A stretch of 64,000 nt of DNA, taken from NCBI GenBank assembly GCA_009693055.1, contig SHYA01000001.1:124001-188000 (forward strand), written 5' to 3'. Positions 1 to 64,000 of the stretch are shown here, piece after piece. Source of the stretch: Dehalococcoidia bacterium (GTDB taxonomy: Bacteria > Chloroflexota > Dehalococcoidia > Lucifugimonadales > SHYT01). The notes under the pieces are model-generated. The model was not told the DNA's origin and ran no database searches. It was given only the letters and a program-made list of their open reading frames with translations. Made by a program: the position numbers and the translations under genes. How positions within the stretch are numbered: the stretch's first letter is position 1; each line of letters opens with the position of its first letter.

Positions 1-691
1 CCACAGCCTTGGGCTCAAACCCCGCTTCGCGGAGCAGCCGCAGCCAGGTCGCCCGGGGGAACAATCCCTCCGGGTGGCGGTCATGCTCCACCCTCACGGC
101 CCCGTTCTGCTCGCGGAGCAGGTACGCGAAGTTCACCGAATAGAGCGTATCGGTCACGTCGGGGTCGTGGCTCCACTCCAGGTAGCGCAGGCCTCTTTGC
201 CTGCTGTCATGGCCGCCGTGAGTCGTGCTGGAGACGAAATTGTCCTGAACGTAGTCGGGGGCGAGGAATGCGGCGCCACCTGGGCGGCAATGGGCAAACG
301 CCGTCAGGAGGGCGGCCTTGAGGTCTGCCTCCGACGTCATGTAGCAGATAGCGTCATGCACGAACATCGCGTCAAAGAGACGCCCAAGCCTCACCGTCCT
401 CATGCCCCCTTCAAGGTGTTCACATTCCGGGTTGAGCCTGCGGCTCACGGCCAGTATCCCGGGTGAGCGGTCCGCCAGCGTCATCTGAAAATGCGACTTG
501 AGGTGCGAGGTGTTGTTTCCGCCTCCGCTTCCCAACTCCAGGAGCGTGCGCATCGGAGGCGAGCCGGTGCGCTTGAAAAGCTTGTGGTAAAAGGCGGCCG
601 CCTCCGCGTAGTCCTCCGGCGGCGAGAGCAGTGGCCACCAGGAGGCCCGGTCGGTGTACATCGCGGGCAGGTCGTCAGGAGCGCTAGCCAA
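1..691 (-). CDS. Class I SAM-dependent methyltransferase (C-terminus cut by window edge)
   Basis: The minus-strand frame stays open to the left edge, so the gene continues outside the window. A glycine-rich SAM-binding motif I (LELGSGGGNNTSHL) follows an N-terminal helix region, and a motif with FDAMFVHDAICYM fits the post-motif I acidic/hydrophobic block of Methyltransf_11/25 families. Substrate unknown. I prefer a TTG start at 691, preceded by GGAG with about 9 nt spacing, over the ATG at 661, which has no ribosome site. An in-frame TGA lies a little upstream of the TTG. The family match is seen in the sequence; any small-molecule or antibiotic-type role would be a guess. Confidence 0.75.
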   Translation of the reverse strand, partial: MASAPDDLPAMYTDRASWWPLLSPPEDYAEAAAFYHKLFKRTGSPPMRTLLELGSGGGNNTSHLKSHFQMTLADRSPGILAVSRRLNPECEHLEGGMRTVRLGRLFDAMFVHDAICYMTSEADLKAALLTAFAHCRPGGAAFLAPDYVQDNFVSSTTHGGHDSRQRGLRYLEWSHDPDVTDTLYSVNFAYLLREQNGAVRVEHDRHPEGLFPRATWLRLLREAGFEPKAV

Positions 692-926
692 GCGTTTCTT
701 CTCCGCTCATCGCCACCCCTGTGCTTCGCCCTCATGGTTGGACAGGCTTACCACGGGCGGAAGCAGCGGATTTTTCCACTCGGGTTGGGACACACGGGGA
801 ACTCAGAACGACATCGCCGGCTGCGCGAGTGACGGACAGAGTGCCTACAGCGCCAACATGATGCAGCTCATCACGACAAAGGGATTATCGGTGTGATGAC
901 TAGGGCGTGAGTACGGCCTGCACTCC
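692..926. other. Intergenic spacer, nothing recognised
   Basis: Spacer between the methyltransferase start and the end of trxB. Both genes are on the minus strand. I see no convincing promoter, hairpin with T-run, tRNA or conserved peptide here. Confidence 0.4.
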
Positions 927-1892
927 CTATACTCTATGCGCGCTCTTCGCCACCTTGGCTTCCGCCGCCTCGTCGGCCGCAAGGAAGCGCTCCGCGTCAA
1001 TGGCGGCCATGCAGCCGCTTCCCGCCGCGGTCACCGCCTGCCGGTACACCCAGTCCTGGACGTCGCCGCACGCGAACACGCCGGGCACGTTGGTCTTGGT
1101 GCCGTCATGCGTCAGGATGTACCCGGTCTCGTTCATCGCAAGCTGCCCGACGAACAGCTCCGAGTTCGGCTTGTGGCCGATGGCGATGAACACGCCGTCT
1201 ATGGGCCGCTCCGAGACCTTGTCCGTCCTCACGTCGCGCAGCTTCACTCCGCGGACGGCGCCTTCCTCAACTCCCAGGATGTCCTCCACCACCGTGTTCC
1301 AGATGAAGTCGATCTTAGGGTTGTCAAAGGCGTGCTGCTGCATGATCTTGGAGGCGCGGAGGTGGTCCCTCCGGTGCACAACGTTCACCTTCGTCGCGAA
1401 ACGGGTCAGGTAGGTCGCCTCCTCCATCGCGGTATCCCCGCCGCCAACCACGATCAGCTCCTTGCCCCTGAAGAAGAACCCGTCACAGGTCGCGCACGCC
1501 GAGACGCCGCGCCCCATCAGCTCCGTCTCCGATTTGAGGCCCATGAGCTTGGCCGTTGCGCCCGTGGCCACGATGACGGCCTTCGCCTCGTACTCGTCCG
1601 AGCCGTCAATGGTGACCTTGAACGGCCGCTTGGAGAGGTCCACCGCCGTGACGTCGCCAGCCACGAACCGCGTCCCAAACCGCTCCGCCTGCTGCTTGAA
1701 GAGCATCATCAGGTCCGGCCCCTGGACGCCCTGGACAAAGCCGGGGTAGTTCTCCACGTCGGTGGTGATCATGAGCTGCCCACCGGCCGACGACCCCTCA
1801 ATGAGCACAGGCTTCAGCTCGGCGCGGGCCGCGTACAGCGCGGCGGTATCTCCCGCCGGTCCTGAGCCGATGATGATGACGTTCTCTACCAT
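927..1892 (-). CDS. trxB: Thioredoxin-disulfide reductase
   Basis: This 321-residue flavoprotein would reduce thioredoxin with NADPH in the cytoplasm. Visible marks are the N-terminal FAD motif ([19 protein letters not shown], where the usual Y after PAG is D), the redox-active CATC at residues 133-136, the NADPH motif [11 protein letters not shown] near 149-158, and the C-terminal FAD block [20 protein letters not shown]. Length is normal for low-molecular-weight bacterial TrxB. It lies 27 bp downstream of rph on the same strand, so the two may be cotranscribed. A ferredoxin- or F420-linked variant is possible but the NADPH motif argues for the standard enzyme. Confidence 0.93.
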
Positions 1893-1919
1893 GCTGCTCC
1901 CTCCGCCAATGCCCGCCCG

Positions 1920-2645
1920 CTAAAGAGAGGCGATCGCCCGCTGCTGCTCCGCAAACACCGGGCCAAGGCCACGCAGACCCATGTCCAGCAGCAGGTCGTA
2001 CGTCCCCCGCGAAAAAGGGTGGGCCTCCGCTGTCCCCTGGACCTCCACCAGCTCCCCCTTGTCGGTCGCCACCAGGTTCAGGTCCAACTCCGCGCGTGAG
2101 TCCTCTTCGTAGCACAGGTCGAGCAGCGGTTGGCCGCCAACCAGCCCCGCGCTCATACCGGCGACGGCACACCGGAAGGGGAGCTCCCGCACCAGCTTCT
2201 GCCGCACCAGGCCGAGCGCCGCCTGGTACAGCGCAACGTAGGCGCCGTTGATCGCCGCGACGCGCGTCCCGCCGTCCGCCTGCAACACGTCGCAGTCCAC
2301 CAGCAACGTGCGTTCCCCAAGCCCGTCAAGTCTCACGATCGCCCGTAGCGCGCGGCCTATCAGCCGCTGAATCTCGTGGCTCCTTCCGCGTTCGCGCCCC
2401 TGCGCGGCCTCGCGCGGCGTCCGCGTTGCCGTCGCGCGCGGCAGCATGCCATACTCGGCGCTGATCCAGCCCTTTCCGGTGCCGCGCAGGAAAGGAGGGA
2501 TCCGCTCCTCCACGGAGACGGCGCAGATTACCCGCGTGTTGCCGGACTCCACCAGGGCCGACCCCTCCGCATAGGCCAGGTACCCTGGAGTGATCCGGAA
2601 CGAGCGGAGTTGGTCCGGCGCTCTACCGTCGCTGCGCGTGCCCAT
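1920..2645 (-). CDS. rph: Ribonuclease PH
   Basis: Phosphorolytic 3'-5' exoribonuclease that trims tRNA 3' ends; hexameric in known cases. The 241-residue protein starts with the typical MGTRSDGRAPDQLR block, carries the RTPREAAQGRERGRSHEIQRLIGRAL region and the phosphate-site LLVDCDVLQADGGTR motif, and is full length. It is followed by trxB after a short gap. The start ATG at 2645 fits the family N-terminus exactly. Confidence 0.95.
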   Translation of the reverse strand: MGTRSDGRAPDQLRSFRITPGYLAYAEGSALVESGNTRVICAVSVEERIPPFLRGTGKGWISAEYGMLPRATATRTPREAAQGRERGRSHEIQRLIGRALRAIVRLDGLGERTLLVDCDVLQADGGTRVAAINGAYVALYQAALGLVRQKLVRELPFRCAVAGMSAGLVGGQPLLDLCYEEDSRAELDLNLVATDKGELVEVQGTAEAHPFSRGTYDLLLDMGLRGLGPVFAEQQRAIASL

Positions 2646-2688
2646 CGCCCCCCTTCGTACGTGCAGGAATAACGCCTACCATCGTACA

Positions 2689-2853
2689 CTACCGCGTCTC
2701 CATCGCGCTCTTCACCGTTTCGTCTTGAGCCACAGCCGCCGCCCGTCCGTGGTGCAGGAACAGCAGCACGAGGCCGAGCTGAATGACTCCCCGCCAGTCC
2801 CGGCCATCAGGCGGTGGCCGGCTGCCAGGCGAGGACGCGGTGGACTGCGGCAC
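2689..2853 (-). CDS. Possible small single-pass membrane protein (54 aa)
   Basis: A GTG-initiated frame just 17 bp after the Nudix stop encodes 54 residues. It has a Pro/Ser-rich start, a hydrophobic core GVIQLGLVLLFLHHG and a polar tail ending AMETR. AGGGA lies 13 nt before the GTG, which is rather far for a ribosome site. Frames of this length arise often by chance in GC-rich DNA, so this is only a candidate; no family recognised. Confidence 0.2.
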   Translation of the reverse strand: MPQSTASSPGSRPPPDGRDWRGVIQLGLVLLFLHHGRAAAVAQDETVKSAMETR

Positions 2854-2870
2854 GGGAACTTGCGGTTCCC

Positions 2871-3386
2871 TTACCCGGCCGGGGAGCGCCCTTGCAGCAG
2901 AAGCCAGTCCCGGATCACCGTCCGGTCACGCGGGAACGCAAGCTCCGGAAGCGCATCGAGAGCGAAGAATCGGACATCCCTCACCTCTACGGCGTCCGGC
3001 TTGAGCGTCCCCCCGAACACCTCTACCGAGTACGCCGCCAGCGCCACAATATTCTCCGGTTCCGAATACAACCCCACCAGGCCCTTTGGCCGGACGCGGA
3101 GCCCAGTCTCCTCAAGGGTTTCCCGGCACACCGCTTCCTCCACCACCTCGCCCCGGTTCACGTGCCCCGCGGGCAGCGACCACCGGCCCATGCCGGGTTC
3201 CAGGTTCCGCTGGATCAGCAACACCTTCCCATCGCGTCCCACAACAGCCGCCGCCACAAGCTTGGGGTCCAGGTACACCACCAGCCCGCACGCGGGACAC
3301 CGGGGACGGGCGTGGTCACCAAGCTGCGCTATCTCGAGCTGCGCGGCGCATCGGGAGCAGAACTTGGCGTCGGGTGGCAGCGTCAT
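2871..3386 (-). CDS. Nudix hydrolase with N-terminal zinc ribbon
   Basis: 171 residues. The N-terminus has two CxxC pairs (CSRC...CPAC) forming a zinc ribbon, as in NudC-like proteins. The central part has a complete Nudix box (GHVNRGEVVEEAVCRETLEETGL would be the 23-residue motif; key residues are G, E, then REtlEEtG). It probably hydrolyses a nucleoside diphosphate derivative such as an ADP-ribose or NADH-type substrate, but substrate cannot be read from sequence. ATG at 3386 is chosen because GAGAGG sits 4 nt upstream; longer frames to 3470 lack a site and would add unrelated residues. Confidence 0.88.
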   Translation of the reverse strand: MTLPPDAKFCSRCAAQLEIAQLGDHARPRCPACGLVVYLDPKLVAAAVVGRDGKVLLIQRNLEPGMGRWSLPAGHVNRGEVVEEAVCRETLEETGLRVRPKGLVGLYSEPENIVALAAYSVEVFGGTLKPDAVEVRDVRFFALDALPELAFPRDRTVIRDWLLLQGRSPAG

Positions 3387-3553
3387 CAAGACCTCTCGCC
3401 GCCCAAGCTTACCCCAACCCTTCGCGAGACGCCAGCCCCTTACGGGGCCGCGCCATGCCCTGCCGCCCATACCCTACTACAGGGTCGGGGTGACTCGCTT
3501 GCAGCAACGCGCCCGACTCGGTAGACTCGTCCCACAACTCAAAGGGGGTGGGA

Positions 3554-3988
3554 GTGGGTAGGCTCCGCATTAGCGTCGTCGTGCCGGGGAGGTTGGAGGA
3601 CGTGTACCGCAAGGTGACCGTCATTGACCCGAAAGGCCCTCCCGACGAGGCCGCCATGGCCCAAAAGTACGGCCGCCTGGTCCAGCACATTGACGACGTG
3701 TACATCTTTGAAGAACCCTCTCAAGACCACCTTCAGTGGCGGGTCACGTTTGAGCCGCCAACTCGGCGGCACATGGAGGCCGTTGACCTGCGGTGGTCGG
3801 ACCGCGTGGACACCTTCGAGGCAACTTCCGGTCAGGACACGCGCTGGACCATCACCTGGCACACCAAAGCGCGCGGCGTCACCGGCCCGCTTCAGGGGCT
3901 GCTCTTCTCCCTGTCCGGGAAGCGCCGCGCCCTCCGCCAGATAGTGGAACCCGTCCTCGCCGCCTTCCCGCCGCGCCCCGCGCGGTAA
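3554..3988 (+). CDS. SRPBCC/START-like polyketide cyclase family protein
   Basis: 144 residues with the START-like layout: N-terminal strand RLRISVVVPGRLEDVYRKV, a middle Trp-rich beta region (HLQWRVTFEP, WTITWHTKA) and a C-terminal helix (ALRQIVEPVL). Such proteins bind hydrophobic ligands in a helix-grip fold; the ligand here is unknown. The GTG at 3554 is preferred over GTG 3548, because the purine run AAAGGGGG at 3541-3548 is then correctly spaced. It is the only plus-strand gene between two divergent groups. Confidence 0.6.
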   Translation: MGRLRISVVVPGRLEDVYRKVTVIDPKGPPDEAAMAQKYGRLVQHIDDVYIFEEPSQDHLQWRVTFEPPTRRHMEAVDLRWSDRVDTFEATSGQDTRWTITWHTKARGVTGPLQGLLFSLSGKRRALRQIVEPVLAAFPPRPAR

Positions 3989-4042
3989 GGCCCCTATCAC
4001 CCCGCCACGCAAGCACTCCCCTCTCCAGGCTTAGCTCGCACG

Positions 4043-4081
4043 TTTCAGCAAGTGTTCAGGGTGCGTTCAGGCCTCATTCAG
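4043..4081 (+). promoter_or_regulatory. Four TTCAG direct repeats at exact 11-bp period
   Basis: Hexamers TTTCAG (4043), GTTCAG (4054), GTTCAG (4065) and ATTCAG (4076) are separated by 5 bp each, giving exact 11-bp periodicity. This is the architecture of PhoB/PhoP/OmpR-family winged-helix sites. A -10-like TACGCT at 4103-4108 follows after 21 nt, which would place the array over the -35 region of the ABC permease promoter. The same design recurs at 12173-12211. Confidence 0.6.
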
Positions 4082-4198
4082 CCGTTGCAACGCAGACTTC
4101 CCTACGCTGGAAATACGGTGAACTGAGCGCCAATGTGCCGCTCGGGCCTATCGACTCTGCGGCGGCAAGGGAGCGGACAGAGGGACAGGACCCTTGAA

Positions 4199-5305
4199 GT
4201 GGTAGCGGTAGCCAGGACAAACCTCTTCGCCGAAAAGACCCGCCTGCTCATAACCGTGGGCGGGGTAGCCTTCTCAATCCTGCTAATCGTCATCCTGTGG
4301 AGCCTTTACCAGGCCTGGAACACCAAGATCACCGCGTACACCGACTCCACAGACGCCGATCTGTGGGTGGGCCAGGAAGGCGCCATGGACATGTTCCACT
4401 CGGTCTCCCTCCTCCCAACCGAAGCCCAAGAAGCGATAGAAGCCGTCCCTGGCGTGGCAACAGTCCGCCCATTCATTGGCCGTCAAGTCGCGTTTCGTCT
4501 CCGCGGGAAAGAAGTCAACACCTTCCTGGTGGGCTACGAGCCGGACACCGGGTTAGGCGGGCCGGTGCGGGTTGTCAGCGGGAGGGGCGTAGCCGCACCC
4601 GGCGAGATTGTTGTTGACACGGTGTTTGCCCGCAGCAACGGACTGAAGGTCGGCTCGCAGCTCAGCGTCCTCGACCGCCCCTTCACGGTCGTTGGCATCT
4701 CCACCGAAGAGAACCGGTTCGTCAACCAGTACTCGTTCGTCCTGCAAGACGATGCGCGAGAAGCCCTCACATCGCGGGCGTTCAACAACTACTGCCTCGT
4801 GAAAACGGCCTCCAACGCTGCTCGCGAAGCCGTCAAGAACGCGATAGACGCACTGCCGAGAGTCCAGGCGATCACGAAGAAGGAGTTCAAAGAGCTTAGC
4901 CGCGGCATCATAGACAGCACCTTCCTGCCCATCATCATCGTGCTGGTTGCGATTGGCATCGCCGTCGGCACGGCGGTTATCCGACTGACCATCTACACCG
5001 GGACCGTTGAGAAATCGCGAGAATACGCCGTCCTGAAGGAGGTGGGCGCCTCCAACTGGCGCCTCTACCGCATCGTCCTGGAGCAGGCCTTGCTTGCCAG
5101 CCTCATCGGGTACGGCGTTGGCGTAGCGGTCTCGTTTGGCGCCATCGCCCTCATTGAGCGGGAGGTCCCAGCCTTCCTGACCGCCGTGCGCGCTGCTGAT
5201 CTCGCTTCAATCCTTGGCATAGCCCTGGGTGTGGCCATCGTGGCCTCCGCCGTGCCGCTGCGAAGGATGCTCTCGCTAGACCCGGCTGTAGTCTTCAAAC
5301 AGTAA
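4199..5305 (+). CDS. FtsX/MacB/DevC-type ABC transporter permease
   Basis: About 368 residues: an N-terminal transmembrane helix (LLITVGGVAFSILLIVILWSL), a large extracytoplasmic domain, then three C-terminal helices separated by the conserved coupling segment EYAVLKEVGASNWRLYRIVL, and the LDPAVVFK end typical of FtsX-domain permeases. It would work with the ATPase encoded 12 bp downstream, in lipoprotein, heterocyst-like or antimicrobial-peptide export. I chose GTG 4199; an ATG at 4133 in frame is possible but adds a polar segment unlike family N-termini. It sits directly behind the 11-bp repeat array, so it is probably controlled by a response regulator. Its ATPase partner looks broken, so function is doubtful. 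Confidence 0.85.
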   Translation: MVAVARTNLFAEKTRLLITVGGVAFSILLIVILWSLYQAWNTKITAYTDSTDADLWVGQEGAMDMFHSVSLLPTEAQEAIEAVPGVATVRPFIGRQVAFRLRGKEVNTFLVGYEPDTGLGGPVRVVSGRGVAAPGEIVVDTVFARSNGLKVGSQLSVLDRPFTVVGISTEENRFVNQYSFVLQDDAREALTSRAFNNYCLVKTASNAAREAVKNAIDALPRVQAITKKEFKELSRGIIDSTFLPIIIVLVAIGIAVGTAVIRLTIYTGTVEKSREYAVLKEVGASNWRLYRIVLEQALLASLIGYGVGVAVSFGAIALIEREVPAFLTAVRAADLASILGIALGVAIVASAVPLRRMLSLDPAVVFKQ

Positions 5306-5316
5306 GGCGGCAAGCG

Positions 5317-5975
5317 ATGCAGAACAACGAGCCGGTACTCCTGCTGCAAAAGGTGGCCAAGACCTTTGGGCGCGGACCTGCCGCCGTCCACGCGGTCCGG
5401 GAAGTTGACCTGGAGGTGCCCAAGGGCGCCGTGCTGCTCATCATGGGACCGTCCGGCAGCGGGAAGACCACGCTCATCACCCTCGCGGGGGCCTCCTCAG
5501 GCCCACCAGTGGCAGCGTCCGCATCGCCGGACTCCGCCTTGAGGCGCTCTCAGACCGAGAGGTGAACCACGTCCGCCGCCGACTGGTGGAGTTCCTCTTC
5601 CAGTCGTTCAAGCTCCTGTCGGCGCTGTCAGCGCAGGAGAACGTGGAAGTGGTGATGAACATGGCGGGCATCCCCTCCAAGCAAGCAACAGCACGGGCCC
5701 AAGATCTCCTCGCCTCCATGGGCCTTTCGGGGCGCGCCAAGCACAAGCCCGCCGAGCTCTCCGGTGGCGAAAAGCAGCGCGTTGCCCTCGCCCGCGCCCT
5801 GGCGAACGAGCCCGCCCTCATCCTCGCAGAAGAGCCAACGGCCAACCTGGACTCGCAGCGCGGGCGCGAGGTGATGACGCTCCTCCGCACCATCGCCAAG
5901 GAGCAGGGACGCACAGTTGTCATCGTTGGCCATGATGCCCGCATCCGCGAGGTGGCCGACCACGTCCTGTGGATG
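5317..5975 (+). pseudogene. ABC transporter ATPase, frameshifted and truncated
   Basis: MacB/DevA-like ATPase read in two frames. The first frame holds Walker A GPSGSGKTT. After a run of five G at 5487-5491 the family sequence continues in another frame (GLLRPTSGSVRIAGLRLEAL), as if one G were missing. That second frame then gives the signature ELSGGEKQR, Walker B and the H-loop HD. The Walker B reads LILAEEP instead of the usual LILADEP, so the Mg-coordinating Asp is Glu. Near 5973-5985 the ATPase sequence stops and copper-ATPase sequence begins without a stop codon. A sequencing error could explain the frameshift alone, but not the Walker B change or the join. Confidence 0.75.
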
Positions 5976-6440
5976 ATTGACCGCGTCATCGCGGAAGTCC
6001 TCCCCGTCGAAAAGGAGCGTGTCATCCGCCGATTACAACAGCAGGGAGAAATCGTGGGCATGGTCGGCGACGGCGTCAACGACGCCCCCGCGCTGGCCGC
6101 CGCGGACATCGGCATCGCCATCGGCTCGGGCTCCGACGTCGCAAAGGAGACCGGCCGCATCATTCTGATCAAGGACGACATCCGGGACGTGGTGACCAGC
6201 ATCCGCCTCTCACGGGCGACGATGCGCAAAATCAAGCAGACCCTCTTCTGGGCGCTGGCCTACAACTCAGCGGCCATTCCCATCGCGGCCGTCGGGCTGC
6301 TGAACCCGATCATCGCCGCCGCGGCCATGGCCCTGAGCTCGCTCTCCGTGATCGTCAATTCCGCCCTCCTCAAGGGGGCAAGGCTGTCCGACGCCGGAGT
6401 TGTGAGGACCGTAGAAGAGCCAGAGAGGAAGGAGGGAAAA
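5976..6440 (+). pseudogene. C-terminal fragment of a copper P1B-type ATPase fused to the ABC ATPase
   Basis: From IDRVIAEVLP onward the frame matches the end of CopA-like ATPases: the hinge motif GMVGDGVNDAPALAAADIGIA, then two transmembrane helices (QTLFWALAYNSAAIPIAAVG and AAAAMALSSLSVIVNS). The metal-binding domain, CPC helix and DKTGT phosphorylation site, roughly 600 residues, are absent. The fragment is in frame with the preceding ABC ATPase remnant, so one long hybrid ORF results. The likely cause is a deletion joining two neighbouring transport genes, or an assembly chimera. It cannot pump metal on its own. Confidence 0.8.
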
Positions 6441-6608
6441 GTGACGCTCACAAAGGACCCGGTCTGTGGCATGGAAGTTGACCAAAAGAAAGCCGCCGGG
6501 CAGTACCGGCACGACGGGAAGACCTGCTCCTTTTGCTCCACCAAATGCCATCTCCGCTTCAAGGAAAACCCAAAGGCGTACGTCAACGGAGGCTCAAGAG
6601 GCTCGTAG
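6441..6608 (+). CDS. YHS-domain small protein (55 aa)
   Basis: YHS domains bind transition metals through the pattern DPVCGM...FCS..C, and here DPVCGMEV, SFCSTKC and the F-N-P-Y end are all visible. The domain is in frame with the upstream CopA fragment, but a GTG at 6441 is preceded by GGAGGG with good spacing. It was therefore probably a separate gene that became in-frame with CopA once the CopA stop was lost. YHS proteins commonly sit beside copper ATPases and donate or sense metal. It may be the one intact unit of this damaged group. Confidence 0.65.
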   Translation: MTLTKDPVCGMEVDQKKAAGQYRHDGKTCSFCSTKCHLRFKENPKAYVNGGSRGS

Positions 6609-6650
6609 AATGAGGGAGGATAAGAAAGGCGCGGTGCTGTTGCACGGCTC

Positions 6651-8402
6651 TTACGCTTCTCGGTACCCGTTCACGATGGGCATCCGGCGGTCCTTGCCAA
6701 AGTTGCGGGGCGTGATCCTAACGCCCGGAGCCGCCTGGCGGCGCTTGTACTCGCTCCGGTCCACCCCACGCACCACCCGCCTCACCAGCGCCGCGTCAAA
6801 CCCCATCGCCAGCAGCTCATCCACCGCCCGCTCCTCCTCCACGTACGCGTGGAGGATCGGGTCCAGCACCGCAAAAGGCGCCAGGTCCTTCTCTGTCTCC
6901 TGACCGGGCCGCAGCTCGGCGCTGGCGGGCTTCTCCAGCGTTGACCGCAGCACCGCGTTCTCCGGCGTCCCGTGTGCGTTCCGCCAGCGCGCCAGCTCGT
7001 ACACCAACGTCTTGGGAACATCCTTGATCACGGCGAAGCCGCCCGCCATGTCCCCGTACAGCGTGGAGTACCCCATCGCCGACTCGCTCTTGTTGCTCGT
7101 GGAAAGCACCAGCCAGCCAAACTTGTTGGAGAGGGTCATCAGGATGATCCCCCGGACCCGCGCCTGCACGTTCTCCTCCGCCACTCCTACGGGCAACCCC
7201 TGGAAGCTCGGCGCCAGCATCTCCTCAAAGGCGCGGTGCGCCGGTTCGATCGGGACCGTCCACTCCTCAATCCCCAGGTTCTCCGCCAACGCGCGGGCGT
7301 CCAGAACGCTCCCCTCGGACGAGTACCGGGACGGCATGGAGACGCCCACCACGTTTTCCTTCCCCAGCGCGTCCACCGCGATGCAGCACGTGAGGCTGGA
7401 GTCCACGCCCCCGGAGAGGCCGATGAGCACCTTGTGGAAACCGTTCTTCCGCACGTAGTCCCGTGTGCCCAGCACCAGGGCGTGATACACCTCGCCCACC
7501 GGGTCAAAGGTCTCCGCCATCCGTCGCGGCACGGGTGCGCGGCGACGCCCGTCCCCCGCCATGCGCTCCGAGACCAGGATGTGCACCGCCTTCCCAACCG
7601 CATCCAACGCGCCGGGCGGTTCCTTGCGAGGCCGCGGGTCGCGGAGCCGTTGCCGGAACACCCCCTCAACATCCAGGTCGGCCACCAGCAACTCCTCCTG
7701 GAACTGCGCGGCTCGCGCGAGCAATTCCCCAGAAGGGCTAACCACCATGCTGGCGCCGTCAAACACCAGCTCGTCCTGCCCGCCCACCATGTTGACGTAC
7801 CCGATAAAGACGCCGTTGTCGCCGGCCCTCGTGCCCACCATCTGCTCCCGAAAACGCCCCTTCCCCCGGTGGTACGGCGACCCGTTGATGTTCACGATGA
7901 GCTCGGCCCCAGCTTCCCGTTGCACCGCAGTCGGCCCCACGGCGTACCAGATGTCCTCGCAGATGTTCACGCCGACGCGCACGCTGCTCACCGTAAACAC
8001 GGGGCAAGTGCGGCCTGGCTTGAAGTAGCGGTCCTCGTCAAACACCCCATAGTTGGGCAGGAAGACCTTGTGGTAGACCCCCGCCAGCTTCCCGTCGTAG
8101 GCGACGGCAGCGGCGTTATGCGTCTCGTGCCCCCGCCGGTCCACAAAGCCCACGACCACCGCGATCCCTTGCGACTCGGCCACTACCTGCTCCATCGCCC
8201 GCTGGTTGTCGCGCAGGAACGCGGGCCTCAGCAACAGGTCTTCGGGAGGGTACCCCGTCAACACCAGCTCCGGAAAGGCGACAAGGTCGGCTCCTAGCTC
8301 CCGGGCCTGCCGGACGAACCCCAGCACCTTCTTGGTGTTGCCCTCAAGATCGCCCACCGTAGGGTTCATCTGCGCCAGCGCCAGTCGGAAGCCGCGTGGC
8401 AT
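6651..8402 (-). CDS. nadE: Glutamine-dependent NAD+ synthetase
   Basis: 583 residues, two domains. The N-terminal nitrilase-type amidohydrolase shows the Glu-Lys-Cys triad contexts AFPELVLTGYP, VYHKVFLPNYGVFDE and VNICEDIW, and releases ammonia from glutamine. The C-terminal synthetase has the PP-loop LIGLSGGVDSS and amidates deamido-NAD at the expense of ATP. The ATG at 8402 follows GGGGAG with a 3-nt gap; longer frames reach into the promoter. A TATACT -10 with an upstream TG lies at 8441-8446 on the same strand. Monocistronic, as far as can be seen. Confidence 0.95.
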   Translation of the reverse strand: MPRGFRLALAQMNPTVGDLEGNTKKVLGFVRQARELGADLVAFPELVLTGYPPEDLLLRPAFLRDNQRAMEQVVAESQGIAVVVGFVDRRGHETHNAAAVAYDGKLAGVYHKVFLPNYGVFDEDRYFKPGRTCPVFTVSSVRVGVNICEDIWYAVGPTAVQREAGAELIVNINGSPYHRGKGRFREQMVGTRAGDNGVFIGYVNMVGGQDELVFDGASMVVSPSGELLARAAQFQEELLVADLDVEGVFRQRLRDPRPRKEPPGALDAVGKAVHILVSERMAGDGRRRAPVPRRMAETFDPVGEVYHALVLGTRDYVRKNGFHKVLIGLSGGVDSSLTCCIAVDALGKENVVGVSMPSRYSSEGSVLDARALAENLGIEEWTVPIEPAHRAFEEMLAPSFQGLPVGVAEENVQARVRGIILMTLSNKFGWLVLSTSNKSESAMGYSTLYGDMAGGFAVIKDVPKTLVYELARWRNAHGTPENAVLRSTLEKPASAELRPGQETEKDLAPFAVLDPILHAYVEEERAVDELLAMGFDAALVRRVVRGVDRSEYKRRQAAPGVRITPRNFGKDRRMPIVNGYREA

Positions 8403-8440
8403 GTTCTCCCCTTGGTTATCACGAAATCCGGCTTTGGGCC

Positions 8441-8449
8441 AGTATAGCA
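8441..8449 (-). promoter_or_regulatory. Extended -10 promoter of nadE
   Basis: On the minus strand TGCTATACT is an extended -10 (TGnTATACT). No good -35 is visible, as usual for extended -10 promoters. It predicts a leader of about 30 nt before the ATG at 8402. Confidence 0.5.
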
Positions 8450-8531
8450 CGGCGCGTAATCGGCTCGCCGCTCCACGCTGCCGTCACCCAGGGGAGAGGG
8501 ACGCCTTCCCATAGATTTCGCCGAAGGCGTC

Positions 8532-8540
8532 TGGTATACT
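8532..8540 (+). promoter_or_regulatory. Extended -10 promoter of tRNA-Ala
   Basis: TGGTATACT, followed by TTCG, lies 34 bp before the tRNA. The same TGGTATACTTTCG string occurs at 16218 before the AbrB-family gene, which supports it as a real promoter element in this genome. Confidence 0.5.
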
Positions 8541-8574
8541 TTCGGTGGTTTTCTGCTCCGCCAGCGCACCGCGT

Positions 8575-8650
8575 GGGGATGTAGCTCAGTTGGTAGAGCG
8601 CCTCAATGGCATTGAGGAGGCCAGGGGTTCGAATCCCCTCATCTCCACCA
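8575..8650 (+). tRNA. tRNA-Ala (GGC anticodon)
   Basis: A 76-nt cloverleaf. The 7-bp acceptor stem contains the alanine identity pair G3:U70. The D-arm GCTC...GAGC, anticodon stem CCTCA/TGAGG with loop ATGGCAT (anticodon GGC), T-arm AGGGG-TTCGAAT-CCCCT and an encoded 3' CCA are all present. It is followed after 40 bp by the interrupted SnoaL-like gene. Confidence 0.97.
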
Positions 8651-8689
8651 AATCTGAAAAGACCTACTCCAATTACAGGATGGAGGCCA

Positions 8690-9049
8690 ATGAGTTCCAA
8701 CAAAAGTACCGTGCAGAGATATATCGACGGCTTTAACAAGTCCAGTCATGCTCAGATCCTGTCCTGACTGACTGACGACGTGGAATGGCTTATGCCAGGA
8801 GCGTTTCATTTGTCGGGAAAAGACGCCTTTGATAAAGAAATTGAGAATGATGCGTTCATAGGCAGCCCAACGGTAAAAATCACGCGAATGACCGAGGAGA
8901 ATGACGTTGCCATCGCGGAAGGCACGGTGCGTAGTGCCTGGAAAAAGGGTGGCTTCCTTAACGCGGTGATTTGTGATGTCTTTGAGATGGCAAACACCAA
9001 GATCAAACGACTGACCACCTATCTGGTCATTCTCAAAGAGACCACCTAA
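8690..9049 (+). pseudogene. SnoaL/NTF2-like protein interrupted by in-frame TGA
   Basis: ATG 8690, with GGAGG just upstream, opens a frame reading MSSNKSTVQRYIDGFNKSSH and then ILS, TGA at 8765-8767, LTDDVEWLMPG and on to the stop at 9049. The join is clearly one protein of about 119 residues with the SnoaL-like pattern (DGF at the start, DDVEW, GKDAF). The TGA replaces one residue; TGC to TGA would restore Cys. Base composition is visibly less GC-rich than the neighbours, suggesting recent acquisition next to the tRNA. A restart at GTG 8780 would lack the first helix. Confidence 0.7.
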
Positions 9050-9078
9050 CGGATCTCTTACCTCCGAGCGAAAAACTA

Positions 9079-9113
9079 GCCCTGCCCGCATTCCCAGCCC
9101 GTTCAGGCAGGGC
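9079..9113. terminator. Possible weak terminator hairpin
   Basis: Inverted repeat GCCCTGCC / GGCAGGGC with a 19-nt loop between the SnoaL-like remnant and the convergent cupredoxin gene. No T-run follows, so termination is only suggested. Confidence 0.3.
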
Positions 9114-9225
9114 CTTCAACCGCATCAAGTCCTTCCGATTCGTTCGGTGTATAGCTGCGTCCATAAACGGGGCAACGAACCGGGAGAACCCTCGCGGTTC
9201 ACCATGATTGCTGCTTCTTCCCGCG

Positions 9226-9693
9226 CTACTGAACCTGAAACCCCACAAACATCCCCAGCTTGTAGTGCCCTGAGATGTTGCAGAACAGCACGTACTTGCC
9301 ACGCGATAGCTCGTACGTGGCGCTTTCGGCCCTGCCAGCGGGGAACTCTTCAATCTCCCACATCATCTCGGCCGAGGCCTCTTCATCCACCTTACCGCCA
9401 TCCGTCTGCATTATGAGGCCGTCCGCAGGAAGGTCCGTCTTGAGCACCACCAGCTCGTGCGGCGCCGCCCCCTCGTTCACCGCCTCAAACGTAACCCTCC
9501 CCGCCGGCACCGAGGAAACATTCGGCGTCACGCTCCACTCGTCCAGCACCACGCGAACACTCGTTGCGCCACTTGGTGGCGCCGTTGGCTGGACTTCCTC
9601 GTCGTCGCCTCCGCACGCAAAGGCCGCAAGGGCGGCCGCCAGGAGCGCCACACCGAGCAAAAGTTGCACCCTCAGGACTCGCTTGAACGCCAT
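9226..9693 (-). CDS. Cupredoxin-like lipoprotein
   Basis: 155 residues with a signal peptide ending in a lipobox (AAFACGG, Cys about residue 27), then a Thr/Pro linker and a cupredoxin domain. Type I copper ligands are all visible in order: His in APHELVVL, and the C-terminal CNISGHYKLGM giving Cys, His and Met. It would sit anchored on the outer face of the membrane, as an electron carrier or copper-binding protein. It stands alone between convergent and divergent neighbours, so no partner can be named. Confidence 0.85.
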   Translation of the reverse strand: MAFKRVLRVQLLLGVALLAAALAAFACGGDDEEVQPTAPPSGATSVRVVLDEWSVTPNVSSVPAGRVTFEAVNEGAAPHELVVLKTDLPADGLIMQTDGGKVDEEASAEMMWEIEEFPAGRAESATYELSRGKYVLFCNISGHYKLGMFVGFQVQ

Positions 9694-9764
9694 GTGCTCA
9701 CCTCCTCCGTCAGTCTAATCGGTCATCCTCATGCGCGGCTAGAACAGGGACTGAACAACTGGCC

Positions 9765-9855
9765 TGAGCGGTTTGGCAACCGGGCGAATGGCGTTGGGGG
9801 GACAGAAAAAGCCTGTTCCAGACGCCGCGAAGGGTGCAGGGCCACGGCCCTGCTA
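9765..9855 (-). repeat. ~90-bp repeat A, copy 1 (starts at the acyl-CoA synthetase stop codon)
   Basis: Reading on the minus strand from the TAG stop, the sequence TAGCAGGGCCGTGGCCCTGC begins an element nearly identical to 18569-18656, which starts at the moaA stop. Matching continues through GGAAC, a T-rich stretch and ACGCC-TTCGCCCG to CCGCTCA, with a few mismatches and small gaps. The first part folds as GCAGGGCC/GGCCCTGC and the later GGCTTTTTC could end transcription. Confidence 0.75.
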
Positions 9856-11442
9856 GCCTTTGGCCACCACCGGCTGGCTGAACTGCTCCCGGAGCACCCG
9901 CTTGAGCACCTTCCCCATCGGGTTCCTGGGCAGTTCCTTCACAAACACCACGGACTCCGGCTTCTTGAAGCTGGAGAGACGCTGGCGGCAGTACTCAATC
10001 AGCTCCGCCTCAAGCTGGGCATCGGTAAGTTTGCTGGCCCCAGGCTTGCGGACCGCGATGGCGCGCACCCGCTCGCCCCAGTCCGCGTCCGGCACGCCGA
10101 TGATGGCTGCCTCGTCCACAGCAGGGTGTGACATCAGCGTCTGCTCCACCTCTTCCGGCGCGACCATCTCACCGCCCCGCTTGATGAAGTCCTTGGAGCG
10201 CCCTGAGAGGTAGATGTACCCCTCGTCGTCCCGGTAGCCCAGGTCGCCGGTGTACAGCCAGCCGCCGCGGATGGTCTCCTTGGTCGCCGCCTCGCGCTTC
10301 CAGTACCCCTTCATCAGGCGCTGTCCGCGCGCCACAATCTCGCCCTGCTGGCCCACCGACACCTCGTTGCCCACCTCGTCCACAATGCGCACCTCAACGT
10401 CCTGCAACGGCCTGCCGATGGACCCCAGCCGCTTGAACCGCCTCTCCTGCTCCTCCGGCGGGAGCGTCGCCGGGATGTCATGGGCGTCCGGCGGAAGCAT
10501 CGTGATAGTAGAGGCTGTCTCCGTCTGCCCGAACGCGTTGATGAACCGGGTGGTTGGGAACAGCCGAATCGCCCGCTTGATCACCTCAAGCGGCATCGGC
10601 GCGGCCCCGTACGTGATCACCTTCAAACTCTGCAGGGCTTGCGCGTTGAACTTCGGGTGTTCAATGAGCTGCTTGAGCATGGTGGGCACCATCATGGCGC
10701 GGTCCACCTTCTCAGCCTTGACCAGGTTCATCCACTCCTCCGGGTCAAACTGCCGCTGCACCACCAGCGTGCGCCCGCCATAGACTCCCGCCATCACCGC
10801 CTGCAAGCCAGCGATGTGGTACATCGGCACCGTCAGGATATTCTTCTCCTCGGTCCCGGGGTCCACGGGCTCCACGTTGTTCACGATGTACGAGGAGAAG
10901 CTGTTGTGCGTCAGCATCACCCCCTTGGGTGTGCCGGTCGTGCCCGCGGTGAACATGAGCACCACCAGGTCCTCGTCCGTGGCGCTCGGGAACAGGTCGT
11001 CCGGCGAGGCGCCGACCAGCAGCTTCTCGTACTCCACCCAGTTCTTGTACGGGCCCTCCAAGGCCAGGTACATCGGCTTGCTCTTCAGGTCCTTTTGGAT
11101 TGACTCCATCATCTCGTAGTAGCGCTTGCCGATGAGCACCGCTTTAGGCTCCGCGTCGTTGATCATAAACTGGATCTCGTCCGCTTTCGCGCGGAAGTTC
11201 ATCGGCACGTACACCGCGTCCAGCTTGGCCGCCGCAAACGCCGCTTCCGCCAGCTCGTTGCAGTTCACCTGGACAGTGGCGATCCGGTCACCCTTCCCGA
11301 CACCCATCGCCGCGAGCCCGTTGGCCAGCCGGTTGGCGCGCTCGTTGAGCTGGGCGAACGTGATCCTTCTCCCTTCAAAGATAACCGCCTCGCGGTCAGG
11401 CACAACGGCCGAAGTGACCAAGAGAAACTCCGCAACGTTCAT
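9853..11442 (-). CDS. Acyl-CoA synthetase, class I adenylate-forming (AMP-binding)
   Basis: 529 residues, normal for fatty-acid or short-chain acyl-CoA ligases. The AMP-binding P-loop FTAGTTGTPKGVMLTHNS, the AFGQTETAS motif, the hinge YTGDLGYRDDEGYIYLSGRSKD and the C-terminal PRNPMGKVLKR (catalytic Lys) are all intact. It activates a carboxylic acid to an acyl-AMP and then the CoA thioester; chain length cannot be read. ATG 11442 has a GGGGGG run upstream. The stop codon lies inside repeat A. Confidence 0.88.
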   Translation of the reverse strand: MNVAEFLLVTSAVVPDREAVIFEGRRITFAQLNERANRLANGLAAMGVGKGDRIATVQVNCNELAEAAFAAAKLDAVYVPMNFRAKADEIQFMINDAEPKAVLIGKRYYEMMESIQKDLKSKPMYLALEGPYKNWVEYEKLLVGASPDDLFPSATDEDLVVLMFTAGTTGTPKGVMLTHNSFSSYIVNNVEPVDPGTEEKNILTVPMYHIAGLQAVMAGVYGGRTLVVQRQFDPEEWMNLVKAEKVDRAMMVPTMLKQLIEHPKFNAQALQSLKVITYGAAPMPLEVIKRAIRLFPTTRFINAFGQTETASTITMLPPDAHDIPATLPPEEQERRFKRLGSIGRPLQDVEVRIVDEVGNEVSVGQQGEIVARGQRLMKGYWKREAATKETIRGGWLYTGDLGYRDDEGYIYLSGRSKDFIKRGGEMVAPEEVEQTLMSHPAVDEAAIIGVPDADWGERVRAIAVRKPGASKLTDAQLEAELIEYCRQRLSSFKKPESVVFVKELPRNPMGKVLKRVLREQFSQPVVAKG

Positions 11443-11579
11443 GAGGCCCCCCCCTGTGCAGTGTGAATCGTCAGCCGGGCTGCTTACCTGGCCCCTAGCC
11501 CGTCACGAAGCTAGCAAAAGGGGGCAGCCCTGTCAACACGGCTCAGGGCCGGCCCCGTCTTTGGTAACCAGCGGCTATC

Positions 11580-11588
11580 TGGTATCCT
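11580..11588 (+). promoter_or_regulatory. Extended -10, 7 nt before a GTG start
   Basis: TGGTATCCT ends 7 nt before the GTG at 11596. The expected transcription start therefore falls on or next to the start codon, predicting a leaderless mRNA. No Shine-Dalgarno sequence is present. Confidence 0.45.
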
Positions 11589-11595
11589 GAGCGTC

Positions 11596-12069
11596 GTGCA
11601 ACGCTGGAACGGGGCCGCCAGAGCCGCGCTCATCGCCACCGCCTTTGCGCTGGGTGGCATGCTGTGGCTCACACTCTGGCCCGACTACTACCGCGCCGAG
11701 TTTTCCCTCGCGCCTGCGGCGGCGCAGGACAGCTCAACCACGGCTTCTGCGGGGGCTTCCGCGGGCCAGACCGTCCACATCTCCCGCTCCCTCATTGACG
11801 AGCACGGCGCCAAGGTGGTGCTCCTCCTCCTGTTCCCCGTCGCCCTCGCCGCGCTCGGCCTGCTCGCCGTCTGGTGGCGGGACGTCGGCGGCAGCCGGAT
11901 CATCCTGTGGTGCAACGCCGTGGCCCTCGCCCTCTTCTGCGTCGTCACCCTCTTTTCCATCGGCGTCTTCTTCCTCCCTGCTGGCACCGCCCTGGTCACC
12001 TCCGCGGCCATCCACCAGCGCGCCTCCCAAACCGCGCTCCCTGCGAAGGGCCGCCGCGCCAAGCGCTAG
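11596..12069 (+). CDS. Membrane protein of unknown function
   Basis: 157 residues with three predicted transmembrane helices: residues about 8-28 (ALIATAFALGGMLWLTLW), 74-92 (VVLLLLFPVALAALGLLAVW) and 103-130 (ILWCNAVALALFCVVTLFSI). Between the first two is a Ser/Ala/Thr-rich extracytoplasmic stretch, and the tail is basic (KGRRAKR). I do not recognise a family. GTG start chosen because the -10 element leaves no room for a longer product. The TTCAG repeat region follows it. Confidence 0.6.
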   Translation: MQRWNGAARAALIATAFALGGMLWLTLWPDYYRAEFSLAPAAAQDSSTTASAGASAGQTVHISRSLIDEHGAKVVLLLLFPVALAALGLLAVWWRDVGGSRIILWCNAVALALFCVVTLFSIGVFFLPAGTALVTSAAIHQRASQTALPAKGRRAKR

Positions 12070-12172
12070 CCCGCTCCGCCTTCGCCCTCCGCCGCTGCCC
12101 CCTGGCCTTCTTCACCGCTTGCCGTCAGCGCTCAGGCGGTCGCGCCGTTCCCGCCTTCAGCACCTTCCACGC

Positions 12173-12211
12173 ATTCAGCCGCTGTGCAGGCCCCGTTCAG
12201 CCCGCGTTCAG
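12173..12211 (+). promoter_or_regulatory. Four TTCAG-type direct repeats at 11-bp period, upstream of the PAS gene
   Basis: ATTCAG (12173), GTGCAG (12184), GTTCAG (12195) and GTTCAG (12206), each with 5 bp between. A -10-like GAGAAT at 12233-12238 follows after exactly 21 nt, the same distance as in the copy at 4043-4081. This is direct-repeat architecture expected for a PhoB/OmpR-family regulator. Confidence 0.6.
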
Positions 12212-12294
12212 GCTCCCATCCCCTGCGAAAGGGAGAATAGGGACAAACGGTTCGTCAGGGCCGTCGGTTACACACGGTACAGAGGGGGCAGGAC

Positions 12295-12639
12295 ATGGAG
12301 CCACGGGACATCCTGGAGATGCTCATCGCCTCACCCGATGGCACCTATGCGGTGGACACGGAACAGCGTGTGTTCCTGTGGAATGCCTCCGCGGAGCGGG
12401 CCCTGGGGTGGAAAGCGGAAGAGGTGCTGGGCAAGCCCTGTTACCAGGTGCTGGCGGGTCCCGCCGCCGTAAGGAAGGAGGCCCTTCCGTGCACCAGGGA
12501 CTGCGCCCCAATCCAGCAGGCGCGGCGCGGCAGCGTGGCCCCAGCCCAACGGCTCCTCGCGTTTACCAGGGAGGGCACGCCCCGGTGGATCTCCGTGACT
12601 CACGTCTTGGTGCCCTCCATGCGGTGTGGTACCAGGTGA
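12295..12639 (+). CDS. Stand-alone PAS domain protein, probably truncated
   Basis: 114 residues, essentially one PAS fold: DGTYAVDTEQRVFLWNASAER, the GWKAEEVLGKPCYQVL stretch, and a late strand WISVTHVLV. Cysteines in PCYQVL and LPCTRDC resemble PAS domains that, in relatives I know, are followed by a LuxR-type helix-turn-helix. Here the frame ends in SMRCGTR right after the last strand and no helix-turn-helix is seen in any downstream frame. It is therefore either a small sensor module or the N-terminal part of a lost regulator. ATG 12295 follows GAGGGGG. The array at 12173 is its likely promoter. Confidence 0.6.
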   Translation: MEPRDILEMLIASPDGTYAVDTEQRVFLWNASAERALGWKAEEVLGKPCYQVLAGPAAVRKEALPCTRDCAPIQQARRGSVAPAQRLLAFTREGTPRWISVTHVLVPSMRCGTR

Positions 12640-12702
12640 CGCTTCACGTTGGCGCGTGCCTCCCCGCAGCGGCGAAGGGGCGCAAGCGGTAGCGTTGCCC
12701 TC

Positions 12703-12760
12703 TGTCATGCTGAACGAAGTAAGCCGAAGCCCTGAGCGGAGTGAATGGAGAGGAATCTCT
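12703..12760. repeat. REP-like dispersed repeat B
   Basis: TGTCATGCTGAACGAAGT followed by GAAGCCCTGAGCGGAGTG and GGAATCTC. It shares the TCAT-CTGA-CGAAG-AATCTC order with pieces at 24961, 52219 and, more loosely, 18651, 36408 and 39079. Confidence 0.5.
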
Positions 12761-12790
12761 TCAGGTTCGTTCTCGTGGTGCTCGCAAGAC

Positions 12791-12839
12791 CTTCAGCCGC
12801 TATTCAGGATGTGCCCCGGTTTGTTCAGGCGCCGTTCAG
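12791..12839 (+). promoter_or_regulatory. TTCAG repeats, third region (two pairs)
   Basis: CTTCAG (12791) and ATTCAG (12802) are 11 bp apart, as are GTTCAG (12823) and GTTCAG (12834). The two pairs are 21 bp apart instead of 22. No clear gene start follows within 300 bp, so it may be a decayed or distant site. Confidence 0.4.
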
Positions 12840-13080
12840 CATCCTGGGGGCAAGCTACGAAAAGAACAGCCAATCACCAGAGGTCCCTCCGCCGCGCTAA
12901 CAAGCCCTGCCGCGTCTCACTGGAGTGGCTGCCCCGAGTCCATCCCGGCCAGTCGACGCTTCGCCCACCCACCCTCTCTCCCTTGACGGGAGGGGACGGA
13001 GAGGGCAAGGGTGCGGTTCCCCTTCCGTCTTAGAGGGGTTATTGCCAGCCCGTACCTGCCACGCCGACGGTCGCTTCGCC

Positions 13081-13110
13081 TTGACACCACAAACCCGCCA
13101 TTGATACACT
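13081..13110 (+). promoter_or_regulatory. Sigma70-type promoter of the mutase gene
   Basis: TTGACA, 18-bp spacer, TACACT. The -35 reads TTGACACC, as in the rpmH and pyrG promoters. Predicted leader is about 60 nt to the ATG at 13180. Confidence 0.6.
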
Positions 13111-13179
13111 CCAAGCGCAGAATGGCGGCGTTCTTACCCGTCGTGCCCATGCCTATCGGAGAGACCACCAGGGGGGGCC

Positions 13180-14847
<1,668 letters not shown>

Positions 14848-14916
14848 CGGCGGCGCCTCTCCCGCGCGACGATAGCGCCACGATGTGCGCCTAGAACGGG
14901 AACAAGGAGCTTTGGA

Positions 14917-16131
14917 ATGAAAATAACCCTGTCGGTGCTCAAGGCGGACGTCGGCTCCATCGGCGGGCACACCAAGCCGTCCCAGCAGATGCTCGCCGCT
15001 GTGGAGACCCGCGCCCAGGCCGCTGTCAAGAGCGGGCTGCTCCTGGACGCCTTCGTCTCCCACACCGGCGACGACATCGCCATCATCGCCTCCCACACGC
15101 GCGGCCCCGGCAACACCCTTGTGCACCAGTTCGCCTGGAACGCCTTCCTTGAGGCCACCGCCATCGCGCAGCGGCACGGCCTGTACGGCGCGGGGCAGGA
15201 CCTCTTAGTGGACGCCCCTTCGGGCAACATCCGCGGCGCCGGCCCCGCCGTGGCCGAGTTGGAGTTTGACCACAACCCGGTCAAGACCAACAAGCTGCGC
15301 CCCGCCGAGTCGTTCCTGGTGCTCGCCGCGGACAAGTGCGGCCCAGGCGCTTACAACCTCCCGCTCTTCCTCGGCTTCGCCGACCCCATGCACTGCGCCG
15401 GCCTCATGCTCCCCAAGATGATCAAGGGCTTCACCTTCCGCATCATTGACATGGATAACACCAAGGGCGACAGCGTCCTTGAGCTGAATGCGCCAGACGA
15501 CTACTACCGCATCGCCATCCTGCTCCGCGACAACGAGCGCTTCGGCATTGACAGCATCTCGTCCCGCACCTACGGCGAGCAGGCCGCGGCCGTCTCCGCC
15601 CAGCGTATGCACAACATCGCCGGCACCTACACCGGCAAGGACGACCCCGTCGCCATCGTGCGCACCCAGGGCGTCTTCCCCGCGCCGGAGGAGCTCGCGT
15701 CTCCCTTCGCCAAGGCGCACTTCGTCGGCGGCGACGCGCGCGGCTCCCACGTGATGCCCCTCATGCCCGTCCCCCTCAACACCGCGGTCACCGGCATCTA
15801 CTGCCTGCCCATCGTCTCCTGCGTCGGCTTCTCGCTGGACGCCGGCGGCAGGTTTTCCTCATCCTCCATAGACTTCTTTGACAACGTCGCGTGGGACGTC
15901 GTGCGCCAGCGCGCCCAGGAGAAGGCCCTCGCCATGCGCGACCAGGGCTGGTCCGGCGCCGCCATGCTCCCCTACCACGAGCTGGAGTACAGCGGCTTCC
16001 GCGACGTCATCACGGACCTGCTTGGCCGCTTCGCCATCGCTCCGGAGAACGCCGGCCGCAACCCCAACGCCCGCCGCGACGGTGCCCGCCCCAAGACCAA
16101 GGCCCGAACACGGCAGGCAGGCAAGCGGTAA
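14917..16131 (+). CDS. Bifunctional fructose-1,6-bisphosphate aldolase/phosphatase
   Basis: 404 residues. The N-terminus KADVGSIGGHTKPS and the SHTGDDIAII block are the metal-ligand motifs of archaeal-type (class V) FBPases. GTYTGKDDPVAIVRTQG contains the Tyr/Lys region used as Schiff base in the aldolase half-reaction. The single enzyme converts triose phosphates to fructose 6-phosphate, making gluconeogenesis one-directional. A basic, Ala/Arg/Lys-rich tail of about 25 residues is extra. It lies 70 bp behind the mutase, possibly cotranscribed, which would link propionyl/succinyl-CoA entry with gluconeogenesis (inference). Confidence 0.93.
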   Translation: MKITLSVLKADVGSIGGHTKPSQQMLAAVETRAQAAVKSGLLLDAFVSHTGDDIAIIASHTRGPGNTLVHQFAWNAFLEATAIAQRHGLYGAGQDLLVDAPSGNIRGAGPAVAELEFDHNPVKTNKLRPAESFLVLAADKCGPGAYNLPLFLGFADPMHCAGLMLPKMIKGFTFRIIDMDNTKGDSVLELNAPDDYYRIAILLRDNERFGIDSISSRTYGEQAAAVSAQRMHNIAGTYTGKDDPVAIVRTQGVFPAPEELASPFAKAHFVGGDARGSHVMPLMPVPLNTAVTGIYCLPIVSCVGFSLDAGGRFSSSSIDFFDNVAWDVVRQRAQEKALAMRDQGWSGAAMLPYHELEYSGFRDVITDLLGRFAIAPENAGRNPNARRDGARPKTKARTRQAGKR

Positions 16132-16217
16132 AAGAACTCACCCCCTCCACCAGGCTAGCTGCCACTTGCTCTGGGCCTCAGCCCCCATGCAGCGTCTCTG
16201 CCATACTATCGGTTTCA

Positions 16218-16226
16218 TGGTATACT
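16218..16226 (+). promoter_or_regulatory. Extended -10 promoter of the AbrB/PIN/rdgB group
   Basis: TGGTATACT 16 nt before the ATG at 16243, identical over 13 bp (TGGTATACTTTCG) to the tRNA-Ala promoter. GAGG at about 16231 then serves as ribosome site. Confidence 0.5.
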
Positions 16227-16242
16227 TTCGCTGAGGTGACAC

Positions 16243-16491
16243 ATGACAACAACTAAGACAAGATTGGGCAAAGGTGGCAGAGTAGTCATTCCGGCCCAGT
16301 TCCGCAAGGCGCAAGGGCTGAATGAGGGCGACCACCTCCTGCTCATCGTAGAGGATGGGAGTTTGCGCCTGCTCACGGTCGCGCAAGCTATCAAAGAGGC
16401 CCAGGCGTTGGTGAGAAAGCTCAATCCAAAAGGCCGCCGCCTCTCAGAAGAGTTGCTTGCCGAGCGCCGCGCAGAGGCGGCCCGTGAGTGA
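16243..16491 (+). CDS. AbrB/SpoVT-type antitoxin
   Basis: 82 residues. The N-terminal swapped-hairpin domain is clear (TRLGKGGRVVIPAQFRKA, LNEGDHLLLIVEDG); the C-terminal helical tail would wrap the toxin. It overlaps the PIN toxin gene by 8 bp, the standard antitoxin-first order. Such pairs usually bind their own promoter, which would be the extended -10 at 16218. Confidence 0.85.
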   Translation: MTTTKTRLGKGGRVVIPAQFRKAQGLNEGDHLLLIVEDGSLRLLTVAQAIKEAQALVRKLNPKGRRLSEELLAERRAEAARE

Positions 16492-16867
16492 AGCGGTCCT
16501 GGACGCCTCCGCCGTCCTGGCCCTGCTGAATAACGAGCCGGGTGGTGACGCCGTCGCCGCCACCTTGCCTGAAGCCCTAATCAGCGCAGTCAACTACGCG
16601 GAGGTCGTTGGCAAGCTGGTAGACCTAGGAGGCGCGGAGCCTGCGATCCACGAAACGCTGGAAGGCCTTGGCATGCGGGTCATCCCTCTGGATGCGGAGC
16701 TCGCCTTCACCGCCGGGCTCCTACGCCGAGAAAGCCGGAAACTTTGCCTTTCCCTCGCGGATCGGTGCTGTCTGGCACTCGCACAGACGCGCCATCTGCC
16801 CGTCATGACCACTGACCGCGCCTGGCGGAGCCTCAAGCTGAACGTGGAGGTCCGGGTCCTCCGGTGA
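16484..16867 (+). CDS. PIN-domain toxin, VapC family
   Basis: 127 residues with the acidic PIN residues in place: D in LDASAVLALL, E in NYAEVVGKL, D in SLADRCCLALA and D in VMTTDRAW. Known relatives are Mg-dependent ribonucleases held inactive by the antitoxin. The GTG at 16484 lies inside GTGAGTGA, so its start overlaps the antitoxin stop. Its own stop overlaps the rdgB start by 4 bp, an unusual tight coupling of a toxin to a housekeeping gene. Confidence 0.85.
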   Translation: MSEAVLDASAVLALLNNEPGGDAVAATLPEALISAVNYAEVVGKLVDLGGAEPAIHETLEGLGMRVIPLDAELAFTAGLLRRESRKLCLSLADRCCLALAQTRHLPVMTTDRAWRSLKLNVEVRVLR

Positions 16868-17481
16868 GCACCCCCACCCTTCTCCTCGCCACTAGCAACC
16901 CCGGCAAGGTGCGCGAGCTCAGGGAGCTCCTCAAAGGTGCCCCCGTGCGCCTCGCCGGCCTCCAGGACGTGGGCATCACGCAGGACGTGGAGGAGACCGG
17001 CGCCACGTTTGAGGAGAACGCGCGCCTCAAGGCCGCCACGTACGCGCGCATCAGCGGCCTGTGGGCCCTCGCGGATGACTCCGGCCTGGAGGTGGACGCC
17101 CTCGGCGGCGAGCCGGGCGTGCACTCCAAGCGCTACGCCGGGCCGGACGCCTCCGACGCTGAGCGGGTGCAGTACCTCCTACGGAAGCTCCGCTCTGTCC
17201 CGTTGGAGCGCCGGCAGGCCCGCTTCCGCAGCGTCATCGCCATCGCCTCCCCGGAGGGGGTCCAGCGCATCGTGGAGGGGGAGTGCCGCGGCATCGTGGC
17301 GCTGGCGCCCAAGGGCGCCAGCGGATTCGACTACGACCCGGTCTTCTGGCTCCCCGAGCTAGACAAGACCATGGCTGAGCTATCTCTTGAGGAAAAGAAC
17401 CGCGTCAGCCACCGGAGCCGCTCGGCCACCAAGGCCGCCCAGGCCCTCCGCGAACTGGTTGAGCAGGGTGCCATGCGGTAA
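16864..17481 (+). CDS. rdgB: XTP/dITP diphosphatase (RdgB/HAM1)
   Basis: 205 residues. The N-terminal LLATSNPGKVRELRELL (usually TxNxxK), WALADDSGLEVDALGGEPGV and the GFDYDPVF motif are diagnostic. The enzyme removes deaminated purine nucleotides such as dITP and XTP. GTG start overlaps the toxin stop (GTGA). The last residues KAAQALRELVEQ match the family end, so length is normal. Confidence 0.93.
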   Translation: MSTPTLLLATSNPGKVRELRELLKGAPVRLAGLQDVGITQDVEETGATFEENARLKAATYARISGLWALADDSGLEVDALGGEPGVHSKRYAGPDASDAERVQYLLRKLRSVPLERRQARFRSVIAIASPEGVQRIVEGECRGIVALAPKGASGFDYDPVFWLPELDKTMAELSLEEKNRVSHRSRSATKAAQALRELVEQGAMR

Positions 17482-17514
17482 AGGCGCGGGTACAAGGTGC
17501 GGTTGACCTCGGCG

Positions 17515-17520
17515 TATAAT
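17515..17520 (+). promoter_or_regulatory. Consensus -10 before moaA
   Basis: TATAAT, 13 nt before the ATG at 17534. TTGACC at 17503-17508 is only 6 bp away and cannot be its -35. A very short leader is predicted. Confidence 0.45.
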
Positions 17521-17533
17521 AGTGCGGAGAGGA

Positions 17534-18571
17534 ATGAGCACCATGCCGGCACTCAAAGACACGCTGGACCGCCCGCTACGGGACCTCCGCATCTCGGTCA
17601 CCGACCGGTGCAACTTCCGCTGCCCCTACTGCATGCCCGCCGAGATCTACGGCGAGCGGTACCAATTCCTCCCCCGCGACCAGCTCCTCACTTTTGAGGA
17701 GACGGCCCGCCTCGCCCGCGTCTTCGTCAAGCTGGGCGTCACCAAGCTGCGCCTCACCGGCGGCGAGCCGCTCGTCCGCGCCGACGTGGAGCAACTCGTC
17801 GCCATGCTGGCCGCGCTGGGCAAGAATCCCGAAGGGCACGCGCTGGACATCACGCTCACCACCAACGGCTACCTGCTGGAGCAGAAGGCGCAGGCGCTCA
17901 AGGACGCCGGCCTCCAGCGCATCACCGTCAGCCTGGACAGCCTCCGCCCCGACGTGTTCGCCCGGCTCAACGGCCGCAACTTCACGCCCGAGCGCGTCCT
18001 GGCCGGGATCCGCAAGGCCCAGCAGGTCGGCCTCACTCCCATCAAGCTCAACTGCGTCGCCGTCCGCGGCGTCAACGACGAGGACATCGTGGACCTCGCC
18101 CGCTTCGCCAGGGACAACGGCTGCATCATGCGCTTCATTGAGTACATGGACGTGGGCAACCTGAACCACTGGAAGATGGACCAGGTGGTGCCCGCCAGGG
18201 AGATCGTGGAGCGCATCACCGCCGTCTTCCCGCTGGAGCCCGCCGAGCCAAACTACAAGGGCGAGGTCGCCGAACGGTGGCGATACCGCGACGGCGCGAG
18301 CGAGCTTGGCGTCATCGCGTCCGTCACGCAGCCCTTCTGCCGCGACTGCACCCGCGCGCGCCTCACCACCGACGGCAAGCTGGTCACGTGCCTCTTCGCC
18401 TCCACCGGCGCAGACCTGCGCGGCCCCATGCGCTCCGGCGCCTCCGACGACGACCTAGAGGCGATCATCCGCCAGGTGTGGACCGTCCGCACCGACCGCT
18501 ACTCCGAGCTGCGCACCGCCATGACCCCCGCCACCCGCAAGAAGATCGAGATGTTCCAGATCGGGGGCTAG
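17534..18571 (+). CDS. moaA: GTP 3',8-cyclase (MoaA)
   Basis: Radical SAM enzyme for the first step of molybdopterin synthesis. The N-terminal cluster motif CNFRCPYC, the SAM-binding TGGEPL, the C-terminal cluster set CRDC...C (SVTQPFCRDCTRARLTTDG) and the terminal GG needed for catalysis are all present. 345 residues from ATG 17534; ATG 17543 has somewhat better spacing to GGAGAGG. The product is passed to MoaC, encoded in fusion form 205 bp downstream. The stop codon begins repeat A. Confidence 0.95.
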   Translation: MSTMPALKDTLDRPLRDLRISVTDRCNFRCPYCMPAEIYGERYQFLPRDQLLTFEETARLARVFVKLGVTKLRLTGGEPLVRADVEQLVAMLAALGKNPEGHALDITLTTNGYLLEQKAQALKDAGLQRITVSLDSLRPDVFARLNGRNFTPERVLAGIRKAQQVGLTPIKLNCVAVRGVNDEDIVDLARFARDNGCIMRFIEYMDVGNLNHWKMDQVVPAREIVERITAVFPLEPAEPNYKGEVAERWRYRDGASELGVIASVTQPFCRDCTRARLTTDGKLVTCLFASTGADLRGPMRSGASDDDLEAIIRQVWTVRTDRYSELRTAMTPATRKKIEMFQIGG

Positions 18572-18656
18572 CAGGGCCGTGGCCCTGCACCCCTCTCGGC
18601 GTTTGGAACGAGCTTTCTGCCCGCTCAACGCCTTTCGCCCGATTGCCTACCGCTCA
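18569..18656 (+). repeat. ~90-bp repeat A, copy 2 (starts at the moaA stop codon)
   Basis: TAGCAGGGCCGTGGCCCTGC, then GGCGTTTGGAACGAGCTTTC and on to CCGCTCA. It aligns over its whole length with 9855-9765 (minus strand). A repeat B piece (CATCCTGAGCCTGTCGAAGG) follows directly at 18655. Confidence 0.75.
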
Positions 18657-18685
18657 TCCTGAGCCTGTCGAAGGATGTCATTTCG
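18651..18685. repeat. REP-like dispersed repeat B
   Basis: CTCATCCTGAGCCTGTCGAA followed by GGATGTCATTTCGAG. CATCCT and AGGATG form a short inverted repeat around the centre. Confidence 0.5.
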
Positions 18686-18761
18686 AGTCCAAGGGGCCCC
18701 CACCCCTGCTACTCGCCGTACAGCTCAAAGGAGGTTGGTGGCGCTGCTTGAGTCCTCCCGC

Positions 18762-18767
18762 TATAAT
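18762..18767 (+). promoter_or_regulatory. Consensus -10, 9 nt before the rnhA-moaC start
   Basis: TATAAT followed by GACCGAACT and ATG 18777. The start of transcription should fall 0-3 nt before the ATG. No Shine-Dalgarno sequence is present, so a leaderless message is likely. Confidence 0.5.
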
Positions 18768-18776
18768 GACCGAACT

Positions 18777-19703
18777 ATGCCCATCAGCATCTACATCGAC
18801 GGCGCGTGCAACATGCAGACGCGCCAGGGCGGCTGGGGCGCCGTGCTGGAGCAGGATGGCCTCCATGTCCACCTCTCCGCCTCGGAGCACAAGACGACTA
18901 ACCAGCGCATGGAGGTCGCCGCCGCCATCAACGCGCTGGAGGCTACGCCACCCGGCAGCACCGTCACCGTCACCTCGGACAGCGAGTACCTGGTCAAGAC
19001 GATGACGGCAGGCTGGAAGCGGAAGGCCAACACCGACCTGTGGAGTATTCTGGACACACTCGCCGCCGCCCGCCAGGTCACCTGGCACTGGGTCCGCGGC
19101 CACGAGGGTCACGACGGCAACGAGGAGGCGAACGCCCTCGCCCAGTGGCGTGCCGGCACCGGCCCCAAGCCGGGCCCCTGCCCGCTGGAGCAGTCCGCAA
19201 CGCCTGAACAAGCACCCGCGCTCTCGCCCGCCCGCTTGACCCACCTGGACGAACAGGGCCGCGCCGCCATGGTGGACGTCAGCGCCAAGCCGGAGACCGA
19301 GCGCGAAGCGATCGCCAAAGGCGCCGTCGTCATGCGCCCAGAGACGCTCGCGCTCATCCGCGCGGGCCAGGTCAAGAAGGGGGACGTCCTCGCCACCGCA
19401 CGCATCGCGGGCGTCATGGCCGCCAAGCAGACCGCAAGCCTCATCCCCCTCTGCCACCCCCTCCCCGTCTCCTACGTCGGCGTGGACCTTGAGCTGGACG
19501 AGCGCACCAGCTCCGTGCTCATCACCGCCACCGCGCGCACCGTGGGGCGCACCGGCGTAGAGATGGAGGCGCTCACCGCCGTCACCGTGGCCGCGCTTAC
19601 CGTGTACGACATGTGCAAGTCCGCAGACCGCGCCATGCACATCCAGGACGTGCGCCTCGTCGCCAAGCGCGGTGGCAAGAGCGGCGACCTGCTCTTGGAG
19701 TAG
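18777..19703 (+). CDS. Fusion protein: RNase HI + cyclic pyranopterin monophosphate synthase (MoaC)
   Basis: 308 residues. Residues 1-125 are RNase HI: D8 (YIDGAC), E46 (NQRMEVAAA), D68 (TSDSEYL) and H112 (RGHEGH) are present, but the fourth carboxylate position (Asp134 in E. coli) is N119 (GNEEANALA). A Pro/Glu/Ala linker of about 28 residues follows. Residues 153-308 are a complete MoaC: CHPLP at 226-230, the E262/E264 pair (VEMEALTAV), and D278/K281 (YDMCKSADR). MoaC makes cPMP from the MoaA product. No internal start with a ribosome site is seen at the linker, so one polypeptide is expected. ATG 18777 matches the RNase HI N-terminus. Confidence 0.92.
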
Positions 19704-19732
19704 CGACACCCGTCAGAGAGAGGGAGGTGACT

Positions 19733-20353
19733 ATGGCACAAGAGACGACCGCCTCGTACCCCGTCAACATCCAGGGCACCCTACAGGTGCCGCTCTCCCG
19801 CTGGCTCTTCCTCCTTAAGTGGCTGCTCCTTATCCCGCACTTCATCGTGCTGGCGCTCCTCTTTGTCGCCTTTGCCGTCTCGGTGCTCATCACCCTCTTC
19901 GCGGTGCTGTTCACGGGCAAATACCCCTGCGGCCTCTTTGACTTCAACGTCGGCGTCCTGCGGTGGTCGTGGCGCGTCAGCTTCTACTCGTACAGCGCCC
20001 TCGGCACCGACAAGTACCCGCCGTTCAGCCTGGCCGCCGGGGGCTACCCCGCCGACCTCTCCGTGGAGTACCCCCAGCAGCTCAACCGCTGGCTCGTGCT
20101 GGTCAAGTGGCTGCTGGCGATCCCCCACTTCCTCATCGTGGGCTTCTTCCAGGGCGGCGGCGGCATCCGGTACTTTGATGGAGGGCTGGTGAGCCTGCTC
20201 GTCCTCGTCGCCGCCGTCATCAACCTGTCCACCGGCAAGTACCCCAAAGAGATCTTTGAGCTGCTCATGGGCTTGAACCGCTGGAGCCTCCGCGTCATGG
20301 CGTACGCCGCCCTGATGACCGACGCATACCCGCCGTTCCGCCTGCGCGAGTAG
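19733..20353 (+). CDS. DUF4389 membrane protein, internally duplicated
   Basis: 206 residues. Two similar halves, each with LSRW/LNRW-L-KWLL-IPHF, a hydrophobic helix pair, TGKYP, and WS-RV-Y..AL-TD-YPPF. It therefore looks like a tandem duplication of one membrane unit. Function unknown for the family. ATG 19733 follows GAGGTGACT. It lies 29 bp after the rnhA-moaC fusion and is probably cotranscribed with it. Confidence 0.82.
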   Translation: MAQETTASYPVNIQGTLQVPLSRWLFLLKWLLLIPHFIVLALLFVAFAVSVLITLFAVLFTGKYPCGLFDFNVGVLRWSWRVSFYSYSALGTDKYPPFSLAAGGYPADLSVEYPQQLNRWLVLVKWLLAIPHFLIVGFFQGGGGIRYFDGGLVSLLVLVAAVINLSTGKYPKEIFELLMGLNRWSLRVMAYAALMTDAYPPFRLRE

Positions 20354-20474
20354 GTGGCTGCAGCGCAAACGGGTTCTCTTCTGTGCGGTCATGGCCGCGT
20401 TCCTGGCTCCGCCAATCCTTGACAGCAGCGTCAGGAATAGTCGGATGAGATTGGAGGAGATTAGAGGAGGTGGA

Positions 20475-20516
20475 ATGGGTGATTCAGGGACCAAGCCTCA
20501 GGGCCTTACCTGGTGA
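20475..20516 (+). other. Possible 13-codon leader peptide
   Basis: AGGAGG at 20465-20470 precedes ATG 20475, which encodes MGDSGTKPQGLTW and a TGA. The strong site and the position just before a terminator-like structure suggest a leader peptide, but no gene follows on this strand. May be chance. Confidence 0.2.
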
Positions 20517-20560
20517 CCGCTCAAACACCGCTCAGCCAGCAAGCGCTGACGAGCGACAAA

Positions 20561-20635
20561 GCCGAGCCCGGGGCACTTAGCCAGGTAGGGCAGGATCTCC
20601 CAGGAGCCAGCCGGAAACGGGTGGCTCGGCTTTTT
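20561..20635 (+). ncRNA. Candidate structured RNA with mutually exclusive stem and terminator
   Basis: GCCGAGCC (20561-20568) can pair with GGCTCGGC (20623-20630). Competing with it, GAGCCA-G-CCG, GAAA tetraloop, CGG-G-TGGCTC (20604-20627) forms a stem followed by GGC and TTTTT (20631-20635), a typical intrinsic terminator. This is the arrangement of attenuators and riboswitches. No known riboswitch, SRP or 6S consensus is recognised. It may simply be the terminator of the moaA/rnhA-moaC/DUF4389 group. Confidence 0.4.
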
Positions 20636-20654
20636 AGAGAGGCCTGCTCATAAG

Positions 20655-20687
20655 AAAGGGGGAGAGCGGAAGTGCTCTCCCCCTTTT
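20655..20687. terminator. Bidirectional hairpin terminator
   Basis: A 13-bp perfect stem AAAGGGGGAGAGC / GCTCTCCCCCTTT, 6-nt loop, then a short T-run on the plus strand and TTTCTTAT on the minus strand. It separates the plus-strand group from the convergent rhodanese gene ending at 20721. Confidence 0.75.
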
Positions 20688-20720
20688 CGTTAGCCTGAGC
20701 GCCCTGAGACGGCCGGACGG

Positions 20721-21572
20721 CTACCGCTCTATCGGCGTCCCGACCGCACTCCCCCACTCCGTCCACGAGCCGTCGTAGTTCCGCACCTTCGGATAGCCGA
20801 GCAGCTCGCGCAGCACAAGCCACGTGTGGCTTGAGCGTTCCCCGATGCGGCAGTAGGCGATCACCTCCTTGTCGGGTGTAACGCCCTTTGCCTTGTACAG
20901 CTCTTCCAGCTCGCCGCGGGGCTTGAAGGTGCCGTCCTCCTTGACCACGCTGCCCCAGGGGATGTTGGCAGCGCCGGGGATGTGCCCACCACGCTGAGCG
21001 CCCTCCTGCGGCAGGTTCTCCGGCGCAAGCAACTCGCCGCTGTACTCGCGCGGGGAACGCACGTCCACGAGCGCGAACTTCGTGCCGGCCCCCACCGCCT
21101 TCTGCACGGAGTCACGCAGCGCCCGCACCGAGGTGTCCGGCGTCTTGGCCGTGTACTTCGCCGCGCTGTAGTGAGGGACGTCTCTTGTCGTCGCCCGCTT
21201 CTCCGCCAGCCACTTCGTGCGCCCGCCGTTCATCAGCTTCAGCCGCGCGCGGGGCTGCCCGTAGTAGCTCGCCAGCCAGTACGCCCACGCCGCAAACCAG
21301 TTGTTGTTGTCCCCGTAGAACACGATCGTGGCGTCGTTGTCTATCCCCGCCTGGCCGCACAGCTGCTCAAACGCCACGTTTGTGAGGACGTCCCGGCTCG
21401 GGTGGCCCTGAAGCTGCGTCCGCCAGTTCCAGCCCACCGCGCCAGGGATGTGCCCCTGCTCGTAGGCGGAGGTGTCCACATCAACCTCCACAAGCCGCAC
21501 CTTGGGGTCACCCAGGTGGTCCTGCACCCACTGGGTCTCAACAAGCACGTCGTTGGCGTACTGCGTGGTCAC
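20721..21572 (-). CDS. Two-domain rhodanese (thiosulfate / 3-mercaptopyruvate sulfurtransferase)
   Basis: 283 residues with two rhodanese repeats, each showing the LVEVD / LVDVRSPREYSG start and the HIPGA loop. The active cysteine is C241 in CRIGERS; the CRxGxR loop points to thiosulfate-type rather than mercaptopyruvate (CGSGVT) activity. GTG start with AAAGGAGGGGG upstream. It lies 48 bp after the DsrE-like gene in a sulfur-handling run and would supply persulfide sulfur. Confidence 0.9.
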   Translation of the reverse strand: MTTQYANDVLVETQWVQDHLGDPKVRLVEVDVDTSAYEQGHIPGAVGWNWRTQLQGHPSRDVLTNVAFEQLCGQAGIDNDATIVFYGDNNNWFAAWAYWLASYYGQPRARLKLMNGGRTKWLAEKRATTRDVPHYSAAKYTAKTPDTSVRALRDSVQKAVGAGTKFALVDVRSPREYSGELLAPENLPQEGAQRGGHIPGAANIPWGSVVKEDGTFKPRGELEELYKAKGVTPDKEVIAYCRIGERSSHTWLVLRELLGYPKVRNYDGSWTEWGSAVGTPIER

Positions 21573-21620
21573 TAGCCCCCTCCTTTATCGGTTTGCGTGT
21601 GCTGCACAGCTTACTACGGA

Positions 21621-22163
21621 TTAGATGAACAGCGTCACCTGCGCCTTGGAGGCGTACTCTAGGAAGGCGGCCGCACCCTCAATATCCACGCCGTCAATCA
21701 GGTCCTCCTCCTTAACCCCCATGACGCCCATCGTGGTGGAGCAGGCAATCAGCTTGACGCCCGACTGCTGGCACACCTCCAGCAGCTCCTGCACGGTGGG
21801 CATCTTCTGCCTACCCATCATCCGCTTGAGCATCCAGGTCGCCACAAACGTCATCCCCGGTATCGCGCCAAGGAAGTTCGGCATGGGGACCGGCGCCGCC
21901 GGGTTCGCCAGCGGGGCGACCTGAAGATTCCTGTTCTTCCTCTTGTGCAGCGTATTGAGGCCGTAGAACGTGAAGAACACCGCGCACTCCATCCCCATGG
22001 ACGCCGCAGAGCTCGCCAGGATCAGCGGCGGGTAGACCATGTCCAGCGTGCCCTTGGAGGCCACAATCGCCACGCGCTTCGGCTCGCCCTCGTGCGCTTC
22101 CTTGTGCAGCGTGGCAAACAGCTTCAGGTTCTCTTCCAGCAGCCGTTCTCTGGTCGTCACCAT
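21621..22163 (-). CDS. DsrE/DsrF-like sulfur carrier family protein
   Basis: 180 residues. The pattern RVAIVASKGTLDMVYPPLILASSAASMGMECAVFFTFYGL, split here by position, is that of DsrE-family proteins near TusA (the long motif spans roughly residues 27-66). Later CQQSGVKLIACSTTMGVMGV contains the conserved Cys. Known relatives transfer persulfide sulfur with TusA and rhodanese, and both partners are adjacent. ATG 22163 is only 2 bp after tusA, so translation is coupled. Confidence 0.85.
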   Translation of the reverse strand: MVTTRERLLEENLKLFATLHKEAHEGEPKRVAIVASKGTLDMVYPPLILASSAASMGMECAVFFTFYGLNTLHKRKNRNLQVAPLANPAAPVPMPNFLGAIPGMTFVATWMLKRMMGRQKMPTVQELLEVCQQSGVKLIACSTTMGVMGVKEEDLIDGVDIEGAAAFLEYASKAQVTLFI

Positions 22164-22165
22164 GA

Positions 22166-22411
22166 CTACCGCGCTCCCTTCCTCAGCAGGAACACAAACT
22201 GCGCTCCCAGCTGCTCCGCGCTGAGCAACTCGTGCCCGCCGATGCGGGCGAAGCTGGGGATGTCCGCCTTTGAGCCCCGGTCCGTCGCAATGAGCTTCAT
22301 CACCTGTCCAGGACGCAGCTTGTCCATCCCCTGCCTGGCCTTGATCACCGGCACCGGGCAAAGGGTTGTGGACGCGTCCACAATCAGGTCGGGGGTTACG
22401 TTTGTGCTCAT
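22166..22411 (-). CDS. TusA family sulfur carrier
   Basis: 81 residues with the CPVPVIKAR motif (CPxP), the persulfide-carrying Cys at residue 18, and the DRGSKADIPSFAR region. It hands sulfur between rhodanese, DsrE-like proteins and acceptors. ATG 22411 has AAGGAG upstream. A large palindrome with an FNR-like core (22443-22468) precedes it. Confidence 0.9.
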   Translation of the reverse strand: MSTNVTPDLIVDASTTLCPVPVIKARQGMDKLRPGQVMKLIATDRGSKADIPSFARIGGHELLSAEQLGAQFVFLLRKGAR

Positions 22412-22442
22412 GGAATCGTCTCCTTACGTCTAGGTAAAGCAA

Positions 22443-22468
22443 AGGCCCTTGATCATCATCAAGGGCCT
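22443..22468. promoter_or_regulatory. Palindrome with perfect FNR/CRP-like core upstream of tusA
   Basis: An 11-bp perfect inverted repeat with a CATC loop. The core TTGATCATCATCAA (22449-22462) equals the FNR consensus TTGAT-N4-ATCAA. As RNA it would also form a stable hairpin followed on the minus strand by TTTGCTTT, so it may instead be a terminator between the cysteine synthase gene and tusA. Confidence 0.5.
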
Positions 22469-22561
22469 GGGGACACGCGCGAAGCCGTTCTTAACCGTCC
22501 CCAAGCCGGCACCGTGTACACATGCGGCCAGGACCGCGCTCCCACTTCCCTGTCCTCATGG

Positions 22562-23551
22562 CTACCACCAGACCTTCCCCTTGACCTCGCGTTCCAGCTC
22601 GGCGTAGTCGCGGGTCCACAGGTTGGTGCTCAGGTACTTCCAGCCGCCGTCCGCCAGCAAGCACACGATGGTGCCGGAGCGCATCCGGCGCGCCACTCGC
22701 AGCGCCGCAGCCACAACCGCCCCGGACGAGATGCCCGCAAAGATCCCCTCCTGCTCCGTCAGCGCCCGGGTGTACAGGAACGCCTCCTTGCTCTCTATGA
22801 TGATCCGCGAGTCCAGAAGGCTCTCGTCCAGGATCGGGGGGATGAACCCCTCCTCCAGGCTCCTCAGACCCATGATGAAGTCGTCCGGATGCGGCACGAC
22901 CGCCACGATCTTGGTGTTTGGGTTGTGCTCCCTCAGGCGGCGAGCCACCCCCATCAGCGTGCCACCCGTCCCCAACCCGGCCACGAAGGCATCCACCTGC
23001 GGAAGCGCCGCCAGCACCTCAGGGCCCGTCGTCTCATAGTGCGTCTGCGGGTTCGCCGGATTGCCGTACTGGTACGGCATGAAATACTTGCCCGGCTCCT
23101 TGGCCAGAAGCTCCTGCGCGACCACGATGGCGTAGTTGGTGCCGCGCCGCCCGTCGGAAAACACCACCTCGGCCCCAAACGCCTTCAGCAGCTGGGTCCG
23201 CTCCTCGCTCACGCTCTCGGGCATCACCACCTTTAGCCGGTACCCCTTGACCTTGCACACCATCGCCAGCCCGATGCCGGTGTTGCCGCTCGTAGGCTCC
23301 AGCACCACCTTGTCTTTGGTCAGCGTTCCGTCCGCCTCCGCTCGCTCAATCATGGACTTGGCGATGCGGTCCTTCACGCTCCCGGTGGGGTTCTGCCCCT
23401 CCAGCTTGGCGTAGACCCGCACCGCTGGGTTGGGGCTTAGCCGCGTCAGCCGGACCATCGGCGTATTGCCGATGGCGTCCAGGATGCTCTCCTTGGCGCC
23501 GCGGAGTGTGGCGTCAAGCCCTGAGGGAAGCTGGACCTTACCCTGGCTCAC
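22562..23551 (-). CDS. Cysteine synthase family protein (PLP-dependent)
   Basis: 329 residues. IGNTPMVRL at the start, the PLP lysine in TGSVKDRIA, the EPTSGNTGIGLAM loop and the GTGGTLMGV phosphate-binding loop are intact. It forms cysteine from an activated serine (O-acetyl- or O-phosphoserine) and a sulfide donor. The variant sequence DGGWKYLST near the end resembles CysM-type enzymes that accept sulfur from a protein carrier. The neighbouring E1-like gene supports that, but no carrier gene is seen here. GTG 23551 chosen because longer frames overlap the upstream gene. Confidence 0.88.
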   Translation of the reverse strand: MSQGKVQLPSGLDATLRGAKESILDAIGNTPMVRLTRLSPNPAVRVYAKLEGQNPTGSVKDRIAKSMIERAEADGTLTKDKVVLEPTSGNTGIGLAMVCKVKGYRLKVVMPESVSEERTQLLKAFGAEVVFSDGRRGTNYAIVVAQELLAKEPGKYFMPYQYGNPANPQTHYETTGPEVLAALPQVDAFVAGLGTGGTLMGVARRLREHNPNTKIVAVVPHPDDFIMGLRSLEEGFIPPILDESLLDSRIIIESKEAFLYTRALTEQEGIFAGISSGAVVAAALRVARRMRSGTIVCLLADGGWKYLSTNLWTRDYAELEREVKGKVWW

Positions 23552-23565
23552 AAGCCCGCCTTGCC

Positions 23566-24399
23566 TTAGGAGTGCGCCGCTGCGGCGGATGGCGTAAGGC
23601 CGCAGAACACCTCGTAATCGATCAGTTCCGTCACCGTCGGGTGGTCGCCGCAGAGCGGGCACTCCGGGTTCCGGCGAAGCCGCATCTCGCGGAACTCCAT
23701 GCTGAGTCCCTCGATGATGAGCAGCCGTGAGGCCAGCGAATCGCCGATGCCCATCAACAGCTTGAGCGTCTCCACCGCCTGGATGCTGCCAACCAGGCCG
23801 GTCATGGCGCCCAGCACACCCGCCTCCGCGCAGCTGGGAACCGAGCCCGGAGGGGGTGGCTGTGGGAAGAGGCAGCGGTAGCAGCCCTTGCCCGGGATAA
23901 ACACCGTCGCCTGCCCGTCAAAAATCAGGATGCTCCCGTCCACCAGCGGTTTACCGGCGAGATAGCATGCGTCGTTGACGAGGTAGCGTGAGGGAAAATT
24001 GTCCGCACCGTTCACCACCACGTCGTACTGCGGGATGATGTCCATCGCGTTTTCCGATGTGAGGCGCGTCTGGTGGGTCACCACCTTGGTATCAGGGTTG
24101 TACGCCAGCATCGTCTTCTTGGCCGACTCAACCTTTGGGCGGCCCACGTCCGCGTCGTGGTGGAGGATCTGCCGCTGGAGGTTGGAGAGGTCCACGGTGT
24201 CAAAATCCACAAGCCCGATCGTACCCACGCCCGCCAAAGCCAAGTACACCGCGGACGGAGATCCAAGCCCGCCTGCCCCAACGATAAGCACCTTGGAGCC
24301 GAGGAGCTTACGTTGCCCCTTGCTTCCCACCACCGGCATGATGATGTGCCGGCTGTACCGCTTGACCTGCCGTGGACTGAGCTTTATCTCTTGTACCAT
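23566..24399 (-). CDS. E1-like adenylyltransferase (ThiF/MoeB/MoeZ family)
   Basis: 277 residues. RYSRHIIMPVVGSKGQRKL, the ATP-binding GAGGLGSPSAVYLALAGVG, the Arg finger region and DNFPSRYLVND are family hallmarks; CYRCLFP and CPLCGD form the zinc site. It adenylates the C-terminal Gly of a ubiquitin-like sulfur carrier. It lacks the C-terminal rhodanese domain of MoeZ, but a rhodanese gene is in the same operon. ATG 24399 follows GGAG; 14 bp separate its stop from the cysteine synthase start. Confidence 0.9.
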   Translation of the reverse strand: MVQEIKLSPRQVKRYSRHIIMPVVGSKGQRKLLGSKVLIVGAGGLGSPSAVYLALAGVGTIGLVDFDTVDLSNLQRQILHHDADVGRPKVESAKKTMLAYNPDTKVVTHQTRLTSENAMDIIPQYDVVVNGADNFPSRYLVNDACYLAGKPLVDGSILIFDGQATVFIPGKGCYRCLFPQPPPPGSVPSCAEAGVLGAMTGLVGSIQAVETLKLLMGIGDSLASRLLIIEGLSMEFREMRLRRNPECPLCGDHPTVTELIDYEVFCGLTPSAAAAHS

Positions 24400-24467
24400 G
24401 TCACGCTCCGAGGAATACGAAACCATGCCTGCACCGCGTCAGTCGCGGGGCCACACGCTAGCGCGTC

Positions 24468-24899
24468 TCAACCGGCGACCTGAGTGGACATCGCTTGCTG
24501 CTTGCGCACAAGGTCGGCCACCGAAGTCGAGACGAGCACCTTGTGGACCGCCTGCTCCACGGCGCGCCAAATGTCCCGCTGTGCGCACATGTTGCACATC
24601 ACGCACGTTGAGGGGTCGTCCAGGCAGTCCAGCGGCGCCAACGTGCCGCCTAAGGTGGTCATGACCATGTCCAGGGTGATCTCCTGCGGGGGCTTTGCCA
24701 GCACGTGGCCCCCCTGAGGCCCTCGCCGACTACGGACAAAACCCGACTTCCCGAGCGTGGTCAGCACCTGGTCCAGGTACGACTCAGGGATGTTCTGCCG
24801 GCCCGCAATCTCAGACGTCTGGACAGCCCCCTGCCCGTAGTGCTGGGCAAGGTCCACCAGCGCCCGCACACCGTAGTCAACCTTCATCGGGACGCGCAT
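24468..24899 (-). CDS. Rrf2/IscR-family transcriptional regulator
   Basis: 143 residues. MKVDYGVRALVDLAQHYG and IPESYLDQVLTTLGKSGFVRSRRGPQGG form the winged helix. A cysteine-rich loop (CLDDPSTCVMCNMC) could hold a [2Fe-2S] cluster. Members sense Fe-S, NO or cysteine status and repress neighbouring genes; here it heads the sulfur operon, so it is the likely local regulator (inference). ATG 24899 is preceded by GGGGGTGG and by a TATAAT at 24921-24926. Confidence 0.88.
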   Translation of the reverse strand: MRVPMKVDYGVRALVDLAQHYGQGAVQTSEIAGRQNIPESYLDQVLTTLGKSGFVRSRRGPQGGHVLAKPPQEITLDMVMTTLGGTLAPLDCLDDPSTCVMCNMCAQRDIWRAVEQAVHKVLVSTSVADLVRKQQAMSTQVAG

Positions 24900-24920
24900 T
24901 CCGCCACCCCCTAGACCCGC

Positions 24921-24926
24921 ATTATA
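24921..24926 (-). promoter_or_regulatory. Consensus -10 of the Rrf2/sulfur operon
   Basis: TATAAT on the minus strand 21 nt before the ATG. It lies in the divergent spacer shared with the bL25 promoter. Confidence 0.5.
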
Positions 24927-24960
24927 CACCGCTCCCATAGACAACGAAGGGGGCGCCCTG

Positions 24961-24995
24961 TCTGTCATTCTGAGCCGGAAACGAAGAATCTCCCT
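24961..24995. repeat. REP-like dispersed repeat B
   Basis: CTGTCATTCTGAGCCGGAAA then CGAAGAATCTCCC; closest to the copy at 52219-52250. Confidence 0.55.
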
Positions 24996-25020
24996 GCTGG
25001 AGCAAAAAGCCCTTCTGCGG

Positions 25021-25026
25021 TACAAT
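25021..25026 (+). promoter_or_regulatory. -10 of the bL25 gene
   Basis: TACAAT in the context CTGCGGTACAATA, a 13-bp string repeated exactly before the Lon-N gene (27188-27201). Confidence 0.45.
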
Positions 25027-25074
25027 AAGGGGGCTCGCAAGAGCAGGCCCCATTCGTCACGAAGGAGTCCCGCC

Positions 25075-25785
25075 TTGGTCAGCCAGATGACTTCGCTCCA
25101 TGCCGAGCCTCGCACCGTGCTAGGTAAGAAGGTCAAGAACCTGCTGAAAACGGGGATCACCCCCATCCACGTTTATGGCACGGGGGTTGAATCGCTCGCG
25201 CTCCAGGCTGGCACCGTGGCACTGCGCAAGGTGCTCATCGGCGCCGGCAAGAGCCGCCCCGTCTCGCTCCAGGTCGAGAGCGAAGCCACGCCGTTCATCT
25301 GCTTCGTCCGCGAGGTCCAATTTGACCCCCTGAACGAGCAGGTGCGCCACGTGGACTTCCTCCGCGTGGACATTACCCAGCGGATGACGTTCCAGGTCCC
25401 CGTGCGCGTCCGTGGCGAGGCTCCGGCGGTGCGCAAAGGCGGCTCTCTGCTCCTCATGGCCCGCGAGGTGACCGTGGAGTGCTTGCCGCTTGAGGCCCCC
25501 GCCGCTCTGGAAGCGGACGTCTCCGGCCTTGAGGAATTCGGAACCGGCATTCGCGCCTCGCAGTTGAACCTGCCGGCCGGGGTCACGCTGGTGACCGACC
25601 CAGATCAGGTCGTCGTCCAGGCCATGGCGCCCGTGAAGATCGTTGAACCGGAGCGCCCGGCCGCCGCCGCTGCGGGCGCAGCCGCCGCGCCTGCAGAAGG
25701 CGAAGCCGCCACTGAAGGCACAGCCAAGCCTGCGGAGGGCGGGGCCAAGCCTGCAGAGGGCAAGGGAAGAGGAGCCAAGGAATAA
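25075..25785 (+). CDS. rplY: Ribosomal protein bL25, general stress (CTC) form
   Basis: 236 residues. The N-terminal 5S-rRNA-binding beta barrel (LHAEPRTVLGKKVKNLLKTG, FDPLNEQVRHVDFLRVD) is followed by the CTC-type second domain and an Ala/Glu/Lys-rich low-complexity tail of about 45 residues (repeats of KPAEGGAKPAEG). TTG start at 25075 with AAGGAGT correctly spaced. Usually next to pth in other bacteria; here monocistronic. Confidence 0.93.
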   Translation: MVSQMTSLHAEPRTVLGKKVKNLLKTGITPIHVYGTGVESLALQAGTVALRKVLIGAGKSRPVSLQVESEATPFICFVREVQFDPLNEQVRHVDFLRVDITQRMTFQVPVRVRGEAPAVRKGGSLLLMAREVTVECLPLEAPAALEADVSGLEEFGTGIRASQLNLPAGVTLVTDPDQVVVQAMAPVKIVEPERPAAAAAGAAAAPAEGEAATEGTAKPAEGGAKPAEGKGRGAKE

Positions 25786-25965
25786 TCCCTTGTTGCTCCT
25801 GCCGCCTCAATGCTCCCACGCTGGCGGCGCCGGACCCTTCGGTCTCAACTCCGTCGCGTGGTCATGGCGTCCCGAAAATCTGGCGCACCGTATTCCCCGT
25901 TCCCTTAGGGTGCCCAACACGCCCTCAGGCTTTCCACCCTGTTGTGGGAACGTTAAGCTAAGAGC

Positions 25966-27153
25966 ATGAAACGCGCACCGTTCTGGGTATTCACCCTCGG
26001 CGCTGTCGCGGTTGTCTTGACCGCCGCAGGCTGCACCAGCGACGCCAAGGAAACGCCTGCGGCTGACGTCGCCGCCGCCTCAATCCCGGCAGCGCCACCA
26101 GCACCGGCCCCGGAGCCTGCGCCGCTACCGCCAACCGCGGAAGAGCTGGCCAAGGCCAGCGTGGTCACTCCCGTTGAGACGCCCCAGGCACCCGCACCCG
26201 CAGGCCGAGAGGCCATCACGCTGGAATCGTTCGCCGAGGTCGTCGCCAGGGCCCGGCCCGCGGTGGTGGGCATCGCCGTGGTGGCCCAGTCCATTGACCC
26301 GTTCTTCGGCTTATCCACCGCCGTGCAGACGGGCACCGGCGTCATCATCGACGCCCAGGGGTACATCCTCACCAACGAGCACGTCATCGCCAACGCCATC
26401 CGCATTGAGGTCGCCACCGACGACGAGCAGACGTTTATCGCCGAGGTGGTCGGCAAAGACGCCATGTCAGACCTTGCGGTCATCAAGATCACCGCGCCTG
26501 GCCCCCTCCATTCCCTCGCGTTCGCTCCACCCGACTCGTACCGCCCCGGCGACTGGGTTATCGCCATCGGCAACGCCCTGGGCTTGCCGGGCGGCCCGAC
26601 TGTCACCGTGGGCGTCATCGGCGCCGTGAACCGCACCATCGCGGTGGACGACCAGGTCATCAGCGACTTGGTCCAGACCGATGCATCCATCCACGAAGGC
26701 AACAGCGGCGGCCCGCTCGTAGACCTGGAGGGCCGTATCGTGGGCATCAACACCATCCTCTCGCTCAGAGGATCAGCCCAGGGCATCGGCTTTGCGATCA
26801 GCTCCTTCACCACGGCCCCGGTTGCGCGGGCTCTTATCGAAAACGGACGCGTCCCCTGGGCATGGCTCGGCCTCAGCGTCCAAGAGCTAAGCCCCTCCAA
26901 GGCGTTGGAGCTTGACCTGCCGGTCCGGAAGGGGATCATCGTGCTGGGGCTCACGCGCGGCGGCCCGGCACACGTGGCGGGCATCCTCCCCGGCGACGTG
27001 CTCCTCCGCCTGGACGACACGCCCCTGGCGAGCGTACGCGACATAGACGCGTTGCTCCGGGACCGGTACCAGGCCGGCGATACCGCGGCCGTCTTCTTCC
27101 TCCGCAACGGCCAGGAGCAATCCGTCCAGGTCACGTTCGCAACCGCGCCGTAA
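25966..27153 (+). CDS. HtrA/DegP-like serine protease, lipoprotein, one PDZ domain
   Basis: 395 residues. Signal peptide with lipobox LTAAGC (lipidated C23), Ala/Pro-rich linker to about residue 80, trypsin-like domain with triad H139 (TNEHVIAN), D169 (MSDLAVIK) and S247 (EGNSGGPL), and a C-terminal PDZ domain (VLGLTRGGPAHVAGILPGDV). It would degrade misfolded proteins on the outer face of the membrane. The membrane anchor is a lipid rather than the usual N-terminal helix. No operon partner; the Lon-N gene follows with its own promoter. Confidence 0.92.
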   Translation: MKRAPFWVFTLGAVAVVLTAAGCTSDAKETPAADVAAASIPAAPPAPAPEPAPLPPTAEELAKASVVTPVETPQAPAPAGREAITLESFAEVVARARPAVVGIAVVAQSIDPFFGLSTAVQTGTGVIIDAQGYILTNEHVIANAIRIEVATDDEQTFIAEVVGKDAMSDLAVIKITAPGPLHSLAFAPPDSYRPGDWVIAIGNALGLPGGPTVTVGVIGAVNRTIAVDDQVISDLVQTDASIHEGNSGGPLVDLEGRIVGINTILSLRGSAQGIGFAISSFTTAPVARALIENGRVPWAWLGLSVQELSPSKALELDLPVRKGIIVLGLTRGGPAHVAGILPGDVLLRLDDTPLASVRDIDALLRDRYQAGDTAAVFFLRNGQEQSVQVTFATAP

Positions 27154-27194
27154 GGCCGGCCGTGACACGTCCCTGCACTACCTCCATCCTGCGG

Positions 27195-27200
27195 TACAAT
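27195..27200 (+). promoter_or_regulatory. -10 of the Lon-N gene
   Basis: TACAAT in CTGCGGTACAATA, shared with the bL25 promoter. AGGAG at 27219 then gives a normal leader. Confidence 0.45.
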
Positions 27201-27229
27201 ACAACTAGCAGCCCCTTCAGGAGAAAACC

Positions 27230-27880
27230 GTGGCCCCTGAGCGCCGCGAGCTACCACTGTTCCCTCTCCGGTCCGTGCTGTTTCCAGGCACGGTGATACC
27301 GATGAACGTCTTTGAGCAGCGCTACCGCACAATGATGGCGGACGTCCTCGCCGGCGACGGCCACTTCGGCATCGTGCTGATCAAGGCCGGCCTTGAAGTG
27401 GGCGGCCCCGCCATGCCAATGGAGGTCGGCACCATCGCCCACGTCCAAGACCTTGAGCGCAGGCCGGACGGGGGCATGACCTTCAACGCCGTGGGAGGCA
27501 GCCGCTTCCGCATCCTGGAGCTGCTGCCGCCGCAGCCATACCTGCGCGGCAACGCAGAACTCCTGCCGGAAGACACCGCCGAGGTGCCTTCCGGGTTGGT
27601 TCAGCAGGTGCGCCAGGCGTTCTACGCCTACCTGGAGGCGTCCTCGGGCCTCACCGGCAGCTGGCTCCACGAGCGGTGCGCCCAGGCCGATGGCCCCGCT
27701 CTCTCGTACCTCGTGGCGTTCTCCATGGAGGCCCTGCCGCCGGTCAAGCAGTGGTTGCTGGAGATGCAAGGCCACCAGAAGCGGCTGGACTCGGAGCTGA
27801 GCCTGCTCCAGCACGAAACGGAGCTGCTCAAGCAGGCCCCCCGCTCTGCGCGTATGGCCCGCTTCCTCAACCTGAACTAG
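27230..27880 (+). CDS. LON substrate-binding domain protein
   Basis: 216 residues. LPLFPLRSVLFPGTVIPMNVFEQRY at the start is the Lon N-terminal domain (given here as positions 5-29), followed by a helical half ending LLKQAPRSARMARFL. No AAA or Ser/Lys protease domain, so it is the free-standing adaptor-type family rather than Lon itself. Function in bacteria is not established. GTG start after AGGAG. Confidence 0.88.
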   Translation: MAPERRELPLFPLRSVLFPGTVIPMNVFEQRYRTMMADVLAGDGHFGIVLIKAGLEVGGPAMPMEVGTIAHVQDLERRPDGGMTFNAVGGSRFRILELLPPQPYLRGNAELLPEDTAEVPSGLVQQVRQAFYAYLEASSGLTGSWLHERCAQADGPALSYLVAFSMEALPPVKQWLLEMQGHQKRLDSELSLLQHETELLKQAPRSARMARFLNLN

Positions 27881-27908
27881 CCGCTGTTCGGATATTCCTT
27901 CTGGGAGC

Positions 27909-27932
27909 CCAGAGGGGGTTCGCCCCCTCTGG
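27909..27932. terminator. UUCG-capped hairpin between convergent genes
   Basis: CCAGAGGGGG-TTCG-CCCCCTCTGG, a perfect 10-bp stem with an extra-stable TTCG loop, between the Lon-N gene and the end of atpC. No T-run, but well placed to terminate or protect both transcripts. Confidence 0.55.
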
Positions 27933-28047
27933 CGGACCGGGGTAACCAGCTTCCCGTCAAAAGCCGTGGCAGCCCGGCAACCTCCGGAGAAACGAAGAGC
28001 GAAGACCTCTTCAGCCCTCGCTCTCTGGATTGTCGGTTCGGCTCCGG

Positions 28048-28479
28048 CTACATGGGCGGGGGAACCCCTCCCCGTTCGCGGCGGCGGCGCGCCACGCGCA
28101 CTCGGATCTCGGCCCGCCGGAGGGAGCCGAGCGCCCGCTGGAGGTCAATCTCCTGGGTCCGCCCCACCAGCCGCTCCCGCGCGCGCCGCATCGCGGCCTG
28201 AGCGCGCTCCTCGTCAATCTCCTCCGCCCGCTCCGCGGCGTCCGCCAAAATCGTCACCTTGTTGCCGAAGACCTCCATAAACCCGCCGCTGATCGCGATG
28301 AATTGCTCCTGTCCGCCCTTCCTGATGCGCAGCTCGCCGGGAGCCAGCGCCGTCAGCAATGGCGCGTGGTGGGGCAAAATCCCAAGCTCGCCCTCAGTGC
28401 CAGGCGCTACCACCAGCTCCACCTCGTCCGTGAGGAGCGGGCGTTCCGCCGTGACAATCTCCAGTTTCATCGTCGCCAT
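28048..28479 (-). CDS. atpC: ATP synthase subunit epsilon
   Basis: 143 residues. The N-terminal beta barrel (LEIVTAERPLLTDEVELVVAPG, GILPHHAPLL) and C-terminal helical hairpin rich in Ala/Glu/Arg are normal. It is the last gene of the atp operon and modulates rotary catalysis. ATG 28479; an ATG at 28470 is equally good. Confidence 0.95.
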   Translation of the reverse strand: MATMKLEIVTAERPLLTDEVELVVAPGTEGELGILPHHAPLLTALAPGELRIRKGGQEQFIAISGGFMEVFGNKVTILADAAERAEEIDEERAQAAMRRARERLVGRTQEIDLQRALGSLRRAEIRVRVARRRRERGGVPPPM

Positions 28480-28500
28480 TGCTGCACCTCCGGCAGGGTC

Positions 28501-29910
<1,410 letters not shown>

Positions 29911-29922
29911 CTATCCTTCGGC

Positions 29923-29947
29923 GAAGGGCCTTCGGTGAAGGCCCTTC
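29923..29947 (-). promoter_or_regulatory. Intercistronic hairpin before atpD
   Basis: GAAGGGCCTTC-GGT-GAAGGCCCTTC, an 11-bp perfect stem with a 3-nt loop in the 62-bp atpG-atpD gap. No T-run; it ends about 10 nt before the AGGAGG of atpD. A role in mRNA stability or expression ratio is inferred. Confidence 0.5.
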
Positions 29948-29963
29948 AGCCAAGCGCGGACCC

Positions 29964-30824
29964 TTACTCCAGCGTAAGCGTACCCGTGATGATGTCCAAA
30001 AGCTCCGTCGTGATTGATGCCTGGCGCGCCTTGTTCGCCTCCAGCGTGAGGTCCCGCGCCAGGTCCTCAGCGTTGTCGGCGGCGTTGCGCATCGCCACCA
30101 TGCGAGCCGACTGCTCGCTGGCGTTGCTCTCCAGGACGGCGCTGTATACCTGCATCTCCACAATGCGCGGCAGCAAAGCGCTCAACAGCTGCAGCGACCG
30201 GGGCTCAAAAATGTAGTCCGTCGCCTGCCCCGGCTGCGTTGGCGCGGCCTGGACGGGCAGCAGCTGCCGTATCACCGGCCGCTGCACCGCGGTGTTGACG
30301 AACTGCGTGTACGCCAGGAAGACCGCGTCGCAGAAGCCGCTGCTGTAGTCGTCGATCACGACACGAGAGACCGCCGTGGTATCCGCCAGGACAGGCCGCT
30401 CCCCCAAGCCGGTAAAGGTCGCTCGGACATCGCGGCCCACCCGGACCATGAAGTCCCGTCCCTTCCGCCCGACCGTGACCACGGTAAACGGCGCGGCGTT
30501 CTGGACGATGAACGACCCCGAGCTCCGGTTCATGTTCCCGACAAGACCACCGCACAGCCCGCGGTCCGGCGTAACCTGCACCAGCGCAATCTTCTTCACC
30601 GGCCTGCGCCGAAGCAGCGGATGCGTCTCTGAAGGGTCCTCATTGGGCATGGAGGCCAGGTTGGCGAGCAGCTCCTGCATCTTGGCGGCGTAGGGGCGCG
30701 TGGCAAGCACAGCCGCTTGCGCACGGCGCATCTTGGCTGCGGCCACCATCTCCATGGCCTTCGTCAGCTTGCCCGTATTCTCGACGCTCCGAATACGGCG
30801 CCGGATCTGGCGTACGTTTGGCAT
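29964..30824 (-). CDS. atpG: ATP synthase subunit gamma
   Basis: 286 residues. The N-terminal coil RQIRRRIRSVENTGKLTKAM, the TPDRGLCGGLVGNMN block and the C-terminal NAADNAEDLARDLTLEANKARQASIT stretch (residues about 246-271) are the conserved rotor parts. Complete, in operon order after atpA. Confidence 0.97.
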   Translation of the reverse strand: MPNVRQIRRRIRSVENTGKLTKAMEMVAAAKMRRAQAAVLATRPYAAKMQELLANLASMPNEDPSETHPLLRRRPVKKIALVQVTPDRGLCGGLVGNMNRSSGSFIVQNAAPFTVVTVGRKGRDFMVRVGRDVRATFTGLGERPVLADTTAVSRVVIDDYSSGFCDAVFLAYTQFVNTAVQRPVIRQLLPVQAAPTQPGQATDYIFEPRSLQLLSALLPRIVEMQVYSAVLESNASEQSARMVAMRNAADNAEDLARDLTLEANKARQASITTELLDIITGTLTLE

Positions 30825-30854
30825 TGCTCCGTCTTCCTTCCCTAAAGCGGAATG

Positions 30855-32366
30855 TTACGCGGTGAACTGCTTCTGGAACTCCCCCAGCGCAGTCTTGAGC
30901 GTGTCTTCCATCGCATCGTCCAACTGCTTGGTCTCCGCAATCTTGCGGACGATCTCCGGATGGCCTGCCCTGATGAAACGTTGCGCGTCCTCTTCCCAGC
31001 GGCGCACCTTGGGCAGCGGGACGGCGTCCAGGAAGCCGTTCGCCACGGCGTACAGGATAATCACCTGCTCCTCAAGGGGCATCGGCGCAAACTGGCCCTG
31101 CTTCAACACCTCCACGGTGTGCTGGCCCCGCTCAAGCTGCCTGCGCGTGGCGGGGTCAAGGTCCTCGGTGCCCAGCTGCGCGAACGTCGCCAGCTCGCGG
31201 TACTGCGCCAGGTCAAGGCGCAGGCGGCCCGCCACGCGGCGCATCGCCTTCGTCTGCGCGGAACCGCCCACGCGCGAGACCGAAAGGCCCACGTTGACCG
31301 CCGGCCGCACGCCCGCGTTGAACAGGTCCGACTCCAGGTAGATCTGGCCGTCCGTAATGGAGATGACGTTCGTGGGGATGTACGCCGAGACGTCGCCCGC
31401 CTGCGTCTCAATAATCGGCAGGGCCGTCAGCGAGCCGCCGCCCATGCTGGCGTCCAGCTTGGCGGCGCGCTCCAGGAGCCGGCTGTGCAGGTAGAAGACG
31501 TCGCCCGGGTACGCCTCACGGCCGGCGGGCCGCCGCAGCAACAACGACATCTGGCGGTACGCCCAACCATGCTTGCTCAGGTCGTCGTACACGATCAGCG
31601 CCTCTTTGCCCTGCTCCATGAACTCCTCGCCCATCGCGCAGCCGGCGTACGGCGCCAGGTACTGCAACGCCGCGGGATCTGAAGAACCGCCAACCACCAC
31701 GATGGTGTGCGCCAGCGCCCCGTGACGCTCCAGGCTATCCACCACCTGGGCCACCTTGCTTGCCTTCTGCCCAATGGCCACGTAGATGCAGAACAGGTCC
31801 TTGCCCTTCTGGTTGATGATGGTGTCCAAGCAAAGGGCCGTCTTCCCCGTGGAGCGGTCGCCAATGACCAGCTCGCGCTGGCCGCGGCCGATGGGGATCA
31901 TCGCGTCGATCGCTTTCACGCCCGTCTGGACCGGCGTGTCCACGGACTTCCGCTTGGTGACGTCCGGGGCTACGCGTTCAACCGGGCGGGTCTTGGAGGT
32001 CTTGATGGGGCCCTTCCCGTCCAGCGGCCGGCCAAGGGGGTCCACCACGCGCCCGAGCAGCTCCGGCCCCACCGGCACCTCAACAAGGCGGTTCGTCGTC
32101 CGGACCTCGTCCCCCTCCTTCACCGCGCGGTCGTCGCCCAAGATGACAGCGCCCACGCTGTCCTCCTCCAGGTTGAGCGCAATGCCGAACAGCCCGTTCT
32201 TGAACTCCACCAGCTCGGTGGAGCGGCACGCGCTCAGGCCGTGGATCCGGGCTACGCCGTCGCCGACCTCCACCACCGTGCCCACGTCAGTCATCGTGAC
32301 CTGGGCGCCAAACCCTTCAATCTGTTGCTTGATGACCGAGGCGATATCCTGCCCTCGCAGTGTCAT
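30855..32366 (-). CDS. atpA: ATP synthase subunit alpha
   Basis: 503 residues. Non-catalytic P-loop GDRSTGKTA (usual Q is S), [29 protein letters not shown] and the C-terminal helical domain ending EFQKQF. Alternates with beta in the F1 hexamer. ATG 32366 follows AAGGAGGG. Confidence 0.98.
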
Positions 32367-32409
32367 GGTTCTCCCTCCTTGAAGCCGCGCTGTGTGAGGA
32401 GAAGGCTTG

Positions 32410-32955
32410 CTAGCCGCTCTGTTCTCTGACCGTCCTCCTCAGGGCGTCCAGCCGGCTCCGGGTGCTTCCATCAATGACGTGGTCTCCAACGCGTACGACC
32501 ATGCCGCCCACGACGTCGGGGTCCACACGGCTCTCCAAGATGATCTCCTTGCCCCACGCCTTCTTCAGCTGCGCCGCGATCTGCTCCTTCTGCGCCTGGT
32601 CAAGCGGGACCGCGGTCACCGCCGTCGCCCGCAGAACCCCTTCCCGCTCCTCCGCCATCCGCTGGTACGCATCCTGGACCCGCGGGAGGAGGCCCAGCGC
32701 GCGCCGCTGCGCCAGCAGAGCCATCAGATTGGTTGCATGTTCCGAGAGGTCCGGCAGAATCTTGCGAACGACCGCAAGGAGGTCCGCAGCCCTCAGCCCG
32801 GGCGACTCCAACAGGTTGGCGACGCCCTGGCTGCGGACCACGTCCGCCATGGTCTGCAATTCGCGGCCCCAGCGGTCAAGTTGTCCCTGCTCTACCGCGA
32901 GCTGGAAGACCGCTTGCGCGTATCGCGTTGGTGTTGGGGCTTTCCGACCTGGCAC
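32410..32955 (-). CDS. atpH: ATP synthase subunit delta
   Basis: 181 residues, the OSCP-type stator link between F1 and Fo. [19 protein letters not shown] at the start and the C-terminal [21 protein letters not shown] with RLDALRRTV match the family. Its start lies 6 bp after the atpF stop. Confidence 0.95.
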
Positions 32956-32961
32956 GGCACC

Positions 32962-33462
32962 CTACCTGTTCGTTGACTGCTCGCTCTCGCGTAGCACCTG
33001 CTCAATAAGGTCGCGGTGGGCGGTGCGGTCCAAAGAACGCTCAACCACCCGCTCGGCGGCCGTGATGGCGAGGTCGGCAAACTGTCCTCGCAGCTCTTCA
33101 ACGGCCCTGTCCCGCTCCTGCTGGATCTGCTGCCGCGCCCGTTGGAGGAAGTCCTCCGCCTCTTTGCGGGCCTTCGCCAGCTCCTCCTCCCGAAAGCGGT
33201 CCGCCATCTCCCGGCCCTGCTCCAGCACCTGCTGGCTGCTCTTACGGGCCTCTCCCAGCTGCCGCTGCATCTCCTCCTGCGCCCGCGCCGCCTCCTGCTT
33301 GACGCGCTCCGCCTCATCCAGCGAGCTCTTCACCCGCTGGGAGCGCTGGTCCAGCATCTTCAGGATGGGCTTGTACCCCACCAGGTACAGCGCGACGGCC
33401 AGGATGCCAAAGTTGACCAGGTACACAATAAGGCTTGGCAGGTGCAAACCCAAATCAGACAC
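32962..33462 (-). CDS. atpF: ATP synthase subunit b
   Basis: 166 residues. One N-terminal membrane helix (LIVYLVNFGILAVALYLVGY), then a long charged coiled coil rich in Glu/Gln/Arg/Ala, forming the peripheral stalk dimer. Only one b-type gene is present, so a homodimer is expected. Confidence 0.95.
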   Translation of the reverse strand: MSDLGLHLPSLIVYLVNFGILAVALYLVGYKPILKMLDQRSQRVKSSLDEAERVKQEAARAQEEMQRQLGEARKSSQQVLEQGREMADRFREEELAKARKEAEDFLQRARQQIQQERDRAVEELRGQFADLAITAAERVVERSLDRTAHRDLIEQVLRESEQSTNR

Positions 33463-33509
33463 CGAAGCCTCCTCCTAGGACAGGTCGCTTTGGGACAGGT
33501 CGCCCGGCC

Positions 33510-33806
<297 letters not shown>

Positions 33807-33835
33807 TTACGCCCACATCCCGCGAGAGCGTGAGG

Positions 33836-33940
33836 CTATGAGTCGCGGCTGCTGTTGAGATAGGCAACGGCAGCCAGCCCAAGCGCCGCGCCCGCTATCC
33901 CGATGGCCGCTATGGCCAAACCCAACACCACAAAGACCAT
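33836..33940 (-). CDS. Small hydrophobic peptide (34 aa) in the atp operon
   Basis: ATG 33940 is preceded by AGGAGGAGGTAGG, the strongest ribosome site in the operon, and encodes 34 residues: MVFVVLGLAIAAIGIAGAAL, then GLAAVAYLNSSRDS. It is a single transmembrane helix with glycine/alanine packing motifs similar in style to subunit c helices. It lies 13 bp after the atpB stop and 77 bp before atpE on the same strand. I do not recognise a named family; it may be an assembly factor or accessory Fo peptide. Confidence 0.6.
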   Translation of the reverse strand: MVFVVLGLAIAAIGIAGAALGLAAVAYLNSSRDS

Positions 33941-33953
33941 CGCCTACCTCCTC

Positions 33954-35210
33954 CTAATGGTGATCGTGGCCCTCGCCCCCCTCATGGGGCGTGAGCGCCG
34001 ACGCGGCAAACACCACCGTCAGCCCGGCAAAGATGAGCGCCTGGATAAACCCGACCAGCAGCTCCAGCCCATAGAACGGGATCGTGAACAGGAACGTCAC
34101 CATGAACGCCGAGAGCAGCAGCAGTATCTCCCCCGCCATCATGTTGCCGAACAACCGGAAGGTGAAGCTCAAGAGCCGCACAAGATGGCCGGCAAACTCC
34201 AGGAAACCCAGGAAGAGCGCCATCACGTCGCCTCGGATGATGCGCTTGACGGGGAAGAACTGGGCCAAGTACCCGAGACGGAAGGTCCAGAGGCCTAGGG
34301 CCTCCACCATGACAAACGACACGAGCGCAAGCGCCAGCGGCATGTTGATGTCGGTCCCCGCGGGCCGCAAGAGCGTGGCGGAGAGCCCCGCGCCGCGTTT
34401 GTCCACCTCTCCTCCGGCCAGCTCCACCGCCTCCTCAATACCGCCCTCAAGTTTGTGTCCCTCCAGGATGATGGGGTGGGCCAACACGTGCCCATCGTTG
34501 ACGACGCGGACCTTGACCTGCTCCGCCTTCTTGTGCGCCTTCTCCTGGGCCTCCACGTGGGCCTCGTCCGCGGTCTTTCCCGTCGCCAGCTCCTCGGCCT
34601 CAAAAGCGGGCTCGTACCGCGCCGCGATGATCTCGTGCAGGTTGTCAATCTCCGCCCGCCGCCTTAGCTGGGGGGTATCCTCGTTGTCCACCACGAACTC
34701 TTCGTAGTGCGCGTCAATCTCGCTCAGCGTGACCGTGTCCCATCGCGTGATGCCCAGGGCCTGATAGATGGGAAGCAGGCTGATCCAAGCGTTGAACAGC
34801 ACGAACAAGAAAATCGTGCCGATGAGCGGAAAGAACCGGCGGGCGCGTCCGGCCCCAATGATGCTCTCCATGAAGCCCAGCAGCCCCTCCACAATCGCCT
34901 CAAGCAGGCTCTGCAGCCGGCCGGGCACAACCTTGATCCGGGAGGTGCCAAGCCAGAACAGCAGGATGAGCAGACCGCTGGCGATGAGGGAGGAGAGTAT
35001 GGTATTGGTGAGCTGGAACCCGCCGCCGCTCACCACCTCGCCCCTCTCTTCGCCCAGAATCTGCTGGGGGGGCATGTGGACTCCGGGGACGGGCAGCACG
35101 CCCTCTGCGTCGCGGAACATGGAGGAGCCGATGGCGCCGCCGACACAACCAACCAGGAAGAGGAGGAACAGGCCCAGGCCGATGATGAGGGGGAGCCGTT
35201 TGGCATTCAT
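33954..35210 (-). CDS. atpB: ATP synthase subunit a with large hydrophilic insert
   Basis: 418 residues against roughly 220-280 for most bacteria. The essential Arg (R352, SFTFRLFGNMMAGE) and the terminal helix LIFAGLTVVFAASAL are intact. Two additions stand out: an N-terminal helix with a lipobox-like LVGC followed by a ~45-residue extracytoplasmic stretch, and a charged insert of about 125 residues (158-283; rich in Glu/Ala/Lys/His) between WISLLPIYQALG and DINMPLALAL. The frame is unbroken, so the insert is probably expressed and would lie on one face of the membrane. Confidence 0.93.
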   Translation of the reverse strand: MNAKRLPLIIGLGLFLLFLVGCVGGAIGSSMFRDAEGVLPVPGVHMPPQQILGEERGEVVSGGGFQLTNTILSSLIASGLLILLFWLGTSRIKVVPGRLQSLLEAIVEGLLGFMESIIGAGRARRFFPLIGTIFLFVLFNAWISLLPIYQALGITRWDTVTLSEIDAHYEEFVVDNEDTPQLRRRAEIDNLHEIIAARYEPAFEAEELATGKTADEAHVEAQEKAHKKAEQVKVRVVNDGHVLAHPIILEGHKLEGGIEEAVELAGGEVDKRGAGLSATLLRPAGTDINMPLALALVSFVMVEALGLWTFRLGYLAQFFPVKRIIRGDVMALFLGFLEFAGHLVRLLSFTFRLFGNMMAGEILLLLSAFMVTFLFTIPFYGLELLVGFIQALIFAGLTVVFAASALTPHEGGEGHDHH

Positions 35211-35220
35211 GCTCGCAGAG

Positions 35221-35466
35221 TCACCTCGGTCTGTCCCCTGGGTGTTGCTTCTGGCCGGAGCGAGGTTCGGTCAAGAACGGCTCAACCATCCGGTAGACGC
35301 CATAGAAGGCCGCCGCTGTGCCTGACAGAACCCCCAACAGGATGAACAGCGGTGGGGTGCCAAGCCAGCGATCCAGGTACACACCGCCGAAGATGCCGCC
35401 TACGATGCAGGTGGCGATGTACCACCCGACGCCGGTTATCCTGAACGCCCAAGCCCACCATGGCAC
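35221..35466 (-). CDS. AtpZ/AtpI-like Fo assembly protein
   Basis: 81 residues, two helices. GWYIATCIVGGIFGGVYLD and TPPLFILLGVLSGTAAAFYG-YRM match the AtpZ (F0F1-ATPase subunit, gene 1-like) family, thought to help c-ring assembly or ion supply. It is the first gene of the operon, 10 bp before atpB. TGATACCCT upstream on this strand is a possible extended -10. Confidence 0.85.
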   Translation of the reverse strand: MPWWAWAFRITGVGWYIATCIVGGIFGGVYLDRWLGTPPLFILLGVLSGTAAAFYGVYRMVEPFLTEPRSGQKQHPGDRPR

Positions 35467-35586
35467 GGGTCACCGAAACCTGGTGTAGGGTATCACAAGG
35501 AGTTCCCGGAAGTCAACGGGCCGCGCCCCGTCTCTCCGCCAGCTCCCCTCGGGGTAGGAAACCTCTGCGCGCGGTAGTAAGCACAA

Positions 35587-35625
35587 GCGCCCCTCGCACA
35601 GACCCCGCGCCGCACGGAGGGGCGC
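35587..35625. terminator. Hairpin between the nuclease gene and the atp operon
   Basis: GCGCCCCTC / GAGGGGCGC, 9-bp stem with a 21-nt loop. No T-run. It lies in the gap between the end of the bifunctional-nuclease gene and the atp operon start. Confidence 0.35.
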
Positions 35626-35652
35626 CACGCGCAGGGTTCCTCGCTCGGGGCC

Positions 35653-36198
35653 TTAGCCTTTCCCCTTTCCCAAGTCGCCCAGATCCAGGTTCTCTATGAA
35701 GTCCTTAAAGGCGGAGAGGCCCTTCATCTCCTCCTCTTTCACTTCCCCACCCGCCCCGCCCCGCTGCCCCACCGCCCCAATGACCTTACCGGTCTCCTTG
35801 TCCAACAACACGCTCGCCTTCTCCAACACCTGCTCATCCGCAAAGATGGGCACGTTGAACCGCACCGCAAGGGCCAGCGCGTCGCTTGGGCGAGCGTCTA
35901 TCTCCACGGGCTTGTTGTTGGCTTCCAGCACGATTTTGGCAAAGAACGTGTCGTTCTGCAGGTCGCAGACCAGCACGTGCCGCGGAGACGCTCCTAGCGT
36001 GGAGATGACGCTCTTGAGCAGATCGTGGGTCAGCGGGCGCGGCACGCTCACCTCCTGAAGGCGCACGGCAATCGCATCCGCCTCAGCCGGGCCAATCCAG
36101 ATGGGCAGGTACCGATTAGCCCCCTTCTCCTTCAGGATGACCACGCGCTGATAGTTCATCATGCTCACCCGGATGCTATCGATAGTCATCTCTATCAT
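35653..36198 (-). CDS. Bifunctional nuclease family protein (DUF151)
   Basis: 181 residues. RVVILKEKGANRYLPIWIGPAEADAIA and the DARPSDALALAVRFNVPIF motif are diagnostic. Some members cut RNA and DNA in vitro; the bacterial role is unclear. The C-terminal UVR-like tail is short and Gly/Glu-rich. ATG 36198 follows AAGGAGG. Possible separate transcription unit upstream of the atp operon. Confidence 0.88.
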   Translation of the reverse strand: MIEMTIDSIRVSMMNYQRVVILKEKGANRYLPIWIGPAEADAIAVRLQEVSVPRPLTHDLLKSVISTLGASPRHVLVCDLQNDTFFAKIVLEANNKPVEIDARPSDALALAVRFNVPIFADEQVLEKASVLLDKETGKVIGAVGQRGGAGGEVKEEEMKGLSAFKDFIENLDLGDLGKGKG

Positions 36199-36283
36199 GG
36201 GACAGCCTCCTTATAGGCCAGCGTACCCATTGTGTAACGCGCTTTGCGCGGTGTCAATCCATGGAGCGTCACCACCCGCCGCG

Positions 36284-36312
36284 TTGCCTCATCAAGGGAA
36301 GCGCCTTATAAT
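36284..36312 (+). promoter_or_regulatory. Promoter of plsX-fabG-fabL
   Basis: TTGCCT, 17-bp spacer, TATAAT. Predicts a leader of about 140 nt that contains a repeat B piece near 36408. Confidence 0.55.
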
Positions 36313-36407
36313 GGCGTCGGCAATGGCGTCCGGGAAGCTTGTGCATGCGGCACGAGCGCGGCCCCAGACAACGGGCCGGCCTCTCGCCTTGAAGCGTGAC
36401 CACTCCC

Positions 36408-36432
36408 GGCCTGTCCTTGAGCGCAGCGAAGG
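36408..36432. repeat. REP-like dispersed repeat B (partial)
   Basis: GGCCTGTCCTTGAGCGCAGC then GAAGG inside the plsX leader. Confidence 0.35.
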
Positions 36433-36461
36433 GTCACTCGCCTGCTGGAGGAAACACTGCG

Positions 36462-37511
36462 ATGAGCACGAGCGGTGCGCCCCGTGTGCGGCTTGCCCTC
36501 GACGCGATGGGAGGCGATTTCGGCCCCTCCGAAGCGGTCGCTGGCGCGGCGCTCGCAGTCCAGGACGGTGGGCTGGAACTCCTCCTCGTCGGCGACCAGG
36601 ACGCCATCGCGGCGGAGCTGGCAAAGCTCCCGCCCGGTCAGGCCGCCGGCCTGGTGCCCGTCCCTTCGCAAGGCGTCATCCAGGAAGGCGAATCCCCGGT
36701 CCACGCCCTGCGCCAGAACCCCAAAGCCTCCATCGCGGTCGCCGGCGGCCTGGTCCAGTCCGGCAAGGCCGTCGGCCTAGTGAGCATGGGCTCCACCGGC
36801 GCGTCGGTGGCGGTCGCGGCCTTCACCATGGGCGTCCTGGAAGGGCTGGTACGCCCCGCGCTGGGTGGCCCCGTCTTTGGCCTCGCGCCCAAGACCATCC
36901 TGGTGGACCTGGGCAGCAATGTGGACACGCGCCCGGCCCAGCTGGTGCAGTTCGCGGCCCTCGGCGTCGCGCTCGCCAACGTGCTGCTGGGCATCCCGCA
37001 GCCACGGGTCGGCCTGCTCAACGTGGGCTCGGAGGAGGGCAAGGGGAACCGCCAGACCAAGGAGGCGTACCAGCTCCTCAAGTCCAGCGGCCTCACCTTC
37101 GCCGGCAACGTGGAGGGGCACGAGCTGGTGCTCCCGCCTTCCAAGGCCGACGTGGTCGTGTGCGACGGTTTTGTGGGCAACGTCATCCTCAAGCTGGTTG
37201 AGGGGAGCGGCGCCGTCCTGGCCGCCCGCCTGCGGCAACTCCTCGCCGACCGGCTCCCGGCGGACACCCACCAGGCCTTGTCCCACGAGCTGGACGCGCT
37301 GTTCAATGTAGCCGAGCGGTTCGGCGGCGCCCCCTTGCTGGGCGTGAACGGGATCGCCGTGGTGGGCCACGGGCGCGCCCGAGCCACAACCATCGCGCAG
37401 GCGATTCGAACCGCCCGCCGCTGCGTGGAGATGCGCTTGGTGGACCGCATGCGCGAGCAGCTTGAGCGGGTCAAGCCGGCGCTCCGGCTCGATGCCAGCC
37501 AGACCAGATAA
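36462..37511 (+). CDS. plsX: Phosphate acyltransferase PlsX
   Basis: 349 residues. RLALDAMGGDFGPSEAVAGA, the VSMGSTGA motif and LVDLGSNVDTRP are conserved. It makes acyl-phosphate from acyl-ACP for phospholipid synthesis. ATG 36462 follows GGAGG; an upstream in-frame ATG at 36396 would run through repeat sequence and is rejected. First gene of the plsX-fabG-fabL operon. Confidence 0.95.
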   Translation: MSTSGAPRVRLALDAMGGDFGPSEAVAGAALAVQDGGLELLLVGDQDAIAAELAKLPPGQAAGLVPVPSQGVIQEGESPVHALRQNPKASIAVAGGLVQSGKAVGLVSMGSTGASVAVAAFTMGVLEGLVRPALGGPVFGLAPKTILVDLGSNVDTRPAQLVQFAALGVALANVLLGIPQPRVGLLNVGSEEGKGNRQTKEAYQLLKSSGLTFAGNVEGHELVLPPSKADVVVCDGFVGNVILKLVEGSGAVLAARLRQLLADRLPADTHQALSHELDALFNVAERFGGAPLLGVNGIAVVGHGRARATTIAQAIRTARRCVEMRLVDRMREQLERVKPALRLDASQTR

Positions 37512-37525
37512 CCACGGGGGGGCTT

Positions 37526-38275
37526 GTGGAAGGCTCACGGCAACGTCTCGCCCTGGTGACCGGCTCGTCACGCGGCATCGGGAAGGCCATCGCCCTCAGA
37601 CTCGCCGCCTTGGGGCACAAGGTCGTCATCAACTACCTCTCGCACGAAGACGAGGCTAACGAGGTCGTCCGCGCCATTACGGACCAAGGCGGAAAGGCCA
37701 TCGCGGTACGCGCCGACGTGACCAAGGCGGACGACGTTGAAGCGATGTTCCGACGCGCCCTGGAGCTGGGCCCCACCGTTGAAATCCTGGTGAACAACGC
37801 GGGCATTATTCACGACTCGCTGCTCGTCCGCATGTCCGACGACACGTGGGATCAGGTCATAGATATCAACCTGCGGGGCTCGTTCTTGTGCACGCGGGCC
37901 GCCCTGCGCAACATGCTCCGGAACCGGTGGGGGCGCATCATCAACGTCGGTTCGGTCGTCGGCATGGTGGGAAACCCAGGCCAGGCCAACTACGCCGCCT
38001 CAAAGGCGGGCCTCATCGGATTCACCCAGAGCGTCTCCAAGGAGGTCGCCAGCCGCAACGTCACCGTCAACTGCATCGCCCCCGGCTACATCACGACCGA
38101 CATCGTTGAGAGCCTGCCGAAGGATCTCAAAGACCGCATCCTGGGACGGATCCCGTTGCAACGCTTTGGGCAACCTGAGGAGATCGCAGGCCTCGTCGCC
38201 TACCTCGTGGGCGACGAGGCCTCGTACGTCACGGGCCAGGTGTGGGCCATTGACGGCGGCCTCTCCATCTCGTGA
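37526..38275 (+). CDS. fabG: 3-oxoacyl-ACP reductase FabG
   Basis: 249 residues, SDR fold. NADP loop TGSSRGIGKAIA, NNAGI, catalytic Ser in NVGSVVGMVG, YAASKAG (Tyr/Lys) and the end WAIDGGLSIS. Reduces 3-oxoacyl-ACP. GTG 37526, 14 bp after plsX; stop overlaps the next gene by 4 bp. Confidence 0.95.
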   Translation: MEGSRQRLALVTGSSRGIGKAIALRLAALGHKVVINYLSHEDEANEVVRAITDQGGKAIAVRADVTKADDVEAMFRRALELGPTVEILVNNAGIIHDSLLVRMSDDTWDQVIDINLRGSFLCTRAALRNMLRNRWGRIINVGSVVGMVGNPGQANYAASKAGLIGFTQSVSKEVASRNVTVNCIAPGYITTDIVESLPKDLKDRILGRIPLQRFGQPEEIAGLVAYLVGDEASYVTGQVWAIDGGLSIS

Positions 38276-39048
38276 CCTCACCCGCGGCAGCCCAAGGCAA
38301 GCCCTTCCAGGGCCGCGTAGCCCTGGTCACCGGCGGCTCGCGCGGCATCGGCAAGGGCATTGCCCTTGAGCTCGCCCGTCAAGGGTGTACCGTCGCCTTC
38401 AGCTACGTCCGGCACCACGAAGAGGCCCGCAAGGCCCAGGCCGCGGTAGAGGCGCTTGGCGTCCCGTGCCTGTGCCATCGCGCCAACCTGGCGGAAGTGG
38501 ACGATGTCAAGGGCCTCATCCAGGCCGTCCGTGAGCGCTTCGGCGTGCTGCACATCCTGGTCAACAACGCCGCCTCCGGCGTCCAACGCCCCCTCCTGGA
38601 GCTGGAGCCGAAGCACTGGGAGTGGACCATGGACGTGAACGCGCGCGCCGCGTGGCTCCTCGCCAAGGAGGCGGTACCCATCATGCCGCCGGGCAGCTCC
38701 ATCGTGAATATCAGCAGCCTGGGGTCGCAGCGCGTCCTGCGGAACTACTTCTCCGTGGGGACCTCCAAAGCCGCGTTGGAGGCGATCACCCGTTACCTTG
38801 CGGTGGAGCTGGGACCCTTGGGCATCCGCGCCAACGCCATCTCCGCCGGCCTGGTGGACACCGAGGCGCTCCAGACGTTCCCCAACCGGGCGGAGATGCT
38901 CGCCGACACCAAGGGCAAGACGCCCGCGGGCCGCATGGTCACCGAGCGCGACGTGGCCGGCCTGGTCGTGTTCCTGTGCTCCCCGGCCGCCGAGATGCTC
39001 CGCGGCCAGGTCATCATCCTGGACGGAGGCATGTCCCTGCTGGCCTGA
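38272..39048 (+). CDS. Enoyl-ACP reductase, FabL type (SDR)
   Basis: 258 residues. Cofactor loop TGGSRGIGKGIA, NNAASGVQRPLLELEPKHW and the SLGSQRVLRNY..VGTSKAALEA region, with Tyr and Lys seven apart, match FabL-type enoyl reductases rather than FabG. Overlap (GTGA) with fabG suggests the two act in the same elongation cycle. It could be another carbonyl reductase, but sequence and context favour enoyl-ACP reduction. Confidence 0.85.
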   Translation: MTSPAAAQGKPFQGRVALVTGGSRGIGKGIALELARQGCTVAFSYVRHHEEARKAQAAVEALGVPCLCHRANLAEVDDVKGLIQAVRERFGVLHILVNNAASGVQRPLLELEPKHWEWTMDVNARAAWLLAKEAVPIMPPGSSIVNISSLGSQRVLRNYFSVGTSKAALEAITRYLAVELGPLGIRANAISAGLVDTEALQTFPNRAEMLADTKGKTPAGRMVTERDVAGLVVFLCSPAAEMLRGQVIILDGGMSLLA

Positions 39049-39078
39049 CCGCTGCTACGCTTCGCCCGCTTCGGCATG

Positions 39079-39106
39079 AAAGCTTGTCCTGAGTGAAGAC
39101 GAAGGA
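39079..39106. repeat. REP-like dispersed repeat B (partial)
   Basis: GCTTGTCCTGAGTGAAGACG then AAGGA, in the 68-bp gap between convergent fabL-type and rex genes. Confidence 0.3.
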
Positions 39107-39116
39107 AGGCGAAGTG

Positions 39117-39839
39117 CTACGGCGCCCCGCCCTTTCCTCGCTCCGGCGCCCGCCGCACCCTTGCGTCCCTGGCGGCGGACTCGTCCCGCAGCGGTGTTTC
39201 CTTCGGCGACGCACTCCTGCGGGACTCGTTCGTCAGGTAGTACGTCATAGACTGGAGCGCCACCACCGGGTCAATGGTGCGCGCCTTCACCTCGGGCGGC
39301 GTCTGCACCGCGACGGGGGCGTAGTTCAGGATGGCCCGGATCCCGCACGACACGAGCTGATCCGCAACCGCCTGAGCTTGCGCGGCCGGCACCGCCACAA
39401 TGGCAATCCGAATACTTTTCGCCGCCACCTCCTCCGCAAGCTGGGAGGTCGGCTGCACGATCAGGCCGCCAAACGACTGCCGCACCACCTTGGGGTCATC
39501 GTCAAACGCGGCCACCAGGTGAAACCCCTCCGGTGCAAACCCGGGATACCCCAGGATGGCGCGCCCCAGCCGCCCAACCCCCACAAGCGCGAGGTTCCAT
39601 CCCCGGTTCAGTCCCAAGATACTTTTGAGCTGCTCCAGAAGGCTTTCAACGTTGTAGCCTCGTCCCTGCTTCCCGAATCGGCCAAAGTAGCTCAGGTCCT
39701 TGCGAATTTGGGCGGGCGTCATCTGCAGCAGGTCGCCCAGTTCTGTGGAACTGACGACCTTGTGCGACCGCCTCCGAAGCTCCCGCAGCGCCCTGACATA
39801 CTGCGGAAGCCGGTCAACGACTACCTCGGGGACTTCCAA
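39117..39839 (-). CDS. rex: Redox-sensing repressor Rex
   Basis: 240 residues. Winged helix (VVSSTELGDLLQMTPAQIRKDLSYFG), NAD(H)-binding LVGVGRLGRAIL and the domain-swap helix PVVALQSMTYYLT are all present. Rex represses fermentative and respiratory genes when NADH is low. TTG start at 39839 chosen as the family N-terminus fits. An extra basic tail of about 30 residues follows the usual end. No clear Rex operator was seen before nuo, atp or rex itself. Confidence 0.92.
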   Translation of the reverse strand: MEVPEVVVDRLPQYVRALRELRRRSHKVVSSTELGDLLQMTPAQIRKDLSYFGRFGKQGRGYNVESLLEQLKSILGLNRGWNLALVGVGRLGRAILGYPGFAPEGFHLVAAFDDDPKVVRQSFGGLIVQPTSQLAEEVAAKSIRIAIVAVPAAQAQAVADQLVSCGIRAILNYAPVAVQTPPEVKARTIDPVVALQSMTYYLTNESRRSASPKETPLRDESAARDARVRRAPERGKGGAP

Positions 39840-39965
39840 GCTTCGCCGCCTACACGCCGCTATGACACGGCTATTCTATGAGCGCCTTCCGCAACGGTCA
39901 AGGAAAAAGGGTGCCGAACACGCTCATGGGAAAGGGTGACGCGGTCCCGCTTACCAACGCCTTCG

Positions 39966-39995
39966 TTGACACCGCCGTGTTCCGCGGCCTATACT
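39966..39995 (+). promoter_or_regulatory. Strong sigma70-type promoter of rpmH
   Basis: TTGACA, 18-bp spacer, TATACT. The -10 ends 9 nt before the rpmH ATG, so the predicted leader is 0-3 nt long. The -35 extension TTGACACC equals that of the mutase and pyrG promoters. Confidence 0.7.
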
Positions 39996-40004
39996 GGCGT
40001 GTCA

Positions 40005-40142
40005 ATGCCTAAACGAACGTACCAGCCAAACAATCGCCACCGCAACAAGGTGCACGGATTCCGTATGCGCATGCGGAGCAAAGGCGGGCGGGGAGTGCTT
40101 CAACGGCGTCGGGCCAAGGGGCGTGACCGCCTCGCGCTCTAG
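40005..40142 (+). CDS. rpmH: Ribosomal protein bL34
   Basis: 45 residues: [20 protein letters not shown], then the usual basic helix region ending DRLAL. Complete. No Shine-Dalgarno sequence; the promoter position implies leaderless translation. First gene of the rpmH-rnpA-yidD-yidC-khpB cluster, which in many bacteria flanks oriC; here rex, not dnaA, is the upstream neighbour. Confidence 0.96.
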
Positions 40143-40178
40143 TCGCCGCTCCGGTTTCATCGGGATGCAGCGGCATGT

Positions 40179-40538
40179 ATGTCGGGTTTAGGCAGGTTAA
40201 CGCGCTCGGAAGAGTTCGCCCGGGTAATGCGGCAGGGCAGGGCCGTGTCCGACGACCTGCTCCTCCTGCGCTCCGCTCCCAATCAGCTCGGCGCTAGCCG
40301 CTTCGGATACGCAATAAGCAAGCAAGTGGGGAACGCGGTGACCAGAAACCTGGTGCGCCGCCGCTTACGGGCAGCCCTGGAACGGCTTCCAGTCAAGAGC
40401 GGGTGGGACGTTGTTATTTCGGCGCGAAAGGCCAGCGCTACGGTGAGCTTCCAAGCGCTCACCGCATCCCTGCGGAAACTGATTCAGCGCTCCGGCCTGC
40501 TCAACGCGCCCGAAGGGTTAGAAGAAGGCAAAGCGTGA
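40179..40538 (+). CDS. rnpA: Ribonuclease P protein component
   Basis: 119 residues. [16 protein letters not shown] at the start, [23 protein letters not shown] (RNR box, positions about 42-64) and the C-terminal helix are typical. It helps the RNase P RNA bind pre-tRNA. The stop overlaps yidD by 4 bp. Confidence 0.95.
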
Positions 40539-40786
40539 CAAGACTGCTCCTCCTCTGTATTCGAGGCTATCAACGAACGGTGTCCCTCTACCTCCCTTCA
40601 CGGTGCCGTTACACGCCGTCCTGCTCTGAATACGCCTACGAGGCGATCCAGCGGCACGGCGCCCTCCGCGGCCTCGGGCTCACGCTCCGCCGCCTGGCGC
40701 GCTGCCGCCCGGGAGGCGGCTCAGGGTACGACCCCGTCCCGGAGCCTCGTCACCGCAAGGCTGTGATGAAGGAGGCGGCATTGTGA
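40535..40786 (+). CDS. yidD: Membrane protein insertion efficiency factor YidD
   Basis: 83 residues. [30 protein letters not shown] (residues about 8-37) with its three Cys, and the later [17 protein letters not shown], are family signatures. GTG start overlaps rnpA; the stop overlaps the next gene. Helps YidC-dependent insertion. Confidence 0.93.
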
Positions 40787-41922
40787 CCGCTCCCTTTACC
40801 TTCGCTCCCCTGAGCCGCCGGCGTAGTCTCCGGGACCAGACTAAACTCCTCGCGCTCCTCGTTGCGCTTCTGGCGGCCGTCTTCGCCTGGCAAGGCTGCG
40901 CCACCGGCCAATTCACCGCAAAGGGTTGGTCAGGCATCATGGAAAAAGATGAGACGCTGTACGTCGGGACCGGCGACGGCCACATCGCCGCCCTGGACCG
41001 TGCGGACGGCGCGGTGCTCTGGGTCTTTCCCCCCAAGGGTGGCCCCAAGGTGGATGGCTTCTACGGCACGCCGGCCATCCTCGGCGAAACGCTCTACGTG
41101 GGGGACCTCAAAGGCAGGGTGTTCGCGCTGGATCGCACCAGCGGCGCGCAGCGCTGGGCGTACGGCGTCGAAGATGCCATCGTCGGCGGCCTCACCATCT
41201 CCGAATCCGACAACGCCGTCCTCTTCGGCTCCGAGGACGGCCACCTGTACGCGCTGGACGCTACCGATGGAGTGGAGCAGTGGCGCTTCCCCATAGGAGA
41301 GAAGCTCGGAAAGATCTGGGCCGCCCCAACAGTCCACCAGGGCAGGGCGTATGTTGGCTCGCTAGACCACACCGTGTACGCCCTGGACGCGCAGACCGGC
41401 CTGGAGGTGTGGCGCTTTGAGACCGGTGGAGCGGTCGCGGGTCAAGTCCTGGGGCTGGGGGACACGGTCTACGTCGGTTCGTTTGACCGCACGCTTTACG
41501 CGCTGGATGCCGCGACCGGGGCTCTTCGGTGGGGGCTGGAGGGCGACAACTGGTTCTGGGGCGGCCCGACCAGCGACGGCGCCAACCTGTACGCCGCAAC
41601 GCTCGGCGGCACCGTCTTCGCCCTGGACCCCCAGACCGGCGCCGTCCGCTGGCAGACCGAAACCACTGAGGCGGTCGTGGCCCCCCCTCTTCCCGTTGGT
41701 GACCGCCTCGTCATCCTCACGGACGACCGGAAATTCCACACCCTGGCCATCAGCAATGGCCGCGAGCAGTGGGTCTACGACCTGGGAACCAAGGTACGCG
41801 CAACCCCTGCGGCGGTCTTCGCCGACGGGATCGTTTACCTCTCCGACGCGAAGCGGATCGTGCGGGCGCTCAACGCCACGCGCCGGACAACGCTCTGGGA
41901 GATTGTAGTCCCCACCTCATAG
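40783..41922 (+). CDS. PQQ-type beta-propeller lipoprotein (BamB-like)
   Basis: 379 residues. An N-terminal hydrophobic segment ends near WQGCATG (possible lipidation Cys), followed by about eight propeller blades with repeating YALDA-TG-W motifs (for example [15 protein letters not shown] and [15 protein letters not shown]). PQQ itself is probably not bound; the blades resemble BamB-like scaffold propellers. It sits between yidD and yidC with a GTGA overlap, so a role in membrane or exported protein assembly is inferred. Confidence 0.8.
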
Positions 41923-41972
41923 GAACCGATGCGACCGTCTTGAGGGAACAACGCTAGCACAGAGGACACAAC

Positions 41973-42884
41973 TTGGAAGCACTGAGCACCATCTGGAACG
42001 AAGTCCTCCTGAGACCGATGGCGAACGGCCTCCTCATCCTCGCCGTCCTCTTTTTTCACAACTTCGGCGTGGGCGTCATCGCCTTCACCGTCCTGATGCG
42101 CGTCCTCACCTATCCCCTGACCGTCCGCCAAAGCCGAGCGACCAAGGCGATGGCGGTGCTCCAGCCCAAGCTCCAAGAGGTCCAGAAAAAGTACGCCAAG
42201 GACCGACAGAAGGTCTCTCAGGAGACGATGAAGCTGTACAAGGAGCACGGCATCAGCCCGTTGGGCTGCTTGGGCCCCATGCTCATCCAATTCCCCATCT
42301 GGATCGCCCTGTACTACGGCCTGGTCAAGGCGCTGCCCAGTAACCCGGAGTCCCTCGTGGCGCTCTCCTCCGTCCTGTACTCCTGGGCCACCTGGGTGCA
42401 GGACGCCATCCCGCTCAACAGCCAGTTCCTGTGGCTCGACCTGACCAAGCCGGACCCCACACCCATTATGCCCGTGCTCGTAGGCGCATCCATGTTCGTC
42501 CTCCAGAAGATGAGCACCTTCCCCAGCGCCGACCCGCGTCAGAAGCAGACCAACCAGATCATGCAGTGGATGATGCCCCTCCTGTTCATGATGTTCACGT
42601 TCTCCTTCCCCAGCGGCCTCGCCCTGTACTGGTTCGTTTCCAACGCCGTGGGCATTGCGGTCCAGTACTCTGTCTCGGGGTGGGGCGGACTCGCCACGTA
42701 TTGGCAGCGCAAGCCCGTTCCTGAACCAGCGCCGGTGCCGGCCCTGGCACCAGCAGCCGCCAAGCCGGCAGAGGAGTTATCACGCGATGGAGCAGCCAAT
42801 AGAGGTCAGCGCCAAGACGGTAGAGGAAGCGATCGACCTAGCCCTAAGACAGCTCGGCGCAAAACGGGACGAGGTGGAAGTTGA
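41973..42884 (+). CDS. yidC: Membrane protein insertase YidC
   Basis: 303 residues, the short Gram-positive/mitochondrial style without a large periplasmic domain. LTYPLTVRQSRATKAM, the YKEHGISPLGCLGPMLIQFPIW stretch (residues about 89-110) and LYWFVSN-VGI identify it; five helices. TTG start after GAGG. The Pro/Ala tail runs on for 33 residues over the khpB start in another frame, a 98-bp overlap. Confidence 0.93.
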   Translation: MEALSTIWNEVLLRPMANGLLILAVLFFHNFGVGVIAFTVLMRVLTYPLTVRQSRATKAMAVLQPKLQEVQKKYAKDRQKVSQETMKLYKEHGISPLGCLGPMLIQFPIWIALYYGLVKALPSNPESLVALSSVLYSWATWVQDAIPLNSQFLWLDLTKPDPTPIMPVLVGASMFVLQKMSTFPSADPRQKQTNQIMQWMMPLLFMMFTFSFPSGLALYWFVSNAVGIAVQYSVSGWGGLATYWQRKPVPEPAPVPALAPAAAKPAEELSRDGAANRGQRQDGRGSDRPSPKTARRKTGRGGS

Positions 42885-43758
42885 GGTCCTGAGCCGCGGG
42901 AAGCCGGGCTTCCTTGGCTTCGGCGCCGAACTCGCCCGCGTACGGCTCATCCGGTCGTCCGCACTGGACAGGGAGGAGCCGCAGAGGCCCACCCAACGGC
43001 TGCGCGCCGTGCCACCCCCGCCACCGCGCACCGCCACCCCTTCACCGCGCGCCGCGGCCCCCACATCACGCGTCGTCGCGCCCCCCCCACCACCGCGCGC
43101 TGTCGCCCCTCCACCACCACCAGCCCCGGTCAGAGCGCCTGCGCCCATCAGAGAGGTGCCGGCTACCAGCCCCGCGGACTTGGCCGCCGCTCAGAAGGTG
43201 GTTGACCGCCTGCTGGAGCTGATGCAGGTCAAGGCCCAGTCCAGCCTTGGCCCTCCCCCCCAAGAGTCCCCGGGGACGCCCGTCATCCAGGTGACCGGCG
43301 AAGATGCGGGGCTGCTCATCGGCCGTGGAGGCGAGACCCTTCGCGCGCTTCAGCTCCTCACCAACCTGCTCCGCGGCCAGGACACCCCCGGCGGCGGGCC
43401 GGTCATCATTGACGTGGAACACTACCGCGAGCGCCGCGGCGAGGCGCTGCGCCGCCTTGCCCAGCGGATCGCCGACCGGGTCGTCGCCTCGGGCCGCCCC
43501 TTCATTCTGGAACCAATGCCCGCCTACGAGCGGCGCCTCATCCACATCGCTCTCGCCGACGACCCCCGCGTGGCCACCGAAAGCGTTGGGGAAGGGGAGG
43601 AGCGCAAGGTGAGCGTCCACCTCCGCCAGGAGACGACGCCCGCGCGCCCTCCGAGGCCGCTTCCCGCCCGGCCGCGGCCCAGCGCCGCCCCCACGTACCA
43701 GCCCCCCTCAGGGCTCACGTCCGGCGCGGACCAGCAGCCCGGTGGTAATGGGACCTAA
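42787..43758 (+). CDS. khpB: Jag/KhpB RNA-binding protein
   Basis: 323 residues. Jag_N domain (SAKTVEEAIDLALRQLG, GKPGFLGFG), a ~75-residue Pro/Ala/Arg linker, KH domain with GLLIGRGGETLRALQ and R3H domain (MPAYERRLIHIALADDP), then another Pro-rich tail. KhpB forms an RNA chaperone with KhpA. ATG 42787 lies inside the 3' end of yidC. Confidence 0.92.
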   Translation: MEQPIEVSAKTVEEAIDLALRQLGAKRDEVEVEVLSRGKPGFLGFGAELARVRLIRSSALDREEPQRPTQRLRAVPPPPPRTATPSPRAAAPTSRVVAPPPPPRAVAPPPPPAPVRAPAPIREVPATSPADLAAAQKVVDRLLELMQVKAQSSLGPPPQESPGTPVIQVTGEDAGLLIGRGGETLRALQLLTNLLRGQDTPGGGPVIIDVEHYRERRGEALRRLAQRIADRVVASGRPFILEPMPAYERRLIHIALADDPRVATESVGEGEERKVSVHLRQETTPARPPRPLPARPRPSAAPTYQPPSGLTSGADQQPGGNGT

Positions 43759-43888
43759 CGGCCGCGCCTGAACGGCCCTGCCAGGCTGGCTAACGCTTGC
43801 CGCGCGCTCGTGAAAGCTGGCGTAGTCACCTCGCTGCCAACCGTACCAGGACGCCGGCCCTGCGAGGCGCCAGAGGAGCACAGCAACC

Positions 43889-45265
43889 GTGTCATACGTC
43901 GGCGCACTCCAGCGGGTGCTGAGCCTTGTGGACTTTGAGCGCATGCCGGAGCCCGCTTCTAGCCGCCGCTACAACCTGGCCCGCATGCGCCGTCTGGCCG
44001 CGCGGCTGGGCAACCCCCAGGACGCAACACCCGCCATCCACATCACCGGCACCAAGGGCAAGGGCAGCGTTGCCGCCATGCTCAGCGCCATCCTCACCGC
44101 GTGCGGCTTCAAGACCGGCCTGTACACCTCCCCGCACCTGCACACCTTCTGCGAGCGGATCCAGGTCAACGGCGCGCCCGTCAGCCAGAAGGCTTTTGCA
44201 GCCCTGGTGGACAACCTGTGGCCAACCGTACAGCAAATGGGGCAGGAAGACCCTGACGGCCCACCCACCACCTTCGAGCTGCTCACGGCCATGGCGTTCA
44301 TGCACTTCCGCGCCGCCCAATGCCAGTTCCAGGTGCTTGAGGTGGGCCTTGGCGGCCGCCTGGACGCCACCAACGTCATCACCAAGCCCGTTGTGTGCGT
44401 CATCACCTCCATCAGCGTGGACCACGCCCAGGTGCTCGGCTCCACCGTGGAGCAGATCGCGGCAGACAAGGCAGGGATCATCAAGCCCGGCTCCGTCGTG
44501 GTCTGCGCCCCGCAGCCGCCCGGCGCGCTCGCGGTGGTGCAAGACGCCTGCCGCCTGCAACGCGCCAAACTGGTCAACCTCGGCACGGCGTTCCAGTGGG
44601 AGATGGCGGACAGCACGCTGTCAGGCCAGATAGGCCTCGTAAACAGCCCCGCGCGTGAGTACCGCGTGCGTATCCCGCTGCTCGGCAAGCATCAGCTCGA
44701 GAACGCCGCGTGCGCCCTGGCCGCCGTGGAGGAGCTGCAGCAGCAGGGGTTCGCCGTCCCAACGGAGTCAGCGCTCACGGGCCTGTCGCGGACGCACTGG
44801 CCCGCCCGCCTTGAAGTCCTGGAGCGCAACCCCCTCATAGTGGCGGACGGCGCCCACAACCCCTATGCTATGAGGAAGATGGCTGAAGCGCTGGACCCCT
44901 ACCTCCCGCATCACCAGCGCGTGCTCATTCTGGGACTGACCACGGGGCACGACGCCGAAGGCATCGCGGACGAGGTTGCGCGGATGAGCCCGATGGCCGT
45001 GGTGGCCACCCGCTCCCGCCACCCCCGCTCCCTTGAGCCCGGCGCCGTTGCGGGCCTGCTGCGAGCGCGCGGCCTCGCCGTCACCGAAGCCCCCAACGTA
45101 GCGGACGCGCTGCGTCACGCCCGTGCGTCTGCAACCAAAGCCGACCTCATCGTGGGCACCGGCTCCCTATTCGTCGCCGCCGAGCTCCGCGAGGCCGTCA
45201 ATGGCATCCCGCCGGAGCTGTACCCGGAGTATTCCGCACCCCAGTCTGTCCAAAGGACGGTGTAA
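43889..45265 (+). CDS. folC: Folylpolyglutamate synthase / dihydrofolate synthase
   Basis: 458 residues, Mur-ligase fold. P-loop TGTKGKGSVAAML, the YTSPHLHTFCERI loop, FEVGLGGRLDATN-like QVLEVGLGGRLDATNV and DGAHNPYAM are the diagnostic motifs. Adds glutamate to folates. GTG 43889. fabF follows after 2 bp, so they are cotranscribed. Confidence 0.93.
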   Translation: MSYVGALQRVLSLVDFERMPEPASSRRYNLARMRRLAARLGNPQDATPAIHITGTKGKGSVAAMLSAILTACGFKTGLYTSPHLHTFCERIQVNGAPVSQKAFAALVDNLWPTVQQMGQEDPDGPPTTFELLTAMAFMHFRAAQCQFQVLEVGLGGRLDATNVITKPVVCVITSISVDHAQVLGSTVEQIAADKAGIIKPGSVVVCAPQPPGALAVVQDACRLQRAKLVNLGTAFQWEMADSTLSGQIGLVNSPAREYRVRIPLLGKHQLENAACALAAVEELQQQGFAVPTESALTGLSRTHWPARLEVLERNPLIVADGAHNPYAMRKMAEALDPYLPHHQRVLILGLTTGHDAEGIADEVARMSPMAVVATRSRHPRSLEPGAVAGLLRARGLAVTEAPNVADALRHARASATKADLIVGTGSLFVAAELREAVNGIPPELYPEYSAPQSVQRTV

Positions 45266-45267
45266 CA

Positions 45268-46521
45268 ATGGCAATGGACCAGAAGCGCCGCGTCGTCGTC
45301 ACCGGCCTCGGGGTCATGAGCCCGCTCGGCGAGACCGTGGACGAGTTCTGGAACGGGTTGGTCGCCGGCAAGTCCGGCGTCGGCCCGCTGACCTTGTGCG
45401 ACCCAACCGACCTGCCGTGCCGCATCTGCGGCGAGGTCAAGCACTTCGACCCGCTCAAGTACCTCAGCCCAAAGGACGCGCGCCGCATGGCCCGTTTCAG
45501 CCAACTCGCCGTGGCGGGAGCCATGCGCGCCGCTGAGCACGCGCACCTGGACGTCGGCGAAGACGACCAGGGCCGGTTGGGCGTGGTCTATGGCGTGGGC
45601 ATCGGCGGCTTCCCCGTGATCCAGGAGCAAGCGCGCCTCCAGATGCAGAAGGGCGTCATGCGCATCTCCCCATTCCTTATGCCCATGATGCTGCCCAACC
45701 TGGCGGCGGGCAACGTCAGCCGCGTCCTGGGCCTCAAAGGCTACACCTCCACCATCACCACGGCCTGCGCGGCCGGCACCCAGGCGGTCGGCGAGGCCGC
45801 TGAGGTCATCCGCCGCGGTGACGCGGACGTCATCGTCGCCGGCGGCGCGGAGGCCGGCATCTGCGAGCTGGGCATCGCCGGCTTCTGCATCATCCGCGCC
45901 CTCTCCACCCGCAACGAGGAGCCGGAGCGCGCGAGCCGCCCCTTTGACGCCTCCCGGGACGGCTTTGTCCCCGGCGAAGGCAGCGCCTCCCTCGTCCTGG
46001 AATCCCTTGAGCACGCCCTGGCGCGGGGCGCAAAGCCGCTCGCCGAGATCGCCTCCGTCGGCGTCTCCTCCGACGCCTACCACGAGGTCCAGCCGGACGA
46101 GACGGGAGGCGGCGCTCTGCGCGCCATGCAGCAGGCGCTCAAGAAGGCGGGCGTCACCCCTCAAGAGGTGGACTACATCAATGCCCACGGCACCTCCACC
46201 CCGCTCAATGACGCCATCGAGACCAAGGCGATCAAGCGGCTGTTCGGCGAGCACGCCTACAAGATCCCCATCAGTTCCACCAAGTCCATGATCGGCCACA
46301 CGCTCGGCGCATCAGGAGCGATTGAAGCGGTGGCGTGCGTCATGACCATCCAAAGCGGGACCATCCACCCCACCATCAACTACGAGAAGCCCGACCCCGC
46401 CTGCGACCTGGACTACGTGCCCAACATCGCCAGGCGCAAGGAGGTGCGGACGGTGCTCTCCAACAGCTTCGGCTTCGGCGGCCAGAACGCCTGCTTGGTG
46501 ATCAAGAAGTTTGAAGAGTAA
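45268..46521 (+). CDS. fabF: 3-oxoacyl-ACP synthase II (FabF)
   Basis: 417 residues. Catalytic C167 (TTACAAGTQ), the two His (NAHGTSTPLND and MIGHTLGASG) and the GFGGQNA loop near the end are present. Condenses malonyl-ACP with acyl-ACP. It completes the fatty-acid set with the plsX-fabG-fabL group 7 kb away. Confidence 0.95.
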   Translation: MAMDQKRRVVVTGLGVMSPLGETVDEFWNGLVAGKSGVGPLTLCDPTDLPCRICGEVKHFDPLKYLSPKDARRMARFSQLAVAGAMRAAEHAHLDVGEDDQGRLGVVYGVGIGGFPVIQEQARLQMQKGVMRISPFLMPMMLPNLAAGNVSRVLGLKGYTSTITTACAAGTQAVGEAAEVIRRGDADVIVAGGAEAGICELGIAGFCIIRALSTRNEEPERASRPFDASRDGFVPGEGSASLVLESLEHALARGAKPLAEIASVGVSSDAYHEVQPDETGGGALRAMQQALKKAGVTPQEVDYINAHGTSTPLNDAIETKAIKRLFGEHAYKIPISSTKSMIGHTLGASGAIEAVACVMTIQSGTIHPTINYEKPDPACDLDYVPNIARRKEVRTVLSNSFGFGGQNACLVIKKFEE

Positions 46522-46933
46522 GCGCAAGCAAACACCTAACCGTCCCGACAAGTCAGGACCAGCGCCTGAAGCGCTCGCCCGTTCCCTCCAGGGCAAAAGG
46601 CTGGTGTACATCACCACCTACAACGCCGAGGGCAAGCCCGGCACGGTGGAGGTCTGGTTCGCGCACGATAACGGCCGCGTGTTCATCTACACGGGCCGCT
46701 CGTCCGTCAAGGCGCAGAAGCTCCTCAAGGACCCCCGCGCGACCCTCGCCTTCGGCAGCCGCAGCGGCCCGCGCATGGACGGCAAAGCCCAATTCCGCGC
46801 GGACGAAGCGAGCATCCGTCGCGCCGTCACGCTCCTCAACGCCAAGTACGACAACTACTACGGCCCGGTGGACGCAGTCGTCAACACCTGCCTGCACGGC
46901 GACGGCGTGATGCTGGAGATCACCCCGCTCTAG
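46511..46933 (+). CDS. Pyridoxamine-5'-phosphate oxidase-like FMN/F420-binding protein
   Basis: 140 residues with the split-barrel pattern: VYITTYNAEGKPGTVEVWF, the RVFIYTGRSSVKAQKLLKDPRA stretch (about residues 56-77) and ARVAYG-like TLAFGSRSGP. Cofactor and substrate unknown. A TTG start would overlap the fabF end by 11 bp; a later start is possible since the first 25 residues are polar and not conserved in such folds. Confidence 0.7.
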   Translation: MKSKRKQTPNRPDKSGPAPEALARSLQGKRLVYITTYNAEGKPGTVEVWFAHDNGRVFIYTGRSSVKAQKLLKDPRATLAFGSRSGPRMDGKAQFRADEASIRRAVTLLNAKYDNYYGPVDAVVNTCLHGDGVMLEITPL

Positions 46934-46950
46934 GGGCACGGCTGACCATG

Positions 46951-47142
46951 CTAGGCGACGAGCTCGCCACCCCCTCCCCGTGTCGGGGAGAGCGCCACGG
47001 GCTCGTTCAGGAACCCCACTGTGAACTCGTACTCGCCCACCTCCCGGCCTTCGTGAGCGGTAGCCAACGCCGGCCACAAAACCCCAGTGGCGACCACCAA
47101 GACGGCGACCAGGCCAACAACAGGCTTCCTAAGAGCGTGCAC
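46951..47142 (-). pseudogene. Truncated exported protein
   Basis: 63 residues. GTG 47142 with AAGGAGGAG upstream, a clear signal peptide (VVGLVAVLVVATGVLWPALATA), then HEGREVGEYEFTVGFLNEP, which looks like the start of a beta-sandwich domain of a periplasmic copper-type protein. The reading then runs into a repeat C piece (46968-46996) and stops. The domain is therefore cut off after about 20 residues. Confidence 0.5.
46968..46996. repeat. Hairpin repeat C
   Basis: CCACCCCCTCCCCGTGTCGG then GGAGAGCGCC; CCCTCCCCG and CGGGGAG pair. Related elements at about 12969-13011 and 62828-62862. Confidence 0.4.
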
Positions 47143-47197
47143 CGATCTCCTCCTTATCTCGTTGCTTCACAGAACGGAGAAAGAACGCCTTTGGAGG

Positions 47198-47623
47198 CTA
47201 AAGCGTGCTGCGCGAAGGAGGGGAGCGCAGAAAGGGGGAATACCCCGCAAGAAAAGTACTCTCGCTAAGCGGCGTCGTCACGAAGACAAGCGGCGGCGCC
47301 AGGAGAATGTCCCCGTCAATGACCGATGGGCCAGCCAGAGTCGTCACCGCCTCCGGGGAGGAACCGTCCCAATCGGAGACGGCCAGGTACGTCTGCGTAC
47401 CGTGTTGTCCGTCGCCCAGGGTGGCGCGCGTGTGGTCTGATGCGTACGAGTGCACATGGTGCTGCGGGTCAAACGCGGCGCTCAGCGCAATGTGCTGATG
47501 GCCCGGCACTCGTTCCATCCAATGGTGGTCCGGCAGCGGCACTAGGATAACCAGTCCGAGCGCCCCCAACGCTATCAGGGAGACGAGTCCGCTGGCAAAC
47601 CGTCGGGGGCCGAGCACTTCCAC
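47198..47623 (-). CDS. Hypothetical membrane-anchored His-rich protein
   Basis: 141 residues. One N-terminal helix (GLVSLIALGALGLVILVP), then an extracytoplasmic part with many His (DHHWMERVPGHQHI, PQHHVHSYASDH) and a second hydrophobic segment near residue 105 (ILLAPPLVFVTT). Family not recognised. The His clusters could bind metal. It is followed on the same strand by the truncated exported protein, so the pair may once have been a copper-handling unit. GTG start. Confidence 0.45.
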   Translation of the reverse strand: MEVLGPRRFASGLVSLIALGALGLVILVPLPDHHWMERVPGHQHIALSAAFDPQHHVHSYASDHTRATLGDGQHGTQTYLAVSDWDGSSPEAVTTLAGPSVIDGDILLAPPLVFVTTPLSESTFLAGYSPFLRSPPSRSTL

Positions 47624-47714
47624 TCACCGCCTTTTCCGTAGCGCCGAAACCTCCTTGCATTGTTCATCTCGCGGAACAAGGGTGTCAAGAACAACAAATC
47701 CCCGGCTTCTCGCC

Positions 47715-47744
47715 TTGACACCGTGTTCCCACCGTCCCTACAAT
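47715..47744 (+). promoter_or_regulatory. Sigma70-type promoter of pyrG
   Basis: TTGACA, 18-bp spacer, TACAAT, with TTGACACC as at rpmH and the mutase. The leader of about 110 nt is unusually long for this window. Confidence 0.6.
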
Positions 47745-47859
47745 CAACAGTGTCTGAGAGATTTGGGGCACGACGAGCGACCCCAGCAACAACCTCCTTG
47801 CCCCGAAGCCCACGGAGCATCCTGAGACCTTCCACCCTTGTTGCGCGCTCTGAGGGTGC

Positions 47860-49533
47860 ATGACCAAATACATCTTCGTGACCGGCGGAGTTGTGAGCTC
47901 GCTCGGCAAGGGCATCACGCTCGCATCCCTCGGACGCATCCTCAAGGCCCGCGGCATCAAGGTCGCCCTCCAGAAACTTGACCCCTACCTCAACGTTGAC
48001 CCGGGCACCATGTCTCCCTACCAGCATGGCGAGGTCTTTGTCACTGCGGACGGGTGCGAGACGGACCTCGACCTCGGCCACTACGAGCGGTTTACCGATA
48101 CCGAGATGACGCGCTCCTCCAACGTCACCGCGGGCCAGGTCTACAGCAGCATCATCAACCGGGAGCGCCGCGGCGATTTTCTCGGCGGCACCATTCAGAC
48201 CGTCCCACACGTCACCAACGCCATCAAGGAGCGGATCGTGGGGCTGGCCAGCGAGAGCGGCGCGGACGCCGTGATTGTGGAGGTTGGCGGCACCGTCGGC
48301 GACATTGAGGGGCAACCGTTCCTGGAGGCCATCCGGGCGATGCGCAACGAGGTCGGCCGCGAGAACGTGTACTACATCCACCTCACCCTGCTCCCCTTCA
48401 TCGCATCCACGGGCGAGCTGAAGACCAAGCCCACCCAGCACAGTGTCCGAGAGCTCCGCGCCGCCGGCATCCAGCCCGACTGCATCATCCTCCGGAGCGA
48501 CTATCCGGTCCCGCCAAGCACCAAGACCAAGGTGTCCGCCTTCTGCGACGTGCCGGTTGAGGCCGTCATCCCCCTCATGACTGTGGACACCGTCTACGAA
48601 ATCCCGCTCATCCTGGAAGAGGCCGGACTCGGCAGGCTCCTGACCAAGGCGCTCGTCCTGCCCCAAGCAGAGCCGCGCCTGGAAGAGTGGGGCAGCCTGG
48701 TGCAGCGCATCAAGACCCCCAGAGACCCCTTGTCCATCGCGGTCGTCGGCAAGTACGCCGACCTGCCGGACTCCTACCTCTCCGTCCGGGAAGCCCTTTA
48801 CCACGCCGGCCTTTCCCACAGCCGCGAGGTGCAGGTCTCCTGGGTCTCCGCCGAGAACGTTGAGCGGGAAGGCCCGGATAAGTTCCTCCGCTCCGCGTCC
48901 GGCATCGTGGTGCCAGGCGGGTTTGGGCCGCGCGGCGTGGAGGGCATGATCCAGGCCGCCCGGTACGCCCGCGAGCACAAGGTGCCCTACCTGGGCCTCT
49001 GCCTGGGCCTTCAGCTTATGGTCGTTGAGCTGGCCCGCAACTGCGCGGGCCTGGAAGAGGCCAACTCCACCGAGTTTGACCCTCAGACGCCTCATCCGGT
49101 CGTGGCCATCATGCCGGCCCAGCGGGAAATCCACGACCTGGGCGGCACCATGCGGCTTGGGAACTACCCCTGCGCCACCGTGGAGGGCACCAAAGCGCGG
49201 GAGGCCTATGGCGCGCCCCTTGTGCAGGAGCGCCACCGCCACCGCTACGAGATTAACAACGACTACCGCGCGCGGCTCGCCAAGGTCGGCCTCGTGTGCA
49301 GCGGCCGCTCCCCCGACGACCTCCTGGTGGAGATCGGTGAGCTGGCAGACCACCCCTTCATGCTCGGCTCTCAGTTCCACCCGGAGTTCCGCTCGCGGCC
49401 GGACCGCCCGCACCCCCTGTTCAACAGCTTCATCGCGGCGGCCGCCAAGATCATCCGCGAAGGCGGCCAGTTGCCCTTGCAGGCCCCCCACCCTGGATCA
49501 CCCGCCCATACCCGGGTCGCCCAACTCTCCTAG
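47860..49533 (+). CDS. pyrG: CTP synthase
   Basis: 557 residues. Synthase domain with VTGGVVSSLGKGIT and DPYLNVDPGTMSPYQHGEVFV; glutaminase domain with GGFGPRGVEG, the nucleophile in LGLCLGLQL and HPEFRSRP. Converts UTP to CTP with glutamine nitrogen. ATG 47860 after GAGGG. Confidence 0.97.
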   Translation: MTKYIFVTGGVVSSLGKGITLASLGRILKARGIKVALQKLDPYLNVDPGTMSPYQHGEVFVTADGCETDLDLGHYERFTDTEMTRSSNVTAGQVYSSIINRERRGDFLGGTIQTVPHVTNAIKERIVGLASESGADAVIVEVGGTVGDIEGQPFLEAIRAMRNEVGRENVYYIHLTLLPFIASTGELKTKPTQHSVRELRAAGIQPDCIILRSDYPVPPSTKTKVSAFCDVPVEAVIPLMTVDTVYEIPLILEEAGLGRLLTKALVLPQAEPRLEEWGSLVQRIKTPRDPLSIAVVGKYADLPDSYLSVREALYHAGLSHSREVQVSWVSAENVEREGPDKFLRSASGIVVPGGFGPRGVEGMIQAARYAREHKVPYLGLCLGLQLMVVELARNCAGLEEANSTEFDPQTPHPVVAIMPAQREIHDLGGTMRLGNYPCATVEGTKAREAYGAPLVQERHRHRYEINNDYRARLAKVGLVCSGRSPDDLLVEIGELADHPFMLGSQFHPEFRSRPDRPHPLFNSFIAAAAKIIREGGQLPLQAPHPGSPAHTRVAQLS

Positions 49534-49570
49534 ACAAAAGAAGACAAGTGTGCTACTGTAGGAGGACAGT

Positions 49571-50230
49571 GTGAAGCTGTTCCTGGACACCGCCAACATC
49601 CAGGAGGTCCGCGAAGCCGCCGCCCTTGGCGCCATTTGCGGGATCACCACCAACCCCTCCCTCGCCGCCAAAGAGAACATCGGCGATTTGGAAAGTTACA
49701 AAAGCTCCATTCTCATCCTCACACAATTGATTGATGGCCCGATTTCCGTTGAGGTTACCGCAGCCGAAGCAAGCCGAATGGTGCAGCAGGGCGAAGAGAT
49801 TGCCACCTGGCATCCCAACGTGGTCGTCAAAATTCCAAGCACCATGGACGGCTTCAAGGCGATGGCTGTGCTGTGCCGACAGGGCATCCCAGTGAATCAG
49901 ACCCTGTGCTTCTCGATCAACCAGGCCCTGCTCGGCGCTGAGGTTGGGGTACGGTACGTGAGCCCCTTCGTGGGCCGCATGGACGACGAGGGCCAGGACG
50001 GCATGCAGGTGGTCCGGGAGATGGTGCAGGTGTTCCGACTGCACGGCATCAAAACCAATGTGCTGGCAGCCAGCCTCCGGCACCCCATGCACGTTGTGGA
50101 GGCGGCAAAGGCGGGCGCTGACGTTGCGACGATACCATTCAAGGTCCTTCTGCAGATGACGCACCACCCACTGACAGACGTCGGCATGGCCCGCTTTACG
50201 AAAGACTGGCAGCAAGCGGCCAAGCCCTGA
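49571..50230 (+). CDS. Transaldolase / fructose-6-phosphate aldolase family
   Basis: 219 residues, short TalB/FSA type. LFLDTANIQEVREAA, GITTNPSLAAK, the Schiff-base Lys in VVKIPST and the TNVLAASLR block are conserved. Short transaldolases act in the non-oxidative pentose phosphate pathway or as F6P aldolase. GTG 49571 directly after AGGAGG. Lower GC in parts than neighbours. Confidence 0.9.
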   Translation: MKLFLDTANIQEVREAAALGAICGITTNPSLAAKENIGDLESYKSSILILTQLIDGPISVEVTAAEASRMVQQGEEIATWHPNVVVKIPSTMDGFKAMAVLCRQGIPVNQTLCFSINQALLGAEVGVRYVSPFVGRMDDEGQDGMQVVREMVQVFRLHGIKTNVLAASLRHPMHVVEAAKAGADVATIPFKVLLQMTHHPLTDVGMARFTKDWQQAAKP

Positions 50231-50364
50231 GTTTGACCCCGGCGCCGCGGACGCGTCCAACTGGAGCGCGCAAGCACCCATAAAAAGGACCACGGAACGA
50301 GCACCACGGCCTGAGCGCATGACACGTGCGTCCAGGCAACAAGCAAGTGAGGACGGTAGGGAAA

Positions 50365-51633
50365 ATGGTAATGAACCTGGCGGACCTTGAAGCCAAGACC
50401 AAAGAGGAGTTGTTAGAGCTCGCCCAGCAACTCGGGCTCCAGAACGGGAGCGTGCCGCGAGAAGAGTTGGTGCACAAGATCATGGAGTTCCAGGCTCAAC
50501 AGCAGGGCCTGGTCCTGATGAACGGCTTCCTGGAGCTCGCGCAGGAGGGTTACGGTTTTCTGCGCCAGAACATAGGGCGCCAGGGACCCAACGACGTCTA
50601 CGTCTCCCAGTCCCAGATCCGCCGCTTCGGCCTGCGCACCGGCGACCAGGTGACCGGGCAAGTGCGCCCCCCCAAGGACGGCGAGCGGTACTTCGGCCTC
50701 ATCCGCGTGGAAGCGGTCAACGGCGTTGACGCCGAGCAGGCGCGCTCCAGGCCAAACTTTGACAACCTGACGCCTATCTTTCCCAACCGGCACCTGAACC
50801 TGGAGACGACCCCACAGAACCTGGCCCAGCGCATGATTGACCTGGTAGCCCCGATTGGACGCGGGCAGCGGGCCCTCATCGTCTCACCACCCAAGGCCGG
50901 CAAGACCTCCCTCCTCAAGAACATCGCCGCGGGCGTCACCGCCAACCATCCGGACGTCTGCCTCATGGTCGTGCTCGCGGGCGAGCGGCCGGAAGAGGTC
51001 ACCGACATGAAACGCTCCGTCCAGGGCGAGGTGCTCAGCTCCACCTTTGACGAACCAGTGGAGGAGCACTGCCGCATCGCCGAGCTCTCCCTGGAGCGCG
51101 CCAAGCGCCTGGTGGAGAGCGGCAAGCACGTCGTGTTGCTGCTGGACAGCCTCACCCGCCTGGTGCGCGCCTACAACCTCGCTATCCCCTCCACCGGGCG
51201 TACCCTCTCCGGCGGCATTGACCCCGCAGCCCTGTACCCGCCCAAGCGGTTCTTCGGCGCCGCCCGCAACATGGAAGAGGGCGGCAGCCTCACCATCGTC
51301 GCCGCCTGTCTCATTGAAACCGGCAGCCGGATGGATGAGGTGATCTACGAGGAGTTTAAGGGCACGGGCAACTGTGAGGTGCACTTGGATCGCAAGCTGG
51401 CCGAGAAGCGCATCTTCCCCGCGATTGACATCCAGCGCAGCGGCACCCGCCGCGAGGAACTCCTGCTGAAGGAGGACGCCCAGCGGCAGATCGTGCTGCT
51501 CCGCCGCATGGCCGTCATGATCACCTCCGGCGGCATGGACCCCACGGACGCCACCGAGCGCGTGCTGGACCGCCTCTCCCGCACCCGCAACAACGCCGAG
51601 TTCCTGGCCACCCTCGCGAAGGCAGACGTCTAA
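50365..51633 (+). CDS. rho: Transcription termination factor Rho
   Basis: 422 residues. N-terminal helix bundle ([20 protein letters not shown]), cold-shock RNA-binding domain ([27 protein letters not shown]), Walker [10 protein letters not shown], and the Q/R-loop [10 protein letters not shown] with FFGAARN. Hexameric RNA helicase. ATG 50365 or 50371; the second has better spacing from AGGGA. The stop begins a short version of repeat A. Confidence 0.96.
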
Positions 51634-51660
51634 GCAGGGCTCGCCCTGCACCCTTCACCG
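51631..51660 (+). repeat. Repeat A, short copy at the rho stop
   Basis: TAAGCAGGGCTCGCCCTGCA then CCCTTCACCG. Matches the first ~30 bp of the longer copies at 9855 (minus) and 18569, again starting at a stop codon. Confidence 0.6.
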
Positions 51661-51735
51661 CGAAGGAAGATGGTCAGGGAAGAAGGAAGGCGGCTCGCGA
51701 GGCAGGTAGTTGGCGCAGACTTACGCTACTCAATT

Positions 51736-51766
51736 GAAAGGGGCGGCCACACGGGCCGCCCCTTTC
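51736..51766. terminator. Bidirectional hairpin after rho
   Basis: GAAAGGGGCGGCC / GGCCGCCCCTTTC, a 13-bp perfect stem with an ACACG loop, between rho and the convergent small gene. Confidence 0.65.
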
Positions 51767-51782
51767 GGTTTACTGCCATCAC

Positions 51783-52073
51783 CTAAAACCGCGCCCAAGG
51801 ATCAGTCCAATGAGAGTAGCAATATTTCCTTACACTAGCCTCGCTAGCCCTGCGCTGTTCCCCAACAGTCTGACCAGCAGCCACGGAAGTATCTGGGATT
51901 ACATAGCCCGGTGGTTTGAGTCCATATGCGTCGTCAACCTCTTCCATCCACGTTATCGCGTCTTGACACTTATCCGAATCCCGAGCGTCAAGGTTCACAT
52001 CAAGATAGATCAACACTATCGCTATTAAGGCGAACACCAATGGGACACTTATAGCCTTCGCTGTCTTTCCCAT
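51783..52073 (-). CDS. Hypothetical protein with one membrane helix
   Basis: 96 residues from ATG 52073, which follows GGAGG. An N-terminal helix (AISVPLVFALIAIVLIYLDV) and a soluble part with Cys at DKCQDAI and RKYCYSH. Family not recognised. Base composition is noticeably less GC-rich than the surroundings, and it sits beside a MITE-like repeat, so it may be a recent arrival. A longer frame to 52136 lacks a ribosome site. Confidence 0.45.
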   Translation of the reverse strand: MGKTAKAISVPLVFALIAIVLIYLDVNLDARDSDKCQDAITWMEEVDDAYGLKPPGYVIPDTSVAAGQTVGEQRRASEASVRKYCYSHWTDPWARF

Positions 52074-52218
52074 CCGATACCGTTTCCGCCTCGGAGCCGG
52101 TGTGAGTGGCAGGCTCACACCGTTACGACGATTCAATAACGCGCCCGCTTGAATGTGAGTTTAGTACCTTGGCAGTCAAAGTCAACGCACGCGCCGCGAA
52201 GGACGAAATCTCTCGGTC

Positions 52219-52315
52219 GTCATTCTGAGCGAAGCGAAGAATCTCCGCGGATCCGTGGGCGGGTGACAATATGTGGAGAGATTCCGAGTCCCGACACGTC
52301 GGGACTCGGAATGAC
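52219..52315. repeat. 97-bp MITE-like element with 7-bp inverted ends
   Basis: Bounded by GTCATTC and GAATGAC. The left part is repeat B (CTGAGCGAAGCGAAGAATCT); the right part is a 14-bp perfect hairpin, ATTCCGAGTCCCGA-CACG-TCGGGACTCGGAAT by position 52281-52312. No coding capacity. Confidence 0.6.
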
Positions 52316-52353
52316 CGGGGGGGGGCGGACGGCTCAGTGGTGATCCCGCCTCG

Positions 52354-53817
52354 TTACGGTTCGGCCACCACCGGCACGGCGGTAAAGATCGCGCGGGTCG
52401 CCGCCTCAATCGCGTCCACCACCGGGTCGGGATAGACCCCCACAAACAAGACCCCCAGCGCCAGCACGGCGATCAGCGCCAGCAGCTCAGGCGACACCTG
52501 GAGCCGCGACTTCTCTTGCGCCGGGTTGATATATATCTGCTTGATGACCATCAGGTAGTAGTACAGGGAGATGAGACTGTTGAGAATCGCCAGACCGGCC
52601 AGCCACAGCATGTCTGCCTTGGCGACGGCGCTAAACAGGTAGAACTTGGCAATGAACCCCGCGAAGAACGGCAAGCCGGAGAGCGAGAACAGCGCGGCCG
52701 TCATCGTCGCGGCGAGGAACGGCGACCGCTCATGCAGCCCCGCCAGCGCGCTGATCTCGTCCCGTCCCGTTCGGTTGTAGAACGCGATGACCGCCGCGAA
52801 CAACAGCATGTTCGTAACGGCGTACCCGACCAGGTACAACATCAGGCCCGTGGACGACGTGTCAGACAGCGCCGCAATGCCCATCAACAAGTAGCCGACG
52901 TGCGCAATGCTGGAGTAGGCCAGCAGCCGCTTCAGGCTCGTCTGCGCCAGCGCCACCAGGTTGCCCACCGTCATCGTCGCCACCGCCATGATCGCGATGA
53001 GCATCCGCCACTGGTCAATCGCCGGCAGGAACGCCTCGGTGAACAGGCGCAGCAGCAGCGCGAAGGCCGCCACCTTGGACCCCACGGCGATGTACGCCGT
53101 GATCGGCAGCGGCGCCCCCTCGTACACGTCCGGCGCCCACATGTGGAACGGCACGGCGGCCACCTTGAACCCCATCCCCGCCACGATGAGCCCGATGCCT
53201 ACCATCAGCAGAGGATTGACCCCGTCGGTCGCCGCCAGCGCGACCGCGATGTCCTCAAACCGGGTGGCTCCAACAGCCCCGTAGACCAGGCTGATGCCGT
53301 ACAGCAAGATCGCCGACGAGAAGGCGCCCAGCAGCACGTACTTGACCCCCGCCTCGTTGGACTTCGGCTCGTCGCGCGCATAGGACGTGAGGATGTAGAG
53401 GCTGAAGCTCAGCAGCTCCAGCGAGATGTACGCAGTCAGCAGCTCACCGGCAGCGGCCATCAGCATCATGCCGACGATGGAAAACAGCAGAAGGCCGTAG
53501 TACTCGCCTGGGTGGGTCAGGTGCTTCTGGACGAACTGCACCGAGGAGAGCACGACGGCCACGCCCAGCACCAGGAAGAACGCGTTGAAGAACAGCGAAT
53601 AGTTGTCCACCTGGAATATGCCGTCGTAGAGGCTGGTGTCCTTGTCCCACAGGTAGGCGAGCGTGAACGCCAGGATGCCCGCCATGCCGACCACGGAACT
53701 CGCCACGAGCAGCCACCGCCGCCGCGGGCGCAGCACCAGGTCGGCGCCGAACACCCCAAACGCCAGAATGACCATCAGCAGTTCGGGCCACAACAGGTGG
53801 TAGTTCACGCCCGGCAT
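52354..53817 (-). CDS. nuoN: Complex I subunit N
   Basis: 487 residues, about 14 helices. The proton-channel family motifs are seen in FKVAAVPFHMWAPDVYEGAP (Lys/His) and RLLAYSSIAHVGYLLMG. Antiporter-like membrane subunit of NADH:quinone-type oxidoreductase. Last gene of the operon. Confidence 0.95.
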   Translation of the reverse strand: MPGVNYHLLWPELLMVILAFGVFGADLVLRPRRRWLLVASSVVGMAGILAFTLAYLWDKDTSLYDGIFQVDNYSLFFNAFFLVLGVAVVLSSVQFVQKHLTHPGEYYGLLLFSIVGMMLMAAAGELLTAYISLELLSFSLYILTSYARDEPKSNEAGVKYVLLGAFSSAILLYGISLVYGAVGATRFEDIAVALAATDGVNPLLMVGIGLIVAGMGFKVAAVPFHMWAPDVYEGAPLPITAYIAVGSKVAAFALLLRLFTEAFLPAIDQWRMLIAIMAVATMTVGNLVALAQTSLKRLLAYSSIAHVGYLLMGIAALSDTSSTGLMLYLVGYAVTNMLLFAAVIAFYNRTGRDEISALAGLHERSPFLAATMTAALFSLSGLPFFAGFIAKFYLFSAVAKADMLWLAGLAILNSLISLYYYLMVIKQIYINPAQEKSRLQVSPELLALIAVLALGVLFVGVYPDPVVDAIEAATRAIFTAVPVVAEP

Positions 53818-53866
53818 CGCGATCCCATGCTCACCACAGTCTCCGGCAACCTTTCGAGCATCTCCC

Positions 53867-55378
53867 TTACCCGCCCGTCATAGCGCGCACCAGCGGCGTC
53901 ACGCTGCTGTTAATCACGCTCGTGATGTACCAGGGATAGAGGCCCCAGAGAAACAGGAATCCCACCAGAATGGCGGCCGCGGCCATCTCCAGGCGCGTGG
54001 CGTCGGTGAGCGTCTGCCAGCGCGGGTCCAGCGGACCGAAGAAGGCCTTCGCAATGAGCCGCAAGATATACACCGCAGTCAGAGCGGCGCCCACCACCGC
54101 CAGCCCCCCAAGCACCGGGTACGTCCTGAAGGCGCCGACAAACACCATGAACTCGGCCACGAACCCGCTCAGCCCCGGCAAGCCCAACGAGGCCAGGCCT
54201 GCTATCGCAAAGATGGCTGCGGCAAAAGGCATCCTCTTGGCTATCCCCTCGAACACCCCGATGTCGCGCACGTGGGCGCGGTCGTAGATCATGCCGACAA
54301 TGACGAAGAAGAGGGCCGTCATGATGCCGTGCGAGAACATCTGCAGCGTGGCGCCGCTCACCCCGATAACCTCTATCGTCCCCAGCCCCATGAGCACGTA
54401 CCCCATGTGGCTGACGCTGGAGTACCCCACGACGTACTTGAGGTCCCGCTGCGCCATGGCGGAGACCGCCCCGTAGATGACGTTCACCGCGCCCAGCCCG
54501 ATGAGCACCGGCGCCCACGCGTCCGCGCCCTCAGGCAGCATCTGCATCCCAATCCGCAGGATGCCGTACGCCCCCAGCTTCATCAGCACGCCGGCGTGCA
54601 GCATGCTCACCGCCGTGGGCGCGGCCACATGCCCGTCCGGAGACCACGTGTGGAACGGCCACATGCCGGCAAGCACTCCAAAGCCCACCATCAGGAGCGG
54701 GTAGAACAGCTTCTGGAAGTCCTCCGAGTACCCCACGCCCTGCAAGTCCACCATCCCGAACGTCAGGCGGCCCAACAGGTCTCCCCCCTCAACCCACATC
54801 GCCAGCAGCGCCACCCAGATCAGGACGCTGCCGGCCACCAGGTACAGCGTGAGCTTGAGCGCGCCATACTCCTTGGTGCGCAGGAACGTCTTGAAATCCG
54901 TGCTGCTGCCCCACACGCCGATGAGGAGGTACATGGGCAGCACCGCAAGCTCGTAGAAGAAGAAGAAGAAGAGCAGGTCCAAAGCGACAAACGTGCCGTA
55001 GACGCCGGAAACGAGCAGGAGGAGCAAGACAAAAAAGTTCTTCGCGTTTGATGACGTCTTCCACGACACCAGCGTGCCGGTGAAGGCGACGACACCCGTT
55101 AACAGCACCATAGGCGCGGAGATCCCGTCCACGCCCAGGTCCAACGACGCCCCAAGAGACGGCAGCCAGCGGAAGCTGTTCGTAAACTGGAACCCTGCCG
55201 CGTCCCGGTCATACGCGAGAAAGGTGTAGGCGCTCAATCCCAAGGTGAGCGTGGTCAGAACAACCACAAACCACGGCACCAGTTTCGGCCTGTCGCTGGG
55301 GAAGAGCATGAGCGCCAGCGCCCCAAAGAAGGGGATGGCGACGAGCAAGAGCAGGACGTATCGGTCAAACGTGTCCAC
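53867..55378 (-). CDS. nuoM: Complex I subunit M
   Basis: 503 residues, antiporter-like. FFFFYELAVLPMYLLIG (helix-5 Glu), MWPFHTWSPDGHVAAPT and KYVVGYSSVSHMGYV are typical. Its start lies 15 bp after the nuoL stop. Confidence 0.95.
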   Translation of the reverse strand: MDTFDRYVLLLLVAIPFFGALALMLFPSDRPKLVPWFVVVLTTLTLGLSAYTFLAYDRDAAGFQFTNSFRWLPSLGASLDLGVDGISAPMVLLTGVVAFTGTLVSWKTSSNAKNFFVLLLLLVSGVYGTFVALDLLFFFFFYELAVLPMYLLIGVWGSSTDFKTFLRTKEYGALKLTLYLVAGSVLIWVALLAMWVEGGDLLGRLTFGMVDLQGVGYSEDFQKLFYPLLMVGFGVLAGMWPFHTWSPDGHVAAPTAVSMLHAGVLMKLGAYGILRIGMQMLPEGADAWAPVLIGLGAVNVIYGAVSAMAQRDLKYVVGYSSVSHMGYVLMGLGTIEVIGVSGATLQMFSHGIMTALFFVIVGMIYDRAHVRDIGVFEGIAKRMPFAAAIFAIAGLASLGLPGLSGFVAEFMVFVGAFRTYPVLGGLAVVGAALTAVYILRLIAKAFFGPLDPRWQTLTDATRLEMAAAAILVGFLFLWGLYPWYITSVINSSVTPLVRAMTGG

Positions 55379-55393
55379 TCTTCTCTCCTCTGC

Positions 55394-57247
55394 CTAGCGC
55401 GCCAGCGCGACCGCCCAGATTGCGACCGCTACAGCCACCGCGCCGACCGCCATGGCCAGCGCGTAGTTCGCGACCAACCCCGTGACGTGCTGCCGTAGCC
55501 GCGTGCCCGAAGCCACCACCGATGCGCCCGTCCCGTTCACCGCCGTGTCGTTCACCACGACCCGGTCGAACAGCGCCACGAACCGCCCCGCCACCAGCAC
55601 CACGTGGTCAATCACCCACTGGTAGCCGGCGTCCATGTAGTACTTGTTCTCCAGGAGTCTCTGGAGCGCCGGCGCCCGGTCGCGCACCACCGACGGAGCT
55701 ATGGCGCCGCGGCTGTACATGAGCCAGCCCAGCGCCAGCCCGGCCGCCGCGACGGCAGAAGAGAGCGTCGCCAGCCATATCTTGAAGTGGAACTCCTCGT
55801 CCGGCATGATGAAGTGCGCGAACCCCTTGAAATCGCCCGCGAGCGGCAGCGCCAGGAAGCCCACCACCACGGTCATCACCCCGAACGCCAGCATCGGCGC
55901 CAGCATCGCGGGCGGCGACTCGTGCGCGTGCTCGTTCTCGTGCTTCAACGGCCCAAAAAACGTGAGCAGCGTCACGCGCGCCATGTAGAGGGCGCTCAAG
56001 AACGCGGCCACAAGCGTGAAAAAGAGGAACACCGCCCCACGGCTGTGCCAAACGCCCACCAGCATTTCGTCCTTGCTGAAGAACCCGCTCAGCGGCGGTA
56101 ACCCGGCAAGGGAGAGCGCACCCAGCAAGAAGCACAACGTCGTCCACGGCATGCGCTTCCGCAGGCCGCCCAGCTCGCGGATATCCAGCTTGTTCGTTCC
56201 GTGGCTCACGCTGCCCGCGCTCAAGAACAGCATCGCCTTCGCAAACGCATGCACCAGCAAGTGGAAGATCGCCGCCCCAACGCCAAACGTGCCCAGGGCA
56301 AGCATCATGAACCCCAGGTGGCTGATGGTGGAGTAGGCCAAGACCCGTTTCAGGTCGGTCATCACCAGCGCAAGGAACGCGGAGATCAGCACGGTGATCA
56401 GGCCGACGATCGCGATGAGCAAGAGCGCGCCGGAGGCGGCCTCAAACGCCGGGAAGAGCCGCGCCACCAGGTAAACGCCCGCAACCACCATCGTCGCCGC
56501 GTGGATGAGCGCGCTGACCGGCGTGGGGCCCTCCATAGCGTCGGGCAGCCACACGTGGAACGGGACCTGCGCCGACTTGCCCGCCGCGCCCGCGAAGATG
56601 AGGAGCATGGAAGCCGTCAGCGTCGTGCCGGAAATCGCCCCCGTCTCGGCCAGGTGGATGATCTCTCCGATGTTGAAGGTGCCGGTCGCGTTGAACAGCA
56701 GCAGCACCCCGATCAGCAGCCCAACGTCGCCGATGCGCGTGGTCACAAACGCCTTCTTTGCGGCCTCTGCCGCCGAGCGGCGCTCAAAGTAGAACCCGAT
56801 CAGCAGGTAGGAGCACAGGCCCACAAGCTCCCACGCGATGTACAAGAACAACAGGTTATCGGCCAGCACCAGCGCCAGCATGGCGGCGGCGAACAGCGCG
56901 TTGACGGCGAAGAACCAGGTGAAACGCGCCTCGTGTTTCATGTACGCCCACGAGTACACCTGGATGCCGAAGGCGATGAACGTCACGATGCCCAGCATCA
57001 CCACGGCCAGCGGGTCGACGAACGTCCCCCACACCAGCTTGAGCGACCCCGCCTCAAGCCAGGTGATGCTGAACGCCTTCGCGCCGTTGTCCAGGAAGTC
57101 GGCCAGGACGACCCAAAAGAGGACAAACCCCGCGAGGATCGCCAGCGGCGCCAGCACCGCCACCCAGCGCGGCAAGGCGCGGCCCGGCACAGCGATGAAC
57201 ACCGCCGCGCAGGCGCTGAGCGCCGGAATAAGCCAGGCTAGCTCCAC
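55394..57247 (-). CDS. nuoL: Complex I subunit L
   Basis: 617 residues. Antiporter-like core (LYIAWELVGLCSYLLIG, VPFHVWLPDAMEGPTPVSAL, VLAYSTISHLGFM) plus the long C-terminal region with the lateral-helix segment. GTG 57247 follows GAGGAGAAGGAC. An intrinsic terminator (57285-57313) lies just upstream, between nuoK and nuoL. Confidence 0.95.
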   Translation of the reverse strand: MELAWLIPALSACAAVFIAVPGRALPRWVAVLAPLAILAGFVLFWVVLADFLDNGAKAFSITWLEAGSLKLVWGTFVDPLAVVMLGIVTFIAFGIQVYSWAYMKHEARFTWFFAVNALFAAAMLALVLADNLLFLYIAWELVGLCSYLLIGFYFERRSAAEAAKKAFVTTRIGDVGLLIGVLLLFNATGTFNIGEIIHLAETGAISGTTLTASMLLIFAGAAGKSAQVPFHVWLPDAMEGPTPVSALIHAATMVVAGVYLVARLFPAFEAASGALLLIAIVGLITVLISAFLALVMTDLKRVLAYSTISHLGFMMLALGTFGVGAAIFHLLVHAFAKAMLFLSAGSVSHGTNKLDIRELGGLRKRMPWTTLCFLLGALSLAGLPPLSGFFSKDEMLVGVWHSRGAVFLFFTLVAAFLSALYMARVTLLTFFGPLKHENEHAHESPPAMLAPMLAFGVMTVVVGFLALPLAGDFKGFAHFIMPDEEFHFKIWLATLSSAVAAAGLALGWLMYSRGAIAPSVVRDRAPALQRLLENKYYMDAGYQWVIDHVVLVAGRFVALFDRVVVNDTAVNGTGASVVASGTRLRQHVTGLVANYALAMAVGAVAVAVAIWAVALAR

Positions 57248-57284
57248 GTCCTTCTCCTCAGGCTGGCCGGTCCGCATCCCTCAG

Positions 57285-57313
57285 AAAAAAGGTCAGCAGC
57301 CCCCCTGCTGACC
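57285..57313 (-). terminator. Intrinsic terminator inside the nuo operon
   Basis: On the minus strand GGTCAGCAG, a GGGGG loop, CTGCTGACC, then TTTTTT. A textbook rho-independent terminator between nuoK and nuoL. It would lower expression of nuoLMN relative to nuoA-K, or act as a regulated attenuator. Confidence 0.8.
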
Positions 57314-57349
57314 CCGCCACACCACCTTGCCTTCCGCTCAAACGAGGGC

Positions 57350-57655
57350 CTACCCCTTCATGATGCTGATCTCGTCCACGTTGACCGTGCCGCGGTTCCG
57401 GTACAGGCGCAGGATGATGGCCAGCGCCAGCCCAACCTCCGCCGCCGCCACGGTAATCACAAACACCACCAGCACCTGGCCCAACACGCGGCCCGGGTCC
57501 AAAAACGCGGCAAAACCGATCAGGTTGATGTTCACCGCGTTCAGCATCAGCTCAATCGCAAGCAGGATGAGCACGGCGTTCCGCCTGGCCAGCACCCCGT
57601 ACAGGCCGATAGCGAAGAGCGCCGCGCTCAACAGTTGCAGGTGGAGCAGCGTCAT
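57350..57655 (-). CDS. nuoK: Complex I subunit K
   Basis: 101 residues, three helices, with the two membrane Glu (LIAIELMLNAVN and AAAEVGLALAI) conserved. Start overlaps nuoJ by 4 bp. The terminator lies just downstream. Confidence 0.95.
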   Translation of the reverse strand: MTLLHLQLLSAALFAIGLYGVLARRNAVLILLAIELMLNAVNINLIGFAAFLDPGRVLGQVLVVFVITVAAAEVGLALAIILRLYRNRGTVNVDEISIMKG

Positions 57656-58179
57656 GGAGCGTCGCCTCCTGAGTCCGTCCCGCCCCGGTCCCGCCCTCGG
57701 CGCTCAACGCGCGCGATCAGGAACGCCCCGAGCAGCGACACCAGCAGGACCAACGAGGCCACCTCAAAAGGTATCGCCCAGCGGGCGAACAGCTCCTCGC
57801 CGAGCGCTTCAAATTTCACCTCTTTGAGCTGCGCGGGCGGGTGCTCAAACTCAAGGAACGCCGCGGCCAGCACGCCAAGCATCATCAGCGCCGCTATGGC
57901 CGCCACCAGCTTCTGCGGATTGTCCCGCACGTGGGAAAACTCCTCCAGGCGGGTCAGCATGAGGGCGAAGATGATGACGATAACGACCGCGCCGCCGTAG
58001 ATGAGCACCTGGACCAGCGCCAGGAACTCCGCCAACGACAGGATGAAGATGCCGGCCACCGCGATGAGGGAAAGGAGCAGGAACAGCGCCGCATAACCGA
58101 CGTTGCGCGTGGTCACCACGCCAATCCCCCCGGCAAGGACGAGGGTGGCAAGGAATGAAAAGGCGATGAGGCTAGCCAC
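57652..58179 (-). CDS. nuoJ: Complex I subunit J
   Basis: 175 residues, five helices. ALFLLLSLIAVAGIFILSLAEFLALVQVLIYGGAVVIVIIF spans positions about 31-71 and matches NuoJ. Shares one base with the end of nuoI. Confidence 0.93.
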   Translation of the reverse strand: MASLIAFSFLATLVLAGGIGVVTTRNVGYAALFLLLSLIAVAGIFILSLAEFLALVQVLIYGGAVVIVIIFALMLTRLEEFSHVRDNPQKLVAAIAALMMLGVLAAAFLEFEHPPAQLKEVKFEALGEELFARWAIPFEVASLVLLVSLLGAFLIARVERRGRDRGGTDSGGDAP

Positions 58180-58760
58180 TAGGAAGCCCCATCCTTGGGC
58201 GCCGGGGATGCGACCGGGCTCCCGCCGGCGGCTTCCGCCGTCGCGGTTGCCGTAGCGGGCTGGGCAGCCTTCAAGGCGGCCTGCTTCTCCTTTTCGAGTT
58301 CCGTCGGTGGACGCCAGCCCGACTCCTTCTGGTAGCCCTTCCCCAGTTCCAGCAGGCGGTCCATCTCCACCCGCCGCCCGTTCCGGGCAAACGTGCCCAT
58401 CTCGTGGATGTGACTCATCGTGATGGCGTCAAACGCGCACACCTCTTCGCAGATCCCGCAGACGATGCAGCGCCCCAGGTTGATCGCAAAGCTCTCCACC
58501 ATCTTGCGCCGGTGGCTCTTCCCCTCCTTGTGGAGGGGGTTGTCCTTCATCGTGGCGCTCATGCATTGCGTGGGGCACATGCGGATGCACACCATGCACG
58601 CGACGCAGTACGGCTCGCCCACCTTGGCGTCCCACGTGAGGACCGGGAAGCCCATGTAGCTCTCCTGCACCGGAAGATGCCACGTGGGGTACTGCGCCGT
58701 CACCGGCTTGCCGACGAACGTCTTCAGCGTAACCAGCAAACCCCTCAGGCTGTTAAGCAT
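58179..58760 (-). CDS. nuoI: Complex I subunit I (two 4Fe-4S clusters)
   Basis: 193 residues. Two ferredoxin motifs, CVACMVCIRMCP and CIVCGICEEVCAFDAI, carry clusters N6a and N6b. A low-complexity Ala/Thr/Glu tail of about 30 residues is extra. Overlaps nuoH by 8 bp. Confidence 0.95.
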   Translation of the reverse strand: MLNSLRGLLVTLKTFVGKPVTAQYPTWHLPVQESYMGFPVLTWDAKVGEPYCVACMVCIRMCPTQCMSATMKDNPLHKEGKSHRRKMVESFAINLGRCIVCGICEEVCAFDAITMSHIHEMGTFARNGRRVEMDRLLELGKGYQKESGWRPPTELEKEKQAALKAAQPATATATAEAAGGSPVASPAPKDGAS

Positions 58761-60021
58761 TCCGCAACTCCCGCGCCGGTATCAGCCGCACCTTTGGCCG
58801 CCGGCCCGCGCCCGCGATGCTCTGGTACAGCCCCACGGCAAACGCCGCCAGCAGCCCCAGGCCCATCAGCGTCATGCTCCACTTCGGCCAGCCGTAGAAC
58901 ATCACCACCGCCGTCAGCATGAAGTTCAGGAACGACAGCGGGATCAGTATCTTCCAGCCGAAGCCCATGAGCTGGTCAATGCGCAGCCGCGGGTACGTCC
59001 CGCGGAACCAGAACATGACCAGGATAACCGCGGACACCTTGAGAAAGAACCATATCACCCCGGGCAACACGGGCCCCACCCACCCGCTCAGGAACAGCAG
59101 CGTGATGATAACCCCAAGCAGGAACGTATTGATGTACTCGGCCAGGTAAAAGACGGCCCAGTGGGCCCCGCTGTACTCCACAAAGGGCCCCCCCATCAGC
59201 TCCGACTCCGCGTGGTAGATGTCAAACGGCGTTCGGCCCACCTCGGCCAGTCCCGCCAGGAGGAACAGCACAAACGCGAACGGCTGCACCGCCACGAAGG
59301 GGACCCTCCCCTGTTCCTCCACGATCGCCCCGAGGTTCAGCGACCCCGCCATCATCGCCACAGTCAGCGCCAGCACGATGATGGGAATCTCATAGCTGAT
59401 CAGCTGGGCGATTGCTCGCAAGCCGCCCAGAAAGCCGTACTTGTTCGCGGAGCCCCAGCCGGCCATGAACAGCCCCGCGATGGCGACCACCGAAAACGCG
59501 ATGATGTACAGCAACCCCATCTCCAGGTCGCGCACCACCCAGCCGCTGGCGAAGGGGATGATGAGCCAGATGAGAAACGTGGGGATGAAAAACATCACAG
59601 GCGCCAGCCAGAACACCCCTTTGTCCACCCAGCTGGGCATTATGTCCTCTTTGGTCAGCAGCTTGACGGCGTCAGCGACAGGCTGCAGCAGCCCCCACGG
59701 TCCAACGCGCATCGGTCCGATCCGCTGTTGGAGCCGGCCGAGCGCCTTCCGCTCCACGTAGGTGAGCGCCAGGACCACCAGCGACAGGAACGCGAAGAGC
59801 GCGACGATGCCGCCCGCCGTGGCCAGCGCCTCAAGCCCCCCGTACACCAGGATCAGCACCACCACGGAGGTTAGGACAGCGGCCCCGAGCTGGAGCGCCC
59901 CCAGCAGCAACGCGGTCGTCGGCCCAAGCACCATAACGGCCCACAGCCCAAGGACGGCGAGGAAGCCGCCCATCGCCGCGATGGCGCCAAGGCCCAGCAC
60001 CCCGGGAAACCAGTGCGCCAT
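58753..60021 (-). CDS. nuoH: Complex I subunit H with N-terminal extension
   Basis: 422 residues against about 330 usually. The conserved core starts near residue 85 (YVERKALGRLQQRIGPMRVG) and includes EVGRTPFDIYHAESELMGGPFVEYSG (positions about 246-271), the quinone-site loop. The first ~60 residues form two additional hydrophobic helices (residues about 8-33 and 38-60). Start coincides with the nuoD stop. Confidence 0.95.
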   Translation of the reverse strand: MAHWFPGVLGLGAIAAMGGFLAVLGLWAVMVLGPTTALLLGALQLGAAVLTSVVVLILVYGGLEALATAGGIVALFAFLSLVVLALTYVERKALGRLQQRIGPMRVGPWGLLQPVADAVKLLTKEDIMPSWVDKGVFWLAPVMFFIPTFLIWLIIPFASGWVVRDLEMGLLYIIAFSVVAIAGLFMAGWGSANKYGFLGGLRAIAQLISYEIPIIVLALTVAMMAGSLNLGAIVEEQGRVPFVAVQPFAFVLFLLAGLAEVGRTPFDIYHAESELMGGPFVEYSGAHWAVFYLAEYINTFLLGVIITLLFLSGWVGPVLPGVIWFFLKVSAVILVMFWFRGTYPRLRIDQLMGFGWKILIPLSFLNFMLTAVVMFYGWPKWSMTLMGLGLLAAFAVGLYQSIAGAGRRPKVRLIPARELRNA

Positions 60022-61139
60022 TAGCGGTCAACCTCTCCCAGCACGATGTCCAGCGAGCCCAGCACCAGCACCGCGTCCGCAACGTAGCTATTGCGCAGCA
60101 TGGCGCGCAACGCCTGCAGGTTCACAAAGGATGGCGGCCTCACCTTGAGCCGGTACGGCTTGTCCGAGCCGTCGCTGACGATGTAAATGCCCAGCTCGCC
60201 GCGAGGGTTCTCGGTGCAAAAGTACGTCTCCCCCTTGGGCGGCCTCGGGATGCGCCGCACGCCCTGCGCCATGAACGGCCCGCCATCCGGCATCTGCTCA
60301 AGCGCCTGCCGCACAATTTTGACCGACTGCCTCATCTCCTCCATGCGGACCCCGTACCGGTCCCACGTGTCTCCGTTCTCGCCGACCGGCACGTCGAACT
60401 GGAACCGGTCGTACAGCGAGTACGGCTCCGCCGTCCGGACATCGTACGGCACTCCGGAGGCCCGCAGGTTCGGGCCGGTCAGCCCGTACTCCAGCGCCTC
60501 CTTGCCCGACAGGACGCCGACGCCCTTCGTCCTCAGCAGGTACACCTCGTTATAGGTCAGCAGCCGGTCGCACTGCTCTATGCCCCGCTCCAGCTCGCCG
60601 AGCACGCCCGCCACCCGCTCGCGAAAGTCCGCCGGCACGTCCTCTTTCAGGCCGCCGATGCGGAAGTAGTTGTGCATCATCCTCGCGCCGCTCGTCGCCT
60701 CAAAGATGCGCTGGATCCGCTCCCGCTCCCGGAACCCGTACATCACCGTCGTCATCGCGCCGGCGTCCAGCCCCATGGTGCCGTAGAACAGCATGTGGCT
60801 TGCGATTCTGTTCAGCTCGCACAGGATGATGCGGACGTACTCCACCCGCTCCGGCACCTGCACGCTCATCAGCTTCTCAACCGCCATGCAGTACGCCTGC
60901 TCGTTGTTGAAGTTCGCAAGGTAGTCCAGGCGGTCAAACAGCGTGATGATCTGCGGGTACAGCTCCCCCTCGCACAGCTTCTCCGAGCCGCGATGCAGGT
61001 AGCCGATGTGGGGTTCCACGTCCACGATGTACTCGCCGTCCAGCCACAGCACCATGCGGAAGACGCCGTGCGTGCTGGGGTGCTGCGGCCCCATGTTCAC
61101 CATCATGTCCAGGGACTGGAGCGGGCGCGATTCAACCAT
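60021..61139 (-). CDS. nuoD: Complex I subunit D (49-kDa type)
   Basis: 372 residues. MGPQHPSTHGVFRM, the IGYLHRGSEKL loop and the hydrogenase-like C-terminal segment with DIVLGEVDR are intact, including the quinone-site His. It is a separate protein, not fused with nuoC. GTG/ATG at 61139. Confidence 0.96.
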   Translation of the reverse strand: MVESRPLQSLDMMVNMGPQHPSTHGVFRMVLWLDGEYIVDVEPHIGYLHRGSEKLCEGELYPQIITLFDRLDYLANFNNEQAYCMAVEKLMSVQVPERVEYVRIILCELNRIASHMLFYGTMGLDAGAMTTVMYGFRERERIQRIFEATSGARMMHNYFRIGGLKEDVPADFRERVAGVLGELERGIEQCDRLLTYNEVYLLRTKGVGVLSGKEALEYGLTGPNLRASGVPYDVRTAEPYSLYDRFQFDVPVGENGDTWDRYGVRMEEMRQSVKIVRQALEQMPDGGPFMAQGVRRIPRPPKGETYFCTENPRGELGIYIVSDGSDKPYRLKVRPPSFVNLQALRAMLRNSYVADAVLVLGSLDIVLGEVDR

Positions 61140-61168
61140 TGTCCTTGTTCACTCTTCGCCGGTTGGGC

Positions 61169-61741
61169 CTAGTATTCCGCGTACTCGTGGAAGGGGTACG
61201 ATTTGCGGCCGGGGAAGCCCTCAAAACCCTCCCACAGCAGGAGCGGGACCAGGTTTGGATGCCCCTCAAACGTCACGCCGAACAGGTCGCGGCCTTCCCG
61301 CTCAAACCAGTCGGCGGTCTTCCAGACCGTGACCACCGAGGGGACAGCCGGGGCCTCGGTGCCCGTCTTGGTCTTGAGCACCACCTTGTGCCGTTTGCCC
61401 ATAGACCACAGGTGGTACACCACCTCAAAGTGGTCCTTGTAGTCCACCACGCTCAGGCAGCGGAGGAAGTCAAAGCTCAACCGGGGGTCTTCTCGGAGCG
61501 TTCTGCACGTGTCCAGCAGCCGCTCCCGCTCCACAGTCAGCATGACTTCGTCAAGGCTGGCGGTAACCTGCGGCTGGAACGCCTTGAGCGCCTCCGGCAG
61601 CAACGCCAGCAGCGCCTGGCCCTTGGCGTCCAGCTTGAGAGGAAGTCCAGCCGCCTCGTGGCTAGCCTTAGGCGCCGGCTGTTTGGCCGGCGGCCCCGTC
61701 TGCGGCCGCTGGGCTGGTGTGCTGGATTCCTGTTCCGCCAC
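61169..61741 (-). CDS. nuoC: Complex I subunit C (30-kDa type)
   Basis: 190 residues. The conserved part is [34 protein letters not shown]-like [18 protein letters not shown], and the end RKSYPFHEY. The first 40 residues are Pro/Ala/Gln-rich and overlap the nuoB 3' end by 74 bp. GTG 61741 chosen; other starts would lengthen the overlap. Confidence 0.92.
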
Positions 61742-62345
61742 GGCGCCTCGCGTCCTGCTGAATCTTCTCTTGGAGCCGGAGAATCCCGTCCAGGAGCGCC
61801 TCCGGGCGCGGAGGGCACCCGGGAATGTAGACGTCCACCGGGATGATGTGATCCACACCCATCACCACCGAGTAGGAGCGGTAGTACGGGCCCCCGTTGG
61901 TGGCGCAGCTCCCCATGGCGATGACCCACTTCGGCTCCGGCATCTGCTCGTAGAGGAGCTTGATGGGGTCCCACATCTTCTTGACCACGGTGCCGGCCAC
62001 AATCATCACGTCGGACTGGCGCGGCGACGGCCACGTGACCACCCCGAACCGGTCGAGGTCGTGCTGGGCCATGTACGTGGCCATCATCTCAATGGCGCAG
62101 CAGGCCAGCCCGAACTGGAGCGGCCAGAGAGAGCTTTTGCGGGCCATGGCGATCAGGTCTTCTGCGCGCGCCGTGATGATGCTGGGCGCGGCCCTGGCGT
62201 AGATGCCCGGAAGCGCGACGTTTCCGCGTCCTACTGTGATGCCCTGCTCGGAAGGCGCCGGCGGACCCTGGCGCGTCCACGGCGCGGCCCTCACCTTGTC
62301 CGCAGGCAGCAGCGGGCTAAGCTCGCGCCCCTTCTCTACTTCCAT
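61668..62345 (-). CDS. nuoB: Complex I subunit B (cluster N2)
   Basis: 225 residues. Cluster-N2 ligands: CC in [12 protein letters not shown] in GSCATNGG and C in [10 protein letters not shown]. An N-terminal ~60-residue extension and a Gly/Ala tail flank the core. Either ATG 62345 or 62366 is possible; the first has GAAAGGA. Overlaps the end of nuoA. Confidence 0.95.
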
Positions 62346-62704
62346 TCCAGCATTCCTTTCCGCCACCCGTAAAGGATACCGAACATGAGTATCCCCACAA
62401 AGATGAGCATCTCGTAGAACACGGCGGGAGTGCTCTTGACGAAGATGAGCACCCAGGGGAAGAGGAAGACCGCCTCCACGTCAAACACCAGAAAGAGGAT
62501 GGCGAAGATGTAGTAGCGAATGTTCATCTGCGACCAGGAGAACGGTGCGGCGGGAGCGCCGCACTCAAAGGGGAGCTCCTTCATCGCGGAGGGACGCCGG
62601 GAGGAGAGAACGAAGTTCCCGACAAAAAGGGCGCCCACGGCGCCCAGGCCGACAATGGCTGCCAACACGACGGCCCCGTAGTTGACCGCGTATCCTTCGG
62701 GCAT
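62336..62704 (-). CDS. nuoA: Complex I subunit A
   Basis: 122 residues, three helices. [11 protein letters not shown] and [21 protein letters not shown] identify it (the latter from about residue 65). First gene of the operon nuoABCDHIJKLMN. AGGGGAG precedes the ATG. Confidence 0.95.
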
Positions 62705-62827
62705 AGTCCGCTCCCCTCAAATCCGCGCCTATTCTAGCACAACCAGCGATTTGCGGAACGCAGGAAACACTCGATACCCCTCACGACGCCTTGCCCTACA
62801 AGCCTGCGCGCCGTGTTGACCAGGCTT

Positions 62828-62862
62828 CCCCTCTCCATAGCATGGAGAGGATGATAGGGGGT
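62828..62862. repeat. Hairpin repeat C
   Basis: CCCCTCTCCATAGCATGGAG then AGGATGATAGGGGG. CTCTCCAT and ATGGAGAG pair around AGC. Confidence 0.4.
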
Positions 62863-62913
62863 GAGGTCTGTCACGCCCCACACAGAACAGGCTCATGCTC
62901 AATCACACGATGG

Positions 62914-62919
62914 TACAAT
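62914..62919 (+). promoter_or_regulatory. -10 of uvrA
   Basis: TACAAT in GATGGTACAATG, about 34 nt before the uvrA ATG. No obvious LexA-type palindrome was seen beside it. Confidence 0.45.
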
Positions 62920-62953
62920 GCTCTGGGCGCTGTCAAGAAGCGCGGAGGCGATA

Positions 62954-64000
62954 ATGCCGCTGGAAAACATCGTCGTCAAAGGGGCCCGCGAGCACAACCT
63001 CAAGGGGATTGACGTCGTCATCCCCCGGAACAAGCTCGTGGTCATCACCGGCGTCTCCGGCTCAGGGAAAAGCTCGCTCGCATTTGACACCATCTACGCG
63101 GAGGGCCAGCGCCGCTACGTCGAGTCCCTCTCGGCGTACGCCCGCCAGTTCCTGGGCCGGATGGAGAAGCCGGACGTTGACTACATTGAGGGCCTTTCGC
63201 CCGCCATCTCCATCGACCAGAAGGGCGTCTCCCACAACCCCCGCTCCACCGTGGGTACCATCACCGAGGTGTACGACCACCTTCGCCTGCTGTACGCCCG
63301 CGTGGGCAAGCCCCACTGCGCGCAGTGCGGGCGCCCCGTCCAGCGCCAGACCCCTCAGCAAATCGTGGACGCCATCTTCGCGCTCCCCTCGGGGAGCCGC
63401 ATCATGCTCCTGGCGCCCGTGATCCTCGACCGGAAGGGCGAGCACCAGGGCATCCTGGACGATGCTCGGAAGAAGGGCTTCGTCCGCGCCCGGGTGGACC
63501 ACAAGCTCCACGAGCTCTCAGAGACGATCACTCTGGCCAAAAACAAACGCCACACCGTGGAGATTGTGGTTGACCGTCTGATCATCGCCGAGGGGCTGGA
63601 ACAGGCGCGTGTCGCCAACTCCGTGGACACCGCCCTCAAGCTCGCGGAGGGGGTCGTGGCGGTCTCAATCACCTCCGAGCCATCTCGAGAGATGGTCTTC
63701 TCGCAGCAGTTTGCCTGCCCCTACTGCGGCATCAGCATGGGCGAGCTGGAGCCGCGCAGCTTCAGCTTCAACAGCCCGCACGGCGCCTGCCCCGAGTGCA
63801 CGGGCCTGGGCTTCCGCCTTGACGTAGACCCCGACCTCGTCATCCCAAACCCGGGCCTCTCGCTCGCGCAGGGCGCCATTCAACCGTGGGTGAGGGCCGG
63901 CACCTCCAGCGCCTGGTATGGAAGCCTCCTGGAATCGCTCTCGCGTTCGCACGGCTTTTCCACCAAGGTGCCCGTCAAAGAGCTTCCCGACGGCGTCATG
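62954..64000 (+). CDS. uvrA: Excinuclease ABC subunit A (3' end beyond window)
   Basis: 349 residues visible. [15 protein letters not shown], Walker [10 protein letters not shown], the [22 protein letters not shown] region (positions about 54-75) and zinc-finger Cys pairs CAQCG and CPYCG...CPECTG are UvrA hallmarks. Damage recognition in nucleotide excision repair. ATG 62954 follows GGAGG. Runs off the right edge. Confidence 0.97.

Follow-up and report, generated by a model that had tools for sequence, protein, structure and literature searches.

Four-block TTCAG arrays in Chloroflexota, predicted operators of an OmpR-family regulator of respiratory and stress genes

The PHO box of E. coli lies in the place of the −35 box, a layout like that of the arrays described here. 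ResD (Bacillus) and DosR/OsdR (actinobacteria), DosR being a member of the NarL family, are known for regulons containing cytochromes, heme or nitrite reductase genes and universal stress proteins. In these contents, for which PMC5069765 is a partial source, they are like the regulon of the arrays, but their site is different and DosR belongs to another regulator family. The PHO box read by PhoB/PhoP (in Streptomyces, GTTCACC repeats of 11 bp) shares with the arrays head-to-tail 11-bp repeats and a GTTCA-like core, and GTTCAG variants occur among the PhoP sites of Actinosynnema (PMC9019756). The promoters of the SARP activators AfsR and ActII-ORF4 carry direct repeats 11 or 22 bp apart, the last of which ends 8 bp from the −10 box (PMC10936776).

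Here we analyzed 64,000 nucleotides of a Dehalococcoidia genome (hereafter the window) and compared 98 genomes, namely the window's own and relatives from the same order. Our reading, with a probability of roughly 0.72, is that the TTCAG arrays are activator operators of an OmpR-family response regulator, KdpE-like and paired with a PAS kinase in relatives, that drives respiratory and stress genes. In the open literature we found no description of the array motif or of such a regulon in Chloroflexota, and the regulon appears not to have been described before.

Arrays of the window

Two array types are distinguished by the spacing of their four blocks, 11-11-11 (type A) and 11-21-11 (type B). 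The first array and the operon behind it are as follows.

4043..4081, + strand: array 1, type A (11-11-11), TTTCAG/GTTCAG/GTTCAG/ATTCAG; read directly, 0.00 expected in shuffles
4103..4108, + strand: TACGCT, probable −10 box 21 nt past the last repeat of array 1; position read, promoter presumed
4133..5305, + strand: MacB/FtsX-type ABC permease, probable target of array 1 (PF12704, PF02687)
5317..6608, + strand: ABC ATPase split between two frames (5317-5565 and 5562-6608), remainder of the operon (Pfam and NCBIfam matches)

The preliminary description had claimed four TTCAG hexamers with an 11-bp period, starting at 4043, 4054, 4065 and 4076, and a −10-like TACGCT 21 nt beyond them. Both are exactly as claimed, the blocks occupying 4043-4048, 4054-4059, 4065-4070 and 4076-4081. 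The type-A array of the relative G001 has TACGCT 22 nt downstream of its repeats. The permease, whose true start is perhaps GTG 4199 judging from homologues, shares 57% identity with a permease behind a type-B array in G086 and 56% with one in G059; the homologous transporter operons of these two genomes likewise bear an array.

A frame change near 5540-5565 splits the ABC ATPase gene. Its second frame (5562-6608) runs on, with no further shift, into the C-terminal third of a copper P-type ATPase plus a YHS domain; the arrangement at 5317-6608 would reflect a deletion, a fusion of genes or a joint made in assembly.

The window holds two further arrays, at 12173-12211 and 12791-12839, that the preliminary description had overlooked; with array 1 included, the whole genome has five (two of type A and three of type B).

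11596..12069, + strand: conserved membrane ORF upstream of array 2, with a homologue in the same place in G001 (read from locus L235)
12173..12211, + strand: array 2, type A (11-11-11), ATTCAG/GTGCAG/GTTCAG/GTTCAG; 1 mismatch in 20
12295..12639, + strand: PAS protein behind array 2 (PF00989; 66% identity to the PAS-LuxR protein of G001)
12791..12839, + strand: array 3, type B (11-21-11); 0 mismatches in 20, stretch downstream noncoding
C1:138509 and C9:169530, outside the window: type-B arrays with one mismatch each

Array 2 and the PAS gene are orthologous to an array and a PAS-LuxR gene in G001, with the same gene upstream; the G001 protein has a LuxR-type DNA-binding half that is missing from the window's PAS protein. 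Between the two promoters, 19 of 20 positions are kept in the repeat blocks against 9 of 18 in the spacers, as counted by eye from the alignment. In G002, from the same family as the window, the PAS-LuxR gene is present and its promoter has no array. Behind array 3, there is no clear gene start before 13180.

Four TTCAG blocks with an 11-bp period (≤3 mismatches) were found twice in the window, compared to 0.00 expected from 100 dinucleotide shuffles, and TTCAG-N6-TTCAG pairs with at most one mismatch nine times, compared to 2.25 expected. Across the 1.51 Mb genome, 10 such pairs are exact, whereas the reversed control pattern gave 0. The arrays are real, conserved and far above chance, and most likely an operator. 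We give almost no credence to the idea that they arose by chance or are a minisatellite-type tandem repeat without function. Some database matches are indeed plain tandem repeats, but here the spacers vary from one unit to the next, type B leaves out one turn, the blocks are kept while the spacers diverge, and the distance to the −10 box is fixed (see below). The fixed distance and the footprint of conserved blocks refute a functionless repeat.

Promoter layout, spread and target genes

Type-B arrays (≤3 mismatches) numbered 3 in G030, 5 in G039, 9 in G059, 14 in G074 and 9 in G086, with zero reversed-control matches in each; the counts in the remaining genomes of the 98 were near control level. 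A looser three-block pattern was too permissive for classifying genomes, and the calls of gene starts and operons come from simple scripts. Scanning GTDB genomes for exact type-B arrays returned 42 stretches, about 15 of them in Chloroflexota. The arrays are thus kept in relatives and recur upstream of genes at a fixed distance to the −10 box.

We aligned 41 type-B sites, which gave the consensus TTCAGGa.tT.TTCAGG, a gap, then tgTTCAGGC..tGTTCAGG. Past the last TTCAG, the start of a TAnnnT box falls at exactly 11 nt in 56% and at exactly 10 nt in 22% of the sites, 78% together, and at nearly no other offset. Because the sites had been picked by their repeats alone, the box is independent evidence of a promoter. 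Type-B half-sites start 15/16, 26/27, 47/48 and 58/59 nt upstream of it. In the few type-A sites of the window's family, about 21/22 nt separate the last repeat from the −10 box, a helical turn more than in type B, and array 2 has a weak box. Counted from the −10 box, both types fall on a common lattice, at about −15, −26, −47 and −58 for type B and −26, −37, −48 and −59 for type A. Some arrays have a weak −10 box or, like array 3, no clear gene downstream.

The arrays thus place direct repeats at intervals of one DNA turn ahead of a promoter, as OmpR/PhoB-type operators do. By analogy with activators of this family, the two pairs of half-sites suggest two head-to-tail dimers. The preliminary description had proposed a head-to-tail site of this type, and the recurrence of the repeats, their conservation and the fixed −10 distance support it as a predicted site.

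The window's genome shares several target families with array-bearing genes of relatives: the ABC permease (57/56%), a GNAT acetyltransferase (43%), a universal stress protein (52%) and the PAS protein (66%, G001). These target families recur in other genera, also beyond the window's own family within the order. Targets seen in relatives include two cytochrome c-cd1 proteins (PF02239, E 1e-129 and 1e-134) and, in the operon of locus L156, NosZ (TIGR04246, above cut-off). Further targets there are a NirK-like (nitrite-reductase-like) multicopper oxidase, NrfD, COX1, CBS and OsmC, and a ferrochelatase lies behind an array with a flavoprotein beside it. Pairs of a kinase and a NarL-type regulator, judged by eye, also lie behind arrays. 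The putative target set reads as a regulon of nitrogen-oxide and oxygen respiration, heme supply and stress survival. The suggestion of an uncharacterised regulon gains support from this recurrence and conservation. Of the phosphate, copper and stress genes that the preliminary description had named for checking, stress genes are indeed present and copper fits weakly; the phosphate part did not hold, since the pst-phoR-phoB cluster has no array.

Candidate regulators

In five relatives (L134, L137, L143, L173 and G039), a gene for a KdpE-like response regulator and one for a PAS histidine kinase lie directly beside a type-B array, which links the arrays genetically to an OmpR-family regulator. 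The order is kinase, regulator, array, target in the first four and divergent in G039. Compared to the G030 copy, the regulators are 63-68% identical in the four GTDB loci and 78% in G039. Close copies (at least 78%) occur among the 98 genomes only in G030, G039, G059 and G086, the next best match being 55%; this amounts to four of the six array-rich genomes and none of the other 92. The chance of this four-of-four co-occurrence is about 4e-6 if genomes are taken as independent, which they are not, three sharing a genus. G074, with the most arrays of all, yielded no copy in an assembly 77% complete. Going by gene neighborhood and co-occurrence, the KdpE-like protein is the probable regulator reading the arrays in relatives. 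The array-linked kinases combine PAS domains bearing a recurrent cysteine motif with GAF, Cache or heme-motif sensor parts, the sensor part of the L143 kinase having a CxxCH heme motif. These cysteine and heme motifs suggest redox sensing.

The solved structures most closely related to this regulator are KdpE entries (4kny, 4kfc). Its score on the KdpE equivalog model is however 207.4 bits, below the cut-off of 325, and the array system differs from the Kdp potassium regulon in the sensor parts of its kinases and in its respiratory targets. By the curated model the regulator is not KdpE.

A PHO box read by PhoB would make this a phosphate regulon, and the 11-bp direct repeats and the GTTCAG variants of Actinosynnema speak for it. 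The preliminary description had drawn a similar parallel. Yet the regulator beside the arrays is KdpE-like and scores 192.6 bits on the PhoB model TIGR02154 (cut-off 296.2), the pst-phoR-phoB cluster of the window's genome has no array, and the targets are respiratory and stress genes. In addition, G030, G039, G059 and G001 bear arrays and have no such PhoB among their OmpR-type matches. The arrays also differ from PHO boxes in their TTCAGG core and paired 11-21-11 layout. Since phosphate genes are without arrays and the linked regulator is not PhoB, this reading is largely refuted, and we hold it to be very improbable.

Only slightly better placed is a SARP-type activator, which joins an OmpR-type DNA-binding domain to a BTAD domain. 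With the repeat taken as a heptamer, type B is compatible with SARP promoter geometry, namely a repeat interval of 11 or 22 bp and an end about 8 bp short of the −10 box, and a PAS-SARP gene lies behind an array in G059. However, we found no convincing BTAD protein in the array-bearing genomes G000 (the window's own), G001 and G039. With three array-bearing genomes lacking a SARP, the arrays are not a general SARP site, and we judge this explanation likewise very improbable.

For the window itself, the identity of the regulator is a separate matter. G000 and G001, both array-bearing, have no close copy of the relatives' KdpE-like regulator. Three OmpR-type proteins are encoded in G000. The gene of the first is clustered with those of a phosphate-type binding protein, an ABC permease and ATPase and a PAS kinase, a cluster that we read as pst-phoR-phoB; the second, GlnR-like, has ammonium transporter and P-II genes for neighbors; and the third, at C6:95911, is a KdpE-like response regulator that stands as an orphan. 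Neither of the two clusters has an array. The GlnR-like protein is an unlikely regulator, being also present in G002, which has no arrays. The best remaining candidate for the window's arrays is the orphan, about 45% identical to the array-linked regulator, but overall it is no closer to that regulator than the genome's PhoB is.

A different regulator, the orphan or another protein, might then read the arrays in the window's family, with the close KdpE-like system serving relatives only. Besides the missing close copies, this would fit the type-A arrays of the family and their shifted −10 box, for which the regulator may have diverged, and the fact that the orphan is the sole OmpR-type protein of G000 not tied to phosphate or nitrogen genes. 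On the other hand, the type-B sites of G000 are near-identical to those of relatives and precede the same target families. We put this explanation at a little under even odds.

Other candidates were discarded. Autoregulation did not serve as a pointer to the regulator, as among the OmpR-type loci first examined an array lay upstream of the PAS-SARP gene only. A BldC-like protein, encoded by a later gene of one array operon, has clear copies only in G001 and G039 and none in G074 or G086. Several LuxR/NarL proteins lie behind arrays and look like targets, and the single one of G000 has no array link.

Two loci show further variations. At L156, the array before the nosZ operon has as neighbors a kinase gene and the gene of another OmpR-type regulator, which shares about 34% identity with the KdpE-like one. 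In G002, the one family member without arrays, stops and a frame change interrupt the gene of a KdpE-like response regulator (C25:61683-61909; L080, L082); as the gene is not of the close array-linked type, the coincidence is only suggestive.

Proposed mechanism and look-alike sites

We propose that two head-to-tail dimers of an OmpR-family regulator occupy the four TTCAG(G) half-sites along a single face of the DNA. The promoter has a sigma70-type −10 box immediately downstream of these and no good −35 box, and the bound regulator would recruit RNA polymerase; we infer activation from this promoter layout. In type A, as at 4043, the half-site set would act from one helical turn farther up than in type B. 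In relatives, the KdpE-like regulator is most likely phosphorylated by the neighboring PAS-containing histidine kinase, the trigger probably being a redox, oxygen or nitrogen-oxide signal. It would then turn on genes for nitrogen-oxide reduction, cytochromes, heme, transporters, universal stress proteins and GNAT proteins and, at 4043, the regulator would turn on the MacB/FtsX-type exporter.

A broader proposal has, in our view, an even chance of being right: a widespread, undescribed two-component regulon of Chloroflexota, in which KdpE-like regulators and cysteine-motif PAS kinases would couple nitrogen-oxide respiration and heme/cytochrome supply to a universal-stress-protein response via a two-dimer operator able to skip one helical turn. 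The site, its strict −10 spacing, the targets and the candidate regulator form a directly testable model of how mostly uncultured Chloroflexota may turn on nitrite- and nitrous-oxide-reducing respiration and stress survival. The array can also guide the assignment of function to unknown genes, since whatever gene follows one is a regulon candidate.

PAS domains with recurrent cysteines (C ... CxxxC or similar) were seen at L109 and L208, in the PAS-LuxR protein of L091 and in the kinases of L137, L143 and L185. The pattern, common to kinases and several array-controlled proteins, is perhaps a metal or redox site.

Most of the GTDB matches outside Chloroflexota stood alone or belonged to tandem repeats, and we left these out of consideration. 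In Paenibacillus mangrovi (L172, 5872-5919), TTCAG-type blocks at 11 bp precede a secreted-protein-like gene, with TATAGT 10 nt past the last block; another regulator may have arrived at a similar site by convergence. A record named Isosphaeraceae (L140) is like the Chloroflexota locus L156 in its array, in the −10 distance and in the cupredoxin-like gene that follows, and the contig may be mis-binned.

Follow-up and report, generated by a model that had tools for sequence, protein, structure and literature searches.

The closest described systems are the RNase HI-CobC proteins of Actinomycetales (Rv2228c, MSMEG_4305 and SCO2299), in which both activities are found in one chain (PMC7466739). 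Full-length Rv2228c is faster than its isolated N-terminal RNase domain, the two domains of SCO2299 act independently, and removal of CobC in M. smegmatis hardly mattered in vivo, the authors concluding that genetic drift was at work (PMC7466739). Thus, the joining of RNase HI to an enzyme of cofactor synthesis has a precedent. Some accepted RNases HI also lack the basic protrusion, or handle (PMC9719913), and MoaC is hexameric in solved structures (PMC3602415). A literature search found no paper on an RNase H-MoaC fusion.

We analysed such a fusion in a window of 64,000 nucleotides, the whole stretch examined here, taken from a Dehalococcoidia bacterium (contig SHYA01000001.1). The features of the locus are collected in Table 1. 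The original prediction of an RNase HI fused to MoaC in one polypeptide was borne out: translation of the gene gave 308 amino acids without an internal stop, and both halves matched their domain families. The RNase_H model of Pfam was matched with an E-value of 1.6e-30. In the C-terminal half, Pfam MoaC was found at residues 165–300 (E 2e-58) and NCBIfam TIGR00581 (moaC) at residues 154–302, the latter with 210.6 bits against an equivalog cut-off of 141.5, and this half aligned with E. coli MoaC (1ekr) with an E-value of 5e-49. For the NCBIfam equivalog PRK00203 (ribonuclease HI) the protein scored 106.8 bits, below the cut-off of 160. The RNase H domain was modelled by AlphaFold2 with a pLDDT of 95.9, and a PDB search with the model matched E. 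coli RNase HI (E 1.5e-16, TMq 0.90). The full-length model contained two confident domains and a linker with pLDDT below 50 at residues 135–153. Together with the low pTM of 0.49, the disordered linker suggests that the two domains have no fixed arrangement.

Table 1. Features of the RNase HI-MoaC locus and its surroundings (window positions)
Feature	Position	Strand	Basis or remark
RNase HI-MoaC fusion gene	18777..19703	+	single open frame, 308 codons plus stop
RNase HI domain, residues 4-123, handle-less type	18786..19145	+	Pfam PF00075
Linker, residues 124-152 (~29 residues)	19146..19232	+	low pLDDT; internal-start scan
MoaC domain, residues 153-308	19233..19700	+	Pfam, NCBIfam, E. coli 1ekr match
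D8 codon (E. coli D10)	18798..18800	+	residue alignment
E46 codon (E. coli E48)	18912..18914	+	residue alignment
D68 codon (E. coli D70)	18978..18980	+	residue alignment
N119 codon (E. coli D134, fourth carboxylate)	19131..19133	+	residue alignment
TATAAT, 9 bp before ATG	18762..18767	+	same spacing in G002
moaA (radical SAM plus Mob_synth_C), first step of MoaC's pathway	17522..18571	+	205 bp upstream of fusion gene
rdgB/HAM1 family NTP pyrophosphatase, conserved neighbour	16864..17481	+	domain match
Repeat-like element CTCATCCTGAGCCTGTCGAAGGATG between moaA and fusion gene	18653..18677	+	no second copy in window

Alignment with E. coli RNase HI placed D8, E46, D68, H109 and N115 at the positions of D10, E48, D70, H124 and N130. 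The fourth carboxylate, D134, is replaced by N119, as had been predicted; at this position the 101 handle-less fused proteins carry Asp in 69 cases, Asn in 27 (the window protein included), His in three and a gap in two. A literature search found no paper reporting activity of a D134N enzyme. Among all 105 fused proteins, D10 is kept in 103 and E48 and D70 in every one. The basic handle is absent from the window RNase H, as it is from the whole handle-less clade, its substrate loop (N16 loop) is changed from NPGPGG to QTRQGG, and the net charge of this half is −5. The catalytic positions of MoaC were predicted to be intact, and all seven residues examined (K201, K217, H227, E262, E264, D278 and K281) correspond to K51, K67, H77, E112, E114, D128 and K131 of E. 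coli; the tested positions are identical in 129 of 129 loci.

A consensus scan found no −35 box to go with the TATAAT hexamer. From the position of the hexamer, which is the same in genome G002, we would guess that the fusion gene perhaps has a near-leaderless promoter. A separate translation start for MoaC was considered and rejected, as the window linker offers just a TTG without a Shine-Dalgarno sequence; an in-frame start with a Shine-Dalgarno sequence of four or more bases is likewise absent in 83 of 104 fused genes. Since the junction in the window lacks an internal start with such backing, a single polypeptide is expected.

The gene just upstream of the fusion is moaA, as the original prediction had stated. 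The order in the window, rdgB-moaA-fusion, is the usual rdgB-moaA-rnhA/moaC: among 50 loci for which 600 or more bases of upstream sequence were available, 35 have a moaA match upstream, mostly directly so, and rdgB often stands before moaA. Upstream of rdgB, two small open reading frames with AbrB-like and PIN-like translations (16243–16867) resemble by eye a toxin-antitoxin pair of the VapBC type. On the minus strand, the interval 20724–24426 encodes rhodanese, TusA, a PALP-family (cysteine-synthase-like) protein and ThiF/MoeB, a sulfur-transfer cluster adjoining the moa genes. At another locus (L322:1043–1923), moaD-like and moaE frames adjoin, with a low-complexity, repeat-like stretch of the PFGKLRAG type in frame between them.

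The genome of the window comprises 1.51 Mb and is 94% complete. The fusion is the only copy of either enzyme found in this 94%-complete genome, a search for a second rnhA or moaC having returned none; one RNase HII and one MoaE are present. That related genomes might always keep two separate genes did not hold. In a sample of 59 genomes of the order, the window's own included, most relatives are fused when tallied from the listed coordinates and frames: 39 are fused, 16 have adjacent genes on the same strand, one has the genes apart (G007), one has MoaC only and two gave no match. Outside the order, the fusion also occurs in other families of the class. For detailed analysis, 129 rnhA-moaC loci picked because they are fused or adjacent were parsed, of which 105 are fused (the window and 104 others, with linkers of 6 to 75 residues, median 23) and 24 are separate, the genes of the latter still being adjacent and co-oriented. 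At least one named fused record (JACQTX010000010.1) was among the matches listed in a search of genome contigs. Across Chloroflexota, the architecture recurs in Dehalococcoidia, and no full-length match was listed among 340 genomes outside the class; this search was ranked by E-value, so that close fusions would have shown, whereas it could have overlooked a fusion whose RNase H is highly divergent. The RNase HI and MoaC genes lie apart, wherever both coordinates are listed, in those Dehalococcoidia families that lack the fusion (for example G298, with the genes at C1:288900 and 1682777, G314 and G405). Clearly, the fusion is a recurrent arrangement and no lone oddity.

Members of the class with genomes of 1.4–1.9 Mb have 20–33 reductive dehalogenase matches each. 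Abundant reductive dehalogenases are known for Dehalococcoides and Dehalogenimonas, which points to Dehalococcoidia as the class in question.

A tree of the RNases H, built with the handle columns removed, united the handle-less ones in one clade of 111 (SH-aLRT 98), outside of which fall the handle-bearing ones, including free second copies. Both lineages stand before moaC and both contain fused proteins. A single clade of all fused RNases H was rejected by the AU test (p 0.0002, 56-row subset), showing that the fusion arose at least twice. For the four handle-type fusions, a single event was compatible with the same subset (p 0.32), and one or two events both fit. Within the handle-less lineage, families f14, f18, f34 and f41 each hold fused as well as separate pairs, so that fusion or fission must have recurred there. 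An exchange of the RNase H type in place beside moaC was also considered; a first MoaC tree pointed to nine such changes, and the idea was dropped because a better score was obtained for a tree that kept the handle-less rows together in one clade.

Handle-less RNases HI are also encoded on viral contigs (L242 and others), with up to 45% identity to the window domain. A further arrangement was seen at L232:1084–2586 (also in G097, L233, and G098, L234), where an open reading frame of 500 amino acids separates moaA from an RNase HI-MoaC fusion of the handle type. By eye, this frame comprises two degenerate RNase H-like repeats and an intact C-terminal RNase HI, and the gap between moaA and moaC holds four RNase H-like units; Pfam supports two RNase_H stretches within the frame.

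Three loci of genus g8 in family f6 (L157, L167 and L239; genomes G044, G173 and G007) form a series. In G044 and G173 the fused RNase H is dead, with D10A and loss of H124 and of the D134 region (124–134), and each genome carries a second, canonical RNase HI. The dN/dS of the dead domain is 0.057, a value from one near-saturated pair. G007 has a plain rdgB-moaA-moaC cluster without an RNase H domain, its canonical RNase HI being encoded on a different contig. This agrees with the prediction that RNase HI is the intruder in the moa context, as does the distance between the two genes in the compared families of Dehalococcoidia that lack the fusion.

For fused pairs with a computable dS, dN/dS was 0.04–0.37 for RNase H and 0.03–0.21 for MoaC, which indicates that both halves are under purifying selection. 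In the window's own family the RNase H half evolves faster, with 0.34–0.37 compared with 0.13–0.21 for MoaC.

Taken together, the gene most probably encodes a bifunctional enzyme that arose by repeated in-frame fusion of neighbouring genes and is probably hexameric through MoaC; we put the probability of this reading at roughly 70%. The N-terminal half would cut the RNA of RNA:DNA hybrids by a two-metal site formed by D8, E46 and D68, with N119, and the C-terminal half would convert the MoaA product to cyclic pyranopterin monophosphate. The halves are predicted to fold independently on a flexible linker, and MoaC is expected to form its usual hexamer, which would then display as many as six RNase H domains. 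Fusion of genes standing side by side and in the same orientation within an rdgB-moaA-rnhA-moaC cluster would have produced the gene, at least twice. However, the window RNase H combines D134N with an altered substrate loop, a missing handle and a net charge of −5, its dN/dS within the family (about 0.35) exceeds that of MoaC, and two relatives retain a fused RNase H with D10A. Because these relatives possess a second RNase HI and still keep the dead half, the domain might be mainly non-enzymatic and kept for nucleic-acid binding or for the stability or assembly of MoaC. The low dN/dS of this half and the position of the window protein in the same sub-clade, with its altered loop, fit such a role, which we nevertheless consider unlikely: all fused proteins retain E48 and D70 and the remaining 103, the window protein among them, also D10, no RNase HI besides the fusion was found in the genome of the window, the low ratio comes from the single near-saturated pair, and G007 of the same genus does without the domain. 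An assembly or frameshift artefact that joined two genes might be suspected, as some relatives have two genes separated by a stop, but its chance is negligible: in 104 other loci, spread over many families, the frame is likewise open throughout, and both halves are under purifying selection.

A more specific form of the bifunctional reading couples the two functions, in that oligomeric MoaC would give avidity for hybrids and offset the missing handle. This is a tentative idea that we rather doubt. Among moaC-linked RNases H, fusion is seen in 101 of the 111 without a handle and in 4 of the 18 with one (Fisher p 2e-9, kinship ignored), and Rv2228c also lacks the protrusion and is slowed when its N-terminal domain is isolated (PMC7466739). 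When kinship is considered, however, only two well-supported independent pairs are left, which is not significant; ten handle-less RNases H are unfused, and the loss of CobC in M. smegmatis had little effect in vivo (PMC7466739). Basic charge as a substitute for the handle found no support, neither MoaC nor the linker being basic on average. Further still, it seems rather improbable that MoaC acts as a hexameric scaffold, and possibly as a sensor of GTP or cofactor precursor, for the only RNase HI detected in these bacteria, tying hybrid removal to molybdenum-cofactor synthesis and replacing the lost handle. A resistance to base analogues that depends on the molybdenum cofactor has been described (PMC1173102). 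RdgB, the cofactor and RNase HI might together guard DNA from non-canonical purines or ribonucleotides, with the fusion fixing their co-expression. The conserved rdgB-moaA-rnhA/moaC order would fit, but gene clustering by itself may explain the link. Since RNase HI has, to our knowledge, no part in the base-analogue response, we regard this explanation as very unlikely.

E. coli RNase HI (RnhA) shares the fold and D10, E48, D70, H124 and N130 with the window protein, which differs in lacking the handle (E. coli ~80–97), in carrying Asn for D134 and a changed N16 loop, and in having MoaC at its C-terminus. With E. coli MoaC (1ekr; TIGR00581) the second half shares a complete domain and all catalytic residues examined, but the window protein has an RNase HI attached N-terminally. 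MoaC also occurs in the fused proteins MoaC/MoaB (PRK03604), MoaC/MobA (PRK14500) and MoaC-MOSC (PRK14499); judged by their NCBIfam names, the partners there are cofactor-pathway or MOSC domains and none is an RNase H, and the window protein scores below the cut-offs of all three. Annotation that assumes a single-domain MoaC or RNase HI will misname the fusion genes.

The RNase HI-CobC proteins resemble the window protein in their N-terminal RNase HI, variable linker and cofactor-biosynthesis enzyme, and Rv2228c also in the absence of a basic protrusion (PMC7466739); they differ in their C-terminal partner, which is CobC there and MoaC here. A profile of the Dehalococcoidia RNases H scored E. 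coli RNase HI with ~140 bits and Rv2228c with 48 bits. This places the Dehalococcoidia enzymes closer to the RnhA lineage, and their fusion looks separate. The separate origins, and the fused, adjacent, dead and missing states in close relatives, provide material to ask whether such a fusion is neutral or selected. Cofactor enzymes of two unrelated kinds, CobC and MoaC, are now known as fusion partners of RNase HI, with handle-less RNases in both cases, and as the RNase H of Rv2228c is only distantly related by sequence, the two groups seem to have lost the handle and gained a cofactor enzyme in parallel.
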